Positions 1 through 42,153 of a stretch of 42,153 nt of DNA are shown here, one piece after another. The position numbers and the translations under genes are program-made. Origin of the DNA: Candidatus Gastranaerophilales bacterium (GTDB taxonomy: Bacteria > Cyanobacteriota > Vampirovibrionia > Gastranaerophilales > Gastranaerophilaceae); the NCBI GenBank assembly GCA_944325065.1, contig CALUYS010000015.1:1-42153 (forward strand). The letters run 5' to 3'. The stretch's first letter is position 1, and each line of letters begins with the position of its first letter. The notes under the pieces were generated by a model. The model searched no databases. It was not told where the DNA came from and saw only the letters and a program-made list of their open reading frames with translations.

Positions 1-25
1 AGAAAAGACCGGTACATCTCAATAC

Positions 26-50
26 TAAAAAACAGCCTCAATCGTGCTGT
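26..50 (-). terminator. Rho-independent terminator-like hairpin
   Basis: Read on the minus strand, ACAGC and GCTGT (46-50 and 32-36) form a 5-bp stem with a 9-base loop, followed directly by a run of T. It lies about 30 bases beyond the end of the broken small gene at 82-291 and would end that transcript. The stem is short, so strength is uncertain. Confidence 0.5.
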
Positions 51-81
51 CTGTTTGATTTTTTATTAAATTTTCTCCGTC

Positions 82-291
82 TCAATGTCCCAGAAACCTA
101 TTATTTGCTCCTTCAGGTTTTATATTATATAATACTCGAGCTAAATCACTATTAACTTTTGTTTAACTCTTACTTTCTTCTGCTTTTGGAGTAATTTCAA
201 TATTTGCATATTTATTTTTCTCATTTTTAGCAAAATTTGTAACTGGTGGACTAAATAATTTTTGATTACAATTTTTTACTAATGCTGCCAT
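82..291 (-). pseudogene. small gene of unknown function, interrupted by an in-frame TAA
   Basis: An ATG at 291-289 follows a good ribosome binding site (AAGAAGG on minus, 298-304, spacing 6). The frame runs 42 codons to a TAA at 165-163. The same frame then continues for 26 more codons to a TGA at 84-82, with ordinary-looking composition (it includes SDLARVLYNIKPEGANNRF). Either a 42-residue protein is made, or a roughly 69-residue protein has been cut by a nonsense change. No family is recognised. There is no signal peptide or membrane segment. A terminator-like hairpin follows at 26-50, so this looks like a self-contained transcript. The reading of the second part as formerly coding is inference. 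Confidence 0.45.
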
Positions 292-297
292 ATATAA

Positions 298-355
298 CCT
301 TCTTTATTTACTGCTTTATTGCTATTATTATAATAAAACAGATGAATAAAGAAGG
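298..355. repeat. inverted repeat covering the ribosome binding site of the small gene
   Basis: Arms CCTTCTTTATT (298-308) and AATAAAGAAGG (345-355) are perfect 11-bp complements around a 36-base AT-rich loop. On the minus transcript the downstream arm contains the AAGAAGG ribosome binding site of the gene starting at 291, so a transcript starting upstream of the repeat could hide it. A TATAAT-like sequence (minus, 327-332) lies in the loop; a transcript starting from it would carry only one arm and leave the site free. Confidence 0.5.
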
Positions 356-388
356 ATTGCTATAATTTTAATAAATAGTGATATAAAT

Positions 389-1402
389 TTAACAAATTAG
401 ATTTATATCACTATTTGATAAAAAATTATTTATATTTTGAATTGTAGTATTTTGTATGTTATCTATTGCTTCATAAGTGTTATAGCCAATATGGGATGTA
501 ACAATTACATTATCTAAATTTAATATCTTATGATTTATTAATGTTTTTTTCATACAATCATAATCATGACAATCAATTGTTGAAGCATAGCCTTTTGGAC
601 ATATATTTTGTTCGCACTCCAAAACATCCAAAGCACAATATGCAACTTTTCTATCAAGCAAGGCATTATATAAATCTTCAGTAACAATAATCTCACCTCG
701 AGAAACATTCACAATGCTTATATTATCTTTCATAATATCAAATTTTTCTTTATCAATTAAATGGTATGAATTATTATTTAATGGTAATGTTAAAATAAGA
801 ATATCACAAGTTTTTAAAATATTATCAAGACTAGATTTTGTAATATTATATTCATTTATAAAATTGTCATCATATTTAATATCATAAGCAAAAATATTCA
901 TTCCAAAACCATTTGCAATTTTAGCTGTATGTTTTCCTATTTTTCCTAGTCCTATAATTCCAATTTTTTTTTGATATAATTCAAAACCAACATATTTATC
1001 ATTTGATATCTTACAATTTTTAAGATCAATAGATGATTTATTAATATTACGTACAAGAGTCAAAAGAATACCAAAGGCATACTCTGCGACAGTTTTATCT
1101 CCGTATGAAGGTACATTATATATTTTTATCCCACGTTCTTTACAATAAGCTAAGTCTACATTATTATATCCTGTTGAACGAAGTATTATACATTTTAAAT
1201 TAACAAATTTCGACAAAATACTACCATCTAAATTTGATGATGTAAAAACAGAAATTATTTCAACATTATTTAAATTTGCATCTTCAAAATCAATGCTATT
1301 AATACTATTTTCGAAAAATAGAACATTATAATTATCAATATTAAACTTTATTAATTTTGTATCAAGTTTAAAATCAATGTTAAAAAATAAAATATCTTTC
1401 AT
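389..1402 (-). CDS. D-2-hydroxyacid dehydrogenase, D-lactate dehydrogenase type
   Basis: NAD-dependent enzyme that probably interconverts a 2-keto acid and a D-2-hydroxy acid in the cytosol; pyruvate/D-lactate is the most likely pair. The 337-residue length is normal for the family. The Rossmann motif GLGKIG is at about 151-156, with Asp173 after the second beta strand (FAYD), which favours NAD over NADP. The catalytic set is visible: Arg235 (SRGEI), Glu262/Glu264 (ALDVLECE) and His304 (SHIGYNT). Between the Glu and the His is a segment with Cys263, Cys268, Cys278, His279 and Cys283, more cysteines than usual there. No clear ribosome binding site precedes the ATG. The next gene upstream, the symporter, ends 47 bases away on the same strand, so co-transcription is possible. 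Exact substrate is not shown by sequence. Confidence 0.88.
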   Translation of the reverse strand: MKDILFFNIDFKLDTKLIKFNIDNYNVLFFENSINSIDFEDANLNNVEIISVFTSSNLDGSILSKFVNLKCIILRSTGYNNVDLAYCKERGIKIYNVPSYGDKTVAEYAFGILLTLVRNINKSSIDLKNCKISNDKYVGFELYQKKIGIIGLGKIGKHTAKIANGFGMNIFAYDIKYDDNFINEYNITKSSLDNILKTCDILILTLPLNNNSYHLIDKEKFDIMKDNISIVNVSRGEIIVTEDLYNALLDRKVAYCALDVLECEQNICPKGYASTIDCHDYDCMKKTLINHKILNLDNVIVTSHIGYNTYEAIDNIQNTTIQNINNFLSNSDINLIC

Positions 1403-1448
1403 AACAAGATATTAAACTTTATTATAATTAAATAAAATAGTAAAATGG

Positions 1449-2804
1449 TTAATTTAAAGTTGAATTAATGTAGCTTTCATTATTTAGATTATTATCATAA
1501 TTATTGATTGATTTTAAATTTTGTATTTTTATATATTTTTTAATATTTTTTCCGACTTTTATATTTCTATTTTCCAAGAATTTTGACATTTTAACAAAAT
1601 CAAATTCATTTTCCCATCTAGCAATAACAACAGATGCAATACAATTTCCGATTAAATTAACAGTTGTTCTTCCCATATCAAGAATTTGGTCTATGCCAAG
1701 CAAAATAGCAACACCTATCAAAGGATAATTAAAACTTGCCAAGGTTCCTGCCATAACAACAAGAGAAATTCTTGGAACTCCAGCAACACCTTTTGAAGTA
1801 AGCATTAAAGCTAACATAATCATAATCTGTTGTGATAGCGACATTTCAATACCAACAATTTGTGTTGCAAAAATTACACCCAAAGAAAGATATAAAGTTG
1901 TCCCATCTAAATTAAATGTATACCCTGTAGGAATAACAAAACTTACAATATTTTTGGGGACACCAAATTTTTCCATAATCTCCATTGCTTTTGGGAACGC
2001 AGCCTCACTACTTGCTGTGGAGAAAGCAATTAATGCAGGTTCCTGTATAGCTTTTAATAATCCAATAAAGGAAATCCCGGTAATTTTGCAAGCAAACGCA
2101 ATTACAATTGCCACAAATAGAATTAAAGCAGCATATACAGATACAATTACTTTAAAATAACTTACCAATACTCCAATTCCATTACTTCCAATAGTTGCTG
2201 CAATGGCTGCAAAAATACCAACTGGTGCAAAAAACATAACAAGTTCAGTAAATTTAAACATTATTTCACAAGTAGAACTTAAAAAATCCAACACAAGTTT
2301 AGCTTTTTTACCAGCAGCACAAATTGCAAAAGCAAAGAATAAAGCAAACACAACGATTTGAAGAAGATTCCCTTCTGACATTGCCTGGATAATGCTCGTT
2401 GGAACAATATGCACAATCATATCAGATACAGACGTATGAGAACTTACTTGAGACATTTGATTTACAGTTTGCATTTGATTAGCTTGTGCTTCTATATTAA
2501 ACCCTAACCCAGGTTTGAAAAAATATGCAGAAAGTAAACCTATTATTAAAGCTAAAGTTGTTACAACTTCAAAATATATTAAAGTCTTCAATCCTATTTT
2601 GCCAAGACTTTTTATATCACCATGTCCAGCTATTCCAACAACTAATGTTGAAAATAATAATGGTGCTATTATCATTTTTACCATTCTCAAAAACATATCC
2701 GCAAGAGGTTGAAATTTTATTGCCAAACTTGGTGCTAACCAACCAAAAATTATACCAAGCACTAAAGCTATAAATATCCATAATGTAAGTTTTGAATTAT
2801 TCAA
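1449..2804 (-). CDS. dicarboxylate/amino acid:cation symporter (DAACS, GltP/DctA type)
   Basis: Inner-membrane secondary transporter that imports glutamate/aspartate or C4-dicarboxylates with protons or sodium. Family signatures are in order: the serine-rich hairpin STASSEA at 262-268, NLDGT at 298-302, the second hairpin TSKGVAG at 336-342, and DMGRTTVN at 376-383 in the last substrate-binding helix. Arg379 in that helix usually marks acidic amino-acid or dicarboxylate substrates. The residue four after the Asn is Asn387 (NLIGN), as I recall for bacterial GltP-type proteins. The first codon is TTG (2804-2802), supported by AAGG nine bases upstream and by the complete first helix it includes. 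The last 45 residues form an Asn/Lys-rich hydrophilic tail, longer than usual. Substrate cannot be settled from sequence. Confidence 0.88.
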   Translation of the reverse strand: MNNSKLTLWIFIALVLGIIFGWLAPSLAIKFQPLADMFLRMVKMIIAPLLFSTLVVGIAGHGDIKSLGKIGLKTLIYFEVVTTLALIIGLLSAYFFKPGLGFNIEAQANQMQTVNQMSQVSSHTSVSDMIVHIVPTSIIQAMSEGNLLQIVVFALFFAFAICAAGKKAKLVLDFLSSTCEIMFKFTELVMFFAPVGIFAAIAATIGSNGIGVLVSYFKVIVSVYAALILFVAIVIAFACKITGISFIGLLKAIQEPALIAFSTASSEAAFPKAMEIMEKFGVPKNIVSFVIPTGYTFNLDGTTLYLSLGVIFATQIVGIEMSLSQQIMIMLALMLTSKGVAGVPRISLVVMAGTLASFNYPLIGVAILLGIDQILDMGRTTVNLIGNCIASVVIARWENEFDFVKMSKFLENRNIKVGKNIKKYIKIQNLKSINNYDNNLNNESYINSTLN

Positions 2805-2888
2805 TATATTAAACCTTATATATTTAGACTATAGTATAATTATATTATAAATATGCTCATTTTAAAAAAAAAGTCAAAAAAGATTAAT

Positions 2889-3632
2889 TTATGTAAATAT
2901 ATTTATATTTAAATCTTTTAATATTTTTATATCATCTTTTGATAATTTAGATTTTAAGAATTTCTGGAACAAATCAGGTCGCAATTCTTTAGTTTTTTTT
3001 ATTTGTTGTATCCGTTTCCATATATAAATTTCACGATGATTACCATTTAATAAAACATCAGGGACATTATATCCCATAAATTCTCTTGGGTTTGTATATT
3101 GAGGTGCTTCAAGCAAATATTCATTAAAAGACTCATTTTGAAAAGACTCAACTTTCCTTAAAACATTTGGTATTAAACGAGAAACGCTATCAATAATATT
3201 CAAAGCTCCTAGTTCACCACCTGTCATTATATAATCACCCATTGAAACTAAACGTGCTTTTGATAGAATTTTTATTCTTTCATCAAATCCCTCATAATGA
3301 CCACATATTATATTTAAAGAGTTTAATTTACTAAATTCAAAAGCCATTTTTTGAGAATAAGTTTCTCCATCAGGTGACATAATTATAGTTTGACTATTGT
3401 CAGTTAAATCTATTGATTTTAAAGCATCAATAAACGGCTGTACTTGGAGTAACATGCCTGCCGCACCGCCATAAACCTTGTCATCTACTTTTTTATGCTT
3501 ATTCTTTGTAAAATCTCTTGGATTTATTGTATTAACAAAAATCAAATTATGCTCGCAAGCTCTTTTTATAATACTATAATTCAAATAATCATTTATCATT
3601 TGTGGAAATAAAGTTAATATATTAAATTTCAT
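2889..3632 (-). CDS. trmD: tRNA (guanine-N1-)-methyltransferase TrmD
   Basis: Transfers methyl from S-adenosylmethionine to N1 of G37 in tRNAs with G at position 36, preventing +1 frameshifting. The SPOUT fold motifs are clear: KFNILTLFP at the start, GGAAGM near 55-60, GHYEGFDERI at 111-120, and GDYIMTGGE at 132-140 forming the trefoil-knot cofactor site. The segment LLEAPQYTNP (173-182) has Glu where proteobacterial enzymes have Asp; Glu here is also common in Firmicutes. NPREFMGYNVPDVLLNGNH completes the C-terminal domain. Length (247) is normal. The start is two bases after the rimM stop, so the two are co-translated. rimM-trmD is a widespread gene pair in translation operons. Confidence 0.97.
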   Translation of the reverse strand: MKFNILTLFPQMINDYLNYSIIKRACEHNLIFVNTINPRDFTKNKHKKVDDKVYGGAAGMLLQVQPFIDALKSIDLTDNSQTIIMSPDGETYSQKMAFEFSKLNSLNIICGHYEGFDERIKILSKARLVSMGDYIMTGGELGALNIIDSVSRLIPNVLRKVESFQNESFNEYLLEAPQYTNPREFMGYNVPDVLLNGNHREIYIWKRIQQIKKTKELRPDLFQKFLKSKLSKDDIKILKDLNINIFT

Positions 3633-3634
3633 AT

Positions 3635-4159
3635 TTATTGTCCAATTAAACCTTCAATATTGTCAATAACAATAAATTTTTCATCTAAATCAACTTTTAA
3701 AACAAGTTGCTTAACAAATGGTACAAAGTACAATTTATTATCTTCACTATACCTTACACTTAGCAAACTTGAAGCTTTATTCTCAGCAATTTCATCCACT
3801 ATTCCTAAAAATAGACCATATTTATCATAAACCTTTAATCCAGTAAGCTGTGAAATTAAATATTCGTCTTCTTCTAAATTTTCAATGGCCAGACTTTTTT
3901 TAATATATAAATTTAACCCTTTAAACTTAACAATGTCATTTATTGTATCTATATTTTCAAATTTAATAATTGCAAAATTTTTATGAAACTTTAAGCTTTT
4001 TATTTTCAATTCTAAATATTGATTTTGAAAGAAAACAAAAAAAGACTTTAATGTTTTTAATTTATTTTCATTACCAACAGAATACCCGACTCTTGCTTCC
4101 CCTTTTATCCCATGAAAATTAAGAATTTTTGCAACAGAAATAAACTCACTGTCGGACAT
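3635..4159 (-). CDS. rimM: 16S rRNA processing protein RimM
   Basis: Ribosome maturation factor that binds S19 and helps assemble the 30S head. The N-terminal domain has the signature VAKILNFHGIKGEARV (residues 9-24). The C-terminal PRC-barrel has EEDEYLISQLTGLKVYD around 95-111, LGIVDEIAENKASSLLSV around 117-134, and FVPFVKQLVLKVDL near 145-158. At 174 residues the length is typical. The ATG overlaps the stop of the preceding zinc-ribbon gene by one base (TAATG), with GGAGGA in that gene's last codons as ribosome binding site, so translation is coupled. trmD follows after two bases. Confidence 0.95.
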   Translation of the reverse strand: MSDSEFISVAKILNFHGIKGEARVGYSVGNENKLKTLKSFFVFFQNQYLELKIKSLKFHKNFAIIKFENIDTINDIVKFKGLNLYIKKSLAIENLEEDEYLISQLTGLKVYDKYGLFLGIVDEIAENKASSLLSVRYSEDNKLYFVPFVKQLVLKVDLDEKFIVIDNIEGLIGQ

Positions 4160-5331
4160 TATTCCTCCGATACAGTTTCAGTTTTTTTAACAACACGTTT
4201 TTTTACACTTGTTGTCGTATTTTTAACTTCACTTATTTCGTTTTGATTGTTATTATCAACATCTTTTAAATTGTCATTTTGTGGAATAATTTTTATCTCA
4301 TCAATACTTGAATCAACATTATTAAGTATAGCTTGTTTTTGTTCATTCTCTTTAGCAGCTTTTTCAAGTTCATGCTTTCTTTTTAATTCAGCTTTTTTTG
4401 CTTTTTCCAATGCTTTTTTTTCTGCTTTTTTTATTTTAGATTGAACTTCTTTTTCTCTCAATGATTCAGGGATATCAGTTCGTTCTAAATTCCATCTTTC
4501 AAGTCCCATTTGACGACGGACTACACCAATTCCAACGTGAACACGCCATTCATCCATCTTTAACTGTGCAGCTATTATTTTATGACAACCTATAGGTGGC
4601 AATGGTAATAATGGTTCATACAAATTTTTTATAGCAAACACCTGATCCTCAGTTACTGCAAGCTTACGTTTGGGAAAATTCAACTTTGGCAACATCAATT
4701 TTTGACGAATAAGATTTATACCAAAAAATACTTTCCTGGGTTCTAAGCTTAATTTTTCAGCAATAACCTCATGTGCATCATGATTTGGTAAAGGTAACAT
4801 TGCTTTATATAAATTCTCAATCTCTAGCATCTGCTCTTTAGTAATCAATAAACGTTTTGAAACATCTCGATGCTGAACTTTACCGCCTTGTTGATAACGG
4901 GATTTTATAGAACCTCGTTGATTATATGTTTTTTGTTGGGAACGTCTCGGATTGTGACCACCGTATGATTTTTGTGTTATATTATAAGAATTATTTCTAT
5001 AACTACCACTATTTCCAACTTCTCTACGATATTGTGAATTATAAGGTTTATTGTATCTTTGATTTGAATAATTTATATTTGACCTATTATAATTCCCATC
5101 ACCTGACATACGTTGTTGACTTGAGTAACTATTAATATGTTCATTACCAGTTGAATAACTACTATATGATGATTTCTGAATATTTTCAGTATTACTTGAC
5201 GGTGATGTAAAACTTCCATCTTCTGATGTTACAATTCTTTTTTCTGGATACAAACAATTCGGACATATTACCCTTTTTGGATTTTTAGTCTCAAACTCAC
5301 AACCGCATTTTATACATTTATTAGTATACAT
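4159..5331 (-). CDS. zinc-ribbon protein with duplicated helical repeat, upstream of rimM
   Basis: Unrecognised family, 390 residues. Residues 6-26 form a four-cysteine zinc ribbon (CIKC...CPNC). Residues 35-155 are low-complexity, rich in Ser, Asn, Tyr, Gln and Arg. Two copies of a roughly 55-residue unit follow at about 161-215 and 223-277. Both share a (T-x-x-Q)-x(5)-NLY-x(2)-(M/L)LPLP core, then (H)-x-(V/I)-I-A-x-x-L and GI-x-x-(I/V)R-x-x-(M/L)-x-L, which reads like a helix-turn-helix. Residues 290-335 are a charged Lys/Glu/Ala coiled coil, and the tail is acidic then basic. GGAAG precedes the ATG. One-base overlap with rimM ties it to ribosome assembly or tRNA modification. RNA or DNA binding is inferred, not shown. 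Confidence 0.7.
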   Translation of the reverse strand: MYTNKCIKCGCEFETKNPKRVICPNCLYPEKRIVTSEDGSFTSPSSNTENIQKSSYSSYSTGNEHINSYSSQQRMSGDGNYNRSNINYSNQRYNKPYNSQYRREVGNSGSYRNNSYNITQKSYGGHNPRRSQQKTYNQRGSIKSRYQQGGKVQHRDVSKRLLITKEQMLEIENLYKAMLPLPNHDAHEVIAEKLSLEPRKVFFGINLIRQKLMLPKLNFPKRKLAVTEDQVFAIKNLYEPLLPLPPIGCHKIIAAQLKMDEWRVHVGIGVVRRQMGLERWNLERTDIPESLREKEVQSKIKKAEKKALEKAKKAELKRKHELEKAAKENEQKQAILNNVDSSIDEIKIIPQNDNLKDVDNNNQNEISEVKNTTTSVKKRVVKKTETVSEE

Positions 5332-5398
5332 TTATCTTCCAAGTTCCCTTTATTCTTTTTCTTTAGTGTAAATATATATCTCATTTTTAAAAATTCTC

Positions 5399-5426
5399 AG
5401 GGGTGCAAACAAAACTCCTCTTTTTT
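5399..5426 (+). terminator. terminator-like hairpin in the leader of the zinc-ribbon/rimM/trmD unit
   Basis: AGGGGT (5399-5404) and ACTCCT (5414-5419) form a 6-bp stem with one G-T pair, followed on plus by CTTTTTT. No plus-strand gene lies upstream, so on plus it could only stop antisense transcripts. On minus a shorter T run follows, so it may also end the transcript of the solute-binding protein at 5506. Direction is uncertain. Confidence 0.35.
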
Positions 5427-5505
5427 AATAAACCTTTATCTTAATGCACCATTAAATATTATGTATTTATTGTATACTTAAAATTTAAATATGACAAGTA
5501 TTTTT

Positions 5506-6792
5506 TTATTTTTTACAACTTTTTACTTTATTTTCAACTATTTGAAGTAGATTTTTGATTTGAAACCTATTTTTTTCAAGTAATATTTTTTGGACATATA
5601 TATTTATTGTATCAATTATACATTTTTTATTATTGCCTATATATTTTGTAACATTAAGATTGTTTAATTGCATTGCACTTATTATTTTGGCTTTATTTTC
5701 TTTTGTTTTTTCAGTATTTAAAGTTTTTATAAATTTTTGCAATGCTTCATTATTAACAGGTAAAATTGATGTTTTTTGTGCTAAATCATATTGATTTTTT
5801 TCATTTGTTAAAAACATTGCAAAACGTATAGCTTGCGTTTTGTGCTTAGATTTCACCGGTATAACTAAATCCATTAAAGAAAAATCATATTTACCATTAT
5901 CACCTGTAAGCTGAGGATATATAACACTTTTTTCATATACTTGAGGTGCATTTTCACGAATTATGTTTAAAAAATTGGCTCCTAATACAATCATCATGGT
6001 TTGACCACTTAAATATTGTTCCAAAGCTTCTTGATGCCCTTGGGTTATTGATTCTTTTGGTATTAAATCGTTATTATACAACCTATTAAATTCACTGAAT
6101 ATATAATAACTTTTTTCATTTGTTAAATTATAATAACTAATGCCGTATTTATTTAACAATTTTAAAGTAGTATCATTTTCAGTTAAAGTTGGAAAAATAA
6201 TATACTTGCCTGTTTTTTCCTTAACTTGTTTTGCATATTTAAATATATCATCATAAGTCTTTATTCTTTTATTTAATTGAGATTTATTATATAAATCAGA
6301 ATTAAGTATAGTTATAGCAGAAGTTGCATAAAAGGGTATAGAATAATATTTCCCTTTATAATTTAGAGAATTTTTTATTTCATTCACATAATTTTGAAAA
6401 CAAACTTCTGGTATTTCATGTAAGACCTTTTTGTCGGCAAGTGTCATTGAAAAATCGTATGTAAGATTAACTAAATCTGGTGGATTATCTGTAAGTATTG
6501 CTGCTAAAACTTTTTTCTCGCCTTCTTGATATGGAACATCAACCCAATTTATTTTTATATCAGGATTTTCAAATTCAAATTTTTGAATAAGTTTTTTAAA
6601 ATAATTCTCTTGACTATATAATTGAAGAGTCCAAAATGTAAGCTGAGTTTTTTGTTTACAGCAGGTACATTTTGGAGTATTTTTTGTTATATTAATTACA
6701 ATAAAACTTGTAATTATATAAAGAAAATATAAAGAAAAAATAAGCACTATAACACGTTTAATATTTATACTTTTAAAGTCAAAATTAATCAT
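5506..6792 (-). CDS. extracellular solute-binding protein, sugar ABC type (orphan)
   Basis: Predicted periplasmic or membrane-anchored binding protein of the family-1 (MalE-like) type, 428 residues from the chosen start. One hydrophobic segment near residues 13-32 anchors or exports it. After it comes a Cys cluster (KCTCCK) with no standard lipobox. The mature part opens with the family pattern LTFWTLQ, then FEFENPDIKINWVDVPYQE and PPDLVNLTYDF, and later SAITILNSDLY and a MMIVLGANFLN segment. A TTG at 6807 is open in frame, but AGGAG at about 6801-6805 is placed correctly for the ATG at 6792, so I start there. No permease or ATPase gene is adjacent, so its partner is elsewhere or it acts alone. 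It is divergent from rarA. The substrate is unknown. Confidence 0.75.
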   Translation of the reverse strand: MINFDFKSINIKRVIVLIFSLYFLYIITSFIVINITKNTPKCTCCKQKTQLTFWTLQLYSQENYFKKLIQKFEFENPDIKINWVDVPYQEGEKKVLAAILTDNPPDLVNLTYDFSMTLADKKVLHEIPEVCFQNYVNEIKNSLNYKGKYYSIPFYATSAITILNSDLYNKSQLNKRIKTYDDIFKYAKQVKEKTGKYIIFPTLTENDTTLKLLNKYGISYYNLTNEKSYYIFSEFNRLYNNDLIPKESITQGHQEALEQYLSGQTMMIVLGANFLNIIRENAPQVYEKSVIYPQLTGDNGKYDFSLMDLVIPVKSKHKTQAIRFAMFLTNEKNQYDLAQKTSILPVNNEALQKFIKTLNTEKTKENKAKIISAMQLNNLNVTKYIGNNKKCIIDTINIYVQKILLEKNRFQIKNLLQIVENKVKSCKK

Positions 6793-6855
6793 TTTTAAAC
6801 TCCTCAAATATATAAATTAATGTTATTATATTATTATAAAAAATGGTAAAAGAAA

Positions 6856-8091
6856 ATGAATTTATTTACACAACTTGAAAATGAAAATATACAGGAACCA
6901 TTGGCTCAAATATTACGTCCAAAAAATTTAGATGAGTATTTAGGGCAAACAAATATCATATCAAATAATTCTCCATTATTAAAATTATTAAAATCTAAAC
7001 GTTTGTTTTCTTTTATATTTTTTGGTCCACCAGGATGTGGAAAAACGACACTTGCACGTTTAATTGCCAATTATACAAATGCTCGTTTTGTTGAGTTATC
7101 AGCTACATCATCAGGTGTTAAAGATATAAAAGATATTGTTGCAAGTGCTAAAGAGAATCTTATTTACAACAAAAAAACTATATTGTTTATTGATGAAATA
7201 CATAGATATTCAAAGACCCAGCAGGATGCGTTATTGCCTCATTTAGAATCAGGTTTAATATACTTAATCGGTTCAACAACTGAAAACCCTTCATTTCAGG
7301 TAAATAGTGCTCTTTTATCAAGAACAGCTGTTATACAATTAAATAAAATTGATAATGAATCAATACAAAAAATAGTCACAAAAGGATTTGATTATTTAAA
7401 AGAACGTTATGGAAATGTTGTATATGAAGATAAGATAATCAATTTTATAATCCGTTTTGCAAATGGTGATGCTAGAAGTGCTTTGAACCTTGTTGAAAAA
7501 GCATATTTTTCATCATCTTTTGATGGTAAAACACGTATTATAAAACTTGATGAAATTGAAACTCTTGCACAAAGAACAAATATTAAATATTCAATACAAG
7601 AACATTATGACCTTGCCTCAGCTTTTCAAAAAAGTCTTCGTGGAAGTGACAGAAATGCTGCTATTTATTACCTTGCAAAACTCATTGAATCGGGGGAAGA
7701 CCCACGATTTATTTCACGTCGTTTGATTGTTACAGCCAGTGAAGATGTCGGTAATGCAGACCCAAATGCTTTAAATGTTGCAATAAATGCTCATAAAGCA
7801 GTTGAAATTTTAGGGCTACCAGAAGGTAGAATCCCTCTTGCTCAAGCTGCCATTTATATAGCCAATGCACCTAAATCTAACCAAACCATTATAGCTATTG
7901 ATGAAGCTATAAAAGACATAAAGACTGGAAAAGATTATTTACCACCTATGCATTTAAGAGATTGTCACTATAAAGATGCTAAAAAATATGGATATGGTGC
8001 CGGGTATTTTTATTCACACCTTAATTATAACCATAAACAACAGTTTTTACCTGATGAAATTAAAGACAGAGATTATTTTAGAAAATCTTAA
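6856..8091 (+). CDS. rarA: replication-associated recombination protein A (RarA/MgsA), AAA+ ATPase
   Basis: AAA+ ATPase related to clamp-loader subunits; the family acts at stalled replication forks and on single-stranded DNA ends. The N-terminus RPKNLDEYLGQ (21-31) is typical. Walker A is GPPGCGKT at 57-64, Walker B LFIDEIH at 110-116, sensor 1 GSTTENPSF at 139-147, followed by the arginine-finger segment SALLSRTAV. The C-terminal tetramerisation domain shows YYLAKLIESGEDPRFISRRL and ASEDVGNADP, then KDYLPPMHLRDCHYKDAKKYGYGAGY. Length (411) is slightly short but complete. The 63-base gap to the divergent binding-protein gene must hold both promoters. The ribosome binding site is weak. Confidence 0.93.
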   Translation: MNLFTQLENENIQEPLAQILRPKNLDEYLGQTNIISNNSPLLKLLKSKRLFSFIFFGPPGCGKTTLARLIANYTNARFVELSATSSGVKDIKDIVASAKENLIYNKKTILFIDEIHRYSKTQQDALLPHLESGLIYLIGSTTENPSFQVNSALLSRTAVIQLNKIDNESIQKIVTKGFDYLKERYGNVVYEDKIINFIIRFANGDARSALNLVEKAYFSSSFDGKTRIIKLDEIETLAQRTNIKYSIQEHYDLASAFQKSLRGSDRNAAIYYLAKLIESGEDPRFISRRLIVTASEDVGNADPNALNVAINAHKAVEILGLPEGRIPLAQAAIYIANAPKSNQTIIAIDEAIKDIKTGKDYLPPMHLRDCHYKDAKKYGYGAGYFYSHLNYNHKQQFLPDEIKDRDYFRKS

Positions 8092-8170
8092 TTGAGTTTT
8101 ACAATTTAACTTAAAATAATATTTTATAATATTGTATATGAAACAAATATTTGATTTTGATTTACTATTC

Positions 8171-8200
8171 TATATAAATGTTGTAACAATCATTTATATA
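8171..8200. repeat. 30-bp near-perfect palindrome
   Basis: TATATAAATG (8171-8180) and CATTTATATA (8191-8200) are exact complements around TTGTAACAAT, whose TTG and CAA also pair. No T run follows on either strand, so it is not an ordinary terminator. It could be a dimeric operator or an RNA hairpin downstream of rarA. Confidence 0.5.
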
Positions 8201-8469
8201 AGAACTCTATGTTTACAAAATATTTGCCTATTTTTATCTATATTATATTATATTAATTTGTTAATTCCTATATGAAAGTTATTATGTAAAATAAGTAAAT
8301 TTGTCATTCAATTATTACAAAAAATATTATTATCTCATTTTTTATCCTAGAAATGTTTACACATATTAATATATAATTTTTTTTAATATTATTATTAGTT
8401 TTTTTAACAAAGTCATTTTATAATCAATTAACAGTTATAATTATTTATATATATAATTCCCAAATAAAA

Positions 8470-8498
8470 TTGTTGAAAAAGTTTATGTATATGATAAT
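8470..8498 (+). promoter_or_regulatory. promoter of the nucleotidyltransferase, probably leaderless
   Basis: TTGTTG (8470-8475) and GATAAT (8493-8498) are spaced by exactly 17 bases. Transcription would start around 8505-8509, at or just before the ATG at 8509, and no ribosome binding site is present. This predicts a leaderless mRNA. Confidence 0.5.
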
Positions 8499-8508
8499 AT
8501 AACTAATT

Positions 8509-9528
8509 ATGCATACACAAAAAAAAATAAAAAAAGCAATGATTTTAGCAGCTGGTGTAGGTTCTCGTTTAGAGCCACTTACCAATACAGTGCCTAAACC
8601 TATTACACCTATTTGCAATCAGGTGTGTATGGATATAATTTTAAATAATCTAAAAGCATGTGGGATTGAAAAAGTTATTGCCAATACCCATTATTTAGCT
8701 AATAAAATTCATGAACTATACAAAAAAAATACCATTTTACCAATTGAGTTTTTAAATGAAACAACTTTATCAGGCACAGCAGGGGGATTAAAAAAATGTG
8801 AAGCATTTTTTAAAGATGAAGAAAATTTTATAGTTTTAAGCTCAGATGGTTTGTGTGATATAAATTTGAACAATGTAATAAATACTCATCTTGAAAGTAA
8901 TGCTATAACTACAATAGTTACAAAAGAAGTTAGCAAAAATAATGTTTATAAATATGGAGTTATTGTAACGGACGAAAACAATTTTGTTTCAAAGTTTCAA
9001 GAAAAGCCTAAGGTTGAAGAAGCTTTAAGCAAACAAATTAATACTGGTATTTATATTTTTAATAAACGTATATTTCACTATATTCCTCAAAATACGTTCT
9101 TTGATTTTGCTAAAAACGTTTTTCCAGCTTTGTTAAAAAATAATGAAAAAATAAATACTTATAATTATAAAGGTTATTGGACTGATATTGGTACGATTGA
9201 TGAGTATATTAAATGTAATAATGATGTGTTCAACAAATATATTAATCTAAAAAATGTAAATATTAAAAATTTTAATAATGGAAAACTTATAAGTAATACA
9301 AATTTTAATAATATGCCCCAAAGTCTTATAATTGAAGGGAATTGTGTTATTGGCAGAAATTGTCAAATTGGTGAAAATGTTAAGCTTAAAAATGTTATAA
9401 TATGGGATAATGTTATAATAAAATCAGGTGTAACGTTGGAAAATGTGGTTGTAGGCAACAATTTTAATATTTGTGAATCGGTTTATAATAAAATATTAGC
9501 AAATAAAAAAAATTTAGTTACTGTTTAA
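8509..9528 (+). CDS. sugar-phosphate nucleotidyltransferase with left-handed beta-helix tail
   Basis: Makes a nucleotide-activated sugar from an NTP and a sugar-1-phosphate, supplying glycan or nucleotide-sugar pathways. The nucleotide-binding signature LAAGVGSRLEPLT is at 13-25 and PKPITP at 29-34. SGTAGGL (88-94) and SSDG with metal-binding Asp113 follow, then FQEKP and NTGIYIF in the sugar site and GYWTDIGT before the tail. The tail has hexapeptide repeats (NCVIGRNCQIGENVKLKNV). This layout matches mannose-1-phosphate guanylyltransferase and glucose-1-phosphate adenylyl/thymidylyltransferase relatives; the sugar is not decided by sequence. The alternative ATG at residue 11 would remove only a Lys-rich stretch. 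DAHP synthase begins 22 bases after the stop, so the two are probably co-transcribed, an unrelated pairing by pathway. Confidence 0.87.
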   Translation: MHTQKKIKKAMILAAGVGSRLEPLTNTVPKPITPICNQVCMDIILNNLKACGIEKVIANTHYLANKIHELYKKNTILPIEFLNETTLSGTAGGLKKCEAFFKDEENFIVLSSDGLCDINLNNVINTHLESNAITTIVTKEVSKNNVYKYGVIVTDENNFVSKFQEKPKVEEALSKQINTGIYIFNKRIFHYIPQNTFFDFAKNVFPALLKNNEKINTYNYKGYWTDIGTIDEYIKCNNDVFNKYINLKNVNIKNFNNGKLISNTNFNNMPQSLIIEGNCVIGRNCQIGENVKLKNVIIWDNVIIKSGVTLENVVVGNNFNICESVYNKILANKKNLVTV

Positions 9529-9550
9529 AATAAAAAGTTGAGGGTGAAAT

Positions 9551-10594
9551 ATGATTATTGTAATGGAACCAAAAGCCAGTCAAAATAATATTAATAGTGT
9601 TGTAAGAGTTTTAGAAAATAAAGGATTTAAAATTAAACTAAACCATGGTGATATAATGACAGTTATTGCAGCTATTGGAGATAAACGACTTTTTGACCCT
9701 AATTCACTTCTTTCATACGAAGGAGTAAGAGATGTAAAATCAATACAAGAACCATACAAATTGGCTTCAAGAGAAGGAAAAAGTGAAGATACCGTAATAG
9801 AATTTTCAAATGGAGTAAAAATAGGCGGTACAAATAGACCTGTTATGATGGTTGGACCGTGTTCTGTTGAAAAAGATATAGACGGATTAATAGCTGTTGC
9901 GATAGCTGCAAAAGAAATGGGTTGTCAGTTTCTAAGAGGGGGGGCTTTTAAACCAAGAACATCTCCGTATGATTTTGAAGGATTAGAAGAAAAAGCATTA
10001 CAATATATGGCTCAAGCTAGGGAAAAAACTGGACTTTTAGTTGTAACAGAAGTTATGGATAGACTTGATATACCTCTTGTCAATGAATATGCCGATGTAT
10101 TCCAAGTTGGAGCTCGGAATATGCAAAACTTTAAACTTTTAAAAGCCTTGGGAAAAACAAATAAACCTGTTTTGTTAAAACGTGGAGCAGCTGCTACTAT
10201 TTGTGAATTTCTACTTGCTGCTGAACATATAATGTGCAATGGTAATCCAAATGTTATCCTGTGTGAACGAGGAATTAAAGGTGTCGATAATAAGTATTCA
10301 AGAAATACAATGGATATAGCATCAATACCTATAATTAAAAAATATTCACATTTGCCTATAATTGCAGACCCAAGTCATGGTACAGGTCGTAGATATCTTA
10401 TCGAACCCATGTCAAAAGCTAGTTTAATTGCCGGTGCCGATGGTTTAATGATTGAAGTACATCACGATCCTGATAATGCTTCATCAGATGGTGCTCAAAG
10501 TTTAAATATTGAACAATTTATTGAAACAGCTAAAAAAATTAATAAACTCATTGGTCGTATTGAATACGACAAAAAACATAATATCTCTTCATAA
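9551..10594 (+). CDS. aroF: 3-deoxy-7-phosphoheptulonate (DAHP) synthase, AroF type I-beta
   Basis: First step of the shikimate pathway: condenses phosphoenolpyruvate and erythrose-4-phosphate. The N-terminal 65 residues form the ferredoxin-like domain (MIIVMEPKAS...) known from the Thermotoga type, which in that group mediates feedback control by tyrosine or phenylalanine. The barrel has GPCSVE at 102-107 with metal ligand Cys104, LRGGAFKPRTSPY at 128-140, CERGIKG at 238-244, DPSHGTGRR at 273-281 with His276, and metal ligands Glu302 and Asp313. Length (347) is typical. GAGGGTG about six bases before the ATG is a good ribosome binding site. It follows the nucleotidyltransferase gene closely. 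Confidence 0.95.
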   Translation: MIIVMEPKASQNNINSVVRVLENKGFKIKLNHGDIMTVIAAIGDKRLFDPNSLLSYEGVRDVKSIQEPYKLASREGKSEDTVIEFSNGVKIGGTNRPVMMVGPCSVEKDIDGLIAVAIAAKEMGCQFLRGGAFKPRTSPYDFEGLEEKALQYMAQAREKTGLLVVTEVMDRLDIPLVNEYADVFQVGARNMQNFKLLKALGKTNKPVLLKRGAAATICEFLLAAEHIMCNGNPNVILCERGIKGVDNKYSRNTMDIASIPIIKKYSHLPIIADPSHGTGRRYLIEPMSKASLIAGADGLMIEVHHDPDNASSDGAQSLNIEQFIETAKKINKLIGRIEYDKKHNISS

Positions 10595-10680
10595 ATTCTT
10601 ATTTTTTTATTTTTCTAAATAACATTTAAGTATTATTTAATTTATTATCAATATTTTTTTGTTTTACAATTTGTTTATCT

Positions 10681-10722
10681 TTTAAAACTAGTTTTATATT
10701 AAAATTAGTTTTAAATATTTTT
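10681..10722 (+). terminator. long AT-rich hairpin after the DAHP synthase gene
   Basis: The arms 10681-10696 and 10700-10715 pair over 16 bp with one G-U and a three-base loop, followed by TATTTTT. It lies 87 bases after the aroF stop and is the best candidate terminator for that transcript. The stem is nearly all A/T apart from the CTAG region, so function is uncertain. Confidence 0.45.
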
Positions 10723-11327
10723 GATTAATATTCTGTTTTTTTTTATTGCTTTTTTAGCTTAAGATAGACAATATTCTTTTAATAATTATTTTGTAATTAA
10801 AATGTTTATTTTATTGTATATATCTTCCTAAATGTATATTACAATTAAGTAGCTAGTAATGCCAAAAGCTAATTTATTAATTTTAAAACTTATAATATAT
10901 AACTTGTTAAAATTTATGGAATATTTATCTAGTCTTTATTCTATTAGTTTCGATTACCAATTATTTATAATAAAAACTAACAATAGTATAATAATTGGAA
11001 GTTTTTCCTGTCATTGAGTTTTATGATATACAGTTGATATGCATCTATGCATTTTTTATAGTAGAAAAGGAGTTAAGTATAAACGTTTAGAAAATAAAAT
11101 GCCGTTCAGCATTAATAGGTAGAGTTATCGCATTAGACAAACCTAATAGTAACACTAATAAAATAGCTAAAAAAATATTGTAGCACCTTTATCATATAAG
11201 AAGTATTTTATAATAAATAAGTAATCTTGGCTAATTATATATATAAGTACATTAATTTTAATATAGACTTTTTTTTTAAATTTGTTAAAATAAAATAAGA
11301 TATTAAAATCAATAAAGGTAGGTTTAT
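10723..11327. other. long non-coding stretch upstream of a diguanylate cyclase, with several possible hairpins
   Basis: No ORF with coding character. Complementary segments include CCAATTATT (10957-10965) with AATAATTGG (10990-10998), AATGC/GCATT (11098-11113), and TAGGT (11116-11120) with ACCTA (11141-11145). The patch 11098-11150 is less AT-rich than its surroundings, as structured RNA in AT-rich genomes often is. I do not recognise a tmRNA, RNase P, SRP RNA or c-di-GMP riboswitch core. An AAAGGAG at about 11066-11072 has no start codon at the right distance. Confidence 0.3.
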
Positions 11328-12212
11328 ATGAAAAATATTATAATTTTTGATAAAAATGGTAATAGTAGTACAAAACTAGAGAATATTTTGAAAACAAATG
11401 AAGATTATGATATTCGTACATTAAATATTGAAAAAATTAGTGAAGCAAAAAAATATAACCCATCTTTAATTATTTTAAATTTAGAAGAAAATAAAACAAA
11501 AGAAATAACAATGGTGAATAAAATGGTTGCACCTACTCTTGTATTAAACTGTGATTATACATCTCAAATTATAATACGTGGTAGTTCTTATGATTTTTTA
11601 AAAAATATTTCAATAGAAAAGGAACTTTTGTTAAAAGTTTGTAACTTAGTCAGGATTAAAGAATTAGTAGAAAAAGTAAAGCTTGTTTCTACTACAGACG
11701 AATTAACAGGATTATATAATAGAAAATATCTTCAAGATCGTCTTGAAGCAGAAATTTCTCGTGCTAAGCGACACGAATCTAAAGTTTCTTGCTTACTTTT
11801 TGATATTGATTATTTTAAAGTAGTAAATGATATGTATGGCTATGAATGGGGAGATGTATTGTTAAAAAAAATAGCCGAAATGTTAAAAAGCTTTATTCGT
11901 AAAGAAGACATTTTAACACGATATGGTGATGAAGAATTTATAATAATATTACCTGATACAAATGAAGATAATGCTTATATATTTGCTGAACGTTTTCGCC
12001 GTGAAATAGAAAAAATGGAATTTATACCAGCAGGTGAAGAAGAACGACACCAAATTACAATTTCAGGTGGTATTTCATCATACCCATTCTTAAAAAATAT
12101 AGAAGAATCTGCTAATACTTTAATTAGATATGCTGAACACGCTCTTTATAATGCTAAAAAACGTGGGAAAAATAAAATTGTTCAATTTTCTCAAATAAAT
12201 ATCGAATATTAA
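11328..12212 (+). CDS. diguanylate cyclase with receiver-like N-terminus and GDEEF variant motif
   Basis: Predicted to make cyclic di-GMP from two GTP. Residues 1-110 look like a degenerate response-regulator receiver (MKNIIIFDKNG at the start, alternating strands and helices, no clear phosphorylatable Asp set). A short helix leads to the GGDEF domain: DELTGLYNR at 124-132, metal-binding FDIDYFK at 158-164, and the signature at 200-204. That signature is GDEEF where GGDEF or GGEEF is expected, so the second Gly is Asp. The inhibitory site RxxD is present as RKED (191-194), five residues before the signature. AGGTAGG precedes the ATG. Its stop overlaps the convergent gene by four bases. Activity is uncertain because of the signature change; it could instead be a c-di-GMP or GTP receptor. 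Confidence 0.85.
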   Translation: MKNIIIFDKNGNSSTKLENILKTNEDYDIRTLNIEKISEAKKYNPSLIILNLEENKTKEITMVNKMVAPTLVLNCDYTSQIIIRGSSYDFLKNISIEKELLLKVCNLVRIKELVEKVKLVSTTDELTGLYNRKYLQDRLEAEISRAKRHESKVSCLLFDIDYFKVVNDMYGYEWGDVLLKKIAEMLKSFIRKEDILTRYGDEEFIIILPDTNEDNAYIFAERFRREIEKMEFIPAGEEERHQITISGGISSYPFLKNIEESANTLIRYAEHALYNAKKRGKNKIVQFSQINIEY

Positions 12213-14137
12213 TGCTGTGATGTATATATCTTTTTAAAGTAATTAAATCCTTGGTTTAAGACATCTTTTAATGAATGGGTAGGAATTGTTGTGTTTTCAA
12301 CTAATTTACTATAGAATGTATCTAATGTACCATATGAATTAAGTTTGTCGCTTTTTGGATTTGATATAAGCCGTGTTTTTCTTTGATCCGGGTCCTGAAA
12401 ATCAAGCATTGTTTTTAAATGAATACATTGTTGTTGTTCGTCTAACATTAAAGGTATCATAATGTTATCTTTATAAGAATAAACTTCAAGTTTAGCATTA
12501 TATTCTTGGGTTAATGAATGAACTAAAACACCATTATTTAATATATTTACTAATTTTTCTATAGCTTCTGATAATTTTAAATAAGGATTTCGATCTTTTA
12601 AACGAGCTAAGAAAGCACCAACAAAATGTTTGTCACCTTCTGCCTTAGGATTAAATTTTATATGATTTCTAATTCCAACATCTAAACTTTCATTATCCAT
12701 TAATCCATTGAAAAAAGATTGAACAACCTCACTACTTGCCATATATCTTTCATGTGTAGAATCTTCATTAACAATTTTACTAAATAACTTTTTATTATCT
12801 AAGTCAGTTAATGAATTATCAAGAGTTACTCCAACAAGTTTAAATTCTCCATCTTCTTCAATATTTTTATAAAACTCGTCTAATGAATCTTCTGAATTTA
12901 ATTCAATACTTGTTGTTTCTTTTTCTTTTTTAATTGTTTCTTTGGCTGTATCAATTTGTACAGGTTTTGAAGAAAGTCCTTTAGATTTTGGTGTTTCTTT
13001 TTTCTTTTTCTTTTTTGTTGGACTTGCTTTTGTTTTTTGTGAGGGTTCATCAAAGTCTTGAAAAATATCATCAAAATTTAGATTTGCCTCTTGTTTTGCT
13101 TCTTCTGCTTTTACAATTTCTAAATGTTTTTCTAATAATTTAATTCCCAAATCCAAAATAATATCCAGCAGATATAAGTTTATTGATGATGTATAAAAAG
13201 AATCAAGTCGATCTTCATCATTAAAATTTTGGAATACAAGTTCTGAACCTTTTAAAATATTTAATATCTTTGGTGAAATTTTATTGTTTGTTATAAAAGT
13301 GCAAATCATATTGCTTTGTTGTCTTTGATTCACCTTTTTTTGACGGCTATTAAAACTTGCGATTATATTTTTTAAATCATCCAATAACATTGAATTTATA
13401 GTAGCAAATGCACATAATTTATATAAATTATTTCGATGGTCTAAAAAACTTTTATCCACCCTTGCTATCTCACCCAATATAAAATAACGAATGTTTTTAT
13501 TATCTTCGGAGTATGTTGTTGTGTTTTTTGATTTAGATAAATGTTGCGTTATCGCAATATTTTTTATTGTTTGTAAGCTTTTTAAACTCTGAATCGCAGC
13601 ACTTATATCTGCAGAATTTTGGGGTAAGGCATCATTTATACTATTATAAATCGCATCTACTCCTTCATTCAATTGATTTTGTATCCCTTCTAAAAATGCA
13701 TCACTAGTCCTATCAATATTCAAATCTATTTCATTAGTTCTTATTGTAATATAGTTTTCACATTTTTCATCCGTATTAAGGTCTTCAAGTTCTTCGCCTA
13801 GCATCAATCTTATACAATAATCAGCAATTATATTATTACGTTTCGAAAGTTCCTGTTTATAATACTCTTTTTGCTCAAGTGATAATTGTCCTGGTTTCAT
13901 ATGACAGATTTCTATTTCATCCTTTGTTAAATTAGGAGCGATTATCTCTTCTCTTTTAACACCAAATGACAAATAATTTGAATTTATTAATGATTTTGAA
14001 ACACCAAATTGATTTGCTCTTATGGAATTTAACGCCACAACATTACTTTTACTAATATGTTCTAACCTATTTTTTTTATTTACTTTATTATCATTATTTG
14101 AACATACAAATAAATTACTTGACAAAGACACCTTCAT
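12209..14137 (-). CDS. large SFG-motif protein of unknown function
   Basis: No family recognised; 642 residues. The N-terminus is polar, without a signal peptide, and carries SFGV at 57-60 after an Asn/Ser/Lys-rich stretch, the same kind of motif as in the proteins at 20199-25554, 37731 and 38474. Residues 65-345 look helical. A hinge around 345-410 is acidic then Lys-rich (a run of Lys near 372), followed by a second, mixed domain of about 230 residues. There is no membrane segment. AAGGA lies nine bases before the ATG, and a TTGACA promoter is upstream. Its stop overlaps the diguanylate cyclase stop tail to tail. A secreted or surface role would fit the shared motif but is inference. Confidence 0.6.
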   Translation of the reverse strand: MKVSLSSNLFVCSNNDNKVNKKNRLEHISKSNVVALNSIRANQFGVSKSLINSNYLSFGVKREEIIAPNLTKDEIEICHMKPGQLSLEQKEYYKQELSKRNNIIADYCIRLMLGEELEDLNTDEKCENYITIRTNEIDLNIDRTSDAFLEGIQNQLNEGVDAIYNSINDALPQNSADISAAIQSLKSLQTIKNIAITQHLSKSKNTTTYSEDNKNIRYFILGEIARVDKSFLDHRNNLYKLCAFATINSMLLDDLKNIIASFNSRQKKVNQRQQSNMICTFITNNKISPKILNILKGSELVFQNFNDEDRLDSFYTSSINLYLLDIILDLGIKLLEKHLEIVKAEEAKQEANLNFDDIFQDFDEPSQKTKASPTKKKKKKETPKSKGLSSKPVQIDTAKETIKKEKETTSIELNSEDSLDEFYKNIEEDGEFKLVGVTLDNSLTDLDNKKLFSKIVNEDSTHERYMASSEVVQSFFNGLMDNESLDVGIRNHIKFNPKAEGDKHFVGAFLARLKDRNPYLKLSEAIEKLVNILNNGVLVHSLTQEYNAKLEVYSYKDNIMIPLMLDEQQQCIHLKTMLDFQDPDQRKTRLISNPKSDKLNSYGTLDTFYSKLVENTTIPTHSLKDVLNQGFNYFKKIYTSQH

Positions 14138-14174
14138 ATAGCCATTCCTTATTATTTATACAAATATTGCTACA

Positions 14175-14205
14175 TTTATAATTACAAAAAAATTACAATT
14201 GTCAA
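14175..14205 (-). promoter_or_regulatory. promoter of the SFG-motif gene at 14137
   Basis: TTGACA reads on minus at 14205-14200. Downstream are ATTATA with a 17-base spacer and the overlapping TATAAA with a 19-base spacer. Transcription would begin about 30 bases before the ATG. The element sits just after the ffh stop, so this gene can be transcribed independently of ffh. Confidence 0.5.
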
Positions 14206-14224
14206 GTAATAATCTAATTAATTA

Positions 14225-15580
14225 TTAAAATTTATTAAGCATATTTGGATGAAATTTGCCTTTTGCGTTTTTAAATTTTTTAGTTAATGTGGGTATGCCT
14301 TTCATCATTTTTCGCATCATATTAAACTGATTTAGAAAATCATTGACTTCATTAATGCTTAACCCACAGCCTTTTGCAATTCTTTTTTTTCTGCTTGCAT
14401 TAATAACATCTGGATTTTCACGTTCATAAGGAGTCATTGAGCTGATAAAAACCTCGATTTTATTTAATTGTTTTTCACCTTCGTGTGATATTAAATCCTT
14501 CATATCTTTATTTAAATTTGGTATAGGAAGCATTGATAAAAGATTACCTATTGAACCAAAGGCTTTCATTTGTTTTTTTATTTTTAAAAAATCATTAAAA
14601 GTAAATCCTGATTTTCGCAATTTTTTTTCTAATTCTTTTGATTCTTTTGCATCAAAAACTTCTTTAGCTTTTTCAACTAAAGAAACAACATCACCCATTC
14701 CAAGTATTCTTGATGCCATACGATCTGGATAAAAATCGTTTAAAGCTTCAAGTTTTTCACCGTTACCCGTCAATTTTATTGGTTTATCAGTACAATATAC
14801 AACACTTAAAGCGGCACCTCCACGAGTGTCACCATCAAGTTTTGTTAAGATAATACCTGTTATTCCAATTTGACTATCGAAATCACATGCAACATTAACA
14901 GCTTCTTGCCCTATCATTGAATCTATCACAAGAAGTTTTTCATCTATTTCAAACATATTATTTATAATCATTAATTCAGCCATCATATCAGAATCAAGCT
15001 GTAAACGCCCAGCGGTATCAATTATTATAACATCAATATTTTTTTCTTTTGCATAATCAATACCTTTTTTAACGATATCACTTACATCTTTAGAATTTTC
15101 AATTGAAAAATAGTTAGTTTCAATTTGTTTAGATAGAACTTCAAGCTGCTGTTGAGCTGCAGGTCGATAAACATCAGCAGCAATAAGCAAGCTTGTTTTT
15201 CCTTCTTTCTTGAGTTTTAATGCAAGTTTTGCACAGGTAGTTGTTTTCCCAGACCCTTGAAGTCCCATCATCATTATTATTGAAGGATGTTTTTTTAAAT
15301 TAAGTGGAATATTTTTGTTTCCTAAAATTTCTTTTAATTCATCGTTTACAATTTTAACAAGCATATTTCCAGGATTTATTGATGTAATAACTTTTTCACC
15401 AATAGCTCTTTCTTTAACTTTTGAAATAAATGATTTGACTACTTTTAAATTTACATCTGCTTCAAGCAAAGAACGTCTTATTTCTCGTAATGCATCGTGT
15501 ATATTTTCATCAGTTAATTTATCATTACCCTGTGCTTTTTGAATAATCTCTTGTAATTTTTGTGACAAAGTGTCAAACAT
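14225..15580 (-). CDS. ffh: signal recognition particle protein Ffh
   Basis: GTPase that, with SRP RNA, recognises signal sequences of nascent membrane proteins and hands them to FtsY. The N domain covers 1-95. The G domain has GLQGSGKT (106-113), DVYRPAA (136-142), DTAGR (188-192) and TKLDGDTRGG (246-255). The closing segment is KLTGNGEKLEAL near 269-280. The M domain (about 325-451) contains the helix-turn-helix RNA-binding part SRKKRIAKGCGLSINEVN and the Met-rich FNMMRKMMKG. Length is normal. AGGAG precedes the ATG. No SRP RNA gene is seen nearby. The gene is divergent from leuS across a 289-bp gap that holds a small RNA-like element. Confidence 0.97.
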   Translation of the reverse strand: MFDTLSQKLQEIIQKAQGNDKLTDENIHDALREIRRSLLEADVNLKVVKSFISKVKERAIGEKVITSINPGNMLVKIVNDELKEILGNKNIPLNLKKHPSIIMMMGLQGSGKTTTCAKLALKLKKEGKTSLLIAADVYRPAAQQQLEVLSKQIETNYFSIENSKDVSDIVKKGIDYAKEKNIDVIIIDTAGRLQLDSDMMAELMIINNMFEIDEKLLVIDSMIGQEAVNVACDFDSQIGITGIILTKLDGDTRGGAALSVVYCTDKPIKLTGNGEKLEALNDFYPDRMASRILGMGDVVSLVEKAKEVFDAKESKELEKKLRKSGFTFNDFLKIKKQMKAFGSIGNLLSMLPIPNLNKDMKDLISHEGEKQLNKIEVFISSMTPYERENPDVINASRKKRIAKGCGLSINEVNDFLNQFNMMRKMMKGIPTLTKKFKNAKGKFHPNMLNKF

Positions 15581-15721
15581 CTTTTTCTCCTAAATTTTTA
15601 TATACTTATATTTTTATTTTTACAAAGCTTATGCTTAATTTATTATAACTCAAATTTTTGATTTAGTATATTTAGATGATATTTTTATATATTAATTAAA
15701 TTTTTTAAATTATATGTCGAC

Positions 15722-15804
15722 AAATAAAAATGTAAGGCATTTTGCTTTACACCTCCTCCCCAAGTCTTAAGTGCCGCTTTAAAATAAAAAGGCGGCTTTT
15801 TTTT
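15722..15804 (+). ncRNA. candidate small RNA with Yfr1-like layout
   Basis: Three parts are visible: a hairpin GTAAGGCA/TGCTTTAC with a TTT loop (15732-15750), a 22-base unpaired stretch with a C-rich core ACCTCCTCCCC (15751-15761), and a terminator hairpin with eight T (15773-15804). Flanking genes point away from this spot, so a plus-strand terminator here needs its own transcript. A leuS promoter follows directly. Cyanobacterial Yfr1 has the same order: hairpin, unpaired CU-rich motif, terminator hairpin. The 5' end is a guess, because only a weak TATATG (15711-15716) could serve as -10. An 18-codon leucine-rich ORF over the same bases is the alternative reading. Confidence 0.5.
15773..15804 (+). 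terminator. Rho-independent terminator between ffh and leuS
   Basis: GCCGC (15773-15777) pairs with GCGGC (15792-15796). TTT/AAA extends the stem past a bulged G, and eight T follow. It is the clearest terminator in the window and reads on plus, although ffh is on minus and leuS starts 65 bases later. Confidence 0.85.
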
Positions 15805-15831
15805 GTAAAAAATTATATTTTATAGTAAAAT
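15803..15831 (+). promoter_or_regulatory. leuS promoter
   Basis: TTGTAA (15803-15808) and TAAAAT (15826-15831) are separated by 17 bases, beginning in the T run of the preceding terminator. The predicted start near 15838 leaves about 30 bases before the leuS GTG, including the ribosome binding site AGAGGT at 15855-15860. Confidence 0.55.
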
Positions 15832-15869
15832 GATATTATGGATTTTATTATAAAAGAGGTTTTTGAATT

Positions 15870-18341
15870 GTGATTGAAGAATTGTATTTTCCACAAAAAA
15901 TAGAGAAAAAACAAAGAAAATTTTGGGATGAGTTAAAAATAAATAAAACATCAGAAGATATCTCAAAACCTAAATATTATGCTTTGTCTATGTTTCCATA
16001 TCCATCTGGCAGGTTGCATATGGGGCATGTGAGGAATTATACAATAACTGATGTTATTGCACGATTCAAAAAGATGCAAGGGTATAATGTTCTTCATCCT
16101 ATGGGTTGGGATAGTTTTGGTTTGCCTGCTGAAAATGCAGCTATTCAAAAAGGTGTAAATCCTAAAGATTGGACGTTAAAAAATATTTCCTATATGAAAG
16201 AACAATTAAATAACCTTGGTTTAATGTATGATTGGGATAGAGAAGTCACAACTTGCTTACCTGATTATTACAAATGGACTCAATATTTATTCCAACAATT
16301 TTATAAAAAAGGACTTGCTTATAAAAGTGAAGCAGCTGTAAATTGGTGTGATAAATGTGGAACGGTGCTTGCAAATGAACAGGTTATTGATGGAAAATGT
16401 TGGAGATGTGACAATATCGTTGAGAAAAAATATCTATCACAATGGTTTTTAAAAATAACAGATTATGCTCAAGAACTTCTTGATAGCATTGACAAACTTG
16501 ATGGTTGGGGTGAAAATGTCAAACTTATGCAAAAAAATTGGATAGGTAAATCCCAAGGAACAACAATAGATTTTAAAGTAAAAGGTGAAAAAAATTTGTC
16601 GGTTAAAGTCTACACAACTCGTCCTGATACAGTTTATGGTGTAACTTATCTTGTTGTAGCACCTGAATATAAAGATATTGAAAAATTAACAACAGAAGAA
16701 AACAAAGAAGCTGTTGAAACTTATCGCAAAAATGCAAAACGCTTAACTGAAATAGAAAGATTATCAACTGCAAGGGAAAAAACAGGTGTAAAACTTGGAA
16801 CTTATGTTATCAACCCATTTAATGGTGAAGAAGTTCCTCTTTATGCTGCCGATTATGCTCTTGTTGAATACGGCACAGGAGCCGTTATGGCAGTTCCGGC
16901 TCATGACGAGCGTGATTTTGCTTTCGCTAAAAAATATAACTTACCTTTAAAAGTTGTTATTCAAAATCCTGAAAATCCAAGTGATTGCAAAACTGAAGCA
17001 TTTACTGACGATGGGATTTTGATTAATTCAGGGGAATTCGACGGTTTAAATAATGTTGAGGCAAAAGAAAAAATAACTCAAAAAGCTACAAAAGAAGGTT
17101 ATGGAAATGCACAAACTCAATATCGTTTGCGCGACTGGTTAATTTCTCGGCAAAGATACTGGGGAGCTCCAATACCTGTTGTATATTGTGAAAATTGTGG
17201 TATCCAACTTGTCCCAGAAGACCAATTGCCTGTTTTATTACCGGAAGATGTTGATTTTTCCGTTGTTGGACGTTCACCAATTACAACATCCAAAACATTT
17301 ATTGATACCACTTGCCCAAAATGTGGCAAAAAGGCAAAAAGAGAAACAGATACAATGGACACCTTTATGTGTTCAAGTTGGTATTACTTAAGATATTGTG
17401 ATCCTAAAAACGAAAAAAAACCTTTTGACAAAGAACTTGTCGATAAATATATGAATGTTGACCAGTATGTTGGTGGTATTGAACATGCTATTTTACATTT
17501 GCTTTATTCCCGTTTTGTTACAAAAGCCCTCCGAGATATGGGATTCTTAAACTCAGATGAACCATTTAAAAACCTACTTACTCAAGGTATGGTTTTAAAA
17601 GATGGCTCTAAAATGTCAAAATCAAAAGGTAATACTGTAGATCCAGATGAAATATTTGAAAATTATGGTGCCGATACAGCTAGACTCTTTATTTTATCTG
17701 ACTCACCACCACAACGTGATTTCGATTGGTCAGATGCTGGTGTTGAAGGTTGCTATAAATTCTTAAACCGTGTTTGGAAATTATACTACCAAAATCAAAA
17801 CAAAATTAGTTTAGATTATAAAATTGATTTTAATAATTTATCAAAAGATAGTGATAAATTAGTTCGACTTACAAATATTGCAATAAAGAAAATAACTTCT
17901 GATATTGAGCATGAATTTCAATTTAATACAGTTATTTCAAAATATCGTGAGTATGTTAATTCTATATGTGACTATTTAAATGTTGAAGAAATAGATAATA
18001 ATGTTTTAAGTTATGCATTAATCACATTACTTAAGCTTATGTCACCAGTTTGTGTTCATATGACTGATGAATTATATCAAAATCTTGGTGGGAAAGGGTC
18101 AATTCATAAACTTGAGTGGCCAAAATATGATGAAAACCTTACTCAAATGAGCGATATAACACTTGTTGTCATGATAAACGGTAAATTACGCGATAAAATT
18201 ACTGTTTCATCTCAAGCTAATGAAGACGAGTTAAAAAATAAAGCACTCGAAAGTCCAAAAGTCAAAGATTTTATTTTAGGTAAAACAATAGTTAAAACTA
18301 TTGTTGTGCCTAAAAAACTTGTAAATATTGTTATTAAATAA
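15870..18341 (+). CDS. leuS: leucine-tRNA ligase
   Basis: Class I synthetase that charges tRNA-Leu, with post-transfer editing. HIGH-type motif HMGH at 50-53 (MFPYPSGRLHMGH), the GWDSFGLPAENAA segment at 79-91, a zinc-type insert CDKCGT...CWRC, the CP1 editing domain with TTRPDT and a GTGAVMAVPAHDERD pocket, the SSWYYLRYCDP segment, and KMSKS at 581-585. The anticodon-binding and C-terminal domains follow, ending with VMINGKLRDKI. Length (823) is normal for bacterial LeuS. The start is GTG, with AGAGGT nine bases upstream and its own promoter. folK follows after about ten bases, so leuS, folK and the flavoprotein probably form one operon. Confidence 0.97.
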   Translation: MIEELYFPQKIEKKQRKFWDELKINKTSEDISKPKYYALSMFPYPSGRLHMGHVRNYTITDVIARFKKMQGYNVLHPMGWDSFGLPAENAAIQKGVNPKDWTLKNISYMKEQLNNLGLMYDWDREVTTCLPDYYKWTQYLFQQFYKKGLAYKSEAAVNWCDKCGTVLANEQVIDGKCWRCDNIVEKKYLSQWFLKITDYAQELLDSIDKLDGWGENVKLMQKNWIGKSQGTTIDFKVKGEKNLSVKVYTTRPDTVYGVTYLVVAPEYKDIEKLTTEENKEAVETYRKNAKRLTEIERLSTAREKTGVKLGTYVINPFNGEEVPLYAADYALVEYGTGAVMAVPAHDERDFAFAKKYNLPLKVVIQNPENPSDCKTEAFTDDGILINSGEFDGLNNVEAKEKITQKATKEGYGNAQTQYRLRDWLISRQRYWGAPIPVVYCENCGIQLVPEDQLPVLLPEDVDFSVVGRSPITTSKTFIDTTCPKCGKKAKRETDTMDTFMCSSWYYLRYCDPKNEKKPFDKELVDKYMNVDQYVGGIEHAILHLLYSRFVTKALRDMGFLNSDEPFKNLLTQGMVLKDGSKMSKSKGNTVDPDEIFENYGADTARLFILSDSPPQRDFDWSDAGVEGCYKFLNRVWKLYYQNQNKISLDYKIDFNNLSKDSDKLVRLTNIAIKKITSDIEHEFQFNTVISKYREYVNSICDYLNVEEIDNNVLSYALITLLKLMSPVCVHMTDELYQNLGGKGSIHKLEWPKYDENLTQMSDITLVVMINGKLRDKITVSSQANEDELKNKALESPKVKDFILGKTIVKTIVVPKKLVNIVIK

Positions 18342-18350
18342 AGGAATAAA

Positions 18351-18866
18351 ATGCCAATAGCATACTTATCATTGGGATCAAATATAGACGACAGATTGGG
18401 TAATATCCAGCGGGCTGTTAGTATTTTATCTTCAAATTATAATATTAAAGTTATAAGAACTTCGGCTTTTTATGAAACTGAACCTTGGGGGAATAAAAAT
18501 CAAGATTGGTTTGTTAATGCTTGTATCGAAATAAGCACAAAATTATCACCTAAAGATTTATTGAATGCGTGTTTTGAAGTTGAAAAAATATTAGGAAGAG
18601 TTCGTGATGAAAATATTCCTAAATGGTCAAGTCGCACTATTGATATAGATATTATTTTTTATGATGATTTAATTCTAAATGAACCTAATTTAACAATCCC
18701 TCATAAATATATGCATAAAAGGGCTTTTGTTCTTGTACCTTTGCTCGAGTTGATTGCTGATTATAAACATCCTAAATTTAATATTACACTTGAAGAAATG
18801 TATTATAATTTGGAGACATTAGAAGATGTTTACTTATATGGAACAAGATATACAAGCCCAAATTAA
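18351..18866 (+). CDS. folK: 2-amino-4-hydroxy-6-hydroxymethyldihydropteridine pyrophosphokinase
   Basis: Folate biosynthesis: transfers pyrophosphate from ATP to 6-hydroxymethyl-7,8-dihydropterin. Signatures in order: LSLGSNIDDR near 6-15, SAFYETEPWGNKNQDWFVNAC around 41-61, GRVRDENIPKWSSRTIDIDIIFYDD around 83-107 with the two metal-binding Asp in DIDI, and IPHKYMHKRAFVLVPLLEL near the end. Length (171) is normal. AAAGGA precedes the ATG. The 3' end overlaps the start of the next gene by 41 bases in another frame. Other folate genes are not in the window. Confidence 0.95.
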   Translation: MPIAYLSLGSNIDDRLGNIQRAVSILSSNYNIKVIRTSAFYETEPWGNKNQDWFVNACIEISTKLSPKDLLNACFEVEKILGRVRDENIPKWSSRTIDIDIIFYDDLILNEPNLTIPHKYMHKRAFVLVPLLELIADYKHPKFNITLEEMYYNLETLEDVYLYGTRYTSPN

Positions 18867-20031
18867 CTATCCGCAGATTGCTATCATTGGCGGCGGACCT
18901 TCAGGTGTAATGGCAGCTATATTTGCTGCACAAAAAAATTATAATATCACTATTTTTGAAAAAGGAGATTTATTAAAAACTCTTCTTCAAACCGGCAATG
19001 GAAGATGTAATATTACATATAATGAACCTGAATTTAAAGAGTTGACCAAGTTTTATCCACGTGGTAATAAATTTCTCTATTCTGTTTTTGCACGGTTTAA
19101 TGTTCTTGACACAATTAATTTTTTCGAAAATCTTGGGATAAAATTATATACTCAAAATGACAATCGTATGTTCCCCATTTCAAATAATGCACAAGATGTA
19201 AGACAAGCGTTATTAAAAAAAATTGCTGAAACTACAAGAATCAAAGTCATCAAAAAAAGAATTTCACATGTTTCATTGTATGAAGATTGCTCTTTTAATG
19301 TTAATCATGAATATATATTCGATAAAGTCATTGTTGCTATTGGCGGGAAAAGTAATTTAAAAACTATCTTAAAAGGTCTAAAATTAAATATTGTTCAACC
19401 TAAACCAGCTCTTTGTGCATTAAAGGTAAAAGAGGATTTTTTATATAAAATACCTGGAGTTTGTTTAAAAAATGTAAATTTAAAATATAAAGATTTAAAC
19501 ATTAATGATGATATTATGTTCTCACATCAAGCTATTACAGGGCCTTTAATTTATAAGTTGTCTTCTTATATGGCTTATGAACAAATGCCTTATTGTGTTA
19601 AGTTAAATTTTGCAAATATGGATAAAAAAGAATTTATTAACGATTTAAATATAAAAATCAAAGAATCACCAAATAAACTCTTAATTAACACATTATCATA
19701 CTATTTCCCAAAATCTTTTGTAAACACAATTTTAAGTGAATATAATTTACCTTTTAATATTAAAAATATAGATGCAAATAAAGCTTTAAAAGAAAAAATA
19801 GCTTCTTTATTTTGTGAATATGAGTTAAATATTATTGATACAGTAAAACAAGGTGAAGTTGTGACAGCAGGTGGTGTTGATTTAGACCAAATTAACCCAA
19901 AAACGTTAGAATGTAAAACTATAAAAGGTTTATATTTTATTGGCGAAGCACTTGATGTAGATGGTCTTTGTGGTGGGTTTAATCTTCAAAATTGTTGGAG
20001 CACTGGATTTGTTTCAGCTATGTATTTATAA
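18826..20031 (+). CDS. BaiN/HI0933-family FAD-dependent oxidoreductase
   Basis: Predicted NAD(P)/FAD flavoprotein of about 400 residues; cellular role unknown (named members include BaiN, reported in bile-acid dehydroxylation). The FAD-binding GGGPSG is at 22-27, the family signature TGNGRCNIT at 56-64, FSHQAITGPLIYKLS in the middle, and the C-terminal AGGVDLDQINP and GLYFIGEALDVDGLCGGFNLQ, which binds FAD. The chosen ATG overlaps folK by 41 bases with GGAG upstream. An ATG four codons later is an equal alternative. The stop overlaps the end of a truncated B-family gene on minus by six bases. Its presence in a leuS-folK operon suggests housekeeping expression. Confidence 0.88.
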   Translation: MFTYMEQDIQAQINYPQIAIIGGGPSGVMAAIFAAQKNYNITIFEKGDLLKTLLQTGNGRCNITYNEPEFKELTKFYPRGNKFLYSVFARFNVLDTINFFENLGIKLYTQNDNRMFPISNNAQDVRQALLKKIAETTRIKVIKKRISHVSLYEDCSFNVNHEYIFDKVIVAIGGKSNLKTILKGLKLNIVQPKPALCALKVKEDFLYKIPGVCLKNVNLKYKDLNINDDIMFSHQAITGPLIYKLSSYMAYEQMPYCVKLNFANMDKKEFINDLNIKIKESPNKLLINTLSYYFPKSFVNTILSEYNLPFNIKNIDANKALKEKIASLFCEYELNIIDTVKQGEVVTAGGVDLDQINPKTLECKTIKGLYFIGEALDVDGLCGGFNLQNCWSTGFVSAMYL

Positions 20032-20199
20032 TAATTTAAATTCAAACCCTAACCCAACCCCAAGCCAAGTTTCTTGTTCTTGTGTCATGCTTTGATTTTG
20101 TGTTTTAACAACATTGCTTTTGAAGCTTGGTTGTTGGTTGTTTTTTATTTTTAAAGAGGAATGAGGGCATGCCCTCATTCCTTGAAGATTTGTTATCAT
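20026..20199 (-). pseudogene. B3': truncated copy of the SFKG membrane-protein family
   Basis: A 57-codon ORF starting with ATG overlapping the stop of the kinase-like gene A2 (TAATG). It aligns with the first ~55 residues of B1: MIT at the start, RACP, then NNQQPSFK and TQEQETWLGVGL at the beginning of the membrane helix, after which it runs out into an unrelated tail and a stop inside the flavoprotein's last codons. It lacks the helix and the whole C-terminal domain. Sequence divergence from B1/B2 is much larger than between B1 and B2, so it is an older remnant. The conserved A-B overlap shows it descends from a former A-B pair. Confidence 0.7.
20157..20182. repeat. perfect 26-bp palindrome near the start of B3'
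   Basis: AGGAATGAGGGC (20157-20168) and GCCCTCATTCCT (20171-20182) are exact complements around AT. It sits over codons 6-15 of B3', at the same place as a different palindrome in B1 and B2. The inner AGGGC/GCCCT is shared and encodes RACP; the outer arms differ but still pair. Confidence 0.85.
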
Positions 20200-21926
20200 T
20201 ATGGTAAGACCTTTCCAGTTAATATACCTATTGACTTTTTAGCTTTTGACTCAAGACTACTATCATGTTTTTCTACAGCATTTTTTAAATTAATAAAAGC
20301 TGCTTCTAACTTTATAACTCTTGTTTTTAAACCAATTTTTTCTTCGTCATCATCATCTTCCATAACCTCATCCCACCTTGATTTTGCCCCATTCGACAAC
20401 ACATCAGAAAGCTTGGTTTTATCAGGTACAGCGTTTTTATAAGGATGTTTTGCTCCATCAACACCTGTTCCAAAAAGGTGATGGAAATAAGAATATCCGG
20501 ATTGGTTATTTTGATGCTCTTCGCCAGCTACAAGTCTTTTCATCCAGTTTATTGAACCTTTATACCAATCTTTTGTTTTATTATGCCAATCTTTTCCAAA
20601 TTTTCTCATTTCTTCAAAATATTCATCTTCAGCCCTTGAAGTTTCTGAATAAGGTCTTTGAGGTTGAAATTCTGATAACATTTTTGCTGCAAAGTTTGCT
20701 CTTGCTTGATATCTCACCATTTCTAACATATCTTTGGGTTGACAATTTTCTGTATCAAGGTATCCATATTGTTTTTCATGGTTTTTCAATATTGAAAGTC
20801 TTAATATTTCTGCATCTAAAACATCCTCTGTCGGATTTTCATAGACTGCTTTACGAACTTTTTCTAGTCTGTTTGATGTATCACAATATTTGGCTCTTTC
20901 CATAAAATACATTTTTAAGAAATCTCGACAAGATTTTTTATTATTTTTATAATCCATACCATTATGTTCATTAATTTGATACAAATCTTTTATATATGAA
21001 CTTAAGCCAGCATTTTCAAACCCTAACATATTGGTTCTTTTTTCATTTGGGGCAAATGTGAACACTTTGTCTGCTTCATTCATATTTGTTTGCCATTCTA
21101 AATCAATGATTGTTGGAGTTTCTTTTTCATATAATATATTTCCAAGATTTAAATCTGGATTAAATAACATTTTTTTATCTAATTGCGATAGTATACTTAA
21201 AACATCTTTTATATTTTGTCGAGTTAAAACATTAAATTTTTTATCTCCATTTCTTTTTTTTAGTCCTTTAGATACTCCAGGTTGAAATTCTGATATCAAA
21301 AAGATACTGCCATCACGAGTTTTCATCAATGCTACACCTTGCTGCATACTTGGCATATCAACTACTTTCTTCAATTCTTCAAATTCATTTTCAAGATTTT
21401 TTGAATTACTTTTTTGTGTTTCTTTTATTACAAATTGAGTGTAATCTCCAGATAATAATGTTAATGTTTTTTCAAAAATTAAAGGATGAGGCTCGTAGTG
21501 CCAAGGTAAAGAGTTTCCGTTTGAATTACCATCATCAACTGAAGTTAACCAATCTTTTACTAAATATGCATTTCCAGACATTCCACTTCCTAAGTATTGT
21601 GCACTCATAAGTTGTGAATTAATTTTGCTATTATATTTCTCATTATAACTTAATCTTTTGTCCCAACATTCTTTTTGTCTGTGTTTGGTTTCATCTTCAA
21701 ATTTATCTATAAATTTAGATAATCTTTTTAGAAAATTTTGATGTTGATTATGTTTTATAACCTCCTGATATACCACGGGACTTCCAAAACTCACAATATC
21801 TTTTTTCAAATTTCCATTTTGCATTTTGGGCAAGCCAAATTTGGACATCGCAAAATTGTTTTTAGTTTCTCTTTCTTTTTTTACTTCGTTTTTGTTTGAA
21901 TTCAATCCCATTTTTTCAATTTTCAT
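20199..21926 (-). CDS. A2: SFG-motif protein with kinase-like (APH-type) core
   Basis: No named family recognised; 575 residues. The N-terminus is polar with AMSKFGLPKMQ (26-36) and SFGSP (46-50), nearly the same as in A1. A protein-kinase-like core follows: glycine loop GSGMSGNAY (113-121), Lys168 in FVIKET, a Glu near 181-184, the catalytic loop PDLNLGN with Asp258 and Asn263, and Asp275 in IIDLEW in place of DFG. This pattern matches aminoglycoside/choline kinase relatives more than Ser/Thr kinases. A roughly 250-residue helical domain follows, shared with A1 and B1. The tail differs from A1 and has an acidic run (EDDDDEE). GGAG precedes the ATG, 21 bases after B2. Kinase activity and target are inferred. 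Confidence 0.7.
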   Translation of the reverse strand: MKIEKMGLNSNKNEVKKERETKNNFAMSKFGLPKMQNGNLKKDIVSFGSPVVYQEVIKHNQHQNFLKRLSKFIDKFEDETKHRQKECWDKRLSYNEKYNSKINSQLMSAQYLGSGMSGNAYLVKDWLTSVDDGNSNGNSLPWHYEPHPLIFEKTLTLLSGDYTQFVIKETQKSNSKNLENEFEELKKVVDMPSMQQGVALMKTRDGSIFLISEFQPGVSKGLKKRNGDKKFNVLTRQNIKDVLSILSQLDKKMLFNPDLNLGNILYEKETPTIIDLEWQTNMNEADKVFTFAPNEKRTNMLGFENAGLSSYIKDLYQINEHNGMDYKNNKKSCRDFLKMYFMERAKYCDTSNRLEKVRKAVYENPTEDVLDAEILRLSILKNHEKQYGYLDTENCQPKDMLEMVRYQARANFAAKMLSEFQPQRPYSETSRAEDEYFEEMRKFGKDWHNKTKDWYKGSINWMKRLVAGEEHQNNQSGYSYFHHLFGTGVDGAKHPYKNAVPDKTKLSDVLSNGAKSRWDEVMEDDDDEEKIGLKTRVIKLEAAFINLKNAVEKHDSSLESKAKKSIGILTGKVLP

Positions 21927-21947
21927 AAATACTCTCCTTTACTTAAG

Positions 21948-22421
21948 CTAAACTATTATTTTATTTTGTGATTCAAATGATGCAGCTACATTTGGCACAA
22001 CTTTAACCATTTCCCATTTTGGATTGTATTGTTTCAAACTAACATTGACAAAATGTTTTTGCATCTTGTTTTCAAGCTCTTTAACTTGTTTTTGAGGTGT
22101 AAATTTTGTTTTGTCAACTGTTTTTGAAGCTTCGTTTGTTTTAGGTTTCATTTCAACTTTTTGCGATTCAGCAGATTTTATTTTAGGTGTTCTTGTTTCA
22201 TTTTTTTTCTTACCTTTTGAGCATGCCCACGCAATCAAACCAATTGCAAGGGCGATAAACGTTGTCAACCCAACAGCAACCCATGTTTTTTGTTCATTTG
22301 TCATGCCTTGATTTTGTTTTTCAGAAACGTTTCCTTTGAAACTTGTCTGTTGGTTATTCTTTTGGATTTTAAAGGTGTAAACAGGGCAAGCCCTGTTTAC
22401 ACTTATGTTTGATGTTATCAT
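21948..22421 (-). CDS. B2: short SFKG-motif single-pass membrane protein (truncated paralogue of B1)
   Basis: 157 residues. The first ~132 codons are identical in DNA to B1. SFKG is at 27-30, a membrane helix at about 47-67 (WVAVGLTTFIALAIGLIAW), then a basic stop-transfer stretch and a Lys/Glu/Thr linker. From about residue 136 it diverges (WEMVKVVPNV against WDMVKTIPNV in B1) and stops at 157, so it lacks the roughly 330-residue C-terminal part. Its start overlaps the B1 stop (ATGA), so translation is coupled. It may be a functional short anchor or a by-product of recombination between direct repeats. The few changes near its end suggest it was an independent gene before the repeat became identical. 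Confidence 0.65.
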   Translation of the reverse strand: MITSNISVNRACPVYTFKIQKNNQQTSFKGNVSEKQNQGMTNEQKTWVAVGLTTFIALAIGLIAWACSKGKKKNETRTPKIKSAESQKVEMKPKTNEASKTVDKTKFTPQKQVKELENKMQKHFVNVSLKQYNPKWEMVKVVPNVAASFESQNKIIV

Positions 22422-22608
22422 ATTAAAACCTCGGAAGTTAAATCTGATATTTCTGATTTTAAATCACTTTGAGCAGAGTAATCATTTTTATCAACAGCAT
22501 ATTTTAAAGAAACAAATTTGCCTTCTAATGTTCTAATAGTTTCTTTTAATGCTGGTATTTTGAAAGTCCTCCCCTTTATAACTTCTTTTTCTTCTTTTTC
22601 CATTACAT
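22024..22608. repeat. 585-bp direct repeat, copy 1
   Basis: By eye identical, base for base, to 23457-24041 (offset 1433). It spans the last ~63 codons of B1 and the first ~132 codons of B2. The first mismatches flanking the block are at 22023 and 22609. Confidence 0.9.
22375..22402. repeat. perfect 28-bp palindrome near the start of B2
   Basis: GTGTAAACAGGGC (22375-22387) and GCCCTGTTTACAC (22390-22402) are exact complements around AA, inside codons 7-16 of B2. It shares the AGGGC core but not the outer arms with the palindrome in B3'. Confidence 0.88.
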
Positions 22609-23854
22609 TATCCCACTTTGATTTTGCACTACTAGACAATATATCAGAAAGCATGGTATGTCGTTGACTGTTAGTAACGAAGATATATCTTTTATCATAG
22701 ACTTCTTCTTGTCCTTTTGTATAACATTTTGGTGCATCAACTTCACCTGTTATTATTTTTACAAAATTTGGCAATTTTTCGCTTGCTTCTTTCTTTAATC
22801 TTTCATGCCAAAATTTTCCAAGTTTATTCATATATTCAAAATATTTTTTCTCATTTTCACTTAAATTTTCTTTTTTAGGTTTAAATTCTTCAAGCATTTT
22901 GGCAGTATAATTTGCAATAAGTAATGGTTGAACAAATTTCACCATTTCGTGTGGTTCTTCAACACTTTTATCTGAATAAAGAAACTGTCTTGTGTTGTTT
23001 GCAAGCAAATGAAGTCTTAAAGTTTCAACATCAACAACATCATCGCTTGGATTTTTTAACATTTCACTTCTAACAACATCAAATTCGTTATCTTTATTAA
23101 AATATTCACTTCTAAGTTTTAAATATTCGACAAATGTTTCTTTTATTTTTGCATTTTTATCGGCATAATCATCAGCTTCTTTTTCAAGAGTTGGCAAACC
23201 TTTTTCGCCATTTGGTTTATCTTCATAATGGTCTCTATATTTAATCCCTTTAACCAACCTTGCTTCTTGAACTCCGTCGTGGCAATTGTGAAGTTCATAA
23301 AGAGTTGTTGAGCTTAAAAGTTTATCGGTATACAATTGTTGTTTCCTTCCCAAAAGCTGTGGAACAAGCACCATTTGTTCATACAATGAAAAATCGTTTT
23401 TTGGTTCAAAATCTGCAAGCACATTTGGAATGGTTTTAACCATATCCCATTTTGGGTTGTATTGTTTCAAACTAACATTGACAAAATGTTTTTGCATCTT
23501 GTTTTCAAGCTCTTTAACTTGTTTTTGAGGTGTAAATTTTGTTTTGTCAACTGTTTTTGAAGCTTCGTTTGTTTTAGGTTTCATTTCAACTTTTTGCGAT
23601 TCAGCAGATTTTATTTTAGGTGTTCTTGTTTCATTTTTTTTCTTACCTTTTGAGCATGCCCACGCAATCAAACCAATTGCAAGGGCGATAAACGTTGTCA
23701 ACCCAACAGCAACCCATGTTTTTTGTTCATTTGTCATGCCTTGATTTTGTTTTTCAGAAACGTTTCCTTTGAAACTTGTCTGTTGGTTATTCTTTTGGAT
23801 TTTAAAGGTGTAAACAGGGCAAGCCCTGTTTACACTTATGTTTGATGTTATCAT
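22418..23854 (-). CDS. B1: SFKG-motif single-pass membrane protein with A-type C-terminal domain
   Basis: No named family; 478 residues. SFKG at 27-30, membrane helix at about 47-67, basic residues right after it (CSKGKKK), and a linker to about 115. The rest is a helical domain alignable with the C-terminal half of the kinase-like A proteins: NPSDDVVDVETLRLHLL matches NPTEDVLDAEILRLSIL, then TAKMLEEFKP and LSDILSSSAKSKWDNVMEKEE. The last ~60 residues are identical to A1 even in DNA. It has no kinase core. The start overlaps the A1 stop (ATGA), so A1 and B1 are probably made together; a membrane-anchored partner of A1 is a reasonable inference. Confidence 0.7.
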   Translation of the reverse strand: MITSNISVNRACPVYTFKIQKNNQQTSFKGNVSEKQNQGMTNEQKTWVAVGLTTFIALAIGLIAWACSKGKKKNETRTPKIKSAESQKVEMKPKTNEASKTVDKTKFTPQKQVKELENKMQKHFVNVSLKQYNPKWDMVKTIPNVLADFEPKNDFSLYEQMVLVPQLLGRKQQLYTDKLLSSTTLYELHNCHDGVQEARLVKGIKYRDHYEDKPNGEKGLPTLEKEADDYADKNAKIKETFVEYLKLRSEYFNKDNEFDVVRSEMLKNPSDDVVDVETLRLHLLANNTRQFLYSDKSVEEPHEMVKFVQPLLIANYTAKMLEEFKPKKENLSENEKKYFEYMNKLGKFWHERLKKEASEKLPNFVKIITGEVDAPKCYTKGQEEVYDKRYIFVTNSQRHTMLSDILSSSAKSKWDNVMEKEEKEVIKGRTFKIPALKETIRTLEGKFVSLKYAVDKNDYSAQSDLKSEISDLTSEVLI

Positions 23855-24041
23855 ATTAAAACCTCGGAAGTTAAATCTGATATTTCTGATTTTAAATCAC
23901 TTTGAGCAGAGTAATCATTTTTATCAACAGCATATTTTAAAGAAACAAATTTGCCTTCTAATGTTCTAATAGTTTCTTTTAATGCTGGTATTTTGAAAGT
24001 CCTCCCCTTTATAACTTCTTTTTCTTCTTTTTCCATTACAT
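23457..24041. repeat. 585-bp direct repeat, copy 2
   Basis: Identical by eye to 22024-22608. It spans the last ~63 codons of A1 and the first ~132 codons of B1. Recombination between the copies would remove 1433 bp and join A1 directly to B2. Confidence 0.9.
23808..23835. repeat. perfect 28-bp palindrome near the start of B1
   Basis: GTGTAAACAGGGC (23808-23820) and GCCCTGTTTACAC (23823-23835) around AA, the same palindrome as in B2 because it lies within the 585-bp repeat. Confidence 0.88.
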
Positions 24042-25554
24042 CATCCCACTTTGCTTTTGCCCCATCCGACAACACATCAGAAAGCATGGTTTTATCAGGT
24101 ACAGCGTTTTTATAAGAATGTGTTGTTCCGTCAACCCCTGTGCCAAAAAGTTTAGGAAAATAAAATAAACCTGAAGCATAATAACCCGTCGTTTGTCGTT
24201 CCTCACCTGTCACAAGCTTTTTCATATAATTTATTGAACCTTTATAATCAGACTTTGTTTTATTATGCCAATCTCTTCCAAAATCACGCATTTCTTCAAA
24301 ATATTCTTTTTGTTCACCTGAAACATAGCCTTGTGGTTGAAATTCCTCTAGCATTTTTGCTGCAAAGTTCGCCCTTGCTTGATATCTCACCATTTTTAAC
24401 ATATCTCTCGGTTCTTCATTTTGTTTGTCTATATACAAAAATTGGTGAATATTATTTTGCAAAATTGATAATCTCAATATTTCAGCATCCAAAACATCTT
24501 CCGTTGGATTTTTATAAACAGTTTTTCGTATTCTCTCCAATCGATTCGATGTGTCACAGTGTTTTGCTCGTTCCATTAAATACATCTTTAAAAAATCTCT
24601 TGTTTGACTCTTTGAACCTGTTTCGTCATACAAATGATGCATATATGAGGCTATTGCCCCACCTTCAAATGCAACCATATTTGTTTTCTTTTCTCCAGGC
24701 ACAAAATGGAAAAAATTACTTGCTCGATATGTAGGATATGCCCATTGCAAGTCCAATACTTTTGGATATTTGCTATTGCCTTTATAAAATATATTACCTA
24801 AGTTCCAATCAGGGTTAAATACGTCTTTATTATCCATATCTTCTAAAATGTTTAAAGTATCCTTTATGTTTTCATGACTCATTCTATTTAAACTATATCC
24901 GTCTTTTCCGGCAGGTTCGCCTTCTGCATAATGAGATATCAAAAAATAATTACCATCTTCTGTTTTCATTAATGCGATGCCTTGTTGAAATTTACTATCA
25001 GGTTCAAATTTTTCTAACATGTCATACTCATGCTTAATGCCACCAGGTCCATCAATTGGGTCACTACATTTTTTATCTTTTGCCTCTTTTATTACATATT
25101 TTGTTTCACCATCAACCTGAACACGATAAGCATCTCCTGACATACCACCACCTAAATACGTAGCACGATAATCATCAGATGTAAAAAAACCGGTACTTAT
25201 TGACTCTTCAAACCTTGTATCAGGATACGAAATACCGTTCTTTTGTGCAACTTTTTTGTCATCACTTGTATCTTTGACTAGCCTTCGTCCTAAATCACTT
25301 CTTCTCATCCACGCAGTTGCATCCTCAAATTTGTCAATGAATTTTGCAAGATGCGAAATAGTTGCTTCACTCACATTTCGCCAAATAACATTTTTTTGAA
25401 CTACAGGACTCCCAAAACTTACAACATCTTTTGTCAAATGTCCCTTTTGCATTTTTGGCAAGCCAAATTTTGTCATCGCAAAATTGTTTTTGACATTCTT
25501 TTCTTTTCGCACTTCGTTTTTGTTTTGGTTCAATCCCACTCTCTCAAGTTTCAT
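23851..25554 (-). CDS. A1: SFG-motif protein with kinase-like (APH-type) core
   Basis: 567 residues, paralogue of A2. The N-terminus has AMTKFGLPKMQ (26-36) and SFGSP (46-50) without a Sec signal. Kinase-like core: GGGMSGDAY (135-143), Lys156 in YVIKEA, Glu176 in HEYDML, catalytic loop PDWNLGN with Asp249 and Asn254, and Asp268 in VLDLQW. All residues needed for ATP and metal binding in kinase-fold enzymes are present. The C-terminal helical domain (about 318-567) is shared with A2 and B1. Its last 63 codons are the same DNA as the end of B1. AGGAG precedes the ATG. It is the first gene of the A1-B1-B2-A2-B3' array and lies 190 bp after a diguanylate cyclase on the same strand. Target unknown; an effector-like role is speculation. 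Confidence 0.72.
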   Translation of the reverse strand: MKLERVGLNQNKNEVRKEKNVKNNFAMTKFGLPKMQKGHLTKDVVSFGSPVVQKNVIWRNVSEATISHLAKFIDKFEDATAWMRRSDLGRRLVKDTSDDKKVAQKNGISYPDTRFEESISTGFFTSDDYRATYLGGGMSGDAYRVQVDGETKYVIKEAKDKKCSDPIDGPGGIKHEYDMLEKFEPDSKFQQGIALMKTEDGNYFLISHYAEGEPAGKDGYSLNRMSHENIKDTLNILEDMDNKDVFNPDWNLGNIFYKGNSKYPKVLDLQWAYPTYRASNFFHFVPGEKKTNMVAFEGGAIASYMHHLYDETGSKSQTRDFLKMYLMERAKHCDTSNRLERIRKTVYKNPTEDVLDAEILRLSILQNNIHQFLYIDKQNEEPRDMLKMVRYQARANFAAKMLEEFQPQGYVSGEQKEYFEEMRDFGRDWHNKTKSDYKGSINYMKKLVTGEERQTTGYYASGLFYFPKLFGTGVDGTTHSYKNAVPDKTMLSDVLSDGAKAKWDDVMEKEEKEVIKGRTFKIPALKETIRTLEGKFVSLKYAVDKNDYSAQSDLKSEISDLTSEVLI

Positions 25555-25625
25555 AACTTTTCTCCTTTCCTATTTTTTCTTCTCTTTATGCTAAAACTAT
25601 ACATAAATATATCGTTTTAATACCA

Positions 25626-25660
25626 TTAATATCAGCAATTAATCTATTTGTTGATATTAA
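25626..25660. repeat. inverted repeat upstream of the A/B array
   Basis: TTAATATCAGCAA (25626-25638) and TTGTTGATATTAA (25648-25660) pair over 13 bp with one G-T mismatch and a 9-base loop. No T run follows. It lies about 70 bp upstream of A1 and could be an operator or a leader hairpin. Confidence 0.45.
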
Positions 25661-25744
25661 AAATCGTAAAAAAATAATTTGCTAGCTTACTTTCGTATCT
25701 TTTACAAATATTTACAGAAAAAAAGAATTGATTATAAAAATAAA

Positions 25745-27178
25745 TTAGTAGGTTTGATACAATATAACTCGGTTACGACCTTGCTCTTTTGCTTGATATA
25801 AAGCTTCATCAGCTTTTTTGTATAAATCTTTTGGGTTTAAAATTGTATGTTCGTTAAATTCACTTACTCCAATACTTATTGTCACTTTAACTTCTTTTTG
25901 TTCACTATAAGCTTGTGAAATGTCTATTTTTTCACTTTCAATTTTTTTTCTTAAACGCTCCGCAACAAACTTTGCTTCTTCAATTGTCGTATAAGGAAGC
26001 AAAATGCAAAATTCTTCTCCACCATATCGTGAAGCTGTATCATATTCCCGCAATTGTGATTCTATTATTGAAGCAACTTTTTTTAACACAATATCACCTG
26101 CAATATGACCATATGTATCGTTTATTTTCTTAAAATAGTCAATATCCGTCATCATACAACATAATTTTTTATTTTTACGCTTAGCTGTTGCAAACTCTTG
26201 ATTTAACCGTATTTCAAACTGTCGACGGTTGTTTAATCCGGTTAATGCATCCATTGTTGCATGTTTTAAAATCTCAGAATACATATTGGCTCTAGCTATT
26301 GTTGTTGATGATTGATTTGTAAGTTGAAGTAAATATGTCATTTCTCTCTCGTTTAACGGATAAATATTTGAAGAAGCAACAATTCCTCCTAAAACTTTGC
26401 TTTCAGATTTTAAAGGAAAAACCGCTATCTTTTTATCATCAGATAAAATATATTCTTCCTCAAATGAAATTTTATTAAGCATTTCTAAAATACTTATATC
26501 ATTGCATGATAAGGGCCATATAAGTTTATATTGTTCTTTTTCATCTTTTAAAAATACATATATAAGGTGATTTACTATAAACCTGTCTATCATCTCACCA
26601 ATAATTGGAATGATATAATTAAGCTCATATTGATTTTCAATAATCTTTGCTATATTTTTCATAGCATCATAAAATTTTATATTTATTTGCATTTGATTAT
26701 TTAAAAGATTATTTAACGTTCCAAATGAAATTTGAGATAAGATAACTTCAAATGTTTTTAGTATGTTATTTTTGAATATATTTATATTTACATTCTCAAG
26801 TTCCAAAAATGCAAATATTTTACCATATTTTTTAAATGGAATATAAATCTTATTATTTTTATTTAAATTTTGAATTTTGGAAAATTCGCAAACATTATCA
26901 TCTATTATTATATATTTTTCTTTTTTATCAAATTCATCTATTTTTTGACTAAAAGAATTAAACATTTTTTGAGTGTTCTCATCCAACATAACCCAATTTT
27001 TTTCAATATCTTTATAAAGACTATTTTGAAAAGATTCCATTGTATATATTTTAAAATTAGTTGTATTCAGATATTTATTAAAAATAATCCTTAAATTTTC
27101 AATAACTTTATTAAAATCATAAGAGGTATTTAAAATATTTGTTACATCATAAATAAAATTTAAATTAATATTCTCCAT
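25745..27178 (-). CDS. diguanylate cyclase with GAF-like sensory region
   Basis: Makes cyclic di-GMP. The first ~300 residues look like two GAF-type sensor modules (about 1-150 and 165-300) without membrane helices, so a cytosolic signal is likely. The catalytic domain has MDALTGLNNRRQFE (309-322), TDIDYFKKIND (344-354), RYGGEEF (384-390, canonical GGEEF at 386-390) and the inhibitory RxxD as REYD (377-380). TISIGVSE and the YQAKEQGRNRV end are standard. AAAGGA precedes the ATG. It follows a TPR gene by 28 bases, so methyltransferase, TPR protein and cyclase probably form an operon. It is the intact counterpart to the GDEEF protein at 11328. Confidence 0.92.
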   Translation of the reverse strand: MENINLNFIYDVTNILNTSYDFNKVIENLRIIFNKYLNTTNFKIYTMESFQNSLYKDIEKNWVMLDENTQKMFNSFSQKIDEFDKKEKYIIIDDNVCEFSKIQNLNKNNKIYIPFKKYGKIFAFLELENVNINIFKNNILKTFEVILSQISFGTLNNLLNNQMQINIKFYDAMKNIAKIIENQYELNYIIPIIGEMIDRFIVNHLIYVFLKDEKEQYKLIWPLSCNDISILEMLNKISFEEEYILSDDKKIAVFPLKSESKVLGGIVASSNIYPLNEREMTYLLQLTNQSSTTIARANMYSEILKHATMDALTGLNNRRQFEIRLNQEFATAKRKNKKLCCMMTDIDYFKKINDTYGHIAGDIVLKKVASIIESQLREYDTASRYGGEEFCILLPYTTIEEAKFVAERLRKKIESEKIDISQAYSEQKEVKVTISIGVSEFNEHTILNPKDLYKKADEALYQAKEQGRNRVILYQTY

Positions 27179-27206
27179 AAACTAAGTCCTTTTTATTTGC
27201 CAAATA

Positions 27207-28235
27207 TTAAAAGAAAAGCTCCTTTCCTTCACAAACTTCCATATTATTGTTCATAGCTTCATCAAACTCATCTGAAACAACAACCTTACCATCAATATAA
27301 GTTAAATTTCCTTCTTTTGATTCATCCGATAAATGTTCAACAAGATAATTATAATCGCCGGAAACAGCAAGTCTCTGACTTACTTCATTTAGTATATCAA
27401 AAATATACCGACTTGTCTTTGCATCACCATTTACATCCATAATTAAAACAGCTTTTTCTAGTTCATTATAAGATTCTTTAAATCGTTTCATCTTCTTTAG
27501 CATTATCGCTAGGTTATAATGTGCTTCATAATCAAGAGGTTTTAATTCAATCGCTTTACAATAATTTTGTCCGGCATCTTTATAATTACCAAGAAGATGA
27601 TTTACAATAGCAAGATTAAAAAATGTATTATAATCGGATTTTAAAAACTTTAAAGCATTTTCATACATCTCTTTTGATTTCATCAAATTTTCATTTCGTA
27701 TATAATTGTTATCACTTAATAATGATAAAGCTCTATAACTTAATCCCATATTATAAAAAGCCAATCCTTTATTTTTTAATGTTGATGTTTTATTGTTATA
27801 TATAAATGGAATTTTTATTATTGTAACTTTAGCCTCTGTTGCTTTTTTATATTGAATTATTGCTTCTTCATAGTTTTTCATCTGATTCGCAAGAATAAGT
27901 GCATAATTTATCCTACATAACAAAAATTCAGGCTTATATTTTAATGCTAAAAGATAAGCATCAGAAGCTTGAAAATAATCTTCATAAGCAACATAAATAT
28001 TTCCTAAATTATTTGCCGCCAAAAAATGTCCTGGGTATTTTTGAAGTCCAAGTTTATAAAAATTTATTGCACTTACTAAATCTTTTTTCTTATATGCTTT
28101 ATCACCTAAATATACATAATAATATCCCTTTGCTTTTTCAATTTGTTTTGTAAAAAAACCAAAATAAAAAAAACCACCGAACAATAAAATAAAAATAATG
28201 ATTATTGAAAATAATTTTTTTATAAATTTTTTCAT
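27207..28235 (-). CDS. TPR-repeat protein with N-terminal membrane anchor
   Basis: 342 residues. A hydrophobic segment at about 7-28 follows a Lys-rich start (MKKFIKKLFS) and is probably an uncleaved anchor that leaves the rest outside the cytoplasm. Several tetratricopeptide units follow: GDKAYKKKDLVSAINFYKLGL, AANNLGNIYVAYEDYFQASDAYLLAL, and NHLLGNYKDAGQNYCKAIELKP later. They form a protein-binding superhelix. The last ~80 residues are acidic and non-repeating. There is no strong ribosome binding site; the start lies five bases after the methyltransferase stop, so coupling is likely. Partner unknown; scaffolding of an envelope complex is the usual role of such proteins. Confidence 0.78.
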   Translation of the reverse strand: MKKFIKKLFSIIIIFILLFGGFFYFGFFTKQIEKAKGYYYVYLGDKAYKKKDLVSAINFYKLGLQKYPGHFLAANNLGNIYVAYEDYFQASDAYLLALKYKPEFLLCRINYALILANQMKNYEEAIIQYKKATEAKVTIIKIPFIYNNKTSTLKNKGLAFYNMGLSYRALSLLSDNNYIRNENLMKSKEMYENALKFLKSDYNTFFNLAIVNHLLGNYKDAGQNYCKAIELKPLDYEAHYNLAIMLKKMKRFKESYNELEKAVLIMDVNGDAKTSRYIFDILNEVSQRLAVSGDYNYLVEHLSDESKEGNLTYIDGKVVVSDEFDEAMNNNMEVCEGKELFF

Positions 28236-28240
28236 AAATA

Positions 28241-29116
28241 CTATAATACCATATTTGACTTTGATACGCTAATTATTATTGTATCATTTTTGTTAATAGT
28301 TTTTAAAAAACTTTTGTATAAAAGATTTAATATCTTAAAATCAAATTTTGCCCAAACATTATGTCCACCTGGTTTATTTTTTATAAGCCAATATAAATGA
28401 TTCATAAGACTATATCTTTGAACATTTTTCATATAATTTATTTTTAAATTTAAGGATAAAAAAAGCATTTTCAAAGTTTTTTGATTATACATATATAAAT
28501 GACAACTCCAATGGGTAAAATTGGCAAATGCTTTATTTTTATATAAAGAAAGCAAGGCATCATCGGAATTGGGTATTTCAATTATCAATTCTCCATTTTT
28601 CTTTAATTTTTTTATCAATTGAAGAAGTTCAACCTTTGGATTTTTCAAATGTTCTAAAACATGAAACAAGGTTATAAAATCAAACTTACATTTATATTCA
28701 TTTATATTATTTTTAACATTTAAATTATTTTTTTCAAAATAAGTTTTTAAATTTTGTTGTTTTTCAACACCACAAGCATTATTTGTGACATTTTTTGCTA
28801 ATTTAATAAAACCACCAATACCACAACCAAAATCACAAACGGATTTATTTTTTATTTTATTTTTTAAAAATTCAAATCGTCTAGAATCATCTATAAAACT
28901 TTTTTTTTCCCAAGCTTCAAAATCATCTTTTAAAGCTTTATTTTGATGCATATTACCATTTTCATAAAAATTGTTATTGATATGTTCAAAAGAAGATAAA
29001 AACGATAAGCCACATTTTTTACATTTTAAAACAGAAATGTTATCATTATCCCGAAGTTTATAAGAAGTAATTATAACATCTTCACAATTGCACAGTTTAC
29101 ACTTATTCTTTTTCAC
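28241..29116 (-). CDS. class I SAM-dependent methyltransferase with N-terminal zinc motif
   Basis: 291 residues. The N-terminus has two CxxC pairs (CKLC at 6-9, CKKC at 32-35), a zinc-binding motif found in sugar C-methyltransferase-like and related proteins. The SAM-binding motif is VCDFGCGIGGFIKLAK near 92-107, followed by acidic motif and FDFITLFHVLEHLKNPK near 145-161, typical of the methyltransferase-23 group. GELIIEIPN and HWSCHLYMYN fit enzymes acting on sugar or lipid-linked substrates. Start is GTG with AAAGG nine bases upstream. The adjacent TPR gene follows after five bases. Substrate unknown; a glycan or nucleotide-sugar is my inference. Confidence 0.8.
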   Translation of the reverse strand: MKKNKCKLCNCEDVIITSYKLRDNDNISVLKCKKCGLSFLSSFEHINNNFYENGNMHQNKALKDDFEAWEKKSFIDDSRRFEFLKNKIKNKSVCDFGCGIGGFIKLAKNVTNNACGVEKQQNLKTYFEKNNLNVKNNINEYKCKFDFITLFHVLEHLKNPKVELLQLIKKLKKNGELIIEIPNSDDALLSLYKNKAFANFTHWSCHLYMYNQKTLKMLFLSLNLKINYMKNVQRYSLMNHLYWLIKNKPGGHNVWAKFDFKILNLLYKSFLKTINKNDTIIISVSKSNMVL

Positions 29117-29146
29117 AATTAAAAACCTTTTATACTCTTATAATAT

Positions 29147-29172
29147 TAAAAAACAAGAGTCAAAAACTCTTG
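29147..29172 (-). terminator. terminator of the tRNA(CAT) gene
   Basis: On minus CAAGAGT (29172-29166) and ACTCTTG (29160-29154) form a perfect 7-bp stem with a TTTTG loop, followed by six T. It lies 34 bases after the tRNA. Confidence 0.9.
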
Positions 29173-29205
29173 CAATAAATTTTTTATAATGTTCATCATA
29201 TAAAA

Positions 29206-29277
29206 TGGGCCCGGCAGGATTCGAACCTGCGACCAAAGGATTATGAGTCCTCTGCGCTACCGCTGCGCCACAAGCCC
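29206..29277 (-). tRNA. tRNA with anticodon CAT (elongator Met, or Ile2)
   Basis: A full cloverleaf of 72 bases: acceptor GGGCTTG/CGGGCCC (two G-U pairs), D arm GCGC/GCGC, anticodon stem GAGGA/TCCTT with loop CTCATAA, and T arm GCAGG-TTCGAAT-CCTGC, discriminator A. It lacks the initiator features (C1-A72 mismatch, three G-C pairs in the anticodon stem). The CAT anticodon may be read as Met or, if modified to lysidine, as Ile(AUA). CCA is not encoded (TTTTA follows), so it must be added by enzyme. Confidence 0.93.
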
Positions 29278-29290
29278 ATATAATATACAT

Positions 29291-29319
29291 AACATATCAT
29301 TCACAAACATCTATGTCAA
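29291..29319 (-). promoter_or_regulatory. promoter of the tRNA(CAT) gene
   Basis: On minus TTGACA (29319-29314) and TATGTT (29296-29291) are 17 bases apart; the start would be about seven bases before the mature tRNA. Confidence 0.7.
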
Positions 29320-29327
29320 GTATTTTT

Positions 29328-32114
29328 CTATTTTATTTTTTTTAATGAAGATATAAAATTATTATGTTCAACATCTCCATCCACTTTTGTTAAAAATATT
29401 TGACAATCTTTTTCTTCTGCTTCAATTTCAGGTATATGTTTTAACTCTGCAGCATAATAATGTGCATCATTTCTTGAACTTATGGGAATTTTATTAGCTA
29501 TATTATTTAATGATATATTTCTCATAAACCCTGCAAATCCTTTATTTTTGTTGCTAAATTTAGTATAAATTCTTAAAATAGTATCACTATTTTCTATGTT
29601 ATAACATCCAACAATATAACTTGCAAGCTGGGGTGCTTTTGATTTTATTTTTAATAAATCAACAGAATTATTTTTTATATAAAGTTCTCCTTCTATTTTA
29701 TCAAAATTACCCTCAGGAATATTTACAAGATCTGAAAGAGTAGATGGGCTAATCATAACCAAAGGATTTCTAAATAAAGCTGCCAGTTTCATAACATACT
29801 CAACTAAACCTATTTTTTGTATTTGCCCATTTTTAACTAAAAATTTTATTGAACCATTTAATTTTAAAGATTCATCTGTATTTAATTCAATTAAACCACT
29901 TGCTTTACCTGCAATTTCCCGACTTAAATTTAATAAAGAACTTGACATAATATCTGAATTTACATCCTTTATTCCAAGACGCAAATTATATTTGTGATTC
30001 TTTAAATCACAAAATACTTTTAAAGTTGAAATTCCCTCGGCTATATCAAACTTATTTGATTTTAACTCTAATATATTATCCTTATTTAAGGTTAAATCAG
30101 CAGCCAAATTACCAAAATTTATGTCTTTATACTTCCCTTTATCAAGTCTTAATATACACTTTTCAATAATTAGATTATTAACATCAAAAACCTGAACATC
30201 CTCATTTTCATTTTCGTTCTCAATATCCATTTTATCGAAAGTTAAACTTTTATTTTGAACAACATTACTTGTATTTTGACTATTAAATGATTTTAAAAGT
30301 CTATCTATATCAATATTATCAACTTTAAAATCAACATTTTTTACAACGATTGGATATTTAATTGCATTTATAATATTACCTTTAAAATGATATTTAGAAC
30401 GTTTATAACTGCCATTTGCATTGATATTAATTAAAGAATTATTTGTTGTCAATTTTATATCTTTAATAAATAAACGTTCTTTAGGAATTCTTATTTCATT
30501 TGCTTCCATTTTTCCCTTAATGATTGGATAAATAGAATCATTTACAAAACCTAAATTACCTGAAAATTTGCCACCTTTAAATACTTTTTGTCCTATAAAT
30601 ACATTCAAAAATTCACTTGGTAAAGGATTTGGTACATCAAAACTAAAATCCATAATTTGTGGTATGGGATTTGAGCAATTTATATTACCTTTTAAAACCA
30701 TTACAGGTCTAGCTTTTACACCTTTTTTTAATACAGATGCTATATAATAATTTATATCTTTAATACTTAATATATTATTCTGAAATGACATTTCAGTTTT
30801 TAATGCCCTATCATAACCTTTTGGTGAAAAAGAAGCACCTTCAATCAAAATGTCATCACCTTTTGCCACTTTGGCAGCCATCGTAATATCAACTTTATTG
30901 TCTTGTGCTTTTACAACAATTATGCCTGGTGCAATACCTACCATTTCCATTTTTGCATTTATCATTTTTGATAAATAGTTTTTTGTAAAATCATTTGTAA
31001 TTTTTGTACTTATATTTAAATTTGTTTTACAGGTTTTTAAATAATCCTTTATTTCTCCGTTTAGACTCACGCTATTTGCCTTTTTTGCTCCATAGTAGCC
31101 CAAAAAGTCCTTCAAAGTTATATCTTTTGAAGATACAAAAATTTTCCCTTTTGCAACAGTCACAGGCAAATTATTAAGCGGTATAATTTTTAAAAATCCT
31201 TTATTTAAATCAATAATGCCTTTTATATTATCTTTTGTCAAATCTATATTAAAATCAAAATTACCACTAATATCTTTAAAACAAGAAAGCATTTCATTCC
31301 CATTATTTATCAAAATATTTGAATTAATAATATCAACAATATCACTTAATCTAAAACCTTTTGACATTAAGTTAACATTAATTCCATCTTTCTTTGAAGC
31401 TTTCGCATTTATATGTATTTTAGATTTATTAATATTTAAAATACAATCGTCAATATAAATATGTTTATTTTTTAATAAAACCTTATTTTTGTCATTTATA
31501 GCAAAATTAACATTTTTACCATTTTTACTCAATAATGTATTAATATCAAAATGCAAATGCCTTCCATTTTTTTTAGTATTATCAATAAAAAAGTCATTAA
31601 CTTTTAATGATAAATTATAGCCTGATTCTATTTCATACAAAATAAGACTTTTTTTTAAGGTAAGTATTGCATCATAAAAATCAATATCAAATGACTTTTG
31701 TTTTGTTTTTTTTTCTTTTTCTTCTTTTGGCAATAAATCTATAAGCTTATTAACATCCACATAAATATAGCCAAGTTCAAATCGATTAAGAATTATTCTA
31801 TTTCTTAATAAATCTTTTAAAGAAAATTGTGTATTAAAATTTTCAATTGTTAGTATGTTTTTACTATTTTTTGAAATTATAAAATTATCAATTTGAAAGG
31901 CTATTTTAGGTGACAATTCTGTTTTTAATTTAGGTTTTTCAATTTCAATTTCACATTTTAGATATTTTTCCGCAATATTTTCAACATAATTTATAATCTT
32001 AGAATTAGAAACACAAGCTGGTAAAATCTTTATATAAAAAATAAAAAATAATAGAGATAATAATAAAATAAGTAAAAAAATAGAAACAATAATTTTATTT
32101 TTATTCTTCTTCAT
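29328..32114 (-). CDS. AsmA-like envelope protein
   Basis: 928 residues, one N-terminal membrane helix at about 8-28 after a Lys-rich start, and the rest outside the inner membrane. The body is long, beta-rich and repetitive (for example ENFNTQFSLKDLLRNRIILNRFELGYIYVDVNKL near 85-120, typical of the AsmA N-terminal region). The C-terminal part has LNGSIKFLVKNGQIQKIGL, the usual AsmA C-terminal pattern. AsmA-family proteins, including TamB and YhdP, are thought to form hydrophobic grooves that carry phospholipids to the outer membrane. This one therefore supports a diderm cell. GAGGAAA precedes the ATG. It is divergent from the WG-repeat gene. Which AsmA subgroup it belongs to is not decided. 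Confidence 0.8.
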   Translation of the reverse strand: MKKNKNKIIVSIFLLILLLSLLFFIFYIKILPACVSNSKIINYVENIAEKYLKCEIEIEKPKLKTELSPKIAFQIDNFIISKNSKNILTIENFNTQFSLKDLLRNRIILNRFELGYIYVDVNKLIDLLPKEEKEKKTKQKSFDIDFYDAILTLKKSLILYEIESGYNLSLKVNDFFIDNTKKNGRHLHFDINTLLSKNGKNVNFAINDKNKVLLKNKHIYIDDCILNINKSKIHINAKASKKDGINVNLMSKGFRLSDIVDIINSNILINNGNEMLSCFKDISGNFDFNIDLTKDNIKGIIDLNKGFLKIIPLNNLPVTVAKGKIFVSSKDITLKDFLGYYGAKKANSVSLNGEIKDYLKTCKTNLNISTKITNDFTKNYLSKMINAKMEMVGIAPGIIVVKAQDNKVDITMAAKVAKGDDILIEGASFSPKGYDRALKTEMSFQNNILSIKDINYYIASVLKKGVKARPVMVLKGNINCSNPIPQIMDFSFDVPNPLPSEFLNVFIGQKVFKGGKFSGNLGFVNDSIYPIIKGKMEANEIRIPKERLFIKDIKLTTNNSLININANGSYKRSKYHFKGNIINAIKYPIVVKNVDFKVDNIDIDRLLKSFNSQNTSNVVQNKSLTFDKMDIENENENEDVQVFDVNNLIIEKCILRLDKGKYKDINFGNLAADLTLNKDNILELKSNKFDIAEGISTLKVFCDLKNHKYNLRLGIKDVNSDIMSSSLLNLSREIAGKASGLIELNTDESLKLNGSIKFLVKNGQIQKIGLVEYVMKLAALFRNPLVMISPSTLSDLVNIPEGNFDKIEGELYIKNNSVDLLKIKSKAPQLASYIVGCYNIENSDTILRIYTKFSNKNKGFAGFMRNISLNNIANKIPISSRNDAHYYAAELKHIPEIEAEEKDCQIFLTKVDGDVEHNNFISSLKKIK

Positions 32115-32188
32115 TTAATTTCCTCAAAAATATTTTCTCCCACACAAAAAAATTATATCATAATAAAAATTTATGTTATTATAAAATT

Positions 32189-33094
32189 ATGAAAAAGTTT
32201 TTATTATTTATAAGTTTAATATTATTTTTTCAAAATATTGTTTTTGCAGATGTTGAAAAAGGTTCAATAACAAAATCAAGTGAAGTAAAAATATTTACCG
32301 AAGATAATAAAGTTTTTGGAATAAAAAGGCAAAACAGTGATGAAATTATAATTAAGCCTCAATACAAAAAAATTATAAGACTTGGTCAGTCATCTTTTAT
32401 TGTACAGAAAAAAAGTAAATTTGGGCTTGTTGATTTAAATGGTAATATTCTTGTACCAATTGAATATACACATGTCGATAGATTACTTGGAAAATATTTA
32501 AAAATAGGTAAAAATAGTACCTATGCTTTATATGATGAAAAAGGGAAACAAATTCTAGAAAGAAAATATTCCTCAATAGATCTTCTTTTTGGCGGTATGC
32601 TTTTAACCTGTCAAGATTATAAATATGGTGTTGTTGATTATAATGGCAAAACAATTCTTGAAAATAAATTTGATGATATTTATATGCCACAACCTAATGT
32701 TATGAGAATAAAATATAATGGTATATGGTATGAAATAGAGCAGGTAAGTAAAGAAACGCTATCATTGCCTGAAAATGTTAAAGATGTTATGCAAGATGAA
32801 AGTTTTATCATTTCAACACTTATCCAAAACCCTACAACAATGACAGGTTATTCGCTTGTTTCCTTCACTGACTATTTATTAAAAATATTCTCATCAATTT
32901 CACCATCTCATGAAAAAACAATTGACGAACTTATGTTATCTCAAGGTGCCGATACAATGTCTATATTTGTAAAACTTTTATGGTTGCCTAAATATCCTTT
33001 TGTTTATTTAAAAAATTATTATAAAAACATTATGTCACCAAATAATGGTCCATTATCTGAAATTAAATATGATTTAAAACGTCAAATAAAATAA
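32189..33094 (+). CDS. secreted WG-repeat protein
   Basis: 301 residues with a classic signal peptide (MKKFLLFISLILFFQNIVFA, cleavage after Ala20). At least three WG-type beta units follow: SKFGLVDLNGNILVPIEY near 75-92, STYALYDEKGKQILERKY, and YKYGVVDYNGKTILENKF. Each has the aromatic-G-(L/V)-(V/Y)-D-x-x-G-K/N-x-I pattern of KWG/WG repeats, thought to form beta-propeller-like or solenoid surfaces. The last ~110 residues are non-repeating. No ribosome binding site is visible; AT-rich promoter-like DNA (TATTATAAA) runs up to the ATG, so a very short leader is possible. It is divergent from the AsmA-like gene with 74 bases between. Periplasmic or surface role; ligand unknown. Confidence 0.8.
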   Translation: MKKFLLFISLILFFQNIVFADVEKGSITKSSEVKIFTEDNKVFGIKRQNSDEIIIKPQYKKIIRLGQSSFIVQKKSKFGLVDLNGNILVPIEYTHVDRLLGKYLKIGKNSTYALYDEKGKQILERKYSSIDLLFGGMLLTCQDYKYGVVDYNGKTILENKFDDIYMPQPNVMRIKYNGIWYEIEQVSKETLSLPENVKDVMQDESFIISTLIQNPTTMTGYSLVSFTDYLLKIFSSISPSHEKTIDELMLSQGADTMSIFVKLLWLPKYPFVYLKNYYKNIMSPNNGPLSEIKYDLKRQIK

Positions 33095-33136
33095 TTTTAA
33101 ATTTATTATAGTCTGACTGTTAATTGTATAATAAAT

Positions 33137-33322
33137 CACGTTTGTAGCTTTTTCTGAAATGCTCTATGTTGAGTACTTTTTACTTGCTTCCTTTAGTTTA
33201 ATAATTAAATTTAAATTTGGAATTTTTAACGAGTTTTTAACGATAAATTTTACGATTTTCCCATCTGCTTTATTTACGATTACAGACTTTTCCCAATTTA
33301 AGTAAATTATAATCGATGTCAT
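33137..33322 (-). CDS. small basic protein of 61 residues, unknown
   Basis: ATG at 33322-33320 with AAAGGA about six bases upstream. The ORF runs 61 codons to a TGA and encodes a Lys/Ile-rich protein (starts MTSIIIYLNWEKS, ends QKKLQT). No signal, membrane helix or known motif. It lies 158 bases downstream of the split nuclease-like gene on the same strand and otherwise fills a 386-base gap. The composition does not strongly separate it from chance AT-rich ORFs; the ribosome binding site is the main support. Confidence 0.35.
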
Positions 33323-33480
33323 TTATTATCCTTTTGGATAAAATTTAAAATGTAATTAAAGAATTTTTTATAAAAATTCCTTATTGTGGTGATTTTTTTT
33401 ATGACAACAACTTCAGATTTTTATTGTTTTGAATGATGCAAAGCTGAATAAAAAATAAAGTTTTAATTACATTAATTTTT

Positions 33481-34391
33481 TTAGTTGACATCCCACATTG
33501 GTTTTCTAGTTTTGTCGTTAGAATGACCTTGATAAACAAGAGTTATATTATCTAAATATTTTTGAAAATCTTTGTTTTCATTTGCAATTCTGTTTATCAT
33601 ATTCCAATCAAGAGATGTCTTAGGAGCCTTTATGACAATTTGACTTTCTTGTGGTTCTTCTGTATTTAATTGTATATAACCAATGTTAAAACTTGAACAA
33701 AGTAGTTGTAATTCTTCAAATGCTTTATCATTTACATCTTCTGCTACAAGATAAGAATAATTTGCCCAAGAAGAATTTGAAACAGTTTGGAAAAAGTATT
33801 TTCTTAAATCACTTGTTTCAATAGTTCCAGCTTTGACTTCAAATGAATACAAATAACTTCTTTCATCAGCGTATTCAATTAAACATTCTTTTGTTTGCTT
33901 ATTAAAATCACTAATTAAATCTTTAAAACCAACCACATCAGCATGTAACCATTTATTATAATTTTTGCCTTTATCTTTCTTTGACTCTTTTTCATCAATA
34001 CGTAAAGTTTTAATGTTAATAGAATTACAATATTGACCTAGTATTGGATATAACTCTTTTTCTGGTTGATTATGCTTTTTTTCATTTTCTTCACAAATTT
34101 TTTTTCTTTTTCAATATCTTCTACAATATAATAATATTTACGCGGACGACCTGCTGTTATAGAAATACCTTTTTTCACCCAAGTATTTTTGCTAGAATAA
34201 ATTTCTCTCATCCATTGTACAATACAATCTTCTCTGTTTTTTAAATATCCATCCTTTGATGTTCTAATCTTTTTATCACAATCTTCAGGAAAAGCATTCG
34301 CTATATGTAAAGCAATTTCTCTTGCAGTATAATATTTATTATAATTTTCTTTTAAAAATCTAACTACTTCATTGCTAAAGCTAAATGTCAC
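33481..34391 (-). pseudogene. winged-helix/PD-(D/E)xK nuclease-like protein, split by a -1 frameshift
   Basis: Two adjacent ORFs (34391-34038, and 33936-33481 with upstream open frame) join into one protein of 303 residues if the frame shifts by -1 at the A7 run 34082-34076. The first part (1-100) is a winged-helix domain: EVVRFLKENYNKYYTAREIA, then a QWMREIY segment and KGISITAGRPRKYYYI. After the shift (KHNQPEKELYPIL) comes a restriction-nuclease-like core: Asp152 in HADVVGF and Glu185-x-Lys187 in YSFEVKAG, the D...ExK pattern. The layout recalls uncharacterised COG2958-type proteins. The first ORF starts with GTG and AAAGGA upstream. It may be inactivated, slip-dependent or a sequencing error. 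A defence role is possible but unproven. Confidence 0.65.
34076..34082 (-). other. A7 slippery site in the split nuclease-like gene
   Basis: On minus the frame reads ATG AAA AAA AGC with seven consecutive A. A -1 slip on A-AAA-AAG gives AAG CAT AAT and joins the upstream and downstream frames exactly. The same heptamer type drives frameshifting in E. coli dnaX. Confidence 0.6.
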
Positions 34392-34525
34392 AATAGATAA
34401 TCCTTTTATTTAGAATATCATAAAGAAATTATTCATTATATATTTTATACAAACTCAAAAATCCTGAAACTATATGATAAAAATTCTATAACTTCAGGGA
34501 TTTTGATGTTTAGAAAAAATACATA

Positions 34526-34551
34526 CTAAAAAAGAGATCTTAAAGACCTCT
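34526..34551 (-). terminator. terminator of tRNA-Val
   Basis: On minus AGAGGTC (34551-34545) pairs with GATCTCT (34539-34533) with one G-U, loop TTTAA, followed by six T. It begins five bases after the encoded CCA. Confidence 0.85.
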
Positions 34552-34555
34552 TAAA

Positions 34556-34631
34556 TGGTGGGCGTTTAGGGACTCGAACCCCAAACCCTCTCCTTGTAAG
34601 GGAGACGCTCTACCAATTGAGCTAAACGCCC
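34556..34631 (-). tRNA. tRNA-Val (anticodon TAC)
   Basis: Full cloverleaf: acceptor GGGCGTT/AACGCCC, D arm GCTC/GAGC, anticodon stem TCTCC/GGAGA with loop CTTACAA, T arm TGGGG-TTCGAGT-CCCTA. Discriminator A is followed by an encoded CCA (34558-34556), unlike the tRNA at 29206. Confidence 0.96.
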
Positions 34632-34646
34632 TTTTGTTATATGATT

Positions 34647-34675
34647 ATATTATTAAAGAAATATTTTAAAGTCAA
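34647..34675 (-). promoter_or_regulatory. promoter of tRNA-Val
   Basis: On minus TTGACT (34675-34670) and TAATAT (34652-34647) are 17 bases apart; the -35 box contains the TGA stop codon of csaB. Confidence 0.65.
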
Positions 34676-35748
34676 GTATTATTTTTTTTATTTTTTATTT
34701 TTGTTAAGCAATTATAAATTGATTTAAAATTAAACTCAATTGTTTCTACTTTATTAAAAAGTTGCCTTTTATCAACACAAACAAGTTTATTAAAAGCATC
34801 TTCAAAATTATAATTAGAAACACTTTCGTTATTTAAGTCAATATAAGGAATATTTAATTCATTTGCAAGTTTTTCAACTTTTTGATCATAGCTTAAAGCA
34901 CAAGTCCTAATACCATATTTTAAAGCTAATAAACAACCATGAAATCTCATAGAAATCATATAATCTAAATTACGAAAACTTGATATTATATCAGGTACAT
35001 TTAAATTGTATTTAACTTTTAATTTAATTTTTGGATTTAAATTTAGCAAAATTTGTGCAAACTCTTGACACACAGGCATATCGTAACTATCTTGTAGTGA
35101 ATATATATATATTTCTTTATAAGAAAAATTTTTGTTAACATAATAAGCTAATTCGTTTAAAAATTTAGGAGTCAGTGTTTTCCATTTTCTTAATTGAATA
35201 CCTACTTTATTCATAGGCGTATTTTGAGGTAGAGATAAACCAAAAATCGGATCATTTATATTTATAGAATCTATTGACCAACTTTTTAATAATTCATAAC
35301 TTTTCATATCACGAACTGTAACTAGTTTTACTTTTTTTAATAATATTTTTGTCAAATATTTCCCTAACTTACTATTTATTGGACCTATACCCTGAGCAAA
35401 AATAATAACGTCTTTTTTAAAAAATAATGCAATAAAAATAATAAATAGATAATAAAATAAACTTTTTAGACTTGTAACATCTTGAAGCAAACTACCGCCA
35501 CCTGAGATTAAAACTTGAGATTTAATTGTTTGTTTTAATATTTGGAATAAATTATATTTATAAACACTATCTACTAGATATATATTCTTGGTATATTTGG
35601 GATCAGAGGACAAAACACATATATTTTTTGTAATATCTCTTAATTTCTGAACTAAAACATATAAAATAGCTTCATCACCAAAATTTTTATCTCCATAATA
35701 ACCTGAAATAAGTACATTTTTTCTTAAATCAACATCCATAATATTCAC
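34672..35748 (-). CDS. csaB: polysaccharide pyruvyl transferase CsaB
   Basis: Adds ketal pyruvate to cell-wall polysaccharide, creating the ligand for SLH domains that hold S-layer or outer-membrane proteins to the wall. Family motifs: GYYGDKNFGDEAIL at 16-29, GGGSLLQD at 83-90, FAQGIGP at 117-123, VRDMKSYELL near 145-154, and MISMRFHGCLLALKYG in the C-terminal half. Length (358) is normal. The first codon is GTG at 35748; an ATG three codons later fits nearly as well. Either start overlaps the end of the sugar kinase gene, so the two are translated together. In cyanobacteria CsaB-type pyruvylation tethers SLH porins; the same role is likely here but inferred. Confidence 0.9.
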   Translation of the reverse strand: MNIMDVDLRKNVLISGYYGDKNFGDEAILYVLVQKLRDITKNICVLSSDPKYTKNIYLVDSVYKYNLFQILKQTIKSQVLISGGGSLLQDVTSLKSLFYYLFIIFIALFFKKDVIIFAQGIGPINSKLGKYLTKILLKKVKLVTVRDMKSYELLKSWSIDSININDPIFGLSLPQNTPMNKVGIQLRKWKTLTPKFLNELAYYVNKNFSYKEIYIYSLQDSYDMPVCQEFAQILLNLNPKIKLKVKYNLNVPDIISSFRNLDYMISMRFHGCLLALKYGIRTCALSYDQKVEKLANELNIPYIDLNNESVSNYNFEDAFNKLVCVDKRQLFNKVETIEFNFKSIYNCLTKIKNKKNNT

Positions 35749-36658
35749 ACACTTCTTCTTTTAAAGGTATAGACTTAATAGCTCCGGATTTTTGAGCTTG
35801 TAATCCAGCAACAATTGATGCAAATTTACCTGCTTCATAATAACTTAATCCCTTATTAACAGCATGTAAAAACGCTCCATTAAATGCATCCCCTGCTCCA
35901 AAAGCATCTTTTGTTGTTGCAAAAAATTTTATAAATATTATTTCATTATTATAACCAATAAAATATCCTGAATCAACAAGTGATTTAATAACAATGGATT
36001 TTACGCCCTGATCCCAAAAATATTTAATAATCGAATCAACTGATTCTATTTGATAAATTGTTTTAACATCTTTATCAATATTTAAAAATAAAACATCTAC
36101 ATCATTAATTATTTCATCAAATGCTTCTTTGGCTTCAGCTTCTGACCATAATTTTCTATTGAAATTAGGGTCATACGCACATAAAAGTGAATTTTTTTTA
36201 GCAAGGAAAAAACTTTCCGACACAGCTTCTCGAGCATTTGTCGAAAGTGCTTGTGTTGTTCCTGTTGCATAAAAAACAGATGCATCTTTAAAATATTCTT
36301 CATTAATATCATCAATAGATAAATACGATGCAGCTGATTTTTTACGATAAAATTCTACTTCGTTTTTATATAATTCATCCTTACCAACAAAATAAACCCC
36401 ATTTGTTGCATTTACAGTTTTAACATATAATGTATCTAATTTTTCATCCTTCAATTTTTTATATAAAAATTTCTCAAAAAAATCATTACCTATTTTTGTT
36501 ATAAATCCAACATTTGACCCCAATCTAGCTGCACAAACGGATGAACACAAAGCATCACCACCAAAATATTTTATAAAGCTATCGGTTTCTGATAATGTTT
36601 CATTGGTTGATAATTCCAAAAGACATTCACCAATTGTAATTATATCAACTTGTCCCAT
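35729..36658 (-). CDS. PfkB-family sugar kinase (2-keto-3-deoxygluconate kinase-like)
   Basis: Phosphorylates a sugar or sugar acid with ATP in the cytosol. Ribokinase-fold signatures: IITIGECLLEL at 6-16, FGGDALCSSVCAARLG at 32-47, VEFYRKKSAAS near 101-111 (substrate contact in KDG kinases), YDPNFNRKLW at 162-171, and DAFGAGDAFNGAF at 251-263 with catalytic Asp257. The second signature usually starts with D-T-x-GAGD; here it is K-D-A-F-GAGD. KDG kinase is the closest match by motif, but fructokinase or another hexose kinase cannot be excluded. GAGGA precedes the ATG. Its end overlaps csaB by 20 bases, an uncommon neighbour that suggests a role in envelope glycan metabolism. Confidence 0.85.
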   Translation of the reverse strand: MGQVDIITIGECLLELSTNETLSETDSFIKYFGGDALCSSVCAARLGSNVGFITKIGNDFFEKFLYKKLKDEKLDTLYVKTVNATNGVYFVGKDELYKNEVEFYRKKSAASYLSIDDINEEYFKDASVFYATGTTQALSTNAREAVSESFFLAKKNSLLCAYDPNFNRKLWSEAEAKEAFDEIINDVDVLFLNIDKDVKTIYQIESVDSIIKYFWDQGVKSIVIKSLVDSGYFIGYNNEIIFIKFFATTKDAFGAGDAFNGAFLHAVNKGLSYYEAGKFASIVAGLQAQKSGAIKSIPLKEEVCEYYGC

Positions 36659-36737
36659 AAATATAAATTTATCCTCAAAACTTTTATTTATGTATTATTA
36701 CAAAAAAATATTTTTTGGTCAAACAACCATAAATAAC

Positions 36738-37514
36738 TTATACCAAAGTTAATTTTATTCCTTTATTTTGTTTTATTTTATGCTTTAATATATCAATTCT
36801 TGAATGCACACTAAAAATATTATTTGAACGTGGTTTTAGTTTTAAATATTTTTTATAAAATCTTATAGCTTTAAAATAATCACCCATTCTATCAAAACAT
36901 ATTGCAATACCTAAAAATGCATTATAATAATTAGGGTTAAGTTTTAATATCTGATAAAAACAAGATGAAGCTGATTTATAATTCTTCATATTTAAAAATA
37001 ATGTAGCTTTATAATTATATGCAAGCAAATAAGAAGGTTCTTCATTAATAATTTTTTCATAAATTGAAAAAGACATATTATATTCATCCATAAGCTCATG
37101 TGAAATTCCAAGTTGTATTTGATAACTTAGATTAGATTTATTTAATTTTATAGCTTTTTTTAAATTTTTAACAGCTAAATCAGGACGAGCAATAATATTA
37201 TAACAAATACCTAACTGATAATAAATTTCACTATTAAAAGGTGTAAGCTTTCGAGCTTTATTTAAACAATCAATTGCTTTTTCATATTTACCTATATTTT
37301 TATAAGAAAGGCTTAAACCAAAATAAGCATCTGAATTATTTCGATTAATAAATATAGTTTTTAAATAAAATCCAATCGATTCTCTAAACAATCGTCCCAT
37401 TCTTAATGCATTTGCTTTTGTTAACAAAATTTTAGCTTTTGTAACACGAATGGGATTTGTAACAGAAACAAATTTTTCCATATTTAAAAAACTATCTTTA
37501 ACTTCAATAACCAA
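36738..37514 (-). CDS. TPR-repeat protein, cytosolic
   Basis: 258 residues made almost entirely of tetratricopeptide units from about 28 on: AYFGLSLSYKNIGKYEKAIDCLNKARKLTP, EIYYQLGICYNIIARPDLAVKNLKKAIKLN, and AFLGIAICFDRMGDYFKAIRFYKKYLKLKP. No signal or membrane helix. Start TTG at 37514 has no clear ribosome binding site; the ATG at codon 12 (37481) is an alternative that keeps all repeats. It lies 79 bases upstream of the sugar kinase on the same strand. Protein-protein scaffold; partner unknown. Confidence 0.78.
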   Translation of the reverse strand: MVIEVKDSFLNMEKFVSVTNPIRVTKAKILLTKANALRMGRLFRESIGFYLKTIFINRNNSDAYFGLSLSYKNIGKYEKAIDCLNKARKLTPFNSEIYYQLGICYNIIARPDLAVKNLKKAIKLNKSNLSYQIQLGISHELMDEYNMSFSIYEKIINEEPSYLLAYNYKATLFLNMKNYKSASSCFYQILKLNPNYYNAFLGIAICFDRMGDYFKAIRFYKKYLKLKPRSNNIFSVHSRIDILKHKIKQNKGIKLTLV

Positions 37515-37716
37515 GTCTTTTTATTTATATCCTCTCAACTCACATTTTTATTTTATATTTATTACTCGAAAAAAATATCAACCTCAGGATGTATATTTTA
37601 CTAGCCCTTAGATTAATTAATATTTTATTAACATTTGTAAACATTTTCATTCAAACTGGCAAATTATTTTTTTACGGTTTTTGTATGAGTATAAATATTT
37701 ATTTGTTAAATAAAAT

Positions 37717-37723
37717 AGGAGGG
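37717..37723 (+). promoter_or_regulatory. strong ribosome binding site that sets the start at 37731
   Basis: AGGAGGG lies seven bases before ATG 37731. The ATG at 37807, which begins the long open frame, has no such site. This places the true start upstream of the AAAC repeat. Confidence 0.8.
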
Positions 37724-37730
37724 AAGAAGC

Positions 37731-38451
37731 ATGAGAGTTAATGCAGTGAATTATGAAGTAACAAACAAACAAACAAACAAACGTAGCTTCTAGGACAAAA
37801 ACAGGCATGAAGCAACAACCAAGTTTTGGCATGAAAATGAACAACCGGCATGCTACGCAAAAGGATAAGGTTTCGTTTGGTGCACCGTTTTTTGATGATT
37901 TATGGGAATTAACTCAAGATGTTGCAGGTTTTTGTGGAAAAGTTGTAGGTACTCCAATAGGGTGGATTTCAAATGAAATACATGAAGGTGTAAAATCAAT
38001 TATTAATGAGCCAAGCACACCAAGAGAACGTGAAGCAAGACAAATTGTTAATACTTATACAACAGGAAATGCCGTATGTGCGTTAACTGTTGGACAAATT
38101 ACAGGGCTTGATGCTATACCTTTAAGTGCTGCACAAACAAAAATGGTTCGTGAAATAGGTGAAGATGCTTATAATTTGTCTGAAAAAGAATTAGAAGAGC
38201 TTGGTAAAGAAGTAAAAGTGGACATTTGCGCAAAAGTTGGTGCCGGAATTGGTGGTGGCACGATGATGGCAGTGGACTATGCTGCTAAAAAAGCTGGTGA
38301 AAGTGCTGCTGCAGCTGCTGCAACAGAAATTGTTGGTGCAATTCCTTTCTTTGGTCCGATCGTAAAATCAGGTACAGCTAGTACATTAACAAAAATCTTA
38401 GGTGAGGACACAATAAAGGCTTGTAAAAAAATTGTTCGTAAAAGAAACTAG
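37731..38451 (+). CDS. SFG-motif protein, probably phase-variable (out of frame here)
   Basis: Translation should start at 37731, but in this sequence that frame stops after 20 codons at 37791. The frame of the long ORF (37807-38451) is open back to 37762, and losing one 4-base repeat unit joins them into a protein of about 238 residues. The body has PSFGM and VSFGAPFF near its start, then a helical region, a Gly/Ala-rich segment (VGAGIGGGTMMAVDYAAKKAG and an Ala run) and IPFFGPIVKSGTAS, which could insert in or cross a membrane, ending in a basic tail. No family recognised. A membrane-active or surface role would fit the Gly/Ala stretch. Re-initiation at 37807 could still give a shorter product. 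Confidence 0.65.
37760..37782 (+). repeat. AAAC tetranucleotide repeat
   Basis: AAC followed by five AAAC units inside the first codons of the SFG-motif gene. The 76-base distance between the two ATGs is one more than a multiple of three, so a change of -1 or +2 units restores the frame. Confidence 0.9.
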
Positions 38452-38473
38452 TTTATTGTGGGAGAACTTTATT

Positions 38474-38998
38474 ATGATAAATTTGAATTCTGTGCAAATT
38501 TATAGTAAATATAATACATTCGGACAAACAACGAAAAATAATAAAACACTAAATTTAAATAATAATGAAGCGGATATTAAATTAAAATATCCGTTTCATT
38601 ACGGTAAAAATATATTACTTGATTTACCATTAGCGGTATCAGCATATTCAAGTTTAAAAAAAGATGAAAAATTTTTAAAAAGCCTTGTTGTATTAACATC
38701 AATCGTTTTTGGATTTGCAAATATTGGCGAAATTAATATAAAAAAAGATAGTCAAAATAATGAAAACAACTTAAAAAAAGTCAAAGCAATGCTTGTATTA
38801 AAACAATTTACAGAGTTAAGTTTTAGTTTGCTTTCTGCTTTCGCTATAAATAATTTAAATAAAAAAGATGTTTCCAACAAAAAAGCAAAAATTGTTGGAC
38901 TTGGTGTCTTGACTGTTTTAGGTGCAATCGCAAGTATAGCAAATAACACTATGGCGTACCACAATTTTAAAAAGGAAAACCAAAATAAGGACAGTTGA
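38474..38998 (+). CDS. small multi-pass membrane protein with TFG motif
   Basis: 174 residues from the ATG at 38474, chosen because GGGAG sits about ten bases upstream; an in-frame TTG at 38432 has no such site. The polar N-terminus has NTFGQTT (residues 14-20), similar to the SFG motif of its neighbour. Three or four hydrophobic segments follow: ILLDLPLAVSAYSSL near 47-61, LKSLVVLTSIVFGFANIG near 68-85, KQFTELSFSLLSAFAIN near 110-126, and KIVGLGVLTVLGAIASIANN near 137-157. No family recognised. It begins 22 bases after the phase-variable gene, so they are probably co-transcribed. Confidence 0.62.
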   Translation: MINLNSVQIYSKYNTFGQTTKNNKTLNLNNNEADIKLKYPFHYGKNILLDLPLAVSAYSSLKKDEKFLKSLVVLTSIVFGFANIGEINIKKDSQNNENNLKKVKAMLVLKQFTELSFSLLSAFAINNLNKKDVSNKKAKIVGLGVLTVLGAIASIANNTMAYHNFKKENQNKDS

Positions 38999-39097
38999 GA
39001 ATCAATCGATACTCTTAATATTTTTTAATAAAAAAACAAATTATTTGAAATTATTGTAAAATAATTTTAAATAAAAATAGTAAAAAAGGGTAATTAT

Positions 39098-40759
39098 ATG
39101 AGAAGTGATGAAATCAAAGAAGGAATGTCAAAAGCTCCGCATAGGGCATTGTTGTATTCAACAGGGGTAACAAGAAATGCTATGAAGCGACCATTTATTG
39201 GTATTGCGAGTTCATTTTCAGATTTGGTTCCTGGGCATGTTGGTTTGCGGGATTTAGAAAGACAAATTGAAAAAGGCATTCATACTGGTGGCGGACAGGC
39301 TTTTATTTTTGGTTTACCTGCGGTTTGTGATGGTATTTCAATGGGACATGAAGGGATGAAATATTCGCTACCTTCTCGTGATTTGATTGCTGATTGTATT
39401 GAAACAGTTGCTCAAGCACATCAACTTGATGGATTAGTTTTGCTTACAAATTGTGACAAAATTACTCCAGGTGCGATTATGGCAGCTTTGAGGTTAAACA
39501 TCCCATCAATTGTTGTAACTGGTGGTCCTATGAATGATGGTTGTTGTGAAGGTAAACATCTTACGTTCATTAAAGGTTCTTTTGAAGCAATTGGTAAATT
39601 ACAAGCTGGAGAAATTAATGAAGAAACTTTGCATAAAATGGAAGAAAATTGTTGTCCTTCAATAGGTTCTTGTCAGGGATTATATACAGCTAATACGCTT
39701 GCAGTTTTAACAGAAACAATGGGGTTAAGTCTTCAAGGTTGTGCAAGTGCAGCTGCGACAAGTGCAAAAAAAAGAAGAATAGCTTTTGAGTCAGGTGTAA
39801 AAATAGTAGAACTGGTTCAAAAACAAATTTTGCCCAAACAAATTATAACAAAAGAAAGCATACAAAATGCAATCGTTATGGATTTAGCTTTAGGTGGTTC
39901 AACAAACTCTATACTTCATTTACTTGCAATAGCCAAAACGGCAAATATTGATATAACATTAAAAGACTTTGATAAATTAAGTTATAAAATTCCACAAATA
40001 ATAAAACTTGACCCATCTTCAAATTTAACAATGACTGATTTTGAAATGGCAGGTGGAGTAAGTGGTGCAATAAGAAATTTATATGGAAAAACACCTTATT
40101 TTTCAGATACAACAAATGTTGAAGGTAAAAAAATAAGTGAAATAGCAAAAACAAGCTATGTCGATTCAAACATTATCCATAATTTAGATAAACCATTAAC
40201 TAACAACCCAGGATTAGCTGTTTTATACGGAAACCTTTCAGAAAATGGCAGTGTTGTAAAAATCTCTGGTGTGGATAAAGAAGCTTTAAGATTTAAAGGT
40301 AAAGCAATATGTTTTGATTGTGAGGAAGATGCTGTTTGTGCAATAAGTAATAATACAGTTAAAGAAGGTCATGTTGTTGTAATTCGTTATGAAGGTCCTC
40401 AAGGAGGTCCTGGGATGAGAGAAATGTTAAGTCCTACTTCTTTGATTGTAGGTAAAGGACTTGGTGCAAAAGTGGCACTTATTACTGACGGACGTTTTTC
40501 AGGCGGAACACGTGGTCTATGTATAGGTCATATTTGCCCTGAAGCCTCAAATGATGGTCTTATTGCTTATATTCAAGATGGTGATGAAATTGAAATTGAT
40601 ATCCCAAATAGAACTTTGAATTTACTTGTAAATGATGATAAAATTTCTATAAGACGTCAAAACAAACCTATGCAACCAAATAAAAAAGTAAGCGGATATT
40701 TGAAAAAATATGCAAAAACAGTTCAAAGTTCTGAATATGGTGCTGTGACTATTGATTAA
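39098..40759 (+). CDS. ilvD: dihydroxy-acid dehydratase
   Basis: Iron-sulphur enzyme of valine, isoleucine and pantothenate synthesis; converts 2,3-dihydroxy acids to 2-keto acids. Family signatures: [18 protein letters not shown] at 36-53, [16 protein letters not shown] at 79-94, [11 protein letters not shown] at 116-126 with cluster Cys119, [11 protein letters not shown] at 190-200 with cluster Cys192, and [19 protein letters not shown] near 468-486 with the catalytic Ser. The VPGH form matches the E. coli-type enzyme, so a 4Fe-4S cluster is likely. Length (553) is normal. GGG precedes the ATG by about seven bases. No other ilv genes are nearby. Confidence 0.95.
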
Positions 40760-40835
40760 TCTGAAATATTATTATTAATTAAAAATTAAATGGTAAAAAA
40801 TATTAATAGATGATTTTAATAAAAGGAGTGTATTT

Positions 40836-42050
40836 ATGTGGGAAAATGATATAGATATTAATGAAATTAAAGAAATACGAGTTAAATCAAATGTTTATTT
40901 TGGAATTGGTGCTATAAATAAAATCGATGAAATATTAAAAAAATTACAAGGGGAAAATATTTCCAAAATTATTGTAATATCAGGTAAAAATGCATACAAA
41001 ACAACAGGTGCATGGGATGTAATAAAAAAAGCATTAGAAGCTAACAATATTGGATATATAAATTATGACAAAGTTACCCCAAATCCAACTGTTGACCATA
41101 TTGATGAAGCGACTCAAATGGCAAAGGAATTTGAAGCAAGTGCTGTTATTGGTATTGGTGGTGGTTCGCCTATTGATACAGCAAAATCAGTTGCTATATT
41201 ATTAAAAAATCCAAATTATAATGCACGAGATTTGTATACATTTCAATTTACCCCCATTGTTGCTGCACCAATTATAGCTGTCAACTTAACACATGGTACA
41301 GGAACTGAAGCCAATAGATTTGCTGTTGCCACAATTCCTGAAACTGAATTTAAACCAGCTATAGCTTATGATTGTATTTATCCTTACGCATCAATTGATG
41401 ATCCTGAATTAATGAAAAATCTAAGCCCAAAACAGACTTTATATGTTTCTCTTGATGCTATTAACCACGCAATTGAAGCAGCCACATCAAAAGTTGCATC
41501 ACCATTAGCAATTTCGCTAGCTTATGAAACAATAAAAACTGTCGTTAAATATTTACCTAAAATAATTAAAAATCCTGATGATTTGGAAGCACGATATTAT
41601 TTAACATATGCTTCTATGTTGGCTGGGGTTTCATTCGATAACGGGCTTCTGCATTTGACACATGCACTTGAACATCCATTAAGCGGTATGAAACCTGAGT
41701 TAACTCATGGTTTAGGCTTAGCTATATTATTACCTTCAATTATAAAATATGCATATAGTGGAAAACCGCACATATTTGCTTATATCCTTTCTCCAATAGT
41801 CGATGGATTAAAAGGTAAGCCAAGTGAAGCTCAAGATGTTGCAAGTGCAGTAGAAAAATGGTTATTTGAAATGGGAGTAACTCAAAAACTTGTCGATGAA
41901 GGCTTTTGTAAAAATGATATTGATAAAATAGTTGATCTAACTTTTAACACACCTTCTTTAGATTTGTTATTAAGCATAGCTCCAATAAATGCAACAAAAG
42001 ATGTGGTATTTAATATTTTCAATGAATCACTTGAAGGATATAATAGATAA
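40836..42050 (+). CDS. iron-containing alcohol dehydrogenase
   Basis: NAD(P)-dependent group III alcohol dehydrogenase of about 400 residues; probably reduces an aldehyde to an alcohol. The nucleotide-binding motif GIGGGSPIDTAK is at 106-117 and the family signature LTHGTGTEANRFAV at 151-164. Metal ligands are Asp207 and His211 (SLDAINHAIEA), His276 or His280 (LTHALEHPLSG) and His291 (THGLGLAIL). AAGGAG is a strong ribosome binding site. It is 76 bases after ilvD on the same strand; a functional link to branched-chain metabolism (for instance reducing derived aldehydes) is inference only. A terminator follows. Confidence 0.92.
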   Translation: MWENDIDINEIKEIRVKSNVYFGIGAINKIDEILKKLQGENISKIIVISGKNAYKTTGAWDVIKKALEANNIGYINYDKVTPNPTVDHIDEATQMAKEFEASAVIGIGGGSPIDTAKSVAILLKNPNYNARDLYTFQFTPIVAAPIIAVNLTHGTGTEANRFAVATIPETEFKPAIAYDCIYPYASIDDPELMKNLSPKQTLYVSLDAINHAIEAATSKVASPLAISLAYETIKTVVKYLPKIIKNPDDLEARYYLTYASMLAGVSFDNGLLHLTHALEHPLSGMKPELTHGLGLAILLPSIIKYAYSGKPHIFAYILSPIVDGLKGKPSEAQDVASAVEKWLFEMGVTQKLVDEGFCKNDIDKIVDLTFNTPSLDLLLSIAPINATKDVVFNIFNESLEGYNR

Positions 42051-42084
42051 AGACTATTAAAAAACAAAATTCTTGCAAAAAAAA

Positions 42085-42106
42085 CGCCATAAATATGGCG
42101 ATTTTT
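42085..42106 (+). terminator. Rho-independent terminator after the alcohol dehydrogenase
   Basis: CGCCAT (42085-42090) and ATGGCG (42095-42100) form a perfect stem around AAAT (a seventh pair is possible), followed by ATTTTT. On minus the run of A upstream gives T as well, so it may work in both directions. Confidence 0.9.
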
Positions 42107-42153
42107 GTGTATGTATATATTTATTTTGAGAAAAATGGGATTTGATTTGGGAT

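Follow-up and report, generated by a model that had tools for sequence, protein, structure and literature searches.

The opa genes of Neisseria are dispersed paralogs with CTCTT repeats in the signal-peptide region and independent ON and OFF states, and the hgp, lic and mod genes of Haemophilus influenzae carry tetranucleotide repeats in their first codons that switch translation ON and OFF. The tetranucleotide contingency loci of the latter species were reportedly treated by de Bolle in 2000, a study cited in PMC6321876. Multi-locus phase-variable genomes are seemingly restricted to pathogens (PMC11868660). The locus described here lies in a 42,153-nucleotide stretch of DNA (the window) from G000, a draft Gastranaerophilales metagenome-assembled genome (MAG) of 1.86 Mb, and belongs to a family that resembles opa in that its paralogs are dispersed and have a frame-shifting repeat directly after the start. 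Unlike opa, with its one repeat type and one fold, the family places four repeat types on unrelated bodies, features a downstream partner and belongs to another phylum. As in the H. influenzae loci, the window repeat is a tetranucleotide within the first codons; its AAAC units differ from the CCAA, CAAT and AGTC of that species and are fewer (5 and 8 at the two longest tracts). The family would also share multi-locus switching by simple sequence repeats, including coding poly-G tracts of at least seven, with the Campylobacter and Neisseria phasomes, but its leaders combine poly-G with further kinds of unit, and it comes from an uncultured gut lineage related to cyanobacteria.

At the window locus (all features on the + strand), a direct reading of the sequence finds the Shine-Dalgarno (SD) motif AGGAGGG at 37717..37723, with an anti-SD duplex of -10.7 kcal/mol, ahead of an ATG at 37731. 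In the assembled phase, this ATG opens a short ORF of 20 aa (37731..37793), translated as MRVNAVNYEVTNKQTNKRSF, which ends at TAG 37791-37793. About ten codons 3′ of the ATG lies the tract AAC(AAAC)5 (37760..37782), recovered by Tandem Repeats Finder as 5.8 copies with a 100% match. The body of the gene, 229 codons with two SFG motifs (37762..38451), occupies the +1 frame relative to the ATG and is limited on its 5′ side by TAA 37759-37761. Given this offset of one base, four or seven AAAC units join start and body, the former yielding a continuous protein of 238 aa by reading-frame count, and in the third phase (six units) the frame ends at TAG 37784-37786; the assembled five-unit state is OFF for the full-length protein. 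The earlier note, made from this sequence by itself, had placed the strong AGGAGGG, the start and the repeat correctly to the base; its account of a start frame ending at 37791 and a body open back to 37762 is exact, and its claim that losing one unit or gaining two restores the protein agrees with the in-frame numbers four and seven.

The 23-mer tract, allowing up to three mismatches, was never recovered from 100 dinucleotide-shuffled versions of the window, and runs of at least four AAAC units are found at only two sites of the 1.86-Mb genome, the window tract and C4:233-264, which occupy an equivalent position in one gene family. Not expected by chance, restricted to a family and set at a common position, the tract supports the reading as a switch. 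It further has the makings of a contingency locus, in that its unit length is not divisible by three, it lies above chance inside the 5′ coding region, and other unit numbers join body to start, as in the in-frame paralogs C16 and C4. Published cut-offs for phase-variable tracts are reached by five tetranucleotide units and by seven G (PMC6321876). With five units, the window tract stands at the lowest number usually accepted, and paralogs with two units fall short of it.

We posit that slipped-strand mispairing in replication would change the number of AAAC units and thereby shift the body into or out of register with the strong start at 37731, giving ON states at four or seven units and OFF for the full protein at five, and that cassettes (see below) would be spread and homogenised by recombination, mixing bodies and switch types. 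Translational phase variation by slipped-strand mispairing, in a family of exchangeable cassettes, is, on the sequence evidence, the best explanation and in our judgement a probable one; we infer that slippage is the cause, that a population would switch reversibly and that the protein level would be affected. That the unit number is instead an assembly or sequencing error, with the gene in frame, is most improbable: the draft consists of 37 contigs and is possibly short-read based, but a single read can span the 23-bp tract, and the arrangement recurs across the family and in G001, an independent genome. A programmed frameshift at AAC AAA C was also considered and set aside, as to our knowledge no slippery site fits a +1 shift there and the copy C12 is without the stop context.

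G001 is a congener whose sequence is the same as that of the MAG 'Candidatus Gastranaerophilales bacterium isolate BRZ_DS__bin68', and L136 (BRZ_DS__bin68) contains the G001 ortholog of the window gene (copy C15 of G000) exactly. A conserved promoter (37657..37694) consists of TGGCAAATTATTTTTTTA, then TTTTTGTATGAGTATA (consensus CTAGCAAATTATTTTTTTA - TTTTATATAAGTATA). Promoter and leader are common to 17 genes in G000 and G001, most of them with SFG-motif N-termini, and the 17 aligned leaders have the core TTTTGTAAACATTTT..TTCAACTAGCAAATTATTTTTTTA-TTTTATATAAGTATA, followed by the SD and, in most, the ATG. Since this promoter, conserved in 17 leaders, lies upstream of ATG 37731, the idea of transcripts starting at 37790-37807, which the note had raised as a possible refutation, is unlikely. 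The core pattern is present in 27 of 117 family genomes (none for the reversed-pattern control), and the genes 3′ of it, where read, often display short N-terminal motifs (e.g., SFG, SFK and NFN). At the place equivalent to the window tract, 14 of the 17 leaders carry a frame-shifting unit in tandem (AAAC, 10-bp, 13-bp or poly-G), and all repeat units of the leader family have a length of 1 mod 3.

AAAC tracts in G000 have five units in C15, eight plus AAAT in C4, three plus AAAT in C16 and two in C6 and C12, and in G001 two units each in C10a and C10b. The 10-bp unit TACAAATGGG is present in two copies in C24 and G001 C1 and in three in G001 C12b, the 13-bp unit AAATTTAATGGGC in three copies in C18b and two in C2, and poly-G as G10 in C18c and G9 in G001 C22b. 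The published cut-offs for hypermutable tracts are reached by C15, C4 and the poly-G tracts of C18c and C22b alone. Read-through in the assembly (ON) is seen in G000 C16, C4, C24, C2 and C18c, and a body out of frame (OFF) in G000 C15, C6, C12 and C18b as well as in G001 C10a, C10b and C22b. Unit numbers differ between the two sister species, with two AAAC units in the G001 ortholog of the window gene versus five, and the leaders of C16 and G001 C12a, which are 96% identical, differ by two units. The 10-bp and 13-bp units themselves contain an ATG, and changes in their number may alter the level of expression rather than switch it ON and OFF; some G001 10-bp copies, in which the usual ATG is absent and an ATG lies inside the unit, may work differently. 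The contingency-type switch proposed in the earlier note is supported by these paralogs with other frame-shifting repeats, both ON and OFF, by the two-unit ortholog and by purifying selection on the body (see below), so that comparison with relatives backs it more firmly than this locus taken alone.

For the body of C15 and its G001 ortholog (five and two units, both OFF), dN/dS is 0.118 (dS 0.55), and for the syntenic pair C12/C10a (two units and OFF in both) it is 0.124; the values for C24/C1 and C6/C22b are 0.42 and 0.35. In the first two pairs, the bodies are under strong purifying selection though OFF in both assemblies, and we therefore take the proteins to be used. Some members are clearly broken, namely G001 C12a by a second frameshift and G001 C18 by an internal stop, as would befit a birth-and-death family in which OFF copies are decaying and the repeat is incidental, but the dN/dS of 0.12 for two orthologous pairs OFF in both species, a body intact for 229 codons and a repeat at the equivalent place in many paralogs make this very unlikely. 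A transient OFF state is the natural reading of the five-unit copy. It is not natural for the two-unit copies, because a tract of that length would be expected to slip only seldom; if it does so, and if an OFF gene makes no protein, the OFF state of C12 and C10a (dN/dS 0.12), and of C6 and C10b, is difficult to account for. All AAAC copies that are OFF but intact, five in number, are in one phase, and four of them have only two units; in view of this shared phase and of two-unit tracts below the usual slippage thresholds, a plain ON/OFF switch leaves part of the pattern unaccounted for.

Either a recent replacement of the leader or reinitiation of translation at an internal in-frame ATG (37807..37809), 13 nt 3′ of TAG 37791, would help explain the two-unit OFF copies. 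Reinitiation is the main rival to phase variation: the 20-codon ORF would be a leader peptide, and the unit number would alter the N-terminus or the amount of the product. The DUF697-type AAAC copies retain this ATG whether they are ON or OFF, the short form would retain both SFG motifs, and a product made in this way would accord with purifying selection on OFF-copy bodies in both species. Nevertheless, we consider it unlikely, as the SD of ATG 37807 is weak and badly spaced (-3.9 kcal/mol; -0.2 to -6.4 across copies), whereas most AAAC-type upstream starts have an SD of about -10 kcal/mol; further, C12 is without a nearby stop, its start frame passing the ATG and extending to 33 codons, and the arrangement is absent from copies with other repeats. 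Variation by codon position between the repeat and ATG 37807 does not distinguish the frame in use.

Phase variation, the reading we prefer, would act on an exchangeable unit. The cassette of promoter, repeat-bearing leader, SFG gene and partner gene (37640..39006) is the unit common to the window and the G001 ortholog; it is 85% identical to G001:C10 (L242 10145-11499), and the flanks are unrelated. In the window, it lies between a TPR gene (36738-37514) and ilvD (39098-40759). Comparison of stretches outside the cassette shows no similarity at C15/C10b, C6/C22b and C16/C12a and almost none at C24/C1, C12/C10a being the only syntenic pair. Most cassettes are at different sites in G000 and G001, and G000 C18a and G001 C12a have the same upstream gene end followed by different cassettes. 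In C12, C10a, C10b and C16, the promoter is preceded by much the same gene end (NSFTGEYLKKLYDEQK or a near match), presumably that of UvrA, as if co-copied. The leaders of G001 C10a and C10b are 98.9% identical over 175 nt, with bodies only 42.6% identical at the protein level, four G001 leaders that are 93-97% identical stand ahead of two unrelated body types, and the body type of C6/C22b (73% identical) is preceded by AAAC in one species and by poly-G in the other. These identities indicate homogenisation among leaders whose bodies are not homologous, and movement would proceed by homologous recombination through the common leader.

The G001 C10 locus (L242 10145-11499) carries two switch cassettes in tandem; compared with it, G000 C12 (L245) is missing the second switch gene, with a partner-like gene left as a remnant. 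Elsewhere in the window (20199-25554, - strand), a two-gene unit encoding a 575/567-aa SFG protein and a 157/478-aa protein is tandemly duplicated; the 157/478-aa proteins have the identical N-terminus MITSNISVNRACPVYTF, one of the second genes being shorter, and the 567-aa gene has a promoter as in the switch cassettes without a repeat.

Residues 83-223 of the window body bear a weak likeness to DUF697 (PF05128) in a profile search (E 3.5e-6), scoring 27.3 bits against a gathering cut-off of 27.7, and its paralogs score lower still or give no match. The body features three moderately hydrophobic glycine-rich stretches. A PDB profile search found no solved relative, and an AlphaFold model from seven sequences, all-helical with a mean pLDDT of 52, was too poor for a fold search. 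The partner gene (38474..38998), coding for 174 aa with hydrophobic segments and taken to be a small membrane protein, has no family match, and such a partner is found 3′ of every switch gene whose downstream DNA was read. There were zero matches for the window protein and its partner in PADLOC and PHROGs (anti-phage defence and phage families), no informative match for the window protein in PHROGs, NCBIfam, PADLOC and PDB profile searches, and no relatives in viral contigs. The SFG-type product, predicted to be alpha-helical at low confidence, is probably membrane-associated. We infer that it would act on the cell surface or in antagonism towards other cells; that it works at the membrane, possibly from cell to cell or in relation to the host, is a guess.

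Runs of at least five AAAC units are present in three of 114 family genomes, G000 among them, each directly after a start codon. An SFG gene of another genus (L170) has (AAAC)7 between the start and the SFG motif, and an FkbM methyltransferase gene (Pfam E 5e-14) of another genus (L171, G017:C22) has an in-frame (AAAC)16 two codons after the ATG. Among the poly-G tracts of at least eight in G000, 3 of 11 are at the start of prepilin-like genes; two of these genes were tested and both match the N-methylation motif, and of the three tracts one is ON (G13) and one OFF (G10). Prepilin-like genes (FTFVEVILVM) with poly-G/poly-C of 9-13 in the first codons are seen at G000 C1:133044 (L189), C1:147528 (L191) and C12:48101 (L203), L191 being in frame and L203 out of frame, and L218 and L241 of G001 likewise have poly-G/poly-C of this length in the first codons of prepilin-like genes. 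These are probable phase-variable pilins as judged from their tracts, and the pilin and FkbM tracts are in keeping with pili and surface glycans as the customary targets of phase variation. A raw count suggestive of widespread poly-G switching (97 of 114 family genomes) was set aside, as the G001 tracts are mostly in a dispersed GC-rich intergenic element. This element combines poly-G with an inverted repeat (CCTACGGCGGGAATTAGTATTTATGGGGGGGGGAGGC..GCCTCCCCCC; e.g., L213-L215 and L225-L237) and accounts for much of the G001 poly-G count.

In the open literature, we found no paper on phase variation in Melainabacteria or Gastranaerophilales, both terms occurring together only in a flagellin survey. 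The mechanism has precedents; what seems to be new is the family, its occurrence in this lineage and its mixture of switch types. A broader proposal, which we hold to be evenly balanced between right and wrong, is that of a multi-locus phase-variable set in which promoter, switch, gene and partner are exchangeable, repeats of 1, 4, 10 and 13 bp are swapped among unrelated bodies and cassettes among sites, giving combinatorial expression, and which would include the prepilin poly-G and FkbM AAAC tracts. A Gastranaerophilales family of phase-variable loci would stand, in a different phylum, as a counterexample to the seeming restriction of such genomes to pathogens. If true, the SFG proteins and their partners would be factors under fluctuating selection in a lineage whose interaction with its host is little known.
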